From the NCBI GenBank assembly GCA_037042915.1, contig CM073195.1, forward strand, positions 1,984,001 to 2,048,000: a stretch of DNA of 64,000 bases. Reading direction: 5' to 3'. Shown in pieces: positions 1 through 64,000 of this stretch (position 1 is its first letter; each line of letters begins with the position of its first letter). Made by a program: the position numbers and the translations under genes. Source of the stretch: Auricularia sp. M13. Taxonomy: Eukaryota > Basidiomycota > Agaricomycetes > Auriculariales > Auriculariaceae. Under the pieces are notes generated by a model. The model worked only from the letters and a program-made list of their open reading frames with translations, did no database searches and was not told the origin of the DNA.

Positions 1-754
1 ATCGCGTTCTTCGCCCCTCCGAATAGCAAATCGCCCAGAGCTTCAGATGGCGCATTGCAGCCCACGTTGGGTGCTCTAGGACGCGGTAGAATCGAACAGA
101 AAATGACGTTGAACGCCTAGCTCTGCGTCATAGCAATACAAACTGCGGCCTGAAAAGGCGGTTGCCTGGCGAACGACAAAACAGAACGCACGGTCATGAT
201 GAAAATTCTGCCACATCGCAAGCGCCTGAGAGTTTTGCAAAGAGCGATCGCAGCAGCCAGGCCTTCTGCGTAGTTCCTTGGAATTTGGAAGTGGTTCTAT
301 CTGGACGCCGCCGATATTGGTAACCCCATCGTTTTGAGCCATTACGCGATGCCGAGCAGCGAAGCAGTGTGGAATGAGGGTGTCCACATGACTGAGGCGC
401 AGCAGTCGCTCATACGAAGACCGGGGGGCATGCGCAAAGGGACGTGAGGTTGGTTGAACAAAAGGAAAGTCGGTGCCTGACGCGCTGGCGTCAAATGAAA
501 GCCGGCGTGGTAGCCCAAAGCAAACCAGCTTTATCGATTTATCGCCTCTGTCCGACCGGTGAACATCTGACGGTTTTGCAGCATTCGAGATTATGGCAGC
601 AGCAGAAGCACAGGCTCGGATCCGGATGCAAATCTGGGCTTGTGAAGGCGCTGAACTGCGGCATCTCGGCAAGATAGTGTCAGGGTCCTGAGGCGTGAGC
701 AGTGGAAACTTGCACTTCAAACTGGTTATTCTTGGTTACGGGCACAGGATTTGG
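1..754. other. Left-edge stretch without a convincing gene
   Basis: An open minus-strand frame of about 214 codons ends near position 76, but it has no recognisable domain and no supporting splice pattern. From about 610 to 700 the sequence resembles 4300-4390 (shared core gatccggatgcaaat followed by ggcatctcggca). This is the 3' flank shared by the two tandem oxygenase genes, so it is duplicated flank rather than a gene. Confidence 0.4.
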
Positions 755-2298
755 CTAGTTGTAATGGCGGACGACTACGCCATTTATGATCTCTTCTTCC
801 ACGCCCTTCTCGCGCTCGTTCTTGACGAGACTAGACTGGCCATATGCTCGCGTGCGCGCTCTCCTCCACTCTTCCATAGTCGGGGCGTTTTCGGCAGTGA
901 AGCGCGGCTCTGTCTCCTTGCTGCGCACCAGGGGAGCGAGACGCACATTGTCATCGCACATGCAGAAGTAGAAGATGCCCAGCCGTGTGTAGCCGCGTTG
1001 GTCAGGCGGAGGCTGCACGACGCGGTGGATTGTCGCGCGCAAAAGACCGCCAGAGAGGAACTCGAGGGCGTCTCCGGCATTGACGACCTAATCGTGGCTT
1101 AGGTGTGTCAGGAATCAGCGCAACCGCGTTGACGCACGAGTGCGTTCGGGACATGTTTAACCCAGCGCCAAGTGTTGCTAGGCGAGAGGACCTGCAGAGC
1201 AGTGACCGGTTGCGACCACAGTATCGTCACTGTGCCAAAGTCTGAGCATAGCAGGGAAATCAGTATTAGGCGCTGATAGTCAAGTGTAGTACCTGTATGG
1301 CCCTTGAGCCACACTTGCTGAGTCTTCCGCTCGTCCTCCTCATTGCGAGGATAGCTGCAGGAATTGGTGTCATATTCCATCCACAATACAAGTTAGAATC
1401 ACGCACTATTTCATGAATCTAACTGTGGAGGGAATATTAAGTGCGGTCCCTCACAGCATGTCCTCGGAACTCACCATACGTTTCCCCGGCAGCATCATAG
1501 TTGTGCAGGTTAACGAAGGTTTCTTCGGGAAGATCTACGGCGCCGGCGAAAAGTCTGTTGCATACGAGCGTCGGTTTCAAACGGCACACAGCGCGTCTTT
1601 TCGGCACGACGACTAACCTGAGCAAGGGATGTAAAACCATGAAGTGATTGAACTTCCCGAACTCGGAGATTTCGCGAAGATACGGCCGCAAGACTTCGGG
1701 ATGCTCCCGCTTTGTGATGTCGCGATTGACTGCCAAAGTGTCTGGTCAGCTTCGCGCCGCGGATCGCAAGGGAAAGCTTCCCACTGTTGTAGTGTTCGAT
1801 CTCGTCTCTCACCCCGTTATCTATGTGCTTCGCAGACATTAGTACGCATCAGAGATCCTGGTCGCACTAATTACCCAATATTGACGAGGCTTGTATCCCT
1901 GGTAGCTTCCAACCTCCTTCATCTTGGCAGCGTACTTTTGCTTATCAGCATCTGACACAGCGGAAAATGGGATGTCTGCGATGTCGAAAATGCGTTCGTT
2001 CTGCCAGAGTCAACACGAGCAGTACAAGGGCGACAGTCCGAGCAGAATCAGACGCACTTGTTCTGGAGTGAGCCCATGATTTGTGACGTAGAAAAATCCG
2101 TGCTCTTTCATTGCCTTCTTGACTACATCTGTGAGATGCTTTCTGCCCTCGGGCGTGCTCGCGAGGGAGATATCGACAGTTGGCAGGTCCGCCCACTCAA
2201 CTGCTCGAGTCAGCGCCCGCTCGCACTCGAATCCTACACGTACGCTCTGCTGTGGTTGGCGGGGCAGCTTCGTAGTGAGGTGCAGGCGGGACTCCCAT
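755..2298 (-). CDS. 2OG-Fe(II) oxygenase, isopenicillin-N-synthase-like (copy A)
   Basis: Predicted non-haem iron oxygenase that uses 2-oxoglutarate and O2; its substrate is unknown. The start at 2298 gives a short Pro-rich leader and a 44-bp first intron. The DIOX_N region follows (EWADLPTVD, then KKAMKEHGFFYVTNHGL), then SYQGYKPRQYW, the TKREHPEVLRP block and the catalytic domain. In that domain an intron splits the codon after KGHT and restores the H-T-D of the HxD iron motif before FGTVTILWSQ. The second iron histidine lies in ATIHRV, and the protein ends NGVVVRHYN. At least five introns are needed. No break was seen in the exons read. It is closest to copy B, and the two lie head-to-tail 2.2 kb apart, so they look like a tandem duplication. 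The family call is secure; the exact introns are less so. Confidence 0.85.
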
Positions 2299-4456
2299 GC
2301 TTGCTACGTGTGCGGTATGAGGAGCAGGCTGGGAAGATAGACACGCCCAGCACCCATGATTATGAAGGATGGCGCCATCGGCGCGTCTACTGATGTCTCT
2401 CGTAGGCTGACCGGTCGAGGTCAAAATCAACTTGTGTTCCGGGCAATCCGCGCCGGCCAACCGACTATCCCAGCGGCCTTGGGGACTTTAGGTGATCCTA
2501 TATGGGCCCATGAAAACCTTACAGTAGTATCTTGTGCAAAAAATGATATTATTGCGATGGCATTGGCCGCCTGGTCGAATGAGTTCCGGCGAGCGCTGTG
2601 ATTACATAAGACTTCCGCGGATAACCCGGGAGTATTAGATCAACCCAAGGTGAAGGTGCTCAATTTGGGAGAAATATTTATATGGAAATATCTTGGTCTC
2701 ATGGGACAAAAAATATGCAATCTTTAAACCGCAGGATAGATCTGAGATTATTCCCAGCAAGCCCGGCAACTTGCGAAAGTTGCGCACAAATTTAAGCGCC
2801 CGTGCGCAACTTTCGCAAGTTGCCGAGGACCGCAGCGGAGTTGCCGGCTGCTTGGCCTTTACTTACTCATCCAAAATCTCAGGAACCACTGTACGGATTT
2901 TGACCGTTGGACCAGTGTTCTACTCGCACAAGCGGCAGAAATTCGATCGTGCCAATTTGCCTGGCTGCGCTACACGTGGGGGTCGACGAGGCGCGCTGGG
3001 CAACTCAGCAAAGGCAAAGCCGTGCTGTGATGTCCTATTTGTGTCGCGTTCAGTACCGCGCCGCACGTGACTTCTGTCGTATCCACCCCACTAGCCGGCA
3101 GCCTGGTTCAATATACAGTCTATAAGAAATTCAGATCCTAAGTCTGCATACCTTGGAGAATATCAGGGATTGCTTCCCTGGACATCTGGTGAAAAGACCA
3201 GATTGCTGCCCAAGCTGCCTTTGGCCGAACTCTGCCGGATTACTACTTTCCTGCCTGCAATTATAGTTTATTCCACTGCACTACTGCACTATCAATGCAA
3301 ACTTGTATTTTTGTGAGTCGGGGTGCCCGATGGTCATTCGGATCACGAGCTGTGGCGGAGCATCAGTCGGTGTGAAGTTGACCTCGACCGGTCAGCCAAC
3401 GTCAGATGTCAGGCGAGCTCACGGGACATTTGCGGCACGAACTCAAGTGTTAGTGTACCTATAAGTAATCTGTACCCGATATCTCTGAGGTGGTGGGTCG
3501 CCACAGAGAACCACTGATCATGGCACTGGAGACCCGGACATTCGCGTGCCGGTATGAACGTCCGCTACCGCCGAGACCCACTTTGGCCTCCGCGGGAGCT
3601 CGCAGAAATGGGAATATGAACACCGTTTTCAAGTGTAACTGTGGAAGGATCCCGTGCGGGAACAAAGACCACAATATGTGTCGCCATCCACTGTTCCCCC
3701 CGTCCGAACGCTCAGCAGGGCAGCTCGAACTTCTTCGCCACTCGAGCGCTAAACAAGATATCCAATTTTATAGCACTTCAGAACCACAGATAGGTTGTAT
3801 ATGGTCGTAAGGGCGTTACGGTATAGCCAGACGTCTGAGACGGCGGCGCAGAGACTCAGTTGCGACTTGTGGCCCAGAGAAAATATTCCATAGCTAAAGA
3901 TGGCCATGCAGCATCATGTTCTGACAAAGGTGACACAGCGGAATTCATAGTGCCTGCTGCGCCGCGATTGGGGCTTTACGGGTATGAGCGTGTGAGACGA
4001 GCTAAAACAGAGCCGAACCCAGTCCTTTTCATGCGTTTGGAACGCTTCGAAGATCGCCGAAGTAGAGAATGAAGGCACTTCCAGAGCCGCTAGGACAAAG
4101 AAGAGATCCAAGTGCGACGAAATGGCTAAGCTGCCCAGCGGCGCGACGTATTCCCTGCCGCAAAAAAGTAGCAAGTAGCCCATAAAGACCAGCGCGTCGC
4201 CGAGTGCTATGACCAGATAGCTGTAAGGTAGTTTTGTCCTCGCGGTATATGTACTTGCAGCAGCAGCAGATTACTCGGAAGTGGGATGAAAGTAAAAAGC
4301 AGGGGCGCAGATCCGGATGCAAATGTTGACCGAACTAAAACACGGCATCTCGGCATGGTCGCCAAGTTCAGGGTCTGACTGGAAGCGATTGAAAGCTCTG
4401 CAAATTTTGACCATCGTTATTCTTGGATGCAAGTACAGAAAGAGCTTTTTTCCAAA
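2299..4456. other. Spacer between oxygenase copies A and B
   Basis: About 2.1 kb with only short open frames of up to 125 codons and no recognisable domain. It holds a perfect 24-bp inverted repeat (listed separately). Its right end (about 4300-4456) repeats the 3' flank found before copy A, so the duplicated unit includes downstream sequence. A plus-strand frame near 3490-3810 has a small cysteine group (CNCGRIPCG), but it is probably chance. Confidence 0.5.
2764..2825. repeat. Perfect 24-bp inverted repeat with 14-bp spacer
   Basis: The arms are 2764-2787 and 2802-2825, exact reverse complements around an AT-rich spacer. Each arm is itself nearly palindromic (gcaactt...aagttgc), so the strand can fold in more than one way. 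It lies between genes, with no coding frame across it. It could be the core of a small foldback element or a hairpin terminator for copy A or B. No target duplication was found. Confidence 0.8.
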
Positions 4457-6002
4457 CTAGTTGTAATGACGAACGACGGTGCCACTGATAACCTCTTCTT
4501 CGACGCGCACCTCTCGCTCATTCTTCTTAAGAGTTGTCTTGCCGTATGCCCGCGTGCGCGCTCTCCTCCATTCCTCCATAGTCGGCGCATTTTCGGCGGT
4601 GAAGCGCGGCTGAATCTCATCGCTGCGGACCAGCGGGGCGAGACGCACATCGTCATCGCACATGCAGAAGTTGAAGATCCCCAACCTGCTGTACCCGCGC
4701 TGGTCGGGCGGAGGCTGCACGACGCGATGAATCGTGGCGCGGAGAAGACCCCCAGAGAGGAATTCGAGTGAGTCCCCCACATTAACGACCTACGCGCCCT
4801 GATTGATGCATGTATTCAATTGCAGAGCCAGTGGGTTCACGTACGAGTGCGTTAGGGACGTGCTTAACCCAGCGCCAGGTGTTGTTGCGAGACAACACCT
4901 GGAGGGCCGTTACGGGCTGAGACCACAGAATGGTGACCGTGCCGATGTCTGCAAAACCATCGAGGTTGATTGCTTGATTGCTGGTGAATACCACGTACCC
5001 GTGTGTCCCTTGAGCCAAACTTGTTCAGCCTTACGCTCGTCCTCCTCGTTGCGGGGGTGGCTATGGGCCATTATGTCAGTTGCAACTTTGACGTGCCCGC
5101 CGCATTTCACGCACTACTTCATGAACCGAACTGTTGCAGAGTTTAGGATGTTCAATTCTGTTACGTCTGCAAAACTCACTGTAGGTCTCCCCAACGGCCT
5201 CGTAGTTGTGCAACCGCAGGAAGGCTTCCTCAGGAAGATCTACGGCGCGGGCGAAGAGTCTATCGCATCGAGCGGTCGGCTGTAAACGGCAGCAAGCGGT
5301 CGGTTAAGGCACTGCTCACCTGAGCAATGGATGCAGAACGCTGAAGTAGTTGAATTTGGCGAATTCAGAGATCTCGGGGAGGTACGGCCGCAAAACCTCA
5401 GGATGCTCGCGTTTTGTGACATCGCGATTGACTATTGGTTACCCGGTGAGCATGGCGTGGCATGTGAGAGCGAAGGCTTCAACCCACCGTTGTACTGCTC
5501 GATCTCATCTCTCACCCCGTTATTGATGTGCTTCATGACAGATTTAGGGCATAGACAGATCATCGGTTACACCACTTACCCAGAATTGACGAGGTTTGTA
5601 TCCTTGGTAGCTTCCGGCCTCCTCAATACTCGCGGTGTATTTGAGTTTCTCCGCATCAGAGGCAGCGGAGAACGGAATGTCCGCGATGTCGAAAATGCGT
5701 TGGTTCTTCTCGTCTCAGCACTCGCAGCTCGCAAACGAGGGTTCATGATGCTGGACGTACTTGTTCGGGGGTGAGACCGTGGTTGATTGCGTAGAAGAAA
5801 CCATGCTCCTTCATTGCCTTCTTGACGACATTTGTAAGTTCTTTCATGCCCTCAGCCGTGCGCGCCAGGGAGAGATCAACGGTAGGCAGGTCCGCCCACT
5901 CGACTGCTCGAGTCAGTCTATGCTCACGGAACAGATGACCCACGTACGGTCTGCTGAAGTCGGAGGAGCCGGCGTGTAACGTGGGGCAGGAGGAACTTCC
6001 AT
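4457..6002 (-). CDS. 2OG-Fe(II) oxygenase, isopenicillin-N-synthase-like (copy B)
   Basis: Same family and exon plan as copy A. The start at 6002 gives a leader of about 18 residues, then a 44-bp intron that restores L-E-W before ADLPTVDLSLA. The DIOX_N block KKAMKEHGFFYAINHGL follows. The HxD motif is again split by an intron after KGHT, resuming with D-I-G-T-V-T-I-L-W. The distal histidine is in ATIHRVVQPP and the end is TVVRHYN. The exons read are open throughout. Nucleotide identity to A in the last exon is high (roughly 85 percent by eye), and the 3' flanks also match, which fits tandem duplication. Its 5' flank of about 500 bp runs straight into the transposon, which separates it from copy C. 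Confidence 0.85.
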
Positions 6003-6507
6003 GCTTGCTGCCAGTAAGCGTTAGTTCTCAGGAGGAGCAAACTGGGAAGACGGGCGCACCCACTGCGCCTGTTTATGAAGGTTCGCTGGTGCCGTCGGCG
6101 CGTCCATATGAAGTCAAGGATGCATGCGGGACGTGTGCGGCACGTCCAGGAAGTGCTCCAGACAGTGAATCCGAGAATTCTAATCTGGTAGCGCGGACCT
6201 TTTCTTGTCACAAAACTCCGTAAATGATGGCAAGAGCCCGGATTTCGCGTGCGAAAGCCGCTTCCTTCGGGAAGTGTTCGCGATGAGGATCGGATCATCC
6301 TTCAATAACGAGTTGAACGTGAAGCTGAGATGGGGCCGCGCGGACGGCACAGACCAGGCAACAAATCGGGAACGACTCACCACAGGATGAATGCTCGCTA
6401 CTGTTTCCGCACCACCGGCAGCGCCATCAAACGCCGACGTATGTGCACAACTGAAAGCATTTCGTATTATTTACATCTGGGGAGCACCCGTTCATAGATC
6501 CTTATCT
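6003..6507. other. Promoter-side flank of copy B, up to the transposon
   Basis: About 500 bp upstream of copy B. No gene is supported; the open frames are short and overlap on both strands. The stretch ends at the 9-bp target duplication of the transposon. Confidence 0.5.
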
Positions 6508-6516
6508 GCCAATAAC
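6508..6516. repeat. 9-bp target-site duplication, left copy
   Basis: gccaataac, repeated exactly at 14641-14649. The bases next to it differ on both sides, so the duplication is exactly 9 bp, the size typical of Mutator-like elements. It fixes the element ends at 6517 and 14640. Confidence 0.9.
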
Positions 6517-6529
6517 CAAAAATCTGTTT

Positions 6530-6840
6530 CCTCACGTTCAATTTCCCATCCCACACGTTGACTTTCCCTTCCTGCACGATCTTTGTAATTACCCTTCTTA
6601 CACGTCTCTACATACCCTTCCTGCACGATCTTTATGCCTTCCTGCACGCGCAGTATGCCTTCCCACACGTCCATTATTACCCTTCCCACACGGTCCAATA
6701 ACCCTTCTGACACGCTCCAATAACCCTTCTAACACGTCCTTATAACCCTTCCTACACGCTGGTATTACCCTTCTTACACGTCCTTATAACCCTTCCTGCA
6801 CGTTCTAGTATCCCTTCCTGCACGCTCCCAGGGAGAACTC
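6530..6840. repeat. Left subterminal motif array
   Basis: About fifteen degenerate copies of cccttcctgcacg (variants cttacacg, cccacacg, ctaacacg), spaced about 20 bp apart. The inverted counterpart lies at the other end. Such arrays are usual transposase-binding regions in large DNA transposons. Confidence 0.85.
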
Positions 6841-7275
6841 TAGTACACATCAAAGGAGTGCTCAGAAAATTCTGGAAACTGGATGACAAATACCCATAAT
6901 CCAAAAGAAAAATATTGGGATACTTACCGTAACCCTGGATGCTGTGCTTGATTTGATATTGAGCATTCTTTCCTTTTTGGACGCACATGTCAGACGTCAA
7001 ACTGTACAGCACCAGAACCAGACCCCCATAAATCTTGGTGAGCTTTTCATAAATCATAAGAATGCTAACAAAAAATATTTACAAAGTTTCGGAGTCCAAA
7101 TGCTATTTCCCAATTTGGTATGATGTCGCTTATCCGCTCACAGTGCGGCACACACAGTGCCACGGTGGATCGGTGATAAATTGAGTTTGGGGTCTTGAAA
7201 ATCTCGATCATCATTACTAAACATTATGATGCAGAAAGGTACAATTATTTCATTGAAAACGAGCTTCAAATCACA
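6710..7275. repeat. Inner long terminal inverted repeat, left arm
   Basis: Reverse complement of 13929-14494: paired positions sum to 21204 along the whole arm, so there are no indels, and I found no base difference. A 101-codon frame in this arm (minus, 6752-7057) recurs unchanged in the right arm; it is a by-product of the repeat, not evidence of a gene. Confidence 0.9.
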
Positions 7276-8028
7276 GTTTCACTCAATAAACTTGCAAAAA
7301 ATGCATTAAATTCGCGAAAATGCTGTTTATTTAGGTTCCACAGTTTCAGACTCCGAAACCTTGCATCTTGGCTCTGTACCACCATCATCACCGCCTGTGC
7401 TGGTAATTATGTTCCTTTCTCTCTGTTCTCTTCCTTCACTAGTTGTGTTTGATTCTTCATCATTTTCTGGTCATTCTCGTCATCATTCCTATATACATTG
7501 TGATTATTATGATGATTCCTAGGAATCATTGAAATAATCATGATATATATTGTCTACTGCACTCTCTGGTGTGCCTTTTGCCGCCTAGAGCACGAGTTTG
7601 GCGCTAGGACGAGTCAGTGGTGTCGCTTGTTCGTCCAAAGCGTTCAAATATGTAGATCAGTTGAATGATGACCAGAATGATACCTGGTATCATGATTATC
7701 ATGATGACGATCATTGTGATGATCATTGTCGTCGACAATAGTACTCATCATCATCATCAATGATGATACTTGGTATCATCATCATCTATGATGATGATCC
7801 CAGGAATCATCTTAATAATCATGATGAATATCATTATTGATTCCGATATTTAATATTAAATTAATTGCAATAAAATAATTATAATTATTTCTTTTAATTG
7901 CAATAAAATAATTATAATTATTTCTTTTAATTGTCTTCAAATCAATTATTCAATTTATATTCAAACACGCTAATATCATTTTTGCAGAATCCTTTTGTGT
8001 TGTTTCTTTTCTACGCTTCCTTACAAGA
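7276..8028. repeat. AT-rich leader inside the transposon with ATGATCAT-type simple repeats
   Basis: From about 7490 to 7830 the sequence is a patchwork of atgatcat/atgatgat units that can fold back on itself. From about 7862 to 7932 a unit of about 36 bp (core aattgcaataaaataattataattatttctttt) occurs twice in tandem. No gene is supported here. This is probably the 5' regulatory region of the transposase gene. Confidence 0.7.
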
Positions 8029-11000
8029 ATGTCTGACAAAACCGGTGGACGGGGGACGACCTCCTCGCCCACGTGCTCAACTGCCTTCGTCTGCTCCCCG
8101 TGGGCGTGCTTCGGCTACTACCTCCGCCAATGCTTCTACCGCTTCGTCTGTAAATCCATCTCGTGCTCCTTCGACCGATCGTGGCTCTCTTGGCTCTGAT
8201 TTGCCTCCTGCAACTCCCATTCCCGACGAAACACCTGCTACTCTCAGCCTGTTGGATTTTCACCGCTCTGGCCGTAGGGCGCTCCTTCCCACCACCCAGG
8301 CAGCTCTTGAGCCTGCATCGCGCAGTGTTTCCCGCACACGCTCATCGCACTCTGCGTCTCGCACACGTAACAGTCGCAAGCTCCACAAAATTTCCCATGA
8401 GGAAAAGGATGGTCTTTCGTGGACCTGTGTTGGAAAGTTTCCTCTTGCTCGACTCTGGCATCAGATTGAAGCTTTGGTGTGTAATCCATGTTTTCGTTCT
8501 TTCTAATCATTATTTATCATGTTACCAGCCACACGACTACGTTAATCCAGAATATGCGCATCATCCGGAGCTTGATGTGCACTTTGTCGGTCATCCTCTT
8601 GATCGACCACAAGATATCCGTGCACGTGACTTCATGGTTTCGTGGAAGAACGAGCGTCCAGCATTTGTGAAGCCAGACGAACCTGTCTTTCGTGTTTCCT
8701 ACAATTGCCTAGGCAGTTGCGCTTGGCCCGAAGACACTGCCGAGGAAGCAGATGCAGAGCTTCATGACGAGGAAGCTGCTCCAGAGGATGCTCCCTCAGG
8801 CACTACACCTGTAGATGAATCTGGACCCCCCACGCGGCGTCGGCGTGCTCGCATTTTATGCCCGTGCAAAGGACGCCTCCAGGTTTGTAAATGTCTATGT
8901 GCAGAATATTTTTACTCATAGATCATATAGGTGGAGATTCTGGCTGGAAATCTCGAGTTGGCTTCAATTTGGACCCAAGCGCTTGAGGACCACCATCATC
9001 CTGCTGAGAAGCACAGTGTAAAATCCCACTATGTTCGCCAGCAGATCATGGACTGTGCATCTTTGGGACTTACTGCAGGCATCATCAAGCAGCGTAAGTA
9101 CCGGAAAATACCATGTATGATCAATGATGCTAAATGTTGGCTTAGGCCTCATGACAACCTACCAGACTTACAAGATTTTGCCACGCCGCCAGCATACTGC
9201 AAGACAAGTTGCTGATATTGTTCAAGGATGGCGTAGGCATGGGCGTGCCGACCATGATCCCATACGTGCTATTGGCACTCTGGCAGAGAACAAGCCTCAG
9301 TCCATCTACATGTGAGTAGTGAATAGCCCACATGTGTGGGTTTTAATCTATATTACAGGTTCAAGAATCACGATCCTGATGCGACGCCTCCCACCAAATT
9401 CTCTGTCGCCATTTCTGATGCTTTCGCCATGGAGAACCTGATCATCAATGCTCCAGAGCTTGGCTGCGCTCTTGATTCGTCCTGGAGAAACAAGAATGAA
9501 AATCGAGCGCCTCTTACTTTCCTGGTTACTGTCAATAAGGAGACGCATTGTCTGCCTGGTGAGTTCTATTTGATCAGGTGCGCTCTAATGCTTATAAAAA
9601 TTAAGGCGCAGCAATGCTCTCTGAGGATGTTCAAGCAGAAACCTTGGAGGAATTCCTGAGGGAAACGAAGGCTCGCATTGAGGATTATGCTTTGAAAATC
9701 TCATCTGGTCAGAGGGATGCTCCTTTGCTGAGCTCGATACTAACAGTTTTATTAGGAAATGTCGAAGTTCAGCACAAGGATGCTGCAGACATCAAGAAGC
9801 TGCAAGCATCTGCGCTGTACATTGTGGCGCATGGGTGGAAACCTGCCTGGGTCATGATTGACAAAAGCCGAGCTGAAGCAAATGCCATTCGTGCAGGCAC
9901 GATTATTCAAATCTTGCAGAAGGTCATCACACTAACTGAAGTCTAGTTTGGCCAGATATGATAATCCGCCTGTGCCAGTTCCACGTTATCCAGGCCATTC
10001 TAAGGTTTGACGGCGAAGGATCCCCAGGCGAGCGACCTTCGCTGTCTGTGCCACAAAAGCGACTTCTTTGTGTTGCTTTTCGCTCCTTGCAGCGTTGCGA
10101 TTCAATGGATAAATGGCAGGCAGCTATTGGAACCTTCAAAAAGCAGCTCGAGTCCATTGTTCTAGATGCGCAACTACGCCTGAAAACCTGGAGATACTTT
10201 GAGAAGAATTGGTTTGTTTCGTTCTGGCGAGGTATGAATTATTTTCCATAACACAATGTCACTAAAATCCTGCAGATATGTGGACAGACATTGGCTTGCC
10301 TGCAGGGCACAACCGCGATGGAATGCTCAATACAAACAATTGGATTGAGCGTTCTTTCAAGACGTTTGATCAGTTGTTCCTGCACTGTCGTGCAAACAAA
10401 AGGTAGGGGTCTAAATTTTAACTATGGACAGGATTTCTGAACATCATTCTAGGCTTGATCGTCTTGTAATCATCCTGGCCAACGAGTTCTTCCCTTTCTT
10501 CCAGCAGTGGGAGCCGAAGGGACCTGTTCGCAACACCGAATTGCTAGGCGAGATCCAAGAAGGTCACTATATTTGGAGCGAGCCCCATATGCTACGGAAA
10601 CTTGATGGTGACGCTTGGAGGGTCTCAGAGTTTAAGTAAATGGGTTTGAGTGAATCAATGGTCATCAGGCTAATATTTTATTCCAGATCTGAGGAGCGGT
10701 TTATGGTGACCAAGTCCCAAAGCAGCACTCTACGTTGTAGCTGCAAGGCATTTGACCAGACGGGCAGATCATGCTGCCATATCTGGGCAATCCGCCTGCT
10801 GTTGGGGAATGGCGATGCCAAGAGCTGGGTTGGTACGTATACTCCAGATAGTCATGATGCACAGCTATATCTAATAAAATGGTAGCGAATGAGTCTGTGC
10901 GCGAGATGCAAGGGGCCACAAAGCAGGGCTTCAAAGCGTCTGCTCCAAAGCCACCTCCCGGAAGCAAGGCGCCCCCTCGTCCTTTGCGAGATAGCAAGAT

Positions 11001-13794
11001 TGCAGAGACTCTTGACCTTGTGGTTGAAGACGCAGCCAAGAACACCACTTTTGATTCGCTCGCACGTCGCCTGCTTCACAAGATGGAAGAGCAGGACTCC
11101 GATTCAGATACATCTATGGCTAATGCTCCCCTACACTTTGACGCTCAACAGCCTGAGCTTCATCCTCGAGCTCAATTTGGTATGCACATTTCTAATAACG
11201 ATCACATGCACAAAAACTAATGCTATTTGAGGAGGATCTACTCCTGGCCATCCAGGGAAAATCAAGCCAATGCAGTCCTGGCGAAGTGAATCTGGGAAGC
11301 AGAGCTCTTCTCATCTTCGATTTTCAGAGCGTCCTGGGCGTCCAGCAGGCCCACAAAACAGCCTGCTTCCTGCCAAGACGATTGCAGAGCAATCACAGGT
11401 ATGCTTTATTCCATAGTGTCTCCAATTGATATATTCGTCTAATATATTTATGACGAAGGAGGGTCAGGGAAAACCTGTTGACAAAGGAAAAGGAAAGCAG
11501 CTGGACATGGTGTGTGAACTCAGTGCAGTTGGATATGTATTCTTAACATTTCTTGGTAACAGACGGACAACTCCTCATTCGAAACTCCAATGGACAGCTT
11601 CCAGATTGTTCGCATTCTCTCGGCCTTCCTCAGCTGCCTCAGCGAAGAGCTGGAACTTGGGATACTATTTGTGCCTGGCGAGTACAATGCTGAAAAGCAG
11701 GCTGCCGAGTTTGCCAAGCTTCGACAGGATCCAGGCGCACCACAGGTATAAATTCATTGATTTGATGCGGGCATCAGTGTCTGATGATAATGTAGAACCT
11801 CGTAGGGTTGTGGGAAACTCTTCATCTCGCCTTTCACAAGCAGGCCATCAAGCGAATTATTTTCTTCCATTTCAGTGTGGCTTCGCAGCACTGGTACCTC
11901 TGCGAATGGAGGCCCAAGTCGCCTGTGGTTCCCTTCGTCTATGGTGTTCAACATCAGCACAACGTGCAAGATGGAGATCGTGCAACACAGCTCACCATTA
12001 TGCGCCACTGGATGCCAGTCGATGATCCAGCCCAGGTTTGTTTTAGCACGTCTTCATGCAACACACATTCTCATCAAGGTCGTAGCCGATGTACAAACAA
12101 TTCGCACTCCCTGCATCTGGACAGGAAGATTGTGAAAGTGCACTTCTAATGGCTGGGCTGGCGTTCTTTATTCTCTTCAACAAGCGTCCTTATGGATCGA
12201 CAGCCAATGTCTTCGGTGACATCGCACCTCAAACAATCATCTCAGCTTTCCAGCAACTTCTTACTGCTTTCCCTGCTTCGCCAATCTCAAAATCCGAAAT
12301 GACTACCTGGATTGCACCACTTGGACTCCAGCTTCCAGAGGCTTTCCCGACCTCTTGCGCCCACAGAGCAGGTACTTTTTGTGATGGGAGACTACGAGGC
12401 TCTGGATATGGTACGTTGCAAAATCGGTCTATCATATGTACTCATGTCTTCTAGGAAATTGATGAATCCGCTGCAAAGCGATCATCCATGTGGAAATGGT
12501 ACAAATACGTCTCTATACTATCTACACCAATTAACCTTCCTTCAGAAGGACGTCGTCACCAATCCGGTTGTGCCAGTCACTGCTACACAGACTGACATTC
12601 ACACTGTTCATGAGGTTTGTACTCGCATCCAACGCTTATCAGGCACTAACTTGATATAAGCTCCTTGCCTGGACAGGAGACCAGTCAACTCGACTTCTTA
12701 CAATTGGGCGCCAGTTCATCACTGGGCGAGAAGTCTCCATTCTTCGCCGTGATGATGCCTGGTTCAATGATGAGATCATCAATGCTTGGGCAGTCCTACA
12801 CGGTGGCAGTTTTGACAAAGGAAGCTGGCACAATGTGTCTTCCTTCTTTTTGCAAAGCTGATGGAATACATCAAGATCAGAGACGATGGTGTAGAGACTT
12901 TTGCCGCTTTACCAGCACAGGAGAGACAGAGACGTCAGTTTTGTTTTCTGCTCAGACTACTCAACTGCACAAGTGGTTCAAAAAGGTGAGTGTATTCTTT
13001 AGGAGCACCAGAATTTTAAATTGATTTGATCAGTGCGACACTCTGTTTGCCTTGTCTCACCTGAACATTCCAATCAACATCAACAATAATCACTGGGCGT
13101 TGGCAGTCATCGATTTTCAGAAGCACACCATTTCTTATATGGACTCTCTCTCTACCCATTCCAAGGATAGAGGTGATGTCAAAAAAACACACTCTCGCGA
13201 CACAGTTATGCTGGTGCGTCATGCTTACCTGCTGCCCCTCATATATGAAGCTGAAATTCTTATAGCACCTCCTGGACTACCTCGAAGAATATGCGATATA
13301 TAAACGCATGGAGTTTCCACAGCGTGCTGCTGATTTCCCCTTCAAGCGTTCCCAATGGATTGTGCACCTACCAGTAAGCTGAACATACAGGGTTAACCTG
13401 TTTGCCTATTTGCTAAATACTTCCCAACAGGCAGTGCAGCAGCAGAATGATGGCCATAGTTGTGGCCCATTCACCTGCTTTTTCCTTGAAAAGCTGTCTA
13501 CCCAGACACGGCCTTCGTCTTGGAAGCAATTTGAGATCAATCCAGTTGAATACCGGCACACCATTGCAGAGCAATTGGTCGCATTCCACATCAAAAACAA
13601 AAATGTTATGCAAGTAGAGTGAGTTGTTGGATTAAGAACAGAATTAGGCACTAAAAAATCTAAACATAGGTCTCCACCACCCTCAACACCTCCACAAATC
13701 CATCAATCTCAGGCGCAGATGCCGCACACACCACCAACTCCACACACCGCACAGCAGCCCAAACGAGCACGCCGTGAAGGTGTTTCGTATCGTT
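8029..13794 (+). CDS. Transposase: MULE DDE core, SWIM zinc finger, Ulp1-type protease
   Basis: Multi-exon transposase read in order. A Ser/Arg-rich N-terminus is followed by exons around PHDYVNPEYAHHPELDVHF and QHTARQVADIVQGW. The catalytic core has the first Asp in ALDSSWRNKN (codon 9474-9476), the second in WVMIDKSRAEA (9860-9862), the MULE motif LCQFHVIQA (about 9970), and the Glu in NNWIERSFKTF (10347-10349). The SWIM finger CSCKAF...CCHIWAI spans about 10736-10780. The C-terminal half holds a Ulp1/C48 protease with His in NNNHWALAVI (13091), Asp in YMDSL (13142) and Cys in NDGHSCGPF (13461). The stop is at 13792-13794. About a dozen introns of 45-60 bp are needed; one at about 9892-9943 joins the second Asp exon to LWPDMI. 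The start is uncertain: the ATG at 8029 is one frame off the long first exon, so a small intron or another start is likely. All catalytic residues are present. Confidence 0.8.
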
Positions 13795-13928
13795 GAAAGC
13801 TGATGACCTGTAATACTCTCTGTTCTTGTACTCATCAGAATATCTGTGGCTCAGAAAATGATGTGAATGTACTGTGAAGCCTCACATCGTGTTCGCTTGC
13901 ACAGATTATAGGAAAACTGCAATAAAAT

Positions 13929-14494
13929 TGTGATTTGAAGCTCGTTTTCAATGAAATAATTGTACCTTTCTGCATCATAATGTTTAGTAATGATGATCGA
14001 GATTTTCAAGACCCCAAACTCAATTTATCACCGATCCACCGTGGCACTGTGTGTGCCGCACTGTGAGCGGATAAGCGACATCATACCAAATTGGGAAATA
14101 GCATTTGGACTCCGAAACTTTGTAAATATTTTTTGTTAGCATTCTTATGATTTATGAAAAGCTCACCAAGATTTATGGGGGTCTGGTTCTGGTGCTGTAC
14201 AGTTTGACGTCTGACATGTGCGTCCAAAAAGGAAAGAATGCTCAATATCAAATCAAGCACAGCATCCAGGGTTACGGTAAGTATCCCAATATTTTTCTTT
14301 TGGATTATGGGTATTTGTCATCCAGTTTCCAGAATTTTCTGAGCACTCCTTTGATGTGTACTAGAGTTCTCCCTGGGAGCGTGCAGGAAGGGATACTAGA
14401 ACGTGCAGGAAGGGTTATAAGGACGTGTAAGAAGGGTAATACCAGCGTGTAGGAAGGGTTATAAGGACGTGTTAGAAGGGTTATTGGAGCGTGT
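13929..14494. repeat. Inner long terminal inverted repeat, right arm
   Basis: Exact partner of 6710-7275 as far as I could compare. It starts about 135 bp after the transposase stop codon, so the 3' end of the transcript probably lies within or just before this arm. Confidence 0.9.
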
Positions 14495-14630
14495 AGGAAG
14501 GCATACTGCACGTGTAGGAAGGGATAAAGATCGTGCGGGAAGGGATAAAGATCGTGCAGGAAGGGTGACTGGAGACGTGTAAGATGGGTAATCGGCCAGC
14601 GTGTGGGAAGGGAAGATGAACGTGCACAAA
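14380..14630. repeat. Right subterminal motif array
   Basis: Inverted counterpart of the left array: repeated cgtgcaggaaggg and variants (cgtgtaggaaggg, cgtgtaagaaggg). Its outer part is 47 bp shorter than the left one, so repeat copy number has changed between the ends. Confidence 0.85.
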
Positions 14631-14640
14631 CCTATCTTGC

Positions 14641-14649
14641 GCCAATAAC
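14641..14649. repeat. 9-bp target-site duplication, right copy
   Basis: gccaataac, identical to 6508-6516. Host sequence continues after it. Confidence 0.9.
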
Positions 14650-15055
14650 TGTAATCTTGTCAGTGTCCTTGTTTCATTCGGTATGATTTCTTCCCGCATG
14701 AGCACTGAACTGTTTCATGTTCTTGACTCAGTACTGCTGACAAATGCTTGCCCGTGCTGTCAGACTTCACGCGTCACGCGTTACGACCGATGACTGCGCA
14801 GTTGAGCAGACCTTTCAGAGCAAAGAGACAGCCTGGGAAATAAACCTGCAGAATGAGCAAACTGATCTTCAAAATCATTGCATACGCTGTGTACATAATC
14901 AATGGCGGACATGTCAGCCCGAACCTAGTAATTTGCCCTGAAGCCGAAATTCGCGTACGTCCGAAACGCGTCAGCTACGGCATCTCCTTTGCACCTTGTA
15001 TAAAGCGCTGCCTCAATTGCTGACCATCCTGATTACGCGAGCACCCACCCCTCAA
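14650..15055. other. Intergenic flank right of the transposon
   Basis: About 400 bp between the transposon and the epimerase-like gene, probably the latter's promoter region. I see no further feature. Confidence 0.5.
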
Positions 15056-15972
15056 ATGCATATCATACTCACTGGCGCTACTGGACTTGTTGGATACAGC
15101 GTATTGCAGCATTGTCTGGCGTCCCCGGCCGTCACGCGCCTGTCGATTCTCTCTCGGCGCGACTTCGAGCTCCCCGAAGATCCAAAATTCAACACAAGCA
15201 AGGCACATATTATCGTCCACAAAGACTTCACTTCGTATCCTCCCTCGCTTCTCGAGCAGCTGAAGGGCGCACATGGCTGCGTATGGGCTCAAGGAATCTC
15301 GCAGACCCAGGTGAAGAAAGAGTACGCGTCATCCAATTACTCTCAAGACCATGCCTGTCCTCGCTCACCTTGAGAACACAGCGAGTATATTCGGATTACG
15401 TACGACTATCCCCTCGCCGGCGCGAAAGCGTTTTCCGGACTGTCGGACTCCTTCAACTTCGTCTACGTCTCCGGCGAAGGGTGTGTCCTACCACTGTAGA
15501 AGAGAATGAGCTGATCTTACTCTCTGACAGGGCTGACCCGAATGAGAAGACCTTCACGCTCTTTGGAAAGATCAAGGGCCGCGCTGAGAGGCACCTTCTC
15601 GCATTGCCCGAAGACGCGAACTACAGCTCTCTGCGCGCCTACGTCGTCCGCCCGGCGTTTGTAGACCCAGGCGCGGGCAACTTCCATCGCCCACGCACGC
15701 TGCCCATTCGCATCATTACGGACTATCTCCTGGGCCCGGCCATTCGCGTGATGTGGCCAGGGAGGCACTCGCCGACCGGCGAGCTGTCGAAGGTGCTCGT
15801 CGACCTCGCCATAGGGAATGGTGCGCCCATTCCGGATGCGCCTGGGATTGAAGCTGGTGGAAGGACGGTCCGGAGCCACGCCATTCGCCAGTGGTCGTCG
15901 ATCTGGCCGGAGGCATACACCCCCAAACGAGACGCAGGCGACTCCGTCCGCAAGCAAGCTAGCGAGCTGTAA
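15056..15972 (+). CDS. NAD(P)-binding Rossmann-fold protein (atypical SDR, epimerase/NmrA-like)
   Basis: Three exons: 15056-15321, 15382-15480 and 15531-15972. The introns (60 and 50 bp) restore frame exactly. The N-terminus ILTGATGLVGYSVLQ carries the TGxxGxxG dinucleotide-binding loop straight after a first beta strand. Conserved segments follow: GCVWAQGISQTQV, EYIRITYDYPLAGAKAF (with the Y...K pair of the SDR active site), FNFVYVSGEGADP and LFGKIKGRAE. This is the widespread fungal group annotated as nucleoside-diphosphate-sugar epimerase-like protein. The product is probably a soluble oxidoreductase or isomerase of about 266 residues; its substrate is unknown. It lies between oxygenase copies B and C, on the opposite strand to both, which would allow but does not prove a shared pathway. 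Confidence 0.85.
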
Positions 15973-16679
15973 GTTTTCGTCTTGGCCGGTTGCAAGCTCG
16001 CTGTCATGTCGCTGCGAGGAGAAATGAGAGGAGAAACGGTCATCCAATTCTAGGATGTTTATGTTTTTTCTTTTGTCGGATCCTTTGTTAGCACCCGTAT
16101 AGAGGGGTGTGCGTCATGTTGATGTACCCATCGACTGAACGGCCTTAATTTTTTGCCACGCGCTCCCAGAAACTGCTTCAGTCACGAAGTACATCGTTGA
16201 AATACTTATGACAAGCTGATCTGATCGGAAGTCGGGTCAGAATAGATGTTAAATGCTGAAGTTCAACTGAGTTCGCGCGACGTGATTTCAAATTGGTCAC
16301 GCTCGTGCAGAGGTACCCAAGTGGCAGATGTTAGGTATGTAGGTAGCAGAGCTGCAGAAGAGAAGAAGGGTACGTTCTGGCATGCTCCGCGGCGCGTATT
16401 GTTCCGAGAATTCCGCGCTCTGAAAAAATGGAATGAGAAACTGGCTGTTCAATAGAAGAAATCAGCAACAAACGGTGAAGGCCTGGGAAATAAAAATCTA
16501 TCCGGGACATTGTTCCCACTTGAACTCTCCTGGTGAGACCTACACTCAGTGACTATGTCGCAAGAAATGTTCAGAAACTTGCAGACAAAGTCGACATATG
16601 GGACAATACCAACACCCTTAAAGCGCTCCAATATATTCTTTCATGTGCATATGAACATAATTCAATACGCATGCGCGGC
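15973..16679. other. Intergenic between the epimerase-like gene and oxygenase C
   Basis: About 700 bp between convergent genes. The short plus-strand frames near 16246 and 16533 have no recognisable content. No repeat was seen. Confidence 0.5.
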
Positions 16680-18254
16680 TTAGTTGTAATGGCGAACGAC
16701 ATTTCCGTTGATGAACTCCTCTTCGATGCCACCGTCTTTCTTGGTGAGCTGCGTCTGCCCGTACGCGCGGATACGCGCCGAAGCCCACTCTCGCATGGTC
16801 GGGATGTTCTCGCCCGTGAAGCGCTGTTTAATGCCGTCTCCGCTAACCAAAGGCGCAAGCCGGACGTCGTCGTCTGTGGTCGCGAAGTAGAAGACGCCCA
16901 GACGCTCGTACCCGCGCTGGTCTTCCGGCGGCTGGCGGACGCGGTGGATCGTCGCGCGCAGGCGTCCTCCAGAGAGCGCCTCCAGCGATTCGCCGACATT
17001 GACAACCTTTGCGTTTGATCAGCAGTGAGTTTCCTTGCGATAGAGTGAAACAGGATATTCTACGCACGAGGGCATTGGGAATATGTTTGACCCAGCGCCA
17101 GGTGTTGTTTGGCATGAGGACTTGCAGCGCCGAGACTGGTTGGGACCATAAGATTGTCACAGAGCCAAAGTCTGTGATGTTTTGCGGATCTTAGCTACCG
17201 ATGCTGAACATGTTTTCACACGTTCAACATACCCGTATGCCCTTTGAGCCAGACTTGATGGGTCTTGCGCTCGTCCTCCTCGTTGCGCGGGTAGCTTGAA
17301 TTGTGCGTTAGTGCCGACGCTCATAGGCAGCAGTCACGTACTATTTCATGAACCGAACTGCGAAACACGAATTAGACCTATCACCAGGATGCTCAGAATG
17401 GCGAGCTCACCCCACGACTCCGCTGGGGCTCCGAAGTTGTGCATATTAACAAACGTCTCCTCGGGAAGGTCGACGGCGCCGGCGAGTAGTCTGTTGGTCT
17501 TATCAATTGCGTAATGGGGCAATACCAGATGCTCGGTGCGTACCTAAGCACCGGATGAAGGACGTTATAGTGGTTGTGCCGTACCAACTCGTCGATCTCT
17601 GGCATGTACGGCCTGAGCACCTCGGGGTGTTCGCGCTTCGTCACGTCGTAGTTGACTGCATTCCTATGTGAACCACTGCATGAGCGACCATGAGCTGCGT
17701 CACGTACTGTTGTAATTCTCGATCTGATCGCGCACGCCGGCGTCGATGTGCTACGTGATGTTAACCGACAGAGCTGCCGCCGTACTGCACCAAGACCCCA
17801 AGCATACCCAGTAGGTCCGCGGTTTGTAACCCTGGTACGTCCCGTTCTCCTTTATCTTTGCGGCATACTTCTGCCTGTCAGCTTCGGTCGCGACTGAGAA
17901 CGGCACATCGGCGATGTCAAAAATCCGGTCGGTCTAGCAATTTAGAGGTCGTGTAAACGGCTCTGCGAAGCAACAGAACTGGGGGTCCAAGGCGAACCTG
18001 TTCTTGAGTGAAGCCGTGTTTGATGACATAGAAGAACCCATAGTCCTTCATTGCTTTCTTGACAACCTCGACGAGTTCCTTCTTGCCCTCCGGGGTTTTC
18101 GCAAGCGCGAGATCGACGGTGGGCAAGTCCGCCCATTCCACTGCAGACGCAAGCGTCAGAGCACAGTTGTCACATTCAAAATTCGTGCGCACTAACAATT
18201 TTCCTTCGTCGGAGGTGCGGGAACATAGTGAGGGACGGCAGGCAGCTGTGTCAT
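16680..18254 (-). CDS. 2OG-Fe(II) oxygenase, isopenicillin-N-synthase-like (copy C)
   Basis: Third member of the same family. The start at 18254 gives a leader of about 19 residues; a 56-bp intron restores N-L-E-W before ADLPTVDLALA. Then come KKAMKDYGFFYVIKHGF, DRIFDIADVPFS, TYQGYKPRTYW, TKREHPEVLRPYMPEID and the NEEDERK...VWLKGHT block. An intron completes H-T-D (HxD iron ligands) before FGSVTILWSQPVSAL. The distal His is in ATIHRVRQPPEDQRGY and the C-terminus is GNVVRHYN. The frame is open through all exons read. It is clearly more distant from A and B than those are from each other, and lies 10.7 kb from B with the transposon and the epimerase gene between. Confidence 0.87.
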
Positions 18255-20843
18255 GGTGCTTTCTCACGGGCGTCAACAGACACACTGGGTGTGGCAATCG
18301 TGGACGTTTAAGTAGGTCTGAGATCGAGCTCGGGACAGTGATGTCAAGTGAGCCGTGCGGGGTGCGGGACGTGTACGGCATGGACGAAGAAGAGCACTGG
18401 CAGAGGATTCGCACCCGATGGTTTTCAATACGGCAGAAGGTCAAGGGATTCGCACCCGGCGCCCGCTTCCAAAGCTCCACACGGATCAGGCACAGCTGCA
18501 GCGGCACATGCTGGTGGGTGGGTGCGCCGCGCTCCCAAAGTAGTCAGGGCTGCGCCTCCGACGAAACGTGGCGCTAGACATGGTTCGCGGCGAAAGTCCA
18601 GCGTGAGCGCCGCAGGGCCGGGAATAATCCCGCCTGAATCAAAACAGAACCAGAACTCGAGCCGAAGGAGCACACGCCGTCCCTTCCCGTGGTCTGCCAG
18701 CGGCACACCGGTGCTATTCGCGAAGTCGGCGCCGTTTGAGATCGACACATTGCATGGATAACAGTGAACGCCTGCGCCATGGTGCCCGATATCTAGTCGC
18801 GGTGATGAAGCCCATGACCATCGAAGCCAGTTGGAGAGTCCCATTCGGGAGTCTATATGTGGATGACCCAGTTGAAAAGCACACAAGTGCCTTCAGGTCG
18901 CTCGGGCGCCGGGTGGGTGATAAATAGACTGCGCCCGTTCGGATAGAAGGGTCCAGTGGTGTGGAAGGGCGCACCGCAGGTTGGGTCCAAGTTACAACCG
19001 CAGACGGTGGGCGGAGAAAACGCCAGCCAGTCGGCAAAAGAAGGATAACAGCCTGTTTTACACAGCGCAGCGGATTCATCATTTAAAGCGACAGCGCATA
19101 ACACTACCATCAAGTCGCTCAACAGTCTGCGGGTCGCAGCAAGTCCGTTGGAAGGCAGGTAGACGAGCAGAGGAAAGACGTCGTTCGGCACGGTCCGCGG
19201 CTCCGCGACTGCCTGTTGTTCCGCCCAGCTTCCGGGCAACCATGTTCGAAGGAAAAATCTAACAAAGATTAGCCAAGCTCGAAAACGGTTGGATGGCGTC
19301 TCAATTTATCAGAGATGACGAAACCAACAAGTCACCTTGCTTCAGTATCCGCTCTCCATCTCAGTCGTAATCCAGCCTCATCTCATCTCCGAACGCCTTC
19401 TCCTCAACCCAGGCCATCCATCTCCTTAAAAGCAAGAAATATGAGCATACTCGTAGCCATGAACTCCTCCTTCCTCCGCCTCTCATCGTCTGCTAGACAT
19501 TTGTCATCCACCGACAGACTTTTGCTCATATTCCGATCAAGGCTTGTGGAACACACTTGGCTTAGACATCAACTGGTCCCAGGTACAGCAAGAATGGAAG
19601 AAGCACTACTGGCCTCCACGCAGACCGCTTCTCTAATCAGGCTGTACGATGCAACGATACGTTGGAAGGAGAAGATGCTCAGAGCTTTGGGTTCATCTCG
19701 CTCAGAGCTTTGGGTTCATCTCGCTGGCATTCGAGGCGCATCGCCGGCATATCGGAGGTCTCAACATATCTCATAGCCTCTGTCACATGGGGAGCTGTAT
19801 CTTCTACATTATCAACATTGTCGTAGCGACGGTGACGCGGTGCTGTCGACTTCCGTCGCACACCTGCCAGTATCATGATGTGTACTGGCAGACCAGTGCG
19901 ATCTGTCTCTTCGAGACAAGCCATTTCAAGACAAAACTTTAGCATGGGATATCTACACGCTGAATTGCGAGGCCAGGCGTGGCATGGCACGATCAAGCTT
20001 AAGATTGTGGAGGAATCCACCGCCGAGTCCTATCCAACTACCAATGCTCTGCGTACGGAAAGATAGCTAGAAGGGCCCGTCCCGTTCACCAACCTGAGCA
20101 TCTCGCGATATCGACACCGCCAACGATGCGGACCGGCTCACCTTCCCCCGGTGGCATCTGGATGACGATGCCGTGGGCAGCGTACCGGTATAAAGCCCAG
20201 CCTCCCCCTCCCCCCACCCTCCTCTGCATCTCATCGGCCAACACTGCAACGGTTCATCAGATCTCATGCACCTGCGCTCTCATCATCTGCTATACCGCCG
20301 TCTCAGACTCACACACGTTCGAAACACTCCAGAGACAGCACTTCACAAACAAAAACGACTCCATTCCCCGCAGCCCCCAGGAGTGGAGCAGCTTGAATTG
20401 CCTATCTATCCTCAGGGTAACCTTAGCGCGTCCATGCGCTGGAACGACTCTCGCCAGACGATAACTCCAGTCAAATCTCTGAATCTGGACAAATGCGGCG
20501 TCGAACACACTGTCAACTGCCTCACAGCCTGAGTTTCTAGAGTACACTCGCAAACTGCCACAATCAACGAACGAAGCATTTGCTTGCGCCCCACACCCCA
20601 ACATTCTACCTCTCCATCGACGTGTATGAACCACCTCGAGTCACCGCGTACGTACATATTACACTACTAAGTAGATGAGAGATGAAATACCAAGCCACTG
20701 GCAGCCACTGCAAGACAATCACCGCGGCGTCTACGCACAATCTGTATGTTCTACACAAGGTCAAGGTCAAGGTCAAGGTCAAGGTCAACGAGTCTACCGC
20801 ACCCCACACACTCCGAGTCAAGCGGCGCATTGCAAGTCTACAC
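18255..20843. other. 2.6-kb stretch with no secure gene
   Basis: On the minus strand, overlapping open frames at 18425-18886 and 18853-19239 could be exons of an unknown gene: the second has a short cysteine cluster (CKTGCYPSF, VCGCNLDPTC). They are in different frames, and I found no intron that clearly joins them. On the plus strand, 19315-19776 is open for 153 codons with no domain. The rest (20070-20840) is short frames, with a tcaaggtcaaggtcaaggtcaaggt run near 20760. It may contain a decayed or fast-evolving gene. Confidence 0.35.
19680..19725. repeat. 23-bp perfect tandem duplication
   Basis: The unit cagagctttgggttcatctc plus gct occurs twice without interruption (19680-19702, 19703-19725). 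Since 23 is not a multiple of three, it shifts any reading frame across it. Confidence 0.85.
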
Positions 20844-23800
20844 TCACAGCGAATCGCGCACAGGATCAAACTTGAGCCGTCTGCGCACCTGGCCCTCATC
20901 CTTCTCCTTATCCTTCGCCGCACCGCCATTCGCCCCAGACCCCCGCCGCTCAGCCTCAGCACTCGCACCGCTCCCGCTCGCCTCGCTCGCTGCATCATCA
21001 ATGAGCACCGCGACGACCTCCTCGGGAATCTCGGGCACCGCGGGCGGCTCGTACTGCGCGCGCAGCCACGCCTCGTGCCGCGCCTGCGCGAGCGACAGGC
21101 CCTCGAGCACTTCCGTCGACGCGTCGTTCGGCGGCGCGGGTGCGGGTGCGGTGCGCTGGGAGAGTTGGGTGGGAGGATGGGTGCGCTGGATCGGTTGCGC
21201 GGGAGGATGGGCGCGCTGGATGGGTTGGGCGCGCTGGACGGGCGGCGGAGGAGAGGGACGGCGGGTCGGTGGCGGCTTGCGGCGGGCGGGTTGCGTTGGC
21301 GAGGCCCCACGACGAGCAGACAGCGGCGGCGATGGCTGGCGCGGAGGGCTCGCATCGGGTGACGCACGGCGCCGCGGCGAATCGGCATCGCGCGGGGGCG
21401 AGCGGCGCACAGACGCCGGCGACGCGCTGCGCTGCCGGCGCGAGTCGTCGCCCCGGCGGCGGCGCACTCCGTCCTCGCGCATACGCACGTCGTCGTCTTC
21501 GCGGCGCATACGCACGTCGTCGTCTTCGCGGCGCATACGCACGTCGTCGTCTTCGCGGCGCATACGCACGTCATCGTCTTCGCGGCGAATACGCACATCG
21601 TCCTCTTCGCGGCGCCGACGGCCCCCGTCGTCCGCCCGCCGCGGCGAACGGTCCTCGCGATGGCGCGACGGGTCCCTCTGCCGGCGGCGGCCCTGATACT
21701 CATCGCGCCGGCTGGAGCGTGGCGGGGTGTCGCGGTGTCGCGGGGGCGAGTCGGCGCGCCTGTCTCGAGAAGGCGGTGGGGGGTCGACGCGCATGCGGGA
21801 CGACGACGACGGTGAGTCGACGCGCCCTCGTGAGCGTGGCGGCGGCGAGTCGATGCGCCCTCGCGAGCGTGGCGGCGGCGGCGAGTCGTATCGTCCACGC
21901 GAGAGAGGCGGCGATCCACGTGAGCGCGACGGAGGCGGTAGCGAGTCGTCGCGCCCACGAGAGCGCGGTGGCGGCGAGTCAATGCGGCGTCGAGCGTTGG
22001 TCGGAGGAGAGTCATGGCGCCCATGTGAGGAGCGCGGCGGGGGCGAGGCATAGCGCCTGCTCGAGCGCGGCGAGTCTTCCCGCCGGCGCGGGCGGGGCGA
22101 ATCGTCGCGTCTGCGCGAGACGGGCAGCGACCGATCGTCGTCGCTGCGTCTGCGCGCCGCCGGCGACGCAGCCCGGATACGCGTGCGAGGCGGCGACGCA
22201 TCCCTCACGCGGGGCGGCGAATAGGAGCCGGCACGTCCATCCCTGCGCGGCGAATCGTCGTCGCGCGCGCGCCGTCCATCGCGGTCGCGCCGATCCCTTC
22301 CATCGCGTCCATCTCCATCCACACCATCCACCTTATCGCGTCCCTGCCTGGGCGCATCCTCCACCTCCACCTCCCCCACACCCGCCTGCGCGCGTCGCAC
22401 AGCGTCCAGATCAATGCGCGGCAACGCCGTGTCCGCCGCCGGCCGCCCGGGCGCATGCGGGAACGCGCCCGGCGGGAACGGAAACGTGTACGACGGCGGC
22501 TGCGGCTGCCTCGCACTCCCGCCGTGCAGAGTGCTCGCCTGCTGTTGTTGAGGTGGAGGAGGATAGGCGGCGAACGGCTGCCCAACGCCCGCCGCGAACG
22601 GTTGCGCGACGCCGGCAAAGGGCTGCTGCTGCCCGACGGAGAACGGCTGCTGCATCATACCTGGCGCTGGAGCGAACGGCTGCTGGGGGGCACCAGCACC
22701 GAATTGCTGCTGAGCGAACGGTTGTTGACCAACACCAGCGCCAGCGTTAGGGAAAGCCGGCTGGTGCTGGTCGAACGGCACCAACCCGCTCGGCGGCGGG
22801 AACGGGTGGAACATATTGGCCGCGGGCACCTGCGCCTGGGTGTTGGGGGGATGCGCTGATGTGGATGAGGATGCGGCGGCGGTGGTGGTGGGAGGATGCG
22901 CGGCGGCCTTCTCGGCCTGCGCCGCCTTGCGCTTGTTGGCCGGTTTCTCGGTGTGCGGGCGCGAGAGGAGGTTGTTCGTGTATAAGAACTGTGAGGAGAA
23001 AACAGAAATGATGAGCGTCGGTTAGCATGTAGGCGAGGACGCGGGGAGGGATCAGGGCGAGTACGAGTAAAAGGAAAGGAAAGGAAGGACAAGGCCGCGC
23101 GAACACCGACACCGACACCGACGAGAGCAGAGCGCGGACGGCGATGCGATGGCTCCCGCGCCCCGGTCGCGGCAGGAGCTGTCGCTCGCACGGTCTTCCG
23201 GAAAGATGCTCCTCGTCGTCGGCGCGGAGCGCCCGCCGTGAGACAGTCAAATCTCTTGCACGAACGGACTCGACGACGGCCGGCAAAGACCAGGAGCACG
23301 GTGGTGGAGAAAGGTAGCTTTCGAGTACGGGGCAGACAGGGTAAGCGCGCGGACGGGACAGTGTGCGTGTTCAGACGAAACGCGAACAGCTTGCCGCCGC
23401 CGCCGCCCGCGGAGGAATGAGATGTGGGGACCAGGACGAGCGCGCAGACGCCGCAGGACAGAACGAGGACGAGGACGAGGACGATGTCAACGGGAACCAG
23501 GCACGCGCGATACTGTCCTCGACGCCGCGCCGCATCATCCTGGGCTGCGCGGACCGTCGAGAGACAGCCATATTCTCTCTCGCATGCCGGAGAGGGCAAG
23601 GACGATAATGAGCGCGCGACTGTGTAGGCAAACGGGAAGAACACGGTAGAAGGGCGAGGGCAGACAGGGTAAGAGCGAGGACGGGACAATACGCGTGTTC
23701 AGCCGAGCGACGCGCGATGACGCCTCGCAGTCGGGACGCCGGGCGGCAGAGGTGGACCGACTCGCCACCCGACGCGGATAGAATGGCGCGAACGAAGGGA

Positions 23801-25889
23801 AGGCAAAAGAATAAGAACGCAGATAGGAGAGACTGGGCGAGGCAGAGGCAGGGGAGCGGGGAAGTTTGGCGCCGACGAAGGCATAAGGCATACGCGCGCG
23901 GGTCCAGGGCGCAGCGAAACAGTCCTGGATGACTGGAAGGCGCGACGGACCAGCTGGTGCGTAGACGCAACGAGCTCGGATCGCCGCCCGACTCGCGCGC
24001 GGGGGCGCATCGACTCTCCGCCGCCGTTCTCGTGGACACGACGACAGCATGCGCGTGGGTGCAGCAGCGACAATGATAAGAAGGCGCAAGGGATAAGATA
24101 GGGACGAGAGCTCGGATGGCAGAAACTGGCAAAGGAGCAAGGAAGGAATGGCAAAAAAGGCGAAAGGCGAAAGAGCGCCTGAACCGCAGACGAGAACAAG
24201 GAAGAAAGGAACGGTCGGCGACAGGGCAAGCAGGATGAGGAGGACAAGGGGGACAGGGAGCGCGCGGCCTTGACCCGCGCACGAAGGAGCGCGCGACCTT
24301 GACCCGCGCACGAGCAACAGGATGTGCACGTCGGACACGCGCGCCTCGCAGACCGGGATGTGCTGCGCGTAGTCGGACAGGGCGAGGGGCGAGGGGCAAG
24401 GGTGACGTTGAAGCCCATCCGAGCGTGCGCGACCTGGGAAGAAGGGGCAGCCAGAGCGCGACGCAATGAAGAGGGGCGCCGGTTCGATGACTGAAGCCGG
24501 GAAGAGAGCGCGGTCGGCGGAGAATGGGGACAGGACAGGACAGCGAAGACGCGGAACATGGGAACGCAATACGCACCATGCCAAAGTCGGTGCTCTTCTC
24601 CTTCGGCGGCGCCCTGCAAGAGTAAACCCAGGTCAGCAGACTGAGGGAGCATACACGCGCGCGAAGCCGGGCGGGCGTAGTACATGGGACCAGTGCCCAG
24701 TGCCCAGTGCCCAGTGCCCGATGCGGGCTGCCTTCTCGACGCCCGGGAGCGACGGAAGAACAGCTCGGCCGCGCAGAGTGGAGGCGGGCAGTACCGTACG
24801 CACTTTTTGGACGGGTAGATGGCAAAGACGCCGCCCCAGCACTTGGCGAGCACGGGCGGCTTGATCTCCGGGTTGGCGACGAACGCGTTGTCGAGGAAGA
24901 TCAGACTGTACTTGAGGCAGAAGCTGCGCCCTCATCAGCCTCAGCCCTCACACTCGCACCAACGCAAGCAGATACGCACTGTCCGACCTCGCTGACGCGC
25001 AAGTCCTCAAAGACAAAGTAGAGCGCGACCTTGCCGACGGGCTCGTGGTACGCCTGGCACTCGCGCGCGCGCAGGTCGCGCATCCCGCTCAGCGCGAACG
25101 CCATCTCGCACTCCGGGCCGAGCGGGCGCGTCGGGCGGCGCGGCAGCGTCGGCGGCGGGTACGCGAACTCGGACGCCAGGTCCGGCTGCGGCGGCGCGCT
25201 GCTCGGGAGCAGCGGCGACGGCGTCACTCGGCCTCTATGCGCGGGGTTGCCGTCAGTATATATGCAGCACAGTGCGTGTCAGCTTACGAGGCAAAGCGCG
25301 TCGTGTCGCCGTCGCGCTCGTAGTCGCGGTTGTACGGGTACAAGCCGGCCTTGCATATCAGCTGGCCGTTGAACGCCGTCAGCTCTCTTCAAATACAGCT
25401 TATGGTGAATATATGCAGCAAGAGGGGAAGACAGAGGACAGACTTTGTGTCCGGGTCGGGCTCGATCTCGACCCTGTTGCCGCCCTGGGCGTCGCACGCG
25501 AACAGGCGCGCGCGCACGACGGGCCGCGGGTCGAGCGCGCGCGCGTCCACCGTGCCCTTGCCCATGATGGAGCTCATTCTGCACCACACAGGGCGAATCA
25601 GTTACCGCCGCGCTGGCGCTATCGATCATCACGCGAAACGCACTTGCGCGCAAAGTCGGCCTTCTGCACTTCTTCCAGCTCCGCCCTGCAGTTTACAGTG
25701 TGAGTAAAGGACAAGGAGAAGGGGACGGGTGAAGGAGACGGACGTGAGGTACTGCCCGGCGAGCGCGCCGACGGGACACAACCACGGGGCGCACGGCTCG
25801 TCGGGGACGGGGCGCCCGGGCGGCACCGCGCGCTGCTGGCCGCGCGCGTGCAGGTGCGAGACGGCGTGCTGCCGCGGCGGGGCGGCCAT
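20844..25889 (-). CDS. Velvet-domain regulator with long Arg/Asp/Ser-rich tail (velvet 1)
   Basis: Velvet proteins are fungal DNA-binding regulators of development and secondary metabolism with an NF-kappaB-like fold. Spliced by comparison with the second velvet gene, the order is: Pro-rich start at 25889; ELEEVQKADFARK joined by a phase-2 intron to MGKGTVDARALDPRPVVRA; FNGQLICKAGLYPYNRDYE; VALYFVFEDLRV; FCLKYSLIFLDNAF; CWGGVFAIYPSKK; then APPKEKSTDFGM. After a 1,588-bp intron (22989-24576) frame resumes with FLYTNNLLSRP and a tail of about 700 residues. The tail has a Gln/Pro/Phe-rich part, then RD/RS/SPPR repeats and five tandem nine-residue units near REDDDVRMR. Total about 950-1,000 residues. 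Intron phases match at each join. The tail resembles splicing-factor RS/RD domains in composition only. The velvet call is firm; the single-gene link across the large intron is likely but unproven. Confidence 0.75.
21478..21612. repeat. 27-bp coding minisatellite, five copies
   Basis: Five head-to-tail 27-bp units inside the velvet-1 tail. The first three are identical, the fourth has one change and the fifth a few. Each codes for nine residues of the acidic/basic RREDDDVRM type on the minus strand. Confidence 0.9.
22989..24576 (-). other. Unusually long (1,588-bp) intron in velvet 1
   Basis: The donor gtgcgt follows the codon for Met in KSTDFGM, and the acceptor ctcacag precedes TTC of FLYTNN; phases agree (0/0). 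Most introns here are 45-65 bp. The interior is strongly purine-biased on the plus strand. It carries imperfect repeats: about 50 bp at 23325-23375 recurs at 23650-23705 (shared cagacagggtaag...gtgttcag), and gcgcgaccttgacccgcgcacga recurs in variant form near 24275-24310. Long open frames on the minus strand here reflect the base bias and show no domain. Confidence 0.6.
24691..24718. repeat. 7-bp tandem repeat (cagtgcc x4)
   Basis: Four exact copies within the intron between the YPSKK and APPKEK exons of velvet 1. Confidence 0.9.
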
Positions 25890-28800
25890 CCGGTCAGGAG
25901 GAAAGGAGGAAAGGACAGGAGGAAGAGAGACGGAGACGGAGACAAATGCCGGACTCGTGCGCCATCCCGCTGGCACGCTCAGATCCGGGACTTGTCGTGC
26001 GCGCAATACACCGCTTGCGCCAGCCGCGCGGGCGCGTGACCCACCTCAGGCTGCCGCTCAACCTGGGATGCCCTTGCGCTGCGTGCCTGGCGCCGCCGTC
26101 TTCCGCCGACGCCGACGCCGCCGACGCCGCTGCCGCTGCCGAGAACTCAATAACACGGCGCCGGCCGTCTGGCGCGCCGAACCTCGCTTCCGCCTTCCTC
26201 CGTTCCACTCCCTCCCAGCAACGAGGGTCGCACGCACCGCCTGTCCTTGTCAGCCCGCTGATGCCTCCCACTCCCAGACCGATGGAGCGGCTGCGTTTCA
26301 GCCACCCACCGGCGCAAATGGTTGTATGCAATCTTGGCGTGGGAGCGCTAGCGCTGATCCCGCCAACACGTCAACGCCACGCCGCCGGTGCTCCGCCACA
26401 CTAACTCCCCCTGTTACACTTACAGTGACGGGAATTGTGTTGCGCGCAGTCGAGTCGGTGTCGTCATCGCCGACGTCTGCTGCGTGCTCTTCGAGCTCAT
26501 TTTATTTCTATCAGGCGCTCTCCCATCCGCACTCGACTGCCGCTGAGCGCTGAGCCTGAACCTCCCCTCCGGCGCAGGCAGTGCATCACATCCCAGTCGA
26601 GTCGAGTCGACTCATTCCCGTTCCCGCGCCCTCTCACTCCATTCCCGCCCGCTCACTTCATCCCCGCCCACTCTCAAATCATCCCCGCCCCCTCTCAGTT
26701 CAGTTCCGCCCACTACAGTATCGTAAACCCTACCCCTTACCAGATTCAGCGAGGCCGTGCACACCGAGGCCGTGCACGTCGTGCTTAAAATCAAGTCCAG
26801 TACGTATACACCACACGCATGGCGCACCTCACATCTCTCAACTGAATTGCACGAGCGCTGAGCGCTCAGGGAGGAGTGCGCAGTACAGTACGCCGTCGCG
26901 GTGCACTGCGCATCAGAACTGTCTAACAGTCAACTAGTATGTTGGGCCCCTATCTGTTCTGCCTTCCTGCGCCATCCGGCCGTCACGTCGCTCTGGACTG
27001 GACGCTTTCTCACCCTACGCTACATACTGTAGCTGCTTGATACCGACGCTACAGTACTCTCTCGTTTTATTTTCCTGTCATTGGGAATTTGACGGCCTGA
27101 TTACGTCCATTAGGTTGGCCATTTAATGATCCCGCTGTAAATATCTGGTTGACCTGTATATATCAGTGTGAGCACGTTTCCGCTGTATTCGCACATGATC
27201 CGCTGTATTCATTTGGGTCCGGATGGTTCCGGCCATGACCTCCCGAACGCCCGTCTCGTCAGCGTCTCGTCCATGTTGCAGGCTCAGATGGTTAATTAAA
27301 ATTCTGAGGGGCATGTGGAGGAGCAATGAGATGCAGTGAGGGATGAACATGGTCAATTTCATGCAGAACCTGCTGCCTGAGTCGCTTGGCAAGCAATGAC
27401 TGAGCCTGAGGCTGACTGTAGTCGTGATATTGGAAGGGAGATGCTCTGGGTAGTTTTCATTGTTAATACTTTAGTCCCTGAGGAGCTTAGATCTCTATCG
27501 TGGTTCTCAAGAGGCCTTGTAGAGGCTTTGCCTCGTCATGGGATGTGAATAAATTTCGGCTTGCGGTGTGGGGTCTTTCTAGCCTTTCTGAGATTCATTA
27601 CAAGAGCTGAGACGTACTCCTGAGCTTTCAAGGAAGCTGGAGCCTCACAGACGGCCGCGGATCAAGGGTCGGCGATAAGCTCGGACATATCCAAGTTATC
27701 TCCGCGCCGGATTGCACTTGCTCCTAGACACCAGTCAGACACGATGCTGGCCTGAGAGCATGGCCATTACGTGCACAGAGTGGAGTGGAAGCCTCCCATG
27801 CCGTAAGAAGCACAATAGGAGGTGGTCCCTGCAGAAGGTGAAACATACAGCGGTATCGGAGCTGATATACAGCGGTGTTTGACGCGATAGATACAGGATT
27901 CGGATTTACATACAGCGGTTTATTATTTGGCCACTCTGTAAGCCATAGCCTGATCACCGATCTGGTGTTTACCTATATCCGCGGGCTCTCACTCTCCCTG
28001 GCGGCGCAGCAATTCAGTTCTGTATTTACATTCTGTAAACATCGGGAGTTGTACTGTACTGTAATCTGAATCTCACGCCGGCTCAGGCTGGCGCGGCTCG
28101 CGGGTTATGTATCGATCCTGAATGCAGGAGTCTCGACGGCGTCTCAGTCGTCTTTCCCTCGCCCGAGCGCTGAACAAGTAGACTCGGAGTTCGCTGGAAC
28201 CACTCCTCCATGGTTGGACGTTGGACATCTCACTTCACGCAGTAGATACTTTCTGCATTCAATTGCTCGCCGTCGACGGTCCCAGCTTTCACTCTCCGGG
28301 ACCCGGCCGTTCCTATGGCGCATCGCCTTTGGTTGTCCGTCTCACTCAGGCTTCACGCAGTAGAGTAGATACTGTATATATGCATCGCTCGCACATTGGG
28401 TGGGTGGCTTAGTACCTGTCACCGCGACCGGCCGCCTAGCTACTCTACTAGACTCTAGACTGTCACTTTTAGCTCGCGATCCTGCCAGTGCCCCGTTCAC
28501 AAGCCGTTCGAATACAGTAAACAAAACAGTGATGTACAGTATTTTTTGGCGCCTGCGGTCACACGCACACACACACAGTACCGAGTCCCAGGCTCACCGC
28601 CGTTTCCTTCCCTCGGTCTGGTTATTTCCCAAATAATCAAGATGTCGAGCCTGATATGCCCGCTCGGTAGTTCGGACGACCCACAGCTCGGTCTTATTTC
28701 CTCGATTCATTCGGAACGAATTGCTCTCAGCCATCCGCGCTGCGCAATACACCTGGCCGGCCCATCGACACTGGCTGGCCCGTCTCTCAGGCTCGCACAC

Positions 28801-29408
28801 TGACCTTGCAAGAGATACACTGTAGTACTTACTAATGCCCGGGCTATCGCTCTCCACTGAACTTATCTACTGTACTGCACTGGCACTAACTGCACCTCCC
28901 GCTCCACGGGCTGGCAGCTGGGCGTCGGGAGAACTCGACCGTCTCTGACGCAGATTTCCGCTCTCTCCATCGCGAGGTTTTGAACCCTGGACATTGACTC
29001 GGATGCCAGCGCGGATATCGGCTGCTCCTGGCCTGTAGAATCCTCGGAGGCTGCTAGGTATATTCTACAGGTACCATCTTCTCGAGGTGGGAATGTCACC
29101 TCGGCGCCGTTTCTACGGAACTACCATACTGTATGGAGTGTACTTTTAAAGTTCAGGACTGACATTGACAACGGCAGCTACAGTAACTTGTCGCTTTTCC
29201 CTCTGTGCGCATGTCACGTCCATCGACTTCAAGTTCATACTACACCGCCAAACGAAGCCAGTGCTGAACCGTCCCGCAAAGCGACGTGTTCCCTTACCGA
29301 TCCTCTGTGCAGATGACGAGCGCATGGTTCGACAGAGAACCGCCCACCGGCAAACACACTGGAATACAACGACAACACGTACAGATGATGGACAGCATTC
29401 GAGAAGAC
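25890..29408. other. 3.5-kb gene-poor region upstream of velvet 1
   Basis: No gene is supported. From 25890 to 26440 the minus strand is open in GC-rich sequence (to about 26331) and could hold 5' UTR or an upstream exon of velvet 1. From 26430 to 29400 frames are short and composition is mixed, with several tacagta/tactgta words. A candidate MITE with TGGCCA...CCGCTGTA ends lies at 27116-27933. Long 5' intergenic regions are common for developmental regulators, so much of this may be control sequence. Confidence 0.5.
27116..27933. mobile_element. Candidate MITE with subterminal CCGCTGTA motifs
   Basis: The ends 27116-27138 and 27911-27933 are imperfect inverted repeats (tggccatttaatgatc then cgctgta, against the reverse of tacagcggtttattattt then ggcca). 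Two more CCGCTGTAT copies lie just inside the left end (about 27180, 27200), and two TACAGCGG copies just inside the right end (about 27847, 27869), all pointing inward. No target duplication was found and no coding frame is present, so the element is old or the ends are misplaced. Confidence 0.45.
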
Positions 29409-31175
29409 TTACTGATACAGCACAATCTCTGAGAAATTGGTGTACAGCGCAGCGACCTCAGGCCCGGCGAAGCGTTCCCGGAAGGCAACGCCATGCATGA
29501 CCAGGACCGGCTTTCCCTCGACGGCGCGATACAGCACGTCGCGGAAGAAGCGCAAGATATCTGCCGCAGAGATAGCGGTGCGTGCCGGCCGGGGGTCGAC
29601 AAAGAGCTCGCAGTCTCGGATGGGCGCGCGCGCGTCGAATGCGAGCGTCGCCAGCGCCGGGAAGGCCCACTCTTTGTGCGTCTTTGCGTATAGATCGAAT
29701 ATGTGCACGTGCGGCGCGTCGTGGCGTTTGCCCGCGATGAAGATGGAGAGGGAGCGTAGTGACGGGAGACATTGGTCAGAGAGCGCCTCGGCGTCGCCCA
29801 CGGCGATGCACTCGGACATGCAGAGCGACGTGAACTGCCAGGACGACAGCCACGCCTTCCGCAGCGCGTAGTCGAGCGTCACGACGGTCAGCCGCGACAT
29901 GGTGTGCTGCCTGTCGTCCTGGTCGCGGAGGACGATGGCGTTCTCCGGCCGCGCGCCGCCCGCGCGGAGGAAACAGAGGTGCTTGATGCCCTTGAGCTCC
30001 TTGTTGAGGAAGCCCGCGGTCGACGTCGTCGCCCCGCGCACGTGGACGTCGGCCACGGCGAGGATGTCGAACGCGCGCAGCGTCTGCGCCGCGCCGTCCG
30101 TGCCGAGCTCGGGGACGTTCAGCGCGCGCAGTCCGCGCAGGCCGGCGACGGGGCCGGTGGTCGGCGCGCAGCGCAGCGGGCCGTCCAGACGCACGCTCGC
30201 GAGCCGCGGACACAGCTTGAAAAGGTTGCATGCGTCGTCCGCCGAGAGACCGTGCGGATGGTGCAAAATGTGGAGCGTCGTGACGCTTGCCAATCCCGGG
30301 CAGCTCGGCGGCAGCTGGGCCAGAAAGGTCATCGCCAGTGTGGTGAGCGCCGGAGCCCGGCCTCCGAGAAAGTTACTTCGGAGTTGGATTCGTCTGGCAG
30401 AATAAAGACGCAGGTCCTGGAGATGTGGGGCGCGCATGGAAAGGAGAAGTCGTTCCTGCTCCTCCTCGTAATCACTGTTGTACCTTAGAATGAGCACCTT
30501 CATATGGTGCATATGGTCCGTCAAGATGGTGATCGCGCGTTCTTGCAAGTCCACGGGCATGTCGCGCAGGTCCAAATCGACATGCATAGGCGTGGCGCTG
30601 GTCCGCAGGACGATAGTAGCCAGTTCGTCGAGTTCTCCCATAGATGGAGAGTAAATAGTGGACCACAGCCGCGGCGTTGACAGGGCAAGAGCCCTCCATC
30701 GACGACACACAGAGCTGGCTATAGTCAAGTCAGCGAAGCAGGAGTGAATAATGCCGGTCGTTCGAGGCAAGTAAAGCATGATCATGCGCAAGACATCTGC
30801 GGGGATTCGGTCAACGGCTGGCGACGTGATCACATGAAGCTTGGCTGGCCGCGAGCGTATTATCTTCACAGGTGATCTGACTTCCACAGCCGTTGTGTCG
30901 GATGGTGTCTGGACTTCCAGGCTCCCAGAGCTGGAGGTCGAACTCAACGACGAGCCGAATCGGCGGCGGATATCAGCAATAGCATCCCGCACAGCAGCTT
31001 CAATCTCGCGCAATATTGGCTCAGGATCTGATTCGCTAGAATGTCTGTCTAAGCGCGCTGATAGCTGGTGCAATCGTGCTCACACTGGTGTACGGTCCAG
31101 GACACATTGGAGGGTCACCGCAATGATCGTAGCCAGCCCTTGACGCTCCCTGAAGAGTAAATGAGGCTTGCCCAT
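29409..31175 (-). CDS. F-box protein (554-residue class)
   Basis: F-box proteins recruit targets to SCF ubiquitin ligases. The long exon 29409-31078 lacks an early ATG. An upstream exon 31145-31175 with the ATG at 31175, joined through a 66-bp intron (31079-31144), keeps the frame (FRE-P-RLHQLSAR). A short coiled-coil-like segment (REIEAAVRDAIADIRRRF) is followed by the F-box: IPADVLRMIMLYLPRTTG...ASSVCRRWRALALSTPRLWSTI. The rest has irregular leucine-rich pattern typical of basidiomycete F-box proteins (repeated PxLxxLxL), ending in FSEIVLYQ. It is divergent from the next F-box gene, with about 200 bp between the starts, so they may share a promoter. Sequence similarity between the two is confined to the F-box. 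Confidence 0.85.
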
Positions 31176-31382
31176 TGCGCTGCGGATGTGGACGACCACA
31201 GCCCCTTTGTGGCGGTTGCCAGGGGAATTTGGCCGCGAGGTGGCACGTTCGGGTTTAACGGACAAGGTTCGTTCTCCGTCTTAACCATGCATCCGGATCC
31301 GCGTCGGACCTCGGAGACAAAATTCTTCCTTTCGCGCCACAAACTCGAAGCGCCTGTTTCGACGACTAGGTTGCACTGCACG

Positions 31383-33043
31383 ATGTCTCCAAGCAATAGC
31401 CACTTCTTCCAGACTGAAGGCGCGCAGGCGCTGCAAGATCAGATAGAAGCAGTAGCATTCCACTGGATCAAAGCCTGGCGCAGGTACGTCCAAAGTTTTC
31501 TATGCTCGGAAAATGTCTGACCATGGCCTTCGATAGCCACACATCTGTACCCAGCGAACTTGCCGTATTTCACACTCTTACCAATGCCGCGCTTGTGCGC
31601 GCCGCCGAGAAGTGGAATCACCTGCGGAACTCGCTCCGTGGGCTGCCAGCAGAGGTCCTGGAGCACTGTTGGTCTTTCCTGGACACACCTGATCTCGTAT
31701 GCGCTGCCGGAGTGTGCAAGGCTTGGAAGAACGCCATTTATAACTCGCCAGCGCTGTGGACCGACATTACCTTCTACGGCTCCGCTTCGTGCACCTACGA
31801 GCAACTTCTTGCTCTTCTCGGCCTCTCGAAGGAAAGGCTGATCCGCGTTTCCATTTCAACTGGCGCTGTTTCTGTCATCGAACATGAAAGGATCTCTGAC
31901 GCTCTACGACCTCACGCCCCTCGGCTTTACCAGCTGGAATTCCACGACAGGCGTGCAGAAGGCCGGGCTCATGACTGGCATGGGTCGACAATCCGCTTTT
32001 TCGATTTCGACGCTCCGGAGCTACGATCATTGACATCCAAGAGTTCTAATGTGCAGTTAGCTTTCCAATTTGACACGCGTTGCCCGAAATTGCGGTCCCT
32101 TTCTCTATCTAGCCTTTGGCGTATGTGGTCTTCACCTGCCAACGTGACGTCTTTGGAATTCGAACATGGCTGGAACGGCTTTGAATGGTTGTACCAGACC
32201 TTCCCCCGCCTTGTTCGCCTCAAAGTCTCCTGCCCCAAATCACGTATCGAACTCGATTTGCCGAAAGGGGCTATTCCGGACACTCTACAGCAGGTTATTC
32301 TCCACGGCTTCGACGTATCCTACGAAGATCTCAGCGACTTCGGCTTCACCGCCGTGCGCGAGCTCGAATACCACGGGAAAAATCTGGACCCCACGCTCGA
32401 ACTCTTTGCGCGGCTGGGCGGTATACCTCGCAGGGCCGAAATCACCGCTACACGCCAGACCATCCTCGCCGATGCGCTGGTCGCGAGTGGACAACCTGCA
32501 AGGACCTTCCTCATCTCGTTCCCAATCTACATACCGGGCGATTACACGCGTATTCTCGACCTCGAGTCCGTCAGAGAAAAGATCACGAGCCTCGCAATCT
32601 TTCCCGGCGGACTCTGGTTCCAGCAGGAGCAGCGTTTTATCCTACCCCAGCACGAGTTTCCCGCGCTGCAGACCCTCGAGCTCGTACTCTCAGCCGCCAG
32701 TGGTGAGCCATCGTCGCATGCGCTGCTCAATCTCGATGTCATGCCGCGCGCGGGCTGTCTGCACGCACCGGCCCTCCGCCGCCTCGTCATTTCACGGTCG
32801 ACGGATGAATTGGAAGAAGACTGCCGGTACTACCTCGAGCCCATCCACCCGCTGGCCATCGTGGTGTTCATTGTGCGGCACATGGAGCTTGCACCGGGCA
32901 GGCAGGTCGAGGAACTTGCTCTGGACGGCGATTACGGAGTCCAGCTCTGCGAGATGGACGAATATAATGACTCTCTGGATATCTTGAAAAGCCACGTGGG
33001 GTCGATTTCTTATTGGTTCAAGCAGGCGAGTCCAGTGGATTAG
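31383..33043 (+). CDS. F-box protein
   Basis: Two exons: 31383-31483 and 31537-33043. The 53-bp intron joins W-R to S-HTSVPSELAVF in frame. The N-terminal exon (SPSNSHFFQTEGAQALQDQI) is helical; the F-box follows: LRGLPAEVLEHCWSFLDTPD...AAGVCKAWKNAIYNSPALWTDI. The remaining 400 or so residues show weak leucine-rich patterns (PKLRSLSLSSL, FPRLVRLKVS, FPALQTLELVL) and no other domain. It probably acts as a substrate receptor of an SCF complex; its target is unknown. It forms a head-to-head pair with the F-box gene at 29409-31175. Confidence 0.88.
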
Positions 33044-33257
33044 TCGGGGATTGTAGCGCATGGCATGTTCTGCTGACGGTGTAAAATATCGAGATCCCGC
33101 TTTCGCTTTTGAGATTTCCAGTGTTTTGAATTACCTGACAATATTTGTATACTGCGCGAAACTTTTCAACTCATACTTTCGTGCGAAACTCACCGCCCAT
33201 CACCGATCCCGCGGAGCTCGGCGTTCTGCAGCCGAGCCTGGTTGACACCCAACCGCG

Positions 33258-33583
33258 ATGTTCAGCTCACGACACACGCCCGCCACGCCCTCCATCTCGC
33301 TCGAGCGCGGTGTCTCGCGCCTGCGCACACCCAGACTGCATAACCACTCCACGCTCGTCTCGCCCGGCCACCGTCGGCGCACCAGCCATTCTGCTGGCGC
33401 GGTACGCACGGAAACGCTCATCTGGGCCGTACTGGCGTTCTTGGTCTGCGCGGCTTTCTTCAGCTTCGGACTGGCTTATTACCTTGTACGCGAAAGGTAT
33501 GTCAATCCATATGTCGAGTGCTAACCAACCATTTACTGAGAATCTATAGCGAATCCCCGTTTTTACGCACCGCAAAGCCTTGA
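33258..33583 (+). CDS. Small single-pass membrane protein
   Basis: The ATG at 33258 opens a frame whose last codons are supplied by a second exon after a 53-bp intron (33497-33549); stop at 33581-33583. About 90 residues. The first half is basic and Ser/Thr/Arg-rich (cytosolic-type), followed by one strong hydrophobic helix, TLIWAVLAFLVCAAFFSFGL, then a very short tail. No signal peptide cleavage site is evident, so it is probably a tail-anchored-like or type II membrane peptide. No family is recognised. The matching intron and the single clear membrane segment support a real gene. Confidence 0.55.
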
Positions 33584-34535
33584 CGACGTCCAGTTTCACT
33601 CGACGGCCCAATATAGGTCACTGGAGACTTCAATCATTCTTGATCGCTTGAGCAGCTCTTGCACGACGAACGCCATATATCCTACGCACCATCGCAGAGT
33701 TCTTCGGCAACTTGGCGCTCAGTGCGATTGTCAGCGATCGATGTTTATCGCGACTGTCAAGATTCTCCACCACGCGCTCCCACTAGAGCCCGACGCGCAG
33801 AATCCGCATGTACAGCCGCTCTTGGCAGCATGTTGTTTTGCTGACTCTCTCTCTCTGTATTGCTATGCGCCCATGCCTGCACGAATGCCACGTCTTCTAT
33901 CTTTCGCCGCCTATACTCATATTTGCTCACATTAAATTCTCTGAACCTCGCTTTCAGGCGCTAGCTGACGACTCGAGACATCTTCAAGTTCTGGTCATCG
34001 GGAGAATTTGATAGGAACACTCATCGTCGATAATTAGGCCCCTCATTCCCACAGTAACCAGCCCCTTCCAGGCACCTTCAAATCCGCTGGCCAACTACTG
34101 GGACTATTTTGCACTGGACTCGCATTGAAACGTGGCAAAAACGTGGTCTAGAATTACGGCACTTTTTCTTGAACCCAGATCGGGGATAGGCTCGCTCTTA
34201 CTCCGCCGTTTCCATCCCGATTTTGACGCTAACTGCTCATCCCGAAATTTAGGGATTCTTCTCACAAGCAGTCGACGTCTTCCATATTTCCCTGCTACAC
34301 TCTCAGCTGCTCTCTCATCTTGCGCTAGGCCGTGGACTGAACGCTTCCCCGCTGTAGGTACGCAATAAATCCAGGCACGAACGTCGCTTCGCGGATTCAC
34401 CGGCCTCAGATAGCGCGTGATTTGGCCGCGGTAATTCATGCATCCTAGTCAGGGGCCTCAGGGCGGGATCCTCACCTAATATCATATATGGCCGTTGCAT
34501 GCCCTCGCTCGCATTTCATCCTCTCATCCTTGACC
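33584..34535. other. Intergenic
   Basis: About 950 bp of short frames on both strands, with no domain or repeat recognised. The part near 34400-34530 is probably the promoter of the DUF6534 gene. Confidence 0.5.
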
Positions 34536-36291
34536 ATGGTTGCCCCGTACACCGGCCATGATCTCGACCTGCTGCATCTCACCGTTGCGCCGTGGATGGT
34601 GGGCTGCTTCCTCGACCTTTTCACGCAGGGCATCCTGGTCTGTCAAGTAAGCAACAGCTCAATTTTATCCTCTCGCTCGACGTCGCCTTTCTCATAATTT
34701 GACTGTACTGCAGTTCCGCAACTACTTCGCATGGTACAAGGACGACAAACCTGCACTCCGCCTGGCAGTTATGGGACTCGTGTTGCTCACGTCCCTGAAA
34801 CTGCTGGATTCATGGTGCGATATGCGCGTCCCTTGCCCTCGAAAACCAACACTGATCGGATTGACGTTTAGCGCAGCGGTGTGGATCGCGCAAGTGGAGT
34901 ACTTCGGCGACCTCGAGGGCGCCGTGCTCCTCAGCTACGTTGCGTGGTGGCAATCTGGCGTCCCTCTCATGGTAAGCGCCATCTCCGCAGCTCCTTGTGC
35001 TTAGCCTCACGCGACTGATGCGCTACCTCGGAGGGCGCGACGATGGACTTCTACGTGCAATGCTACTTCCTCTACCGCCTCTCCGCCATCTCGAAGAGGC
35101 ATTGGATTGTCTACCCCGTCGCCCTGTTCGTCCTCTTCGCTTTCGTGTCGTGCATGATCCTCGTGAGTATTCGTTCATTTCTCTTGAGGTCGTGGTTGCG
35201 AGTCAGACTGCGATCCAGACGGTATACATCAAACGGCAAGATTCGAACAACCTGATACACTGGTGTACGCGCCGCCTGATCCTCCTGCTCTCCGTTCTCG
35301 CTGACTGATATCATTGTACGTTTGCAGTCGCCGCTCACCTTGGTTCCGCGTTCGGTCAGACATACCCTCGTACGGTCATGAAGCGCCGTCCGCTAACTGA
35401 GTTTAGCCGCGGACCTCGTGATGACGCTCTCGACGGCGCATTTCCTCCTGCAGTCGCGCAAAAATTCATTGCGGCAGTACGTACACTGTCGCTCTGACTG
35501 AACTATCGCGGCAGTGGCCAATTGATATTCTCAGGACCCACAGTCTCATCGATATGCTCGTGCGCTTGACATGGCAGAGCGCGGCACCGTCGGCCATCTG
35601 GTGAGTAAAATCATCTGTTAGGCGAAGTAGCGTCTAATGCATCGCAAGCGCTCTCGCAAACTTGATCCTCTCACAAATGGGCGGCGATTTCCTGCTATCT
35701 ACAATCGCACGTGGCTCTCGCAATGCCGATTGCCACTTCACTAATTCGCTGCCGACAGCCTAACATGTTACTCCCCAAACTCTATTGTGAGTAAAGGTTG
35801 AGGACTACGTTGCGACGCTGTTGACGTACTGCATGTGCTGACTACGCTTGTCACTGCAGCAATTGCCATGATGTGGACGATCAACTCGCGTAAGGACGTG
35901 CGGTTGGTTAGCGCGAGCGGCAAGACGAGCAGCAGCGATGGTCTCTCCGCCAACGGGCGGACGGGACGCACCACGCGGGTTAGTCCCAGCGCTTTTCGTA
36001 CCACTCAGGATTTGATATTCTCTCCTTTGCTTCTGCAGGCCAACGATTTGGAACTGGGGCGTCTCGGTGCTACGATCCAAATTCACAAGGACACGCAGAC
36101 AGTACAGAGAGTTGATGTGAGCTCTTCTTGCTGTCGAGCTACGGGCCGTACTAGTGTTGACTCGAGCTCGTGTCACGCTACGATAGTGGGCCGGGGGACA
36201 CGATTCTGCGGACGACGTGAAGCATGCACACGAGTCGGTATACGCTGGTGCAGACCATGGAGACATAGCGCGCGATGATAGCACTCGCTAG
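34536..36291 (+). CDS. DUF6534 family seven-helix membrane protein
   Basis: A multi-pass membrane protein of the large, functionally unassigned basidiomycete family with the DUF6534 C-terminal domain. Exons in order: start in a good context (accATGG) with PWMVGCFLDLFTQGILVCQ; then FRNYFAWYKDDKPALRLAVMG with a second helix; AAVWIAQVEYFGD...; MDFYVQCYFLYRLSAISKRH (the YxxR motif shared by the family); a helix ending FVSCMIL; then ADLVMTLSTAHFLLQSR, SLIDMLVRLTWQSAAPSAIC, and the final IAMMWTINSRKDVR typical of the family end. At least eight introns are needed. One, near 35165-35400, I could not place exactly, and a minor exon there may be wrong. The tail after the last helix is hydrophilic, with the stop near 36291 if the last intron (about 36119-36188) is used. 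Confidence 0.75.
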
Positions 36292-38000
36292 GCTCAGGAT
36301 GCCGCGCGATCCCGGTCTTTCGCTGTCAGCGGCGTCTGTCTGCCAAACATGTACTGTATAATGTTACAGTTGGCCGTGCATCCGTAAGCCGGCAGGACCC
36401 TATAGCATTACGTGTCGGTCCAGCCTGGCTGTAGGGCCTTCCTGTGAACTCTACTACATTCAGCCACAGCCCAGTCGTAGGGTGGACGCATAGCTCAGCA
36501 TCTTTGACAGCGGAACGCCGCATTCCCGCTCTTCTGGTGTGCAGTGGTGGTGTTCTCGCTACCCTCGTTCCCGCTCACATTTGGTCAGGCGGAGTCAGCT
36601 GTTCCTGGATAGAGTTTGCGATCTCCTGCGCTGACGCCACAATTCTTGCATCTCCTCATATCCACGTTTCTTCCAGTCAATCTCATTCACGTCACATTTG
36701 CACACCGGGGTGAGGTCTGTCGTGGAGCTCGAGCGTGTCCGACCATCCAAACACGAGGCTTCCATGAGTCCGACGTGGCCTGACGTCGACGTCGGCGATA
36801 CAACCTGTGGATACAGTGCGCGCCACTTGCATGAGATCTCGGATTGCTGACTCAGAATTGCCACAGGGTTCCTGGTAATGGAGCATCCTGGTTTCTTGGA
36901 GATTCGGGACTTGTGGCTAGGCAATTTCCGAGGTGAGATGCTGCCCTCGTTTGCGCTGCAACAATGATAATAACGGAGATAAGTATGACAGCTTTGAACT
37001 GTCAGCCGTGTTTCTCAGTTAGTAGTACCTATCAACAATATCCGCCGACGCAAAGGATGATCTGGATGTGCCATAATCAGTGGAGTGGGCTCACAGACGT
37101 ACTTGTGGCTAATTATCCCCCCTCCCTTCAATCTTTCCTGTCAGGTCGCACTCTCCACAGCTGAGGCGACGGTTAACGAGGCGCTGTTTCTGTTTGCAAT
37201 CCGAAGCAATTCCGAACCCTCGACGTCGGCGGTTTCCGAGTCCGCACTGCTCGTTTTTGCCGACTTTACGATCATGCTCTTGCTGAGCGCCATGATATGT
37301 GCACCCGCGTCATCGTTTTAGTGACCGCTTCTGCTGCTCCCAGTGGTACCTGTCCACCCGCTGCGCTCGAATGCCACGTGGGCTGCTGAGGGAGCGCCAT
37401 TGGGCTGGTTCGCGCACACCTCGGGAGCTCTTTCACCAGTTCTAACATTCGAGGAACCATTCGCAAACAAAACGAGGGCCGTCACTTGCTTGACTCTCAA
37501 CACCGGCAACATTTTTGGGGCAGCTTCCCGCCGTTTACTCGGCTGCCACTCAGGATGCACATGTCTGTTCCAGGCGACTCCAGCTAGACTTGTAAAGATC
37601 CACGCAGACCGCTTGATCTCTGGCCCCGAGTACCTCCGGCCACCGAGATGCCTTGGGGACAGGTTGTGGATACCGCGGCGGGGTCGGCCGAGGATTTTGG
37701 CGGACCACGAGAGGCCGTGCAGCGTGTCTGTCGCTTGACTCCTTCGGTCACTGTCCGAAATAAAGTTGGACGGCAATCTCTGACTGGTCAACACCAGTAT
37801 CATCGCCGAAGCCCTGGCACCTTCACCTTACAACAATCTATTCTCCGCTCCCTTCTCTTGTCGATCTCCCCCTTCCACGACCTGCTTTTCAAAAGCCGGC
37901 TCCGTCCTGCCCCCCCTGCCCTCCTTCGTCTCTTCCGCTCCACGTCGAAGCGACGACTTCCGGTACTGCGATAACATTCCGCCTGCTCGCTTCGTCTTCA
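36292..38000. other. Intergenic upstream of velvet 2
   Basis: 1.7 kb. The longest frame (37318-37803, minus, 161 codons) has no recognisable domain and overlaps an open plus-strand frame, so it is probably chance. 37810-37990 is pyrimidine-rich on the plus strand, as often seen just before fungal start codons. Confidence 0.45.
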
Positions 38001-39637
38001 ATGCTCGAGCGCTCCCACGAGCCAGCGACTGCATTCGCTCCGTATCTCTGCACGACTGGCTATTTCTCCGGGAAGTGGATCCAGTACGCCATCTGCCCGA
38101 GTCGCCCCAGCAACCGATCTCTGACCGCTGGCCGCTCCCTAGAGCAGAGCTGACGGGTGAGAGTACCTGCAGCTGCCTGCTGCTGTGCTGGAACGTCTGC
38201 GCAGAAGCGCAGAAGGGTGACAGAGCCCGCAAGTGCGTACAGTTGTTTGTTCCGTTACGTGTTTTGGACAGATTCCGCTCGCAGGATGGGCGAGGGCAAG
38301 GACGCTCGAGGCCTCGACCCTCCTCCCGTGGCTCGGGTCAAGGTGTTCGAATGTGACCAGAGCGGCAGACGGCTGCGGGAGCTCGATCCACGGTGAGTCC
38401 TTCATTCCCTATCGCTTCCACGCTCAGGATGCACAGAGGTATCGTGGCCCACGTCCTGATGGCTTGCGCAATCACCCTGTATCCCTACAACTTCGCCTAC
38501 GAGCAGGACCCATCGTCGTTCCCGGAGTGAGCCGCCCATCGTTCTGTCTTGTTGGCGCGCTTATCCTTCTTGCAGCGGCTGCCCCACGCCATCTCCTATC
38601 CTACCCGAGGGCTCCACGAGCTCTGTACTCGCGGTCGAGAAGCGGCATCCACCCGCGCTTCCGCCTCGCCCGCTGCGCCCACTAGGCCAAAATGCCATGC
38701 TCACTACGCACGCCAGCGGGTCGAGACAAGTTCCCACCATCACCGGCGCACTCTGGGAGAATGTTCAATATTGCCCTCAAGCTTTCGGCGACGGGAGTAG
38801 CAACGGCGCCATGTACTTCGTCTTCGACGTATGAATGACCTTTCCTTCCCATCCTGACGGCTGACGTGGCGCCTAGGATGTCAAGATTCGCAGAACAGGC
38901 CAGTACGTCGCTCGCCTCCCCATTCTGACCTCTGAATGAGTCCGCGACTCATGACCTGGCAGCTTCGTTTTGAAGTACCAGATGTTTCTTGTCGATAGGT
39001 GCGCGGGCTCAAAGCAGCGCATGCATGTGACTAACTGTCGACGTCTCCCACCATGTCGCAGCGCGATTAGCGCCGCCGGCTTGGGGCTACCTCTGCTGGC
39101 TCAGTGCTGGGGTGGCGTCTTCGCTGTGTACCCATCCAAATCGTGCGTCCTCTTCAGTTCTCTGATCGTGCTGCTTATCTGCCTCGCAGTGTACCACCTC
39201 TGGCTGCGAGCACGCTGCTGACCCAGGTATGGAATGCCTAATCTATTCGACCTAGCTTATGATGCCGTGCGCGCCTCGCAGCACCTGTCAAGATACGGCT
39301 TGATCTCCAGGGCGCGCACCAGCGAGCGACAACCTCGGCGCAGGAGCCAGGGCAACGCCGCGGATGAAGCTGACGGCGATGCGGGGACCTCCCGTTCCAC
39401 CGGCTCAATCGGTATGTCCGCTTTTCCTTCTCGCTGTCTTCCTGGGGCTCATTCAGTGAGATAGGTCCAGCCAGCCAGTCATCTGCCACCCAAATGCCTT
39501 CTCAACTAGTGGGACCGGCGCTCTCATGGCCGTCGAGTTTGGTTGCGCCGCCGGCGCTATCCGCGTCTTCAGCGCAGGAGGTGCCTCGTCCTCCAAAGAG
39601 AAGGCGTCTCCCGTATGACCCAGTGTACGATGGCTAG
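38001..39637 (+). CDS. Velvet-domain regulator (velvet 2)
   Basis: Second velvet gene, about 400 residues in roughly ten short exons. The ATG at 38001 gives a short N-terminus with PYLCTTGYFSGKWIQ. Phase-matched introns then give AELTEAQKGDRARK, MGEGKDARGLDPPPVARVKVF, HVLMACAITLYPYNFAYE, a loop of Pro-rich sequence, GAMYFVFDDVKIRRTGQF, LKYQMFLVDS, CWGGVFAVYPSKS, VPPLAASTLLTQHLSRYGL, and a basic tail ending PPKRRRLPYDPVYDG (PKRRR is a likely nuclear localisation signal). Stop at 39635-39637. Every part of the velvet fold pairs with velvet 1: AQKGDRARK with VQKADFARK, LDPPPVARV with LDPRPVVRA, and the shared CWGGVFA-YPSK. It is probably a nuclear regulator of sporulation or metabolism. Which of VeA, VelB, VosA or VelC it matches cannot be settled here. 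Confidence 0.82.
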
Positions 39638-41868
39638 TGTGCACGACATGACCAGACGCAGCTCATGTCGGCTTCCGCAGTCAAGATGATCCTGTACGTT
39701 TCCCAAACGCATGATACTGTACGATCTGCTGTATTAGTCTACATTTCCCTGTAATTGTAGTTAAGGTACCTGGTCTATCTGCTTCAAATCAATTTCTCTT
39801 CATGACAAACGAATTGGATCTTGCAACGCGCTTCCTCATTCCCGACAGAAGTTTGGACGGCTCTCAAATTAGGGGTAGTTTCTCAAGGCCTTCTTTCGAC
39901 TGGGGGGTGACTGCGCCTGATGATTAACTGTAGAACCGTGGAGCCTAGAGTCCATCCTGGAGATCTGCTTGCGCGGGGAAGAGAGCCAGAATAGGCGAAA
40001 GGCCGATAACCGTGAGGCGCACATGCGGCTCTCTCGCCAGACCAGCGGTGGGCCGGTTATCGTCCCTACCTGCCAGCCAGAAAATGTGTTTCTTTCGAAC
40101 ACATGATCGACGGCTGTGAAGTCTCAAAAAATGAAAAGGAAGGGTGCTCAGCTGGCAGGATTGCGATTGGAGCGGGCCAGATTCGAAGGGCCGTTAATAA
40201 TCCCAAGGCACGTCGCCGCGGCATACTCAGGGAGACGCCATCTGCTCGGGAGAGAATTTACCATATCCTGTGAGACGGCGACAAAGCCGACTGGCAGCTC
40301 GGCAAGGGACCCTGGATGTGCACTACAATATCTGCAATGCGGATGGGGTGAGGAACTAACGGCATCACAGGGTATATTGACCCTCAATATAAGGAAGAAT
40401 ATTTCTGTACGTTCCTACCCCTCACGCGTATTATATTGGCCCCCAGATAGCCGCGGGCGGCGCAGTGGTCAGTGGCGACTGTGCCTGTCCCTTGCATTTT
40501 CACCCTCTCATCCCGGCCCAATCAGTATATATGCACAGCTAATAGATTCAAAGGGTGATCGCATATGTTTCCGCCAGGAAGCATGCGAAAACGACGGTGC
40601 CTGTTCCTCACGCTTGATGCCTTTCACCCTGCCACCTTACAGCCCGCGCCGGCCCAATATTTTCACACTGCGAGCTGTATGCGCATACGCAATGCGCGGC
40701 TGCCTTGAATTCCACATGGAAACGATGCGGGTCCCGGGACCCCGCAGAATCTGCCCAGGAGCTCCGACCGTCGGTTAGGAATCTGTTGGCGCCCACCATG
40801 ACACCTTCCCCGCATACCTCCGAACAACGCGGAGCGGAACTGGAGGAGAGGAGTAAAAAAGAGAAAAGTCAGGCCACAAAGTATCTGGGATGCTGAGGAG
40901 CTTGGGGCCTACTCCAAATGTTCCGGAAGAAATATTGGGGAGATGCGGAAGTGAACAGGATGAGGTGCCATGAGTAGCGCTGTGGAAACCCGTCGGAGAC
41001 GCTCCTGAGTGAATTCAATGCTAACAGAGTGACGTCTACTGCCAAATGCCAGGCATGCCCACGTCGTGTGCATGCTACGAAAGAAGATATGCGTGGTGGC
41101 AATGCACCTGTCTGCAGCTAGCCACACGTGGCAATGACGTCGCTGGCGGCGGAAACGCTGCTCAATACTAGACGCAGGAAGCGCTGGAGGTCTGGCCTTG
41201 AGGTTCTTTATGAATTGCGCGGGAAATAATGACGCAGAAAGCAATTTTTATTGCAGGTGTTGCAGTGCCGGCGCTTCACCAGGGACAAGCCGACGACGGG
41301 TGCAAAGACAGCGATTCGAAGCGCTGCAGGGGATCTGAAAGGGAGGTTCATGATTCGCGTGAGAAGGAATGACGCAGATTTAGGTTCACTCGAATTCAGT
41401 TGAACCTGAAAGGCCGACGTTGACAGTTGCCATTCCGTTCTCCGGCTTCAGATGAGAAAGGACTCCTCGATTCGGATGACTGTGCACAAAGCAATGATTC
41501 AATTCAAGTAGCTGGACTAAGCAGCGATGGGTAGATAAGACGACACTATGCACGAGACCCCATTGATACAGTAACCGCGACAAAAGAGACATAAGTTTAC
41601 TGCCGTGCTCGAAACGATGCCGTGGAAACCCGGCCAAAGTAGAAGTACATGCGCTGTGGCCAAGGAAAGGTCGAAGGCGGCCACAGGCAAGATGCAAGGT
41701 GGATCGATGATCGGATAGAATGGTAGGAAATCGGGGATAAGGACATGGCGAAAAGTCGGACGAAAGAGAGTCGGGCAAAGGAGAGGAGCTATGTACACTG
41801 CAGCTCGATCAGCATCTGCAAATTAATACCAATGAGAAGGAGTGCGTACCTCGGGGAGGATGCCCCGC
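39638..41868. other. Intergenic, no secure gene
   Basis: 2.2 kb. A plus-strand frame 40116-40778 (220 codons) and a minus-strand frame 41386-41778 (130 codons) are open but show no domain, signal peptide or splice support. Just 3' of the peptide-precursor stop, a donor/acceptor-like pair (gag|gtacgc ... ttgcag|a, 41819-41852 on the minus strand) hints at a 3'-UTR intron, though at 34 bp it would be short. Confidence 0.4.
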
Positions 41869-42742
41869 TCAGTATGGGTGGTAAACGACGGGCTCGGGCG
41901 ACGGGTCGCGCTTGTAGGGCGACAACTGCAGCAGCACGGTGAGACAGAATATCGAGCCATGCAAAGAAATATGCGTACCCTGATGGGCGCACGCTTGAGG
42001 AGCTCAGTTACGGTCTTCTTCAGCTCGCGGTACGGGTGGTACACGACGCGCTTGAAGGGCGAGAGCTGCGGATGCTCGTAAGTATTCAGGAGATAGCAGT
42101 GGATATAGCGAGCGTACCCTGACAGGCTCGGGCTCCGCGTTGCGCTTGTAGGGGTGGTAAACGACAGGGTCACGCTTGTACGGGTGATAAACCACCGGCT
42201 CCGGCTCGGGGGCGGGGTCGCGCTTGTACGGATGGTAGACAACGGGCTCCGGGTCCGCGTTCCGCTTGTAGGGGTGGTAGACGACTGGCTCGGGGTTGGC
42301 CTCGGGCTCAGGGTCGCGCTTGTACGGGTGATAGACGACGGGCTCGGGAGCTGGCTCTGGATCGCGCTTGTAGGGGTGGTAGACCACGGGCTCGGGCGCC
42401 GCCTCCGGGTCACGTTTGTACGGGTGGTAAACGACAGGCTCAGGCGCGGCCTCCGGGTCGCGCTTGTAGGGATGGTAGACGACCGGCTCGGGCTCCGGGT
42501 CGCGCTTGTATGGGTGGTAGACGACACCCTCCGTCTCGGCGCGCTTGTAGGGGTGATATACGACGCCCTCCGTCTCGGCGCGAGCGAGGAGGTCAACGCG
42601 AAGACCAGAGCCGGGCAGAGCGGCAATGGGAGCTGAAAAGCGAGCGTGAGCACCCGTACTAGCGTTCAATGGATGAAGACCGCGTACCGGCGGCGGCGCT
42701 GAGGATGTAGGAGAGGGCGATGGCGGCGGTGGCGGCGAGCAT
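41869..42742 (-). CDS. Secreted Kex2-processed repeat peptide precursor (12 x VVYHPY)
   Basis: Four exons on the minus strand: 42742-42688, 42632-42118, 42065-41979 and 41925-41869. The introns are 55, 52 and 53 bp, all starting gtacgc, and give exactly 238 codons with the stop. Residues 1-18 form a signal peptide (MLAATAAIALSYILSAAA) and 19-36 a short propeptide. Residues 37-182 are ten units of spacer + VVYHPY + KR. The spacers are AETEG (twice), then DPEPEP, DPEAAPEP (twice), DPEPAPEP, DPEPEANPEP, NADPEP, DPAPEPEP and DP. Exons 3 and 4 begin LSPFKR and LSPYKR and carry copies 11 (VVYHPYRELKK) and 12; copy 12 ends at the stop codon with no KR. Known logic: Kex2 cuts after KR, Kex1 trims KR, and Ste13-type aminopeptidase removes X-Pro/X-Ala pairs. 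The predicted main product is VVYHPY. It could be a signal peptide or a RiPP (dikaritin-like) core; no UstY-like DUF3328 gene was seen nearby. Confidence 0.9.
42118..42621. repeat. In-frame tandem peptide-repeat array
   Basis: Ten units of 30-54 bp within exon 2 of the precursor. The 24 bp coding VVYHPYKR are highly conserved in sequence, while the spacers vary in length by multiples of 6 bp after the first two units. The stretch also includes the start of the exon (the propeptide). Expansion by unequal exchange is the likely origin. Confidence 0.85.
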
Positions 42743-43585
42743 TTTGTCAGCGGCGGGGCGGGTAGTTAATCGAAGAGGGCGCTAAGGCAAGTCGAAGACG
42801 AATGGGTAGATGCAACCGTAGTGTGGGCACGACGGACGACCGCCGCCGCAAGTGCGGATTATATACGCCGTCGCGCCCGTCCCAGGCCAGCCAGGTTGTA
42901 CGCGCCGCGGGGTCAGCCAATCAGGTGAGCGCCAGTGAAGGACTTCCTTTTTGGGAACAAAGGGCGAAGGTCGGGGCACTGACGGGATACACGGAGCGGG
43001 AGCATTCGTGATGATAATCAGCTTTCCCCTTTGTTCCCTTTTGGGAGAGTCAGAGCCAAGGGAGCGTTACTGGACGTCTGACGTAGGCGAGGCCCCTTGT
43101 GTTTGTTCCAAACGTGGAAATACGCTTGTGCTATACCTGTCTATCATCGCAAGAATATTCGGCGACGTAAGATACGGTTTCCGTAGTCCAGGAGTACGGT
43201 AGTGCCAACTCAGCGAAGTCAGCCGCCAAGGATAATCGCTATGTGGTCGAGATGTCGTTATGCTGATAGCTTTCGAGGAGATGCAGTCGAGGACAAGGAA
43301 TTTGTTGAACAAAGCAAAAGCGCGCCAGCAACAGAGAGGGCATACAAGCAGCTGGACAGCGTGGATGTTCGCTCAAGTGTTGCCAGTAGGTCCGTAGGAA
43401 ACCCAGTCATAACCCAGCGGAAAGGAAGAGCCAGTCTTGCACTGTTGCCAGGCATTCCGAATGGTTCGTGATGGCGGCGCTGTTCAGATAGAAGGATTGC
43501 GCGCTACGATTCGAAGTTGGTGGAGCGTGAGCAAGTTGTTCTGATTCCGGAGCGGAGTTGCTGCTCTATCTTCTCCTCGTCCAAC
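42743..43585. other. Upstream region of the peptide precursor gene
   Basis: About 840 bp from the ATG to the hAT-type MITE. It contains the TATA and CCAAT words listed separately. I see no gene; the open frames are under 90 codons. Confidence 0.5.
42857..42866 (-). promoter_or_regulatory. TATA box of the peptide precursor gene
   Basis: On the minus strand the sequence reads gtatataatc about 115 bp upstream of the ATG at 42742. A CCAAT-type word (attgg on the minus strand, near 42915) lies about 55 bp farther upstream. The placing fits a strong, regulated Pol II promoter. Confidence 0.5.
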
Positions 43586-43593
43586 CGTCCAGA
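43586..43593. repeat. 8-bp target-site duplication, left copy
   Basis: cgtccaga, repeated exactly at 44096-44103, bordering the MITE. Confidence 0.9.
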
Positions 43594-44095
43594 CAAGGGC
43601 CCCTCGAAAAAAAAATTTTAGACACAAGGCCAAAAATTCCCATAAGCGTCTCAAACCGACCCCCCCTCCCCCCATTTGCTTCCGGTGCTTAGTCATACCA
43701 TGCCCATGGGTGCTGAGAGGTTTTCTGAATGCATCAGCGTCGAAAAAATGGAGCTGTATTGTAGCTGGTGTCATCAGGGGTGTCAGCACAAGCCACCGGG
43801 AGTTGATTTGCATCCGGATACCTGTCACCATTTACTTCCGGCGATACCGATACACCACAACCAAACCACCAATACTCTGTACAAAGCAGTAGGAGCTGAA
43901 TAAACTCTCTCTGATGTGTTAAGGGTCCCTTTCAATGCTCTCTGCCTTCCAAAGAACATGATCTGAACTGGCAATTATGTCAATTTCAAGGCAATTTAGC
44001 CAAAATTCCTGCGGAAAAAAATTCCCATAAGGCCAAAAAGCTGACCCCCCCTCCCCCGCCACGTGATATCGGATTTTGCCGATGAGGGGCCCTTG
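43594..44095. mobile_element. hAT-type MITE (502 bp)
   Basis: Non-autonomous DNA element: terminal inverted repeats caagggcccctc (43594-43605) and gaggggcccttg (44084-44095), flanked by a perfect 8-bp duplication. An 8-bp duplication and CA-A/G-GG termini are hallmarks of the hAT superfamily. There is no transposase frame. Inside, a segment aattcccataag...gacccccccctcccc near 43628-43672 recurs in the same direction near 44020-44060, so the element has an internal direct duplication. It sits 850 bp upstream of the peptide-precursor start. Confidence 0.88.
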
Positions 44096-44103
44096 CGTCC
44101 AGA
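44096..44103. repeat. 8-bp target-site duplication, right copy
   Basis: cgtccaga, identical to 43586-43593. Confidence 0.9.
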
Positions 44104-45149
44104 AGCTTGCGGTAGTCAACCCCGCCCCAGTATTATACTGGGGCGGGCTGAGTATATGATTTATATCTTAGGTAATATTCGGCTATTTTGATGTGCCGAG
44201 CAGGTTTTAAGCATTAACTCGGAATCAGTCCGCGGCATCATGATCATCGTCCCGCCAACGCTAGACCCATTTACTTGCGTGTTTAGACATGGCTCTATAA
44301 TCAATAGGAGGGCCTGTCTAATGTCTGTGGAGTTCGTGGCCGGAAGCCGGCTTCGAGAGCCTGCAGCGTAACCATAGTTTCCCGTGCATCGACGCAGGTG
44401 TACATGTTTCACTCCGTGTTGTCCCTGGTATCTTCAAGCTCACGATCTCATACTGAAAAGCAGATTATGAGAACGAGAGGGTGTGTACGCTCGTGGGGGA
44501 CATTAGCAGGAGTCTGCTGTTGCGGTGTGAGATTTATAGGCACGCCGCGCACAATCACACGGGCCGAGCTGACATTGCGCCATCTTCAAAACGCAAACAT
44601 TAATCGGCGTCGGACGGTTCTAACTAATTGATTCTGGTGAACCCGTAGCGGGTTCAACTTGTCCATTTCCATTCAAATCTACGAGCTGTTCCTGCGGCTG
44701 GATGCCTCCAACCGTGGCACAGCATCGCCGGGGCAGCCGCAAGACAGCCGGACTCATGGGTGCGACGTGGGCATCTCAGCGGTCTGCAGCCCCTCAAGGC
44801 AGCATTAATTGTGAGATTTATATTTCAGACAAGTAACATAGCTTCTAGACATTCCATGGCCCGGTTTTACCTTAATCTACCAAATGGCAAATCCAGAGAC
44901 CTGGGAAAGATATATCTCATAATATTATTCGAGACTTGAAATCTTACTGAATGATAAAATGTAAGAAAGTCCGTCCCAGATGACGGAAATCGCTATTTTT
45001 CTTCACAAATTGTGCTGGAACAACGAAAGAAGCACGAGCCCGGCGCGGGGAGCCGGCCACTTCCGAATCGGTCTCTCTCCTCGCGCCACCCGCACGTCTG
45101 CATCGTTCATCCTCATCGACCGACCTACTCGACTTACTCCTGCAATCTA
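44104..45149. other. Intergenic, with two hairpins
   Basis: No gene seen. A strong GC hairpin lies at 44121-44147 (listed). A second, smaller one at 44638-44656 has 8-bp arms (tgaacccg/cgggttca) around tag. The rest is AT-richer sequence with short frames. 45000-45149 is probably the promoter and leader of the REEP-like gene. Confidence 0.5.
44121..44147. repeat. Perfect 12-bp inverted repeat with 3-bp loop
   Basis: cccgccccagta, loop tta, then the exact reverse complement. A very stable hairpin 18 bp beyond the MITE target duplication. No T-run follows, and its role is unknown. Confidence 0.85.
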
Positions 45150-46245
45150 ATGGTGTTCTACTACCTTTGGCGCCTCGTCAAGTGCGTATTTACTTTCTAA
45201 TTACTGTATGTACTCGTGTAGCTGACGTGCACCTGCTGCGCTTTGTAAACTTCGCTCATCCATCTCGAACGATCGCTTGTGCAGCTCGACGACGGCGTTT
45301 TTATACCCAACATATGCGTCTTACAAGGCCCTTTGCCGCCGGCCTGCCGACGAGGCAGAGCTTGAGCGCTGGCTCATGTACTGGTGCGTAATCAGTGTCT
45401 TGCTGATCTTACTAGTGACTGACTTCATAAATCTGGATACAGGAGCGTCGTGGGAGTAATAGTAGCCGCAGAATACGTCGCAGAATGGCTCGTTAGCTGG
45501 TACGTCTTATCGCCGAATTGATTCGCAAGTGAACAATATACCGACGATCGTCGCTCGCAGGATCCCGTTATACTACCTTATCAAGACACTGTTCCTGCTC
45601 TACCTCGCGCTCCCAAGGGCCCAAGGCGCCGCATTTGTCTACACCACGCAGCTACGCCCGATTCTACAGCAATACGAGCCGCAAATCGACGCGGCGTTCA
45701 GCTCGTTCTACGCGCGCCTGTACGAATGGGCTTCAGACAAACTCAGCGCGCTCTGGCGCACGGTAGCCAATGCGCCGCCGCCCTCGCAGGTCGAGACGGT
45801 CGAACCGCCGACGGTGCAGCACCCCGTGACGATCTTCCAGGGCCTGTGGGCGGCGTATGGGCCAACAGTCGTGGCGGGCGCCGCCACGCTCTTGCGAAAC
45901 GTACAAACACAAGCACAGCAGGCGCAAGCGCAAGAACAGCCGACACCCGAATCACTGACGCCGCCCGCCGCGCCATCGCGCGGACTGTCAGACGACGCGG
46001 CAGCCGTCCTGCGCCGCCGCCGCGAGCTCGAGGCGGAGCTCGCGTCGCTGCGTGTGCCCTCGCCTGGCTCCATCTCGAGCGCGGGCGACACGACACGTTT
46101 CGAGGAGGTCGACCCGGAGGACGTCAGCGGCGACGAGAGCATTGGCACGCCCGTCCGCCCGAGCGACACGCGCCGGAGCAGCTGGTGGAGTTGGAGCGGG
46201 TCCAGCGCGACTAGCGGCGGCTATGCCAAGGTCAAGACCGACTGA
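45150..46245 (+). CDS. REEP/Yop1/HVA22 (TB2/DP1) family ER-shaping protein
   Basis: ER membrane-curvature proteins of this family have hairpin membrane segments. Four exons: the start MVFYYLWRLV joins N-S-T-T-A-FLYPTYASYKAL (the YASYKA motif of the family); then RPADEAELERWLMYW, joined to SVVGVIVAAEYVAEWLVSW, then IPLYYLIKTLFLLYLALPRAQGA and YTTQLRPIL. The order W-x-x-Y-W ... SW-x-P-Y-Y ... P...GA...Y is diagnostic. After the domain, about 170 residues form a disordered Pro/Gln/Ala tail, with a short RRRRELEAELASLR helix and a Ser/Trp-rich end (SSWWSWSGSS). The long tail is more than the minimal Yop1 length but common among larger fungal paralogues. Stop at 46243-46245. Confidence 0.88.
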
Positions 46246-46945
46246 TTCATGTGCGTCTGTACTGTATATCGGGACGATCTGTGGTTCGTTTTCGACTTCC
46301 TGACTGCCTATCTCACGCGCTTTCAGTTTTGTGTATGGTGTATCATTAGATCTCTGACGAAACCTTGACGATCCTTTCTCACAGTGATATCCGTGCGCAT
46401 GTTCCACCGAGGGTTTGAGCTGTCGCTCGCAGTAAATTGTCCCGATGTGCTTCGCTCGCGTGGAAATCCAGATGGCGCACAGGTCATCTTGTCGCGCCGA
46501 GGCGTGCCCTATAAAGCTGAAGCTGCAACTTCAGAGCTGCTACATCTTGATTTGCATGAGCAACAAACATCTGAAAAGCTGATGCCAGGAGCAATTTGGA
46601 TAAGCACACCTTCAATCCCCGCGATATAGGGTTCTAGGGAACCAAACATCCGAACTTAATGTGGGCAGCTGTAGCGATTTCCTGACGAATTTCTACTGGT
46701 CGGGCGTTCGCGCCGGCACACGGGAAACTGGGCCTAGAATCGCGACTAAGATTCATGCGTCTACAAATATTGCAACGCAGAGTGCGTATTCGTAGAGAGA
46801 AGAATGTCAACGCATTGTGCCTGTGACGCAGCCGCCTTAAGCTCGGCGATAGGTACCCTTTCGCGTTTTCACCACATTCCGCCAAGACTGCGTTGGATTG
46901 AAGGTTATGGTATTATCATTGTACAGACTTGACATATCTCTGCAT
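46246..46945. other. Intergenic between convergent genes
   Basis: 700 bp between the REEP-like gene and the convergent F-box-like gene. Only short frames; no repeat seen. Confidence 0.5.
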
Positions 46946-48344
46946 TCACGGGCTATCGGCAGATGCAGACCCATCTGAATCGGTATCGGCGGATGCAGCC
47001 TCATCGGCATTTACAGCGATTCTACAGCCTCGGTGGACCTGGATCAAGCTCATCAGACGCGAGATGGAGAGAACGTTTGCCGTTTCGTCGCCCCCAGCCG
47101 AGCACAAGACGATCTTGTTCAAATTCTTCATATCAACCTTCACTGGAGTGGATTCCCTGCCTTGCAACTGGGAAGACTTGTCAGTATCCTTCGGCGCTGC
47201 ATTCGTCTCTGCCGCATCGCCGCCGTCGTCCAGAATGATGGTGGGCCAGACTTCCAAGCGCAGGTCGAGGGACCGCAGTAGCGGCATCGACGAGAGAAAG
47301 CTTGCGACGCGGCGCGCAGAGAGATGCAGCTTGAGGGGTGGATAAGAAGAATCAGTGCACGAAAAACCGTCCACCTCGAGTCTTTCCAAGACAGGGAATG
47401 CAACGCGCAGCTGAAACTGTGGTGGTACCGGGGAGGTCTCGCCCATAATGCTGTGAAGAGTATCAGGAAGCGCAAGTGGTTCATCAACTCCAAGCTCCCA
47501 GTCATCGTGCGCCGTGATGACAAGCGTGCGCAGTGCGGTCATCGGAGGGAGGAACGCAAAAAGGTCAAGCCAGTCGCTACACAGCACCGTGAGCATGAGA
47601 GACGCGATCCTGTGCGCAGCGGCAGAGAGCGGGTGTAGGATGTTGATAAAATCGCTGGACACGTCGTTGCCGAGTGCCGCCGCGAGCTGAGTTCTCGTGA
47701 TTGGTTGCTCACTCTCAAAGATTTTGTTGATTCGCTGTCGCACGCTATCGGCGTCAGGCGTGTCACAGTGAGATGTCAGCCGGAAGTCGATGACAACACG
47801 AGCTTTCCAAGGGAAATCCAGTAGACGAGACAGAAGATGCAGGTTAGAATTAGTCTTTAGAAATATGTCGTCGGAGATATTGTAGTAGCAGTGATAATGC
47901 TCTACTTCGAGGTGCTTGGTGTTTCCCATGTCAACTGAACCTAGGGAGTGAAAGCAGACTTTGGGCCACGGGTTAGACATGCTGAGCGCCTCGGAACGCC
48001 AGAGCCGACAGATCTGAGACGCAACCAGGCGATCGTCGAGCTTGTTCAGGAAGAGAATGATGATGCTAACGGCTTCCGGCGAGAGACGAGCGGCCCCGCT
48101 TACACGCGCGTTGTGAGTCGCGCGCAGGCTGGCCATTGCCAGCTGTGCAGCCGAGATAAGACGCGTCATGGATTCTGCCATTGTGGCTAGCGCCCGCTCC
48201 TTATCGTCTTGCGCACTGCAACCTTGTCGATGAGTGCAACGTCCATGGCGAAGCGGCCTTTACGCACATTGTATCGCTCTTGACGATGCGCTCTATGGTA
48301 GTTGCGATTGTGTCGACCTCGGCGCGCGAGTCGGTCTCCGACAT
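46946..48344 (-). CDS. F-box-like protein, inverted-pair member 1
   Basis: Two exons. The first starts at 48344 (SETDSRAEVDTIATTIERIV) and ends at an ATG codon split by a gtgcgt intron of about 70 bp. The second reads AQDDKERALATMAESMTRLI, joined in frame, and runs to the stop at 46946. An F-box-like region (ARLSPEAVSIIILFLNKLDD...ASQICRLWRSEAL) is followed by a leucine-rich body (SLMLTVLCSDWLDLFAFLPP, ALRTLVITAHDD, FPVLERLEVDGF, LLRSLDLRLEVW) and an acidic Asp/Ser/Ala end. It aligns along its whole length with the gene at 49533-50896, including the exon break, and the two are transcribed away from each other. Probably an SCF adaptor; target unknown. Confidence 0.8.
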
Positions 48345-49532
48345 GATTGTGGCAATGTTGTGGATGAAGGTCAAGGTTGCTCGACCAAACATGCCATAAC
48401 TTCGGTGGAAAACTTCTAGCCACAGCCTCTGGCATCGTCTCGAAGTAAGTACGGGAAAATGTCGGTATGAGTTCATGGGACAACTGTTGTATCGCGCATC
48501 CTTAATTACCGTCTCACAAGACGAGAAACCGAATTTATTGGCCTTGAATCCTTTCCTTATTCGGCTACGGAGGCCTTCGAGAGCCCCCCTAGAGCCCCAC
48601 TTCGAAAATATCAATGCAATGATATCGAGGAAAATCATAAAGGGATAGCGGCGCTATAGAGCGAGGGTATACTCTGAGCTGTTCTGATATCTGATGATGC
48701 TGCGCGACGACAAGAAGTATTGCTGGTCGCTCTGCTCTCTGCGCACAAGCGATCCTTTGCCCGTCGCACTGCCGTTCCACCTTTTTGCCACAGTCTTTCT
48801 GTGACTTGAGACAACTTTCCTTTCATTCCTCAGTGTTCTCTGGCCGCTCAGAGCTGTATCCGTGGCTATGATGGCAATCCTTGTGTAGCTTTGACCTTTG
48901 CTTTATTTAGGAGTGAAATAGCAAGGTGGACATCCAGAGCCACTCATCTCATAAGACGCAGTTCATGTCATTTCTCGCCGCATTTTGAACCTCAATCAGC
49001 AGATTCGGGGGGATTGGAAGCGGTCAGGACGAGAGTTAGCATCAAATTTAATCACAACGGCGACAGCCTGATGATAGAGCTTCACTAGTCAACTGATAAT
49101 ACTGACATCGTCCTCGGAAAATAGCCATTTCCTCATTGGCCATGCTAGTGCCAATGTATAGCGAGTGCTCCGCGGCGAGCTGTCAGAGGCGGTGGCGATG
49201 CTGCTTCCATCCCAAAGTGGAAGGCGCATAGAGCATCGGTGCCCGCAATGACACTCGCCATGAGTCTGGCGCGTCAATAACGACTTCTAAGGTAATACAA
49301 ACGGAGTTATCCGCCTTCAACGTTTTGAGAAAAGAAGCGGTGGCAAATTTACTGATGAGATCATGGTTGCTCGAGACTGAAGGGTAACTTGTACCAGAAC
49401 AGCAGCCTGGAGCGTTGTATTGAGCGAGAAGTCAGCGCACGGACGAATTCATGCTCGGGGATCAGCATGGTATCCCGAAGTTATGACGTGTTTGGTTAGT
49501 ATCCTTAGCCTGCACCCCCGCCGTTGCCAACG
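48345..49532. other. Divergent intergenic region of the F-box-like pair
   Basis: 1.19 kb between the two divergent starts. No gene or clear inverted repeat was seen at the junction, although both genes must derive from one inverted duplication. Short minus-strand frames near 48589-48826 are not supported. Confidence 0.5.
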
Positions 49533-50896
49533 ATGTCCAATAAGATATTGTCCATCGATGTCGACGATATCTCCAAGACCATAGACCACATCGTTAAGGA
49601 TGATACCATGTGCGTATATGCATAACGCTTCGACCGCGCCTCACTCATCAGTGCGCTCGTAGTGCAGATGGCGATAAGGAGCGCGCACTCGACACCATGG
49701 TCGAAGTCTTGGCCCGTCTACACTCAGCCGCTCAGCTGGGAAAGGCCAGTCTTCGAGCAAGCCAGAATGCGCAAGCGAGCGGTGCCGCTCGCCTTTCACC
49801 AGAGGCTATCAGCTTCATCCTTCTCGCACTAGACGAACTTGGCGAGCGCGTGATAGCATCTCATGTCTGCCGCCTCTGGCGCTCCGTCGCGCAAGATATT
49901 CCAAATCCGTGGCCTCAGATTCAACTTCACTCCCTCGGCCATATCGAACGTGGGACCGGGTGGCTCAAGCACGCTGAAGCCGAAAGCGACCACTGCGAGT
50001 ACGACGTTGGGCTATTCGCTAGGACCGAGTCGAATCTCCGCGAGCTGGACGGCCTACTAGCCCTGTCGTGGAAAGCTCCCGTGCACGTCGACTACGAGCT
50101 GACGTCCCACTGCGACGATCCCCTCGAATACTCAGAGCCCAGCGCGCGTGAGCGCATCAATAAGGCCCTCAAAGCCGGGCAGCCACTCACCAGGACGAGG
50201 CTCACGGCCGCGCTCGATATCGACTTGGACGTATCGAGCGGTTTCCTCGACATCCTCCATCCACTTGCCGTCGGGGCAAACAGGATCACCTCTCTCACGC
50301 TCACGGTGCTGTGCAGCAACTGGCTCGTCCTGCTCCCGTGCCTCCCTCCCATGACCGCGCTGCGCACGCTCATCATCGCCGCGCATGAGGAAGCTGGAGA
50401 CGCCGCAAAACCAATTACACTTCCTCGTACTATTTACGAGATCCTGGGAAAGAATTCAGCGCCGCCCTTGCACGTTGCCTTCCCGGTCTTAGAGACCCTG
50501 AAGGTGGATGGAATTTCTTTCACGGATTCTCACGAATCAGAGCTGCGTATCCCCGCTGGCCGAGTCGCAAGCTTTCTATCATCGATACCACTACTTCGGT
50601 GCCTCGAGTTGCGATCGTCAGCATGGCCGGTGATTATCTCAGAGGACGACAGCGACGACAATTCCAGGACCGGATCGGACACAGACTCGAACAAGGAATC
50701 CTCGTCGGACAAGGAATTCTCGGGCGTCAAGGTCGAACTGAAGAATTTGAACAAAATCGTTCTGCAGTCTACCGGGGCCGGATGGGCTCAACTTGAAAAA
50801 GACAACCGCCGCTCTATCTCACGACTGATGGACATGCTTCCGGTCAACCCAGGCCTCAACGTCGATGTCGATGCTGATGGGGCAGGCAGCCCATGA
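49533..50896 (+). CDS. F-box-like protein, inverted-pair member 2
   Basis: Paralogue of the gene at 46946-48344. The start at 49533 (SNKILSIDVDDISKTIDHIVK) leads to a gtgcgt intron of about 50 bp that splits the same position, then ADGDKERALDTMVEVLARL. The F-box-like segment is ARLSPEAISFILLALDELGE...ASHVCRLWRSVAQ. The body matches the partner in blocks: SLTLTVLCSNWLVLLPCLPP, ALRTLIIAAHEE, FPVLETLKVDGI, and VKVELKNLNKIVL against VKVDMKNLNKIVL. A Ser/Asp-rich stretch precedes the last block and the end is DADGAGSP. Both copies look intact, so both are probably functional. Confidence 0.82.
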
Positions 50897-51086
50897 GTGT
50901 ACTCTATGTACGATGCGCACCTAGCATAGTTGTCGTCGCATTCTCATCCTGAACGATATCGTATAACCTGATTGTGCACGTGCATAGTCTTACAGCAATT
51001 GCAATACATACACCCTCAATAAAGAATCGACGAGAAGTACGCCCGTCTCAGGAGTTACAAATAGCACCTTCACATTCAGCAATAGA
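50897..51086. other. Short intergenic between convergent genes
   Basis: 190 bp between the F-box-like gene stop and the PHD-protein stop. It includes an aataaa word near 51019 that may serve as a 3'-end signal. Confidence 0.4.
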
Positions 51087-54000
51087 TCATGGCCTAGCAC
51101 GATGCAGCACACCCTTGGGCGCATGCCTGATAACCCCAGGAGACTCGATGGCAGACGCCCCCGGCCGCACAATCTCGTCGTACGACATCGCCTCGCGCCG
51201 CATCTTCGTCGTGTCGGCGCGCGCGTCGCTCAACATCTCCGCGTCGAGCCGGCGGCGCTCGAGCGCGCGCGCCTTCGCTGCGCCGCGGCCCTTCACAGGC
51301 GTTGCGTACGGCAGCGGGAGCGGGTTCGCCACGCGCAGCGCCGTGATGCGCGCTAATACGTCGTCGATGTGTTGCGCCTGCGGCGGGCGCGGGCGCGGGC
51401 GAGTGGCGATGGCCGAGGCTGAGCGCGAGAGCGGAAAGGCAGCGACTGCGGGTGTGGACAGTTTGCTGCTCGTGCGCTTTGAGGGATGCACGTCCGCCAT
51501 GTCGACATCTGGCGAAGGCTTGGACGTGTTGATCTTCTTGGTCCTGCTCTGCCCAGCCTCGACGCTCCTCGAAGACGCCTGCTCGACTTGAACAGCCTTG
51601 CTGGACCCCGCTTCGGTCATCTCGACAACGCCATGCCCCGAGTTCGTCGTCGGGCGCGCCTTGCCATATGATGGTGCGGGCGTCGACGCCGCGGTGCTCG
51701 TGGACGTCGACGTCCGCGCGACCGTCTTGCGCGCAACCTGCTTCGTACGCGCCTTGCTGTACATCGTCGCGCCAACCTTGATCCGCGGCACGTCAGCACG
51801 GCCATCGAAGTCGTCCGTGGATGGCTCGTCAACGTGCATCGCGTCCTGGCTCGCGTTCGCAGATGCGGACTCATGGACCGGCGGGCGCGCGGGAGCCCCA
51901 CCCCCAACCGGCAGGACACCAAACATCGATTTCACCACATTCCCCGTCCTGCCCTCGGATTCCTCTTCAACCTGTTGCACGCTCTTGGTTTTCCAATGGG
52001 TATGGCGCAGCAGCGGGGCATCCACCAGGTCTTCGCCGCCTGCAGGCAGCGTCTTTAGCTCGACCAAGTGACCTGAGTCCAGTGGCTCGGCCTTTGCGTT
52101 GTCTTCCCTCTGCGGCGTGGCCTTGCCATTATCTCGGTCTTGCGGATGGAGCACCTCGACCCTGTCCTGCTTGCGCGAGGCCGAGTCCTGCACGTCCTGG
52201 CGCGGCTGTTGGACATTGAGTGTTGACTGGGCCGCGGCGGAAGGCGGTGGCGCAGCTGTAGTAGCTGCAGAGGCTGCAGAAGGTGGCCTGCGCTCGCCGA
52301 CCAGGCGAGGAATCGTGAACCCCATTGGCCGCAAAGCGGGAGGAGTCAGGGCGACATTCTGACCCCTCGACGACGGGCGGGCGGTCTTCGATGACGACGA
52401 CATCGCATTCTTGGACGACGATGCAGCGGCATTCTGACTCTGAGGCAGCGGAGCAGCTGCAGTCTTTGACGTGGACGCACTCCTGGACGGCGGCGCGATG
52501 ATAGTCTGTCCCGACGCTGTAGGAGCACGCTGTGATGTACCATTCGATGACGGTAGAGCCACAGCAGCATTCGAGTGCTGGGAACCCGTCACAATGGGCG
52601 GCGTCGGCGGATCCTGGGTTGCAGAAGCAGGCGCAGCAGGCGCAGCATTCCTCGACGAATCTCTGACAGTGGATGAAGACGGAGCAGCCGTATCCGTGCC
52701 CACGACTGTAGAACCAGACGGAACAGGCACCGGTGCAGAAGCCTTCGCCTGAGCAGCGCGATTCTTGGCCGCCGCCGACGAATGCGTGCGCTGCGGCGAC
52801 AGCGGATGGTTAGGCGACTCGGGATGGTTCGCCGTCGCTGCGGCGCTCCACAGCGCGCCCTTGGACGGCATGCGCGGCGCCGGCACCGGGCGCAGCGGCG
52901 GTGTCGTCGGAGGCTGAACAGCCGCGGCGTCGGGCGCGCGTTGCGTCGGGGGCGGGGGCGCGACATTGGCAGTCCTGGGTTTCGCTTCCGGCGGAGGAGC
53001 CTCGCTGTCAGAAAGAAGAACCACCGTCAGAGGCTCAGGATTCACTGGCGCAGAAGTCTGCTGCTGCTGCGCCCGCGGCAGACGTTTCGCCTTCACGAAC
53101 GGATTCTTGCGCGGGGTGCGGAAGAACGCGGTGTCCTCATCGTCCTCATCGTCGTCGTCGTCGTCGTCCATAAGCTCATCTTGGCCGTCGTTCCGCTTCA
53201 GCTGCTGCTGAGGATTACAATGGTTATGAAGTGGAGCAGCCCGCTGCTGAAGGTCACGAACCTTGTTATCCTGCTGCTGCAGCTGCACATCATCCGGCTG
53301 CTGGTCCCGCTGTGGCTGCAACTCCGGAATCGCCGTATTGGCAGGTTGCTGCTGCTCATGAACCACACCATCTTGCCGCTGCGCCTCGCCCTGCAGCAAC
53401 GCAACAATACGCATCTGCCCCCGCCGCAGCTCCTCCTGCTTCCTCAACAACGCCTCCATGCGCCGCTGCAGCACCTCGTCCTCGAGCTGCATTTCCTGCA
53501 CGACGGTACGACCCGGATAGCGGTACTGCGCGTCGTCCTCCCGGCTTGGTAGCTGCTCCTGCGAGACGCCCGGCGGGGGATCGACATACAGCGCGCGCTG
53601 CAGCGCCGCGGGGTCCGGTTGCCGAGGCAGCGCGTGCTCGCGCGGCAGTTGCTGTGCGTCGGCTTGAGATTCCTGCGTGTCGGCGTTCTGTCGTTGAGCC
53701 TGCTGCGCCTCGGTTTGCTGTTGTTGCTGCTGTCGACGGCGCAGGTCGTCCTGCTCGCGGCGGAGCGCGTCCATCTGCTGCTGGAGGGCCTCCATTTGCC
53801 GACGGAGGGCGTCCATGCGCTGTGTGAGCGTATTCGCGTCCATTCGCTCTGGAAGAGCGTCCACCTCCATTAGCTGTGGCTCTGGCGGCGTGTCCTCTGG
53901 CTCTGCGAGCTCGTCTAGGTCCAGCGGCGGCGCCGCGTTAACCATCTGCGTGGGTACGTTAGTCAGCGCGAAGAGGGCGGTAGCTCCATGTATCTACGCA

Positions 54001-56681
54001 CCTCGTCCTGCTCGGGAAGCACGGCCGCCTTGTCTTGCGCTGTGCGAAGCACACGATCCTGAGTTCGCCGAGTCGGGTCCCCCCGCTCGCGCAAACGCAC
54101 CGCCTCCCGCTCCCGCCGCATCGCATCCTCCTTCTCCTGCCGCCGCCTCGCCTTCTCCTGCAGCTTACGAGCAGCATCCTCCTTCTTCCGCCGCGCAAGC
54201 TCAGCGTTCGCGCGCCGCCACGGCGCCGCGTCGTCCCACGTTCGCTGGTCCGTTCGCTGGCGCGCACTGCCGGATGGTTGGCTAGCTGATACAGCATGTA
54301 CATGCGCCGGAGCGGGTGCTGGCGTCTCGTCGCGCTCGTAATCGTAGTCGGAGTCGGGCGGGAGGAAGGCGATGGGCGGCAGCGAAAGCATGCGCTCGTA
54401 CGTCCGTCCGGGCGGAGGGGGCGGGGGTGCAGGCTGTTGAGGAGGCGGAGGTGCTGGTGTAGCGAATTGCGATATACTTGGGGCAGATTGCGAGGCGGAG
54501 AGGGGAGCTGGGCGCGGTCTTGGGGGATCGCGTCCAGCTAGCGAGGGAAGAGCGGGAAGCGGGGGCGCCGCGGCGCTGGCGCGTGCCGCGGGACGGGTCG
54601 GCACGACGGGCTGTCGCGGCGGAGGGGAGGGTGTCAGTGAGCCCGACGAAGCGCGTGATCGTGAAGGGTTGTCGCTGGCCAGCGCCAGAGGCGGGGGAAG
54701 CGGGGGCGCCACGACCTGGCGCGATCGAGGGCGGTCTGTCGCGGCGCTGTGGGACGACGGGCGGTCTGTCGCGGCGCTGTGGGAGGACGAGCGGATTGAC
54801 ACGGCATCCGAAGGAGGGCGCAAACCAGGCGGCTGCTGGCGAACCAACGAAGGCGCAGTGCTGGTGCGCGATGGCGGGCGGTTTGGTGCAGCAGTGCGCG
54901 ACGGCGGGTGGCTCGGTACTGGCGCATCGCCCTCACCCTGGCGTAGGCGCTGGCCCGATGGCGGGATCGTGGCCAACGACGGCAGCGGAGGAAGTGCAGC
55001 ACCAGTGCGCGACGGCGCACGGCTCGGGGCTGGCGCAACACCCTCGTCTTGCTGGCGGAGCCGTCCCGGCAGAGGCACCTTGACCAACGACGGCAACGGC
55101 GGGAGTCTGGACGGGCCGGCGTGCATCGTCGAGCTGGCGTTCGCGCTCGCACCACCATTCGTATCCAGCCGCTCCCGCTCCTTCTCCTTAACCACCCGCA
55201 CAGGCTCGGGGCTGAGCTGCCTCTTGGCTGGGACGACTTTCGCCGGTTCACGCGCAGGAGGCCGCCTAGGCGCGGATTTGCTGGCCGGCGGCGTCTGGAG
55301 GGCCACCGCCGCCCAGGCCGACTTGCCTTTACTCGTCGGCGGCCTGTTCTGCGCGGGTGCGGGCGTGGGCACGGAGGAGTCCGAGTCCGAGTCGAGCGTG
55401 AGGTCTACGACGACTGCGTTTGTTGGGATTTTCAGCTTCTCCTTCCCTTTCTCCTTCGGTGCTGGTGCAGTCTTAGAATTGGGCTCCCGCGATGAATTCC
55501 GCTGATGCCGCGGCACGCCGGCGACTTCATCCTCCACAGACGGGCGGTCTAAGGCGTCGTCCGCGGGCGGATCCCTGTTGTCTAAGGGAGCTGCAGGCGG
55601 GTCGTCGCGCAGGTGAATGAGCATCTCGGGCGGCATGCCGAAGAACGCGTCGGCGGCGGGCTCCTTGACGTTCTCGTCATCTGGTGGGCCGAGTTCCGGA
55701 GAAAGCGCTTGGGGAGGGGGTGTCAGGGAGTCGAGGGCCATGGGGGACTGCTCCCTGCGCGTGCTCGGGCCGGTTGTGGATGGCGCTGCAGCCAGTATAA
55801 AGTCAGTCGAGTGTTAACAGCTAAGGTGTCAAACGCACGTTCAGCATTTGCGGCTGCTACGGTAACCTTGCTGAAGGAGTGCTCGATGATTTCAACAGAA
55901 GAATCTGCACAACACCGAATCAGATTATCCTTCGCTTCGCAAAGGCCTAAAACATACCCGAGCCAAAGCGTTCTACCTTCTTGCGTTTGGCGGGTCGTCC
56001 ATTGACGTTGCCGCTGGCGCTGCGCGAGCGTTTGCGCAACGGCATGCGCGAGAAGTCGACGTCGGGCAGCGTCAGGGACGGCGTGCGCGATGGCGGCGGC
56101 GACAGCGGCGTCTGCATCTTCGGTCGTTGCGCCTCTGTCTGCGTCGTCGTCGTGGGTGAAGCAGGCCGCGTCGTGGTCATTGATGCGGGCCGCGCGGTCG
56201 GTTGGGCGCGAGACGTCGAGGACGAGGCGCGCGCGTTGTCGCTCTGCGCCTGCTGCGGCTGCGACCTCCGCCGCTTCTTGGACGGCGTGAGCTCGAGCAC
56301 GGCCTTGCGCCACGCCGGCGCGGGCGGCGGGGCCTCGTCGTCGTCGTCGTCCTCGTTGCTGCTGCACAGGGCGCGCTCGCGCTCGAGCCGCTCGAGCTGC
56401 TGGCGCGCGCGGCAGTTGTGGCAGCGCCAGTCGCGGATCGTGCCCGCGCCGCGCGCCTGCCGCGTCGCCGCCACGCGCGCCAGCAGCGCCTCCTCGCTCA
56501 GTGGCGGGATCGCGCAGTCTTCGTCGCCGTCAGCGACGAGCCCGGTTCAGAGTCGGCGGACGCAGCACGCACTATGGTGGTAGCTCTGGGTGCACGCGCA
56601 GCAGTCGAGCAGGAAGTTCTTCACGCCCGTCGTCATGCCGCCGCACGCAGCGCAGCTCACGAACGCCCCGCTCGTGCTCAT
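51087..56681 (-). CDS. Very large PHD-finger protein with long disordered tail
   Basis: A single gene joined through four phase-matched introns, about 1,790 residues. Exon 1 (from 56681) gives STSGAFVSCAACGG...LDCCACTQSYHH. An intron of about 50 bp leads to N-C-AIPPLSEEALL...DWRCHNC, completing a C4HC3 PHD zinc finger (CxxC, CxxC, HxxC, WxCxxC). A nuclear-signal-rich part follows (PSKKRRR, AKRKKVERF). Two small introns then bring in SSVEIIEHSFSKVT and the 590-residue exon 53963-55741, rich in Pro/Ser/Arg, with a basic helical stretch (RRKKEDAARKLQEKARRRQ). Another intron near 53946-53998 leads to a 950-residue exon starting VNAAPPLDLDELAEPEDT, with a Gln-rich coiled coil (MDALRRQMEALQQQMDALRR), an acidic run of Asp/Glu and a low-complexity end. 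Probably a chromatin reader binding histone H3 tails. Apart from the finger no domain is recognised. Splitting into two genes is possible but not needed. Confidence 0.78.
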
Positions 56682-59225
56682 CGCCGACCTAGGCGCGCGT
56701 GCTGACTTGACTGCTGCCAACTCGATGTGGGCCGGGAGAAGATCGCGGGTCGGAGATCGGGACCAAACTCGCGCGCGCGTCTCCGAGTCCGGTGCCGCGC
56801 TGGACTCCGTGAGCAAACACGCACAAATAACAAAAACAACGCTGAGCGGTGCAGTATAAATGCACCTCCTCTACAGTTTCTGCACTCGAAAGGTGTATAC
56901 TATCATGTTAGAGCTGGATGAGAAGCAATTTCTTGAGCTGGGAGCGACGTTTGTGAGAGCGGGGGGCGGTCAGATGGCCTGGCGGAGCCGGTATGTGTAT
57001 GAGGATGCAACGACAGCTATTCAGAAAAACGTCTTAGCAGCATCAACAGTAACCGTTCCAATGAATATGAAGTCGGATGCTGATATCCTGTGATATCCTG
57101 CCAAGCCGCAAAGTGCCGCCGAGATTCCACAGGCGGAGCAATGATGGCAGACGACGTTCGAGTCGATTGACGGTGACATTCCATGGACCCTCGCACAGTT
57201 TCCCGGGAGTCATCGATAATGACAGCAAATCTGCGACATCTGCATGGTGTCATCCAGCCGCCCAGCCCGTATAAAGCCTCGCCCATCTTCTCTTTGAGAT
57301 TCAGCCGCTCTTCGCTATCCCCACTGGAAAGCACCTCAGCATGACACCCTCGCCGCACTCATCATCTGCTGCAGTTGCGAGACACGTTTTATCGGATCCC
57401 TGTACCGACAGCTTGAATTTCCCGGGCCGCCAAGGGTTGCCGGACTCACGATCGATAGTCTTCAAATAATCCTGCATGGTCACGTCGGGGGACAGTGGCA
57501 GAGAACCGCTCTTACAGGGTACCTCTCATTGCACCGTTCTCTCGCACCATAATATTTTTTAAATTGTCACGGGTTGCTTTGAGCGATATGGGAGGCGGCA
57601 CAGGCGAAACAAGCAAATGGGTGAACCCCCTCCCAGGGCCGCGGGGGTCGTGCTCTCCAGGCCGGTGGAGATGTGCGGAACGACAGCAGCCCGGAGCGAC
57701 AGAGCAGTCTAGCAGCCGAGGGAGGATCAACAGGCGCCAGATCAGAAGCTACGGCCGTGCACTCAATAGCCTGTATCGCGCGGTGCCCTGTTGCCTCTGA
57801 CAGCTCGAGGTATCTGGCATCGCGCAAGAGGCCGGTGTACACCATGGCCGCTTTGCAGCATCGAGCAAATAATATATTTACTGCGCGTATTGTGAGCGGT
57901 CTGCTACCATGCGAGTTGCGAACACGAAGGCGTACCTTTATTCTCGAGTCGTCGCTTTGGGCGGTGGAATGAGTTTGTCTGCAAACTCGGCTATGCATGC
58001 AGGAAGACCACAGTCCTCGAGTTCCAACGCACAGTGCCTACAAGCTCTATGCGCGCGAGGAACGCGGCGTCGTATTGCACGCAGGCGCGTAGATGCTCTG
58101 GCAGGACGTCGAAGAACCGATGGAGCATGACGGTTGCCAGAGCTCGATGACCAACGATGGTTTGGCTGTTGCTAACTGGAAGCACCTGTACGGTGAGGTT
58201 TTCGCTATGGTGAGCGACCTGAGACCAGGCAGGGTCGGTGAGAAGCTGCGTAAGGCGTGGGACGTGCTCTCGGTGAGACTAAACGATGCGAGCTGGGAGA
58301 TCTGCATCGGATCGAGCCCGGTGAAGAGAGCGGCGGTGGTGAGGGGTTGGATACTCATCTTGGGACTTGCTCTGATAGGCTTGGCGGAGCTTGATCAGTT
58401 CTCGTCAAGCTCTGGCACAGAATTCTGCTCCAAAGGCTCATACCGTTCGTGCATGAATAACGGTTCAATGGCTGCCGAAGATAGCCAGAGCTGACACCGA
58501 CCGCGCTGATGTGAGCTGCTGACGCAGCGAGGACCGGGCGGAGACGTTCCCAAGATTCGAACTGGTAAGCAACACTGCGCTTGCATAGAGTCGAGTATAG
58601 CGCCGGGCACTCGCTCAGCGCGCAGCAGCGGGCCGTGAGGGTAAGTGAGGTGAGGCAGATGGGAATCACAAGGACCGGACCAACACAAGAATACGACCAA
58701 GCGCACAGACGGCGAGCCAACTCGAGACCCAGGTTTTCCAACATCGAGACTGGCGGTATGAAGACAGCAGGGGTCGTAGGACACGCAGTCACTCCCTGCT
58801 GGACGCGGATTGCTGTCACCGGTCACGGTGGCGACGGGGATGATCGGGCGGCTGTGCAGCGCTGCCCGGCGATATACGGGGTCGGCTAAATTTGAGCATG
58901 CAAGGATCAGGTCGCCGGCGCTCGTCGCGCTAGCTGCATAGCGCGTCTGTGCAAGGGAGAAGGCAGGGTCTGAGGACAGGGACGGGGAGGAAGAACTGGG
59001 AAGGTAACAATCTGAGGACAAGATGTTTGAATAGGGAGAAACTCCGCTGCACCGCCTCTGCTTTCTCGTTTCTCCTCTTCGCCTGCCGTCCGACTCCAGA
59101 CAGTCAGAGCCAGGGCTCCAGAACCGGGCCCGCGCCCAGCTAGGAACCTTACTTTTGGCGCCTTTCCGCGGACGGCCTTTGTAATACGCTCCTCACGACC
59201 CTCTGAATATCCCGGATTATCTGTA
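56682..59225. other. 2.5-kb stretch with possible decayed gene
   Basis: 56682-57480 holds short frames only. On the minus strand between about 57980 and 58890, frames with leucine-rich patterns (FSPTLPGLRSLTIAK, FESWERLRPVLAASAAHI, VIPICLTSLTLTARC) recall F-box protein bodies. They lie in different frames with no clear introns between them, so this is either a decayed F-box relative or an intron-rich gene I could not resolve. 58900-59225 is probably the promoter of the next gene. Confidence 0.35.
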
Positions 59226-60756
59226 ATGCTGGGCTCACTGCTGGTGCTGGCGCTGGGCGCGCTGCCCGCGGCGCTGGCGGACCTGGTCATCGTGCCGTAC
59301 AGCGACCCGCGCATCCTGTACTCGGGCAACTGGGGCGACGACATCTTCGAGCTGCGCACGGGCCTTGACCCCGACGGCGGCGGCGTGAACGGCACCGCGA
59401 ACCCGCCGCCGTGCAAGCTGGGCGACAAGAGCCGGACGACGCCCAACATCGGCGACAGCTTCACCTTCACCTTCACCGGCGTCTCCGTCGCGCTCGTCAC
59501 GGAGAGCCGCAACGACCACGGCATCTTCAGCGTCAACGTCGACGGCATCTCGTCCACCGTCGACGGCTTCAGCGTCGCGCCCCACTGCGGCGTCTCGTTC
59601 AGTCAGGACCGCCTCGACAAGGATACCAGCCATACCATTACCGTCACCCTCACGCAGCGCAATACGGCCAGCAGCTATCCAAACACGTATCTCCAGTTAT
59701 TTTCCATACGGTCAGTCAGCCCATTCATCCATCCATTCAGCTTAATTCTCATATTCCGACAGATTCGATGACGGCGAGCAACACAGCACATCCTCGACCG
59801 CCACCTCGCCGCGGCCATCCAACACCGGGGGCGCCGGGTCCGGCAGCGACCAAAACGGGAACGGCGCCGGCGAGCCGCAGAGCGTCGGGCACTCGAACAC
59901 CGGCGCGATCGTCGGCGGTGTCGTCGGCGGCGTGCTCGCAGGCCTGGCGCTCGCCGGGCTGGCAACCTTCCTCTTCCTGCGCCACCGCCGCCGCGCCGCG
60001 CCCGCGCCGCACGAGCACCAGGAGCTGCTCGCCGCCAAGCCGTGGACGCCCGGCGCCCCCGGCGCGCCGGGCGCCGTCGGTCAGAACACGACGAGCTTCT
60101 ACAATAATGCGACGAGCTACTACCCCAGCGAGCCGAGCGATCTGGGCGGCCCGACGCATACGGAGGTGCCGTTTAGCGCGTACCCCGTCAGCAGCGTGTA
60201 TCCTGTGCGTAACGCCGTATCCTTTCGCTGTCCCTTGCCTTCATCGCCCTTCGCTTCGTTCGCGTGTCGCGGTGAGCCCTGGCCGCCGCACATGTCTATC
60301 TTCCCTGTTGCGGATGAACGGCCGCCGGCTCCGCACCCGGTCTATTTCCGTCAAACGCATTTCCTTTCCTGTGTCGCAAGGCCCTGAAACGTGCCACTGA
60401 CGCCGGCGCCCATACCCCACAGGCCTCTTCACACGGCTCAGTACACCGCTCGAACGGCTCGCGCGGCGGTGGGACGCTACACGACGAGGACGTCGAGCGT
60501 ATCGCCGGCCGCCTCGCGCAGCTTGTCCAGCCCGGCGCATCGGAATGGCCCGCCAGGTGCGCTTCCGGCTGTTTTATCCTGTTCCAAAACGGACCGGCTG
60601 ACTTGTGTTCTGCGTTTGTGTTTGCCCTTGTGCAGCCCGCCCTTGCCTCCGCTCCCGCCGCAAGCCGCGCCGCCGCCCAACTCCAAGGCGCACTACGTCG
60701 CGCGCGACCCGCCCGCGCGCCGGCAGGACGAGGACGAGCCGCCGCCTGCGTATTAA
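59226..60756 (+). CDS. Secretory single-pass membrane protein with PPAY tail
   Basis: The start at 59226 gives a signal peptide (LGSLLVLALGALPAALA). A beta-rich extracellular domain of about 150 residues follows (ILYSGNWGDDIFELRTG, FTFTFTGVSVALVTES, HGIFSVNVDGISSTVDGF), of the jelly-roll type common in basidiomycete surface proteins. After an intron (59709-59761) comes a Ser/Thr/Gly linker and one membrane helix, GAIVGGVVGGVLAGLALAGL, with LATFLFLRHRRR as stop-transfer. The cytosolic tail has two further exons, ERIAGRLAQLVQ and a Pro-rich end DEDEPPPAY. The final PPxY can bind WW domains of Rsp5-type ubiquitin ligases. About 380 residues. It is a familiar architecture without assigned function, probably a cell-surface sensor or wall-linked protein. 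Confidence 0.82.
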
Positions 60757-61089
60757 GTCTGCGTCGGTCTTTCGGTGTTGTCGTGCTGTTCGGAGGTCGT
60801 CATGCTGCTCAAGGAGGAATATGTTTCGGATGGAAGAAAGGATGGGCTACATACTTGCAGGTTGTCTTTTCTCTTTTTCACTTTCATCTTTCTTGGAGCT
60901 TTGCAATATCCCGTTATCTATTCGTTCATTTCTCCAAGTCCCTCTGCCTGTTTCGTGTGCACTGCCCCCTGTGGCGTATGCGCTTCGTGCTGCTGCGCCG
61001 GTGTACTATACAACACATATGAACAGTGAATGCCGGTCTGAATGCGTCACGGGTCGCCTCATTCCTGAGACTGGCTTCTTGGTGGCCAT
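60757..61089. other. 3' flank of the membrane-protein gene
   Basis: 330 bp with short frames only. It probably contains the 3' UTR. No other feature seen. Confidence 0.5.
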
Positions 61090-61091
61090 TA

Positions 61092-61517
61092 GATGTCTTG
61101 CGGCGAGCCCCGACATGTTGCGCCACATGTTGCGCCGAAATTTTGCATGCAAAATTTGATTTTGATTTCTTTTGTAAATTCCGTGCAGGAGCAAGATATC
61201 AGACAGCCTCTACAATAATACAACGCTTAAACTGACAACAGCACCGTCATAAGCCTCCAGCGGTGTGCACGATGCCCTTCGGGCGCAAAACGGTTATCAC
61301 CGAATATTACGTAAGCGTCCGGATTCTCCACCTCCGAGATGAGGACCGCTCGTCATCGTCGCTGGCCAGCAGACGGGGAAAAACCCATATTCTGAAGTAT
61401 AAAAAACTTCCTACAACTTTTTCTGCAAGGGAAAACTTTGTCAATATAAGCCTCAAAATTTCGTTCAAAATTTCGGCGCAACATGTCATCCGAAATGTTG
61501 CGCCACCGCAAGACATC
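61092..61517. mobile_element. TA-flanked MITE (426 bp)
   Basis: The ends gatgtcttgcgg (61092-61103) and ccgcaagacatc (61506-61517) are perfect 12-bp inverted repeats, and the dinucleotide ta lies directly outside both. A second inverted block of 21 bp, acatgttgcgccgaaatttt plus g (61125-61145, reversed at 61466-61486), lies inside. There is no coding frame. A TA duplication and short size suit a Tc1/mariner (Stowaway-like) MITE. The TA could also be part of a slightly longer terminal repeat. Confidence 0.75.
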
Positions 61518-62159
61518 TATTGCTGTCGAAGTTGAACTTCAGAATAGATGATTCTCAGGCAGGTCTCGCTTGACTGCGCATCCAGCAACCCCTGGCGCTC
61601 TCGCAGTCCTTATACTTACCTCCACTCTCGATTTCGGCAATGGACTCGACTGAGAGCCCGTTTGGGGTCACCACTCCGACGGTAGTGGTAGCGGTGCCGG
61701 AGGTAGACTCAACAAAGCCCGCTCGGCGCCAGCCGAGCCCCTCGCAGAGGGGCTTATGACAAAGTCCGCCAAATCGGGGACCTAGGATTATAGATTTGTG
61801 CCCCTCTCAATGCATTTTCGGACTCGCCTCAATGACAAAAGCTGTAACCAAGAACCTATAGAACTGCTCTGTATAGTTCTATTAGGTCGATACTGCCGCA
61901 CTACCGATATCGTCCGTGTTGAAGTGCAGCTTCGAATATTCTCGACAATGTACTCACGGCGCGTGCACCAAATGTAAAATAGCCAATTATATCTTATATC
62001 AATTACCCATAAATCATTCTAAGGCTATTCTGTATTGAAACTGTACTGCCAATGTCATCTGTTCGTTGAGAGTGCAAATGCGAGTCGCGGAGGTGCCAAA
62101 TCCGGAAGCATCCGTGATCTTGGCGATAACAGCGATAACAGCTGCCGTCACCGTCGCGC
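61518..62159. other. Intergenic upstream of the DUF6589 gene
   Basis: 640 bp. Contains the hairpin-rich stretch listed next and, nearer the gene, AT-rich sequence (attatatcttatatc near 61985) suited to a promoter. No gene is secure. Confidence 0.45.
61606..61835. ncRNA. Possible structured RNA (U1-snRNA-like start) or reverse-strand exon
   Basis: On the plus strand atacttacct begins at about 61610, identical to the 5' end of U1 snRNA. It is followed by compact hairpins: accact/agtggt, gctcgg/ccgagc and agcccctc/gaggggct. Then comes atttgtg near 61795, similar to the U1 Sm site. Against this, I see no recognisable U1-70K loop. On the minus strand the same bases read as an ideal splice donor (ggag|gtaagtat) after about 55 open codons. 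Both readings stay open. Confidence 0.25.
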
Positions 62160-64000
62160 ATGCCACCGAGGCGTACACCTGCAGACGATAATGCGGACGC
62201 TTCCAGAGCAAAGGGCATCGACTGGGAAGCTCTATTTCCCAGGAGTGAGAGCACTTCGGCAGTCTACAAAGCCTGTGCTATACTCTCTCTGATGACATGG
62301 CTCAACTTCTCGCCTCGCCAATTCCTCGACTGGTTCTTCTCCACAGAACACGCAGACTCGAAGAAGAAGGCAGCACAGTGCCTCAGCCCAAAAGGCGGGA
62401 TCTCTCCGCTGTCTATCTGGCTAGCAAACATTGCGGAGCGCTTTACCGGGGGTCTGGCAGCAGTAGAAGCCTCCATCGATCCCTTTGTCAAGGCAATTCT
62501 TCTACGCGAAAGTACTGCGGAAATCCAGTGCAGGGAGCTCAGCATTTGCCCAGGTGATATCAATCTTGCCGATCTTCTGGCTAGGGTTGGGACTGGCGCG
62601 GAGAGTGTGTCGTCTCGGATCCAGGAACTCATGCCACACTCAGTCTCGTGGTTGCTGCATGCCACGTCTGCGGATAACTCCTATCGAGCCAAACTAAAGC
62701 GCACAAGCGCTGCTACTTCAGAGGATGATACTTGGAACCCTGAGGCGCCCGAAGGTGCTGCGTTGGACGGCGCTGACGTCGAAATGGACGCCGAAGGTCC
62801 TGAATTCAGCGACGAAGGTCTCACTTGGCATAGCGAATACCCAGGTTTCAGTCGCAATCCGTTCATTGTACGTATCCCGTTCTATCTCACCCACTGTGCT
62901 CATGAACTATAAGGCCGTCATCTTTGTGCTCTCCGTCCTGCTCTTCGTCCGAAATCGTTCGACGAATGCATTTCCTTTTCTTCTTGGTGTTCAGATGATT
63001 ACGCATGGTGCCAGCACACGTATCATGACGACGTTCAGCTGCCTTGGGGTTGTAGTCTCTGCTCGCACGCTTGGTCGCTTTCGCGAGAGGATCTCACTCG
63101 ACGCCGTCTCCCGAGCAATTGACGCTATCGCTGCCAACCCGCTCTGGCTCTGGATAATCGACAACATCAATCTCTTCATACGGCGGGCAGCTCAGCGAAT
63201 CAACAAGCTTAACTACATGATTAACGCCACAAATGCCGCACTGATCTTTCTCCCTTCGGGCGTTCCCCCTGCGGCACTTGACTACAAGAAGTTTGCTTCA
63301 ATGCGGGGAAAACGGGCAGACGCTGTTCCAGAGGCCATAAGGCCTTCACCTGAGGATGATTCCCATATGATCAGGGCATACGAGGCTCTTGTCGAACAGT
63401 TTCTCATTGCCTACTGTCCAGGAGCAGACAAATGGGCCGACCGTACCGACATGAAGTTGCATGCAGCAGCTGCTATGCCGTCTGTGTCACCGCTGGCACC
63501 AGAGGTTACAAAGACCTTCCCTGTTGGTGTACTCGATGCAAACGAGGGTTCATACAAAGGACTCATCAAGGCGATCGAGCTCCTGCGGCAGCGCCTCCGT
63601 ATGACACCATCCCAATGGGCGGCAGACCTTCGCATTGGCGCCGGCGATTTTCTCACCTCTCGTAACATTCGCGGTGCCCAGTACATTCGACAGTATGATC
63701 ACAGCCCTGCCGAGCGACTCGAGACGATTTTGCCGCAGTCCCAGCTTTTCCATTTCGCCATGCGGGCTGCAGATGTCATTCATTCGGAGCATCTTGGTGA
63801 CTCTGTTAACGACCCGGGGTCACTTTCACGACAGAAAGACCAGCTGAGACGCAGTTACGACGTCAACAAGGTCGACTACGCTAATGCTAAGGCTCTCATC
63901 AGGCATTCGCTGATTGCGCGTATCCTGGACGGCGTCATGGTCGACAAGGGCTTTGGAACCTGGGCTGCATTAAGCAAGTGGAGACCTACGTACGCCGACG
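62160..64000 (+). CDS. DUF6589 family protein (3' end beyond window)
   Basis: Exon 1 runs 62160-62867, a 46-bp intron (62868-62913) restores frame (NPFI-AVIFVLSVLLFVRN), and exon 2 stays open to the window edge, so the protein is partial (over 590 residues). The N-terminal part is helical (AVYKACAILSLMTWLNFSP...QFLDWFF), then a Glu/Asp-rich linker. The DUF6589 region has LWLWIIDNINLFIRRAAQRINK and HMIRAYEALVEQFLIAYCPG, followed by KTFPVGVLDANEGSYKGLIKAIE. This family is greatly expanded in Agaricomycetes and unassigned. Its Asp-Asn motif (DNIN) and copy number suggest a transposase-like origin, but that is inference. The start codon is the first ATG in the frame and has a plausible Pro/Arg-rich leader. 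Confidence 0.82.

Follow-up and report, generated by a model that had tools for sequence, protein, structure and literature searches.

A gene of Auricularia sp. M13 with alpha-factor architecture, probably a KEX2-processed repeat protein releasing the linear hexapeptide VVYHPY

KEX2-processed repeat proteins (KEPs) are reported from 1345 of 1461 fungal strains, with a mean of 5.30 per basidiomycete strain (PMC7329392). KEPs with the STE13 signature have already been reported for Basidiomycota, together with the idea of non-mating hormones; they combine a secreted leader, dibasic sites and XA/XP repeats before a repeated core, and no mating role is expected of them (PMC6339444). The signature refers to alpha-factor trimming, in which the Ste13 dipeptidyl aminopeptidase recognises XA or XP dipeptides behind the site cut by Kex2 (PMC6339444). 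The KEPs described from Coprinopsis, Lentinula and Pleurotus include Pleurotus precursors with XP/XA ladders, interpreted as trimmed by STE13 and processed to linear peptides; such peptides were detected, and knockouts of six KEP genes in Coprinopsis cinerea caused no visible phenotype (PMC9769878), so that KEP architecture does not imply a signalling role. The same layout of Kex2, Kex1 and Ste13 sites is found in the alpha-factor precursors of ascomycetes, and secreted Kex2 repeats also constitute the precursors of the dikaritins (ustiloxin, asperipin-2a, phomopsin).

The window, i.e. the whole stretch of 64,000 nucleotides analysed from Auricularia sp. M13, possesses a four-exon gene on the minus strand (42742..41869), which encodes a 237-residue protein after in-silico removal of three GT-AG introns. 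This splicing reproduces the three introns fitting to the base that the first-pass annotation had proposed. The features of the gene are as follows:

42688..42742, minus strand: exon 1, with the start codon and a hydrophobic, signal-peptide-like N-terminus (MLAATAAIALSYILSAAA); a phase-1 intron follows directly
42633..42687, minus strand: intron 1, 55 nt, phase 1, GTACGC...TTTCAG, with a branch-like CTCAC
42118..42632, minus strand: exon 2, with a short pro-region, 10 VVYHPY-KR units and X-P/X-A spacer ladders; at its 3' end begins a variant core that is split by intron 2 (VR/LSPF)
42148..42564, minus strand: VVYHPY copies 1-10, each followed by KR
42066..42117, minus strand: intron 2, 52 nt, phase 0
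41979..42065, minus strand: exon 3, 87 nt, with LSPFKR, copy 11 of VVYHPY followed by RELKKTVTELLKR, and APIR
41926..41978, minus strand: intron 3, 53 nt, phase 0
41869..41925, minus strand: exon 4, LSPYKR-DPSPEP-VVYHPY-stop (copy 12)

Introns 1-3 contain one CTNAY branch-site-like motif apiece, located 17-18 nt from the 3' end. The frame of copy 11 differs from that of the other VVYHPY copies, and splicing is therefore needed to join it. Exon 3, with 87 nt and phase 0 on both sides, could be skipped with the frame kept; its layout suggests a duplicated intron-bearing unit. Introns 2 and 3 cut both variant cores at the same place (VR/LSPF and IR/LSPY). Residues 2-18 of the precursor reach a mean hydropathy of 1.84, a value that reflects hydropathy only, and an Ala-rich, cleavage-like stretch before Pro is visible by eye near the N-terminus. 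Among the 70 ORFs listed at window positions above 28,000, the unspliced repeat ORF ranks first by mean codon score, with 0.20 per codon against 0.19 for the runner-up, and it was outside the codon training set.

The spliced protein contains 12 exact copies of VVYHPY, with KR behind each of copies 1-10, RE behind copy 11 and the stop codon behind copy 12, just as had been counted before (twelve copies, ten with KR behind, the last at the stop). KEPs are defined by at least three near-identical repeats between dibasic Kex2 sites, and the window gene has 12 cores, 10 of them with KR. When the protein was shuffled 5,000 times, no hexamer exceeded two copies. The protein also has the minor cores VRLSPF and IRLSPY, neither of them with Tyr3. 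A tandem array is called by TRF at 42167-42525, inside the region of copies 1-10. At codon level the 12 copies show pS = 0.63 with pN = 0, so that selection seems to act on the peptide, and a young DNA repeat is not what the array represents. The gene is real and intact, and appears to be selected. Ending in VVYHPY, without Cys, the precursor lacks the C-terminal CaaX of the farnesylated pheromones of basidiomycetes.

The spacers between the cores carry a further pattern, which the first-pass annotation does not mention. Thirteen units stand behind a KR, one of them without a spacer, one with AETEG and 11 with pure dipeptide ladders such as DP-EP-EP or NA-DP-EP, whose dipeptides all end in Pro or Ala (DP, EP, EA, AP, NA, SP, NP). 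Thus 11 of the 12 non-empty post-KR spacers have an even length with A or P at every second position; shuffling within spacers left 1.99 ladder spacers on average, and none of 20,000 shuffles reached 11. Exceptions are the first core, which has no KR before it and is preceded by AETEG, a sequence that forms no ladder, the second core, preceded likewise, and copy 11, with neither a KR behind nor a ladder ahead. By their sequence, these spacers are the putative Ste13/DPAP trimming signature of alpha-factor precursors. The Kex2-processed, alpha-factor-style precursor proposed by the first-pass annotation is accordingly well supported, and better than the repeat and its KR sites had indicated, because the spacers are Ste13-type X-P/X-A ladders.

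We consider it probable that the window gene is a KEP of alpha-factor architecture that releases linear VVYHPY. The precursor would enter the ER, Kex2 would cut behind each KR in the Golgi, and a putative Kex1-type carboxypeptidase would take off the KR. A Ste13-type DPAP would then strip DP, EP, EA, AP or NA dipeptides and halt at V-V, leaving VVYHPY (computed [M+H]+ 777.393). The predicted products past the first KR are nine VVYHPY, single AETEGVVYHPY, VRLSPF and IRLSPY, and one long form; the computed [M+H]+ of VRLSPF is 718.425 and that of IRLSPY 748.435. More tentatively, VVYHPY may leave the cell as a linear peptide that serves as an extracellular signal or in interactions with other organisms, and it would not be an alpha-type mating pheromone. 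Judged from precursor anatomy and the machinery of the genome, the predicted release of VVYHPY is well supported; that the peptide may act as a signal is plausible.

As to the machinery, the genome possesses two kexin-type genes on contig C4 (P_proprotein matches above the cut-off), whose frames, read by eye, show catalytic motifs and, towards the C-terminus, a membrane segment. A profile search of the genome detected one DPPIV_N gene, in three stretches on C8; a membrane segment at its N-terminus is recognisable by eye, as is the serine motif GWSYGGY, and with this gene the host possesses a putative Ste13-type membrane DPAP. STE3 matches five stretches on C7, read as two genes, and a STE2 search, which had no positive control, gave 0 matches in the same genome.

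The window's own genome (52.1 Mb in 14 contigs, with the window gene on C3) was searched with the repeat, and the search found one other such gene, a paralogue at C5:1632180-1633143 that encodes 287 aa once spliced. Its 14 cores are of the type [I/L/V/M]RYSAY, with 5 IRYSAY, 4 LRYSAY, 1 VRYSAY and 4 with GIMRYSAY; the computed [M+H]+ of IRYSAY or LRYSAY is 772.399. They differ in amino acids only at position 1 (pS 0.57, pN 0.07). The paralogue possesses the same ladders as the window gene, its last core likewise ends at the stop, and in both genes a phase-1 first intron splits an Ala codon directly before P-I-A-A. The KEP2 "spacer" TVVKYTKFIKREPEPEPEP is a pattern artefact and, behind its own KR, is a ladder too. 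The minor cores VRLSPF and IRLSPY have R2 and S4 in common with the paralogue cores and Pro5 with VVYHPY, and on these shared residues they look like intermediates between VVYHPY and xRYSAY.

With the paralogue repeats as query and E up to 10, the genome returned six matches beyond the two genes, of which the best (E 0.034) is a VSDW-type KEP and the other five are weaker, with E 0.39-3.04; a shortened window-gene query added one further weak match on C8 (E 6.2). The VSDW-type gene at C5:1087410-1088009 is a third KEP; it has a frame of 200 aa that comprises ten VSDWKR units, and fits the XSDW motif published for basidiomycetes (PMC6339444). Together with the STE3 matches and the lack of a STE2 match (no positive control), this gene would fit a basidiomycete host. 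A strict DNA pattern with Tyr before KR occurs at 17 sites against 0 in the control; the window gene accounts for 5 of them and the paralogue for 11, and one stands isolated on C1, with no repeat visible by eye in the 1.1 kb read there. A wider pattern of KR plus ladder occurs at 58 sites, 17 of them in the two precursor genes, against 30 in the reversed control, and thus enumerates KEPs poorly.

Pfam yielded nothing above the cut-off for either the window precursor or the paralogue, and listed no match to MF_alpha or MF_alpha_N at E up to 1. Below threshold, the paralogue resembles Trypan_PARP, a family with EP repeats (E 0.00056; 20.3 bits, where the cut-off is 100), which was taken as an effect of composition. 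PDB sequence matches of the window precursor were weak (best E 0.074), mostly to MAP kinase 1, and were taken as chance.

Earlier, the repeat had been assigned to no described family. This holds for the letters of the core, as VVYHPY had no match in the literature searched, but not for the kind of precursor, since KEPs with Ste13 ladders are described (PMC7329392, PMC6339444, PMC9769878); with ladder KEPs already published for Basidiomycota, the gene is not a new kind of precursor. HPY is absent from the main texts of three KEP papers, among them PMC6339444 and PMC7329392, and YSAY from that of PMC6339444; the search covered main texts, and the figures (including Fig. 7) and supplements may list the gene. 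Among the matches listed for basidiomycete Kex2/Ste13 repeat peptides, titles and the starts of abstracts gave no further report of a VVYHPY core; a search for RYSAY was uninformative, with nothing relevant by title among the matches listed. The ladder-bearing cores given in PMC9769878 end in W (AADW, PSW), whereas those of the window gene and its paralogue end in Y or F. A known kind of KEP with a core not found in print within these searches, the VVYHPY precursor perhaps represents a small new family.

Possible, though rather doubtful, is a wider reading in which both precursors would form the ligand side of an undescribed non-mating system of basidiomycetes. The hexapeptide hormones VVYHPY and [I/L/V]RYSAY would then derive from one ancestor via VRLSPF/IRLSPY-like intermediates, be matured by the alpha-factor proteases and act on non-STE2 receptors. 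Basidiomycetes do retain the proteases that mature alpha-factor, as well as precursors of its shape, although receptors of the STE2 type are reported in ascomycetes only (PMC12842992). The two cores are clean, related and very short, with exact predicted masses, which makes direct detection, gene removal and receptor screening feasible.

In a dikaritin-like RiPP, Kex2 would likewise free the cores, and Tyr3 and Tyr6 would be joined into a macrocycle by a UstYa-type oxidase whose gene lies elsewhere in the genome. Both tyrosines are kept in 12 of 12 VVYHPY and 14 of 14 xRYSAY cores, and asperipin-2a offers the parallel of a hexapeptide core with Tyr3 and Tyr6 (FYYTGY) and ether links from tyrosines (PMC6514808). 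UstYa stretches number at least 16 in the same genome, and among 76 KEPs with homology to putative basidiomycete pheromones, 17 have a DUF3328 gene nearby (PMC7329392). The UstYa stretches found are located on C8, C4 and C2, however, and none was found on C3 or C5, the contigs of the two precursors, which argues against a clustered, cyclised dikaritin; the mean distance between a KEP gene and its DUF3328 gene is given as 3.09 genes (PMC7329392). In addition, the minor cores have no Tyr3 to link, and ladder spacers are present here, while epichloecyclins and toxic cyclic peptides are reported to arise from precursors that lack the STE13 signature (PMC6339444). A cyclised product is thus unlikely. 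Of the two outcomes proposed in the first-pass annotation, a new peptide signal or a RiPP core, it is the RiPP core that is weakened by the location of the UstYa stretches found on contigs other than C3 and C5.

A structural or surface peptide that lines the hyphal wall, rather than a signal, would also account for a protein that looks secreted and is built of repeats. The peptides of Rep1 from Ustilago maydis, the precedent for such a role, are much longer than the six-residue cores considered here. The window cores are exactly conserved and accompanied by trimming ladders, and Rep1, a basidiomycete protein that is KEX2-processed into peptides attaching to hyphae, is described without the STE13 signature (PMC6339444). 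A role of this type is very unlikely for VVYHPY. That the locus encodes no processed precursor at all, and is a repetitive gene, secreted or dead, which has survived by chance, is highly improbable in view of pN = 0 at pS = 0.63 over 12 copies, the register of the ladders and the design shared with the paralogue. It is scarcely credible that a basidiomycete has here a true mating pheromone of the alpha type: leader, dibasic sites, XA/XP ladders and repeated core do copy the architecture of the alpha-factor precursor, but the core is another one, MF_alpha finds no Pfam match, the genome has STE3-type matches on C7, read as two genes, and no STE2 match (no positive control), and STE2 receptors are reported in Ascomycota only (PMC12842992).

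Linear VVYHPY from a KEP remains the preferred reading of the window gene, whose surroundings in the window contain the following features:

6658..6828 and 14380..14565: two arrays of 22-bp units, ~8 kb apart, which look like mutual reverse complements
29412..33040 and 46949..50893: flanking region, with two F-box-like genes and an outward-facing pair of look-alike long ORFs (by eye; no Pfam match)
about 34536..36240, plus strand: multi-exon gene with multiple membrane segments, DUF6534 (E 6e-11 after hand splicing)
45466..46242, plus strand: TB2/DP1/HVA22 family gene, on the upstream side of the precursor gene
62698..63999, plus strand: DUF6589 protein (E 8.4e-43), the frame of which runs to the window end

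The DUF6534 gene lies ~6 kb from the precursor gene and is a possible receptor-like neighbour. A DUF6534 search of the genome returned 10 stretches, none of them on C5, and missed this gene. Just past the stop of both precursor genes, an intron-like GT...AG is visible by eye, at 41849..41798 in the window and at L007:5146-5202 for the paralogue. The two 22-bp arrays are perhaps the subterminal repeats of a mobile element.
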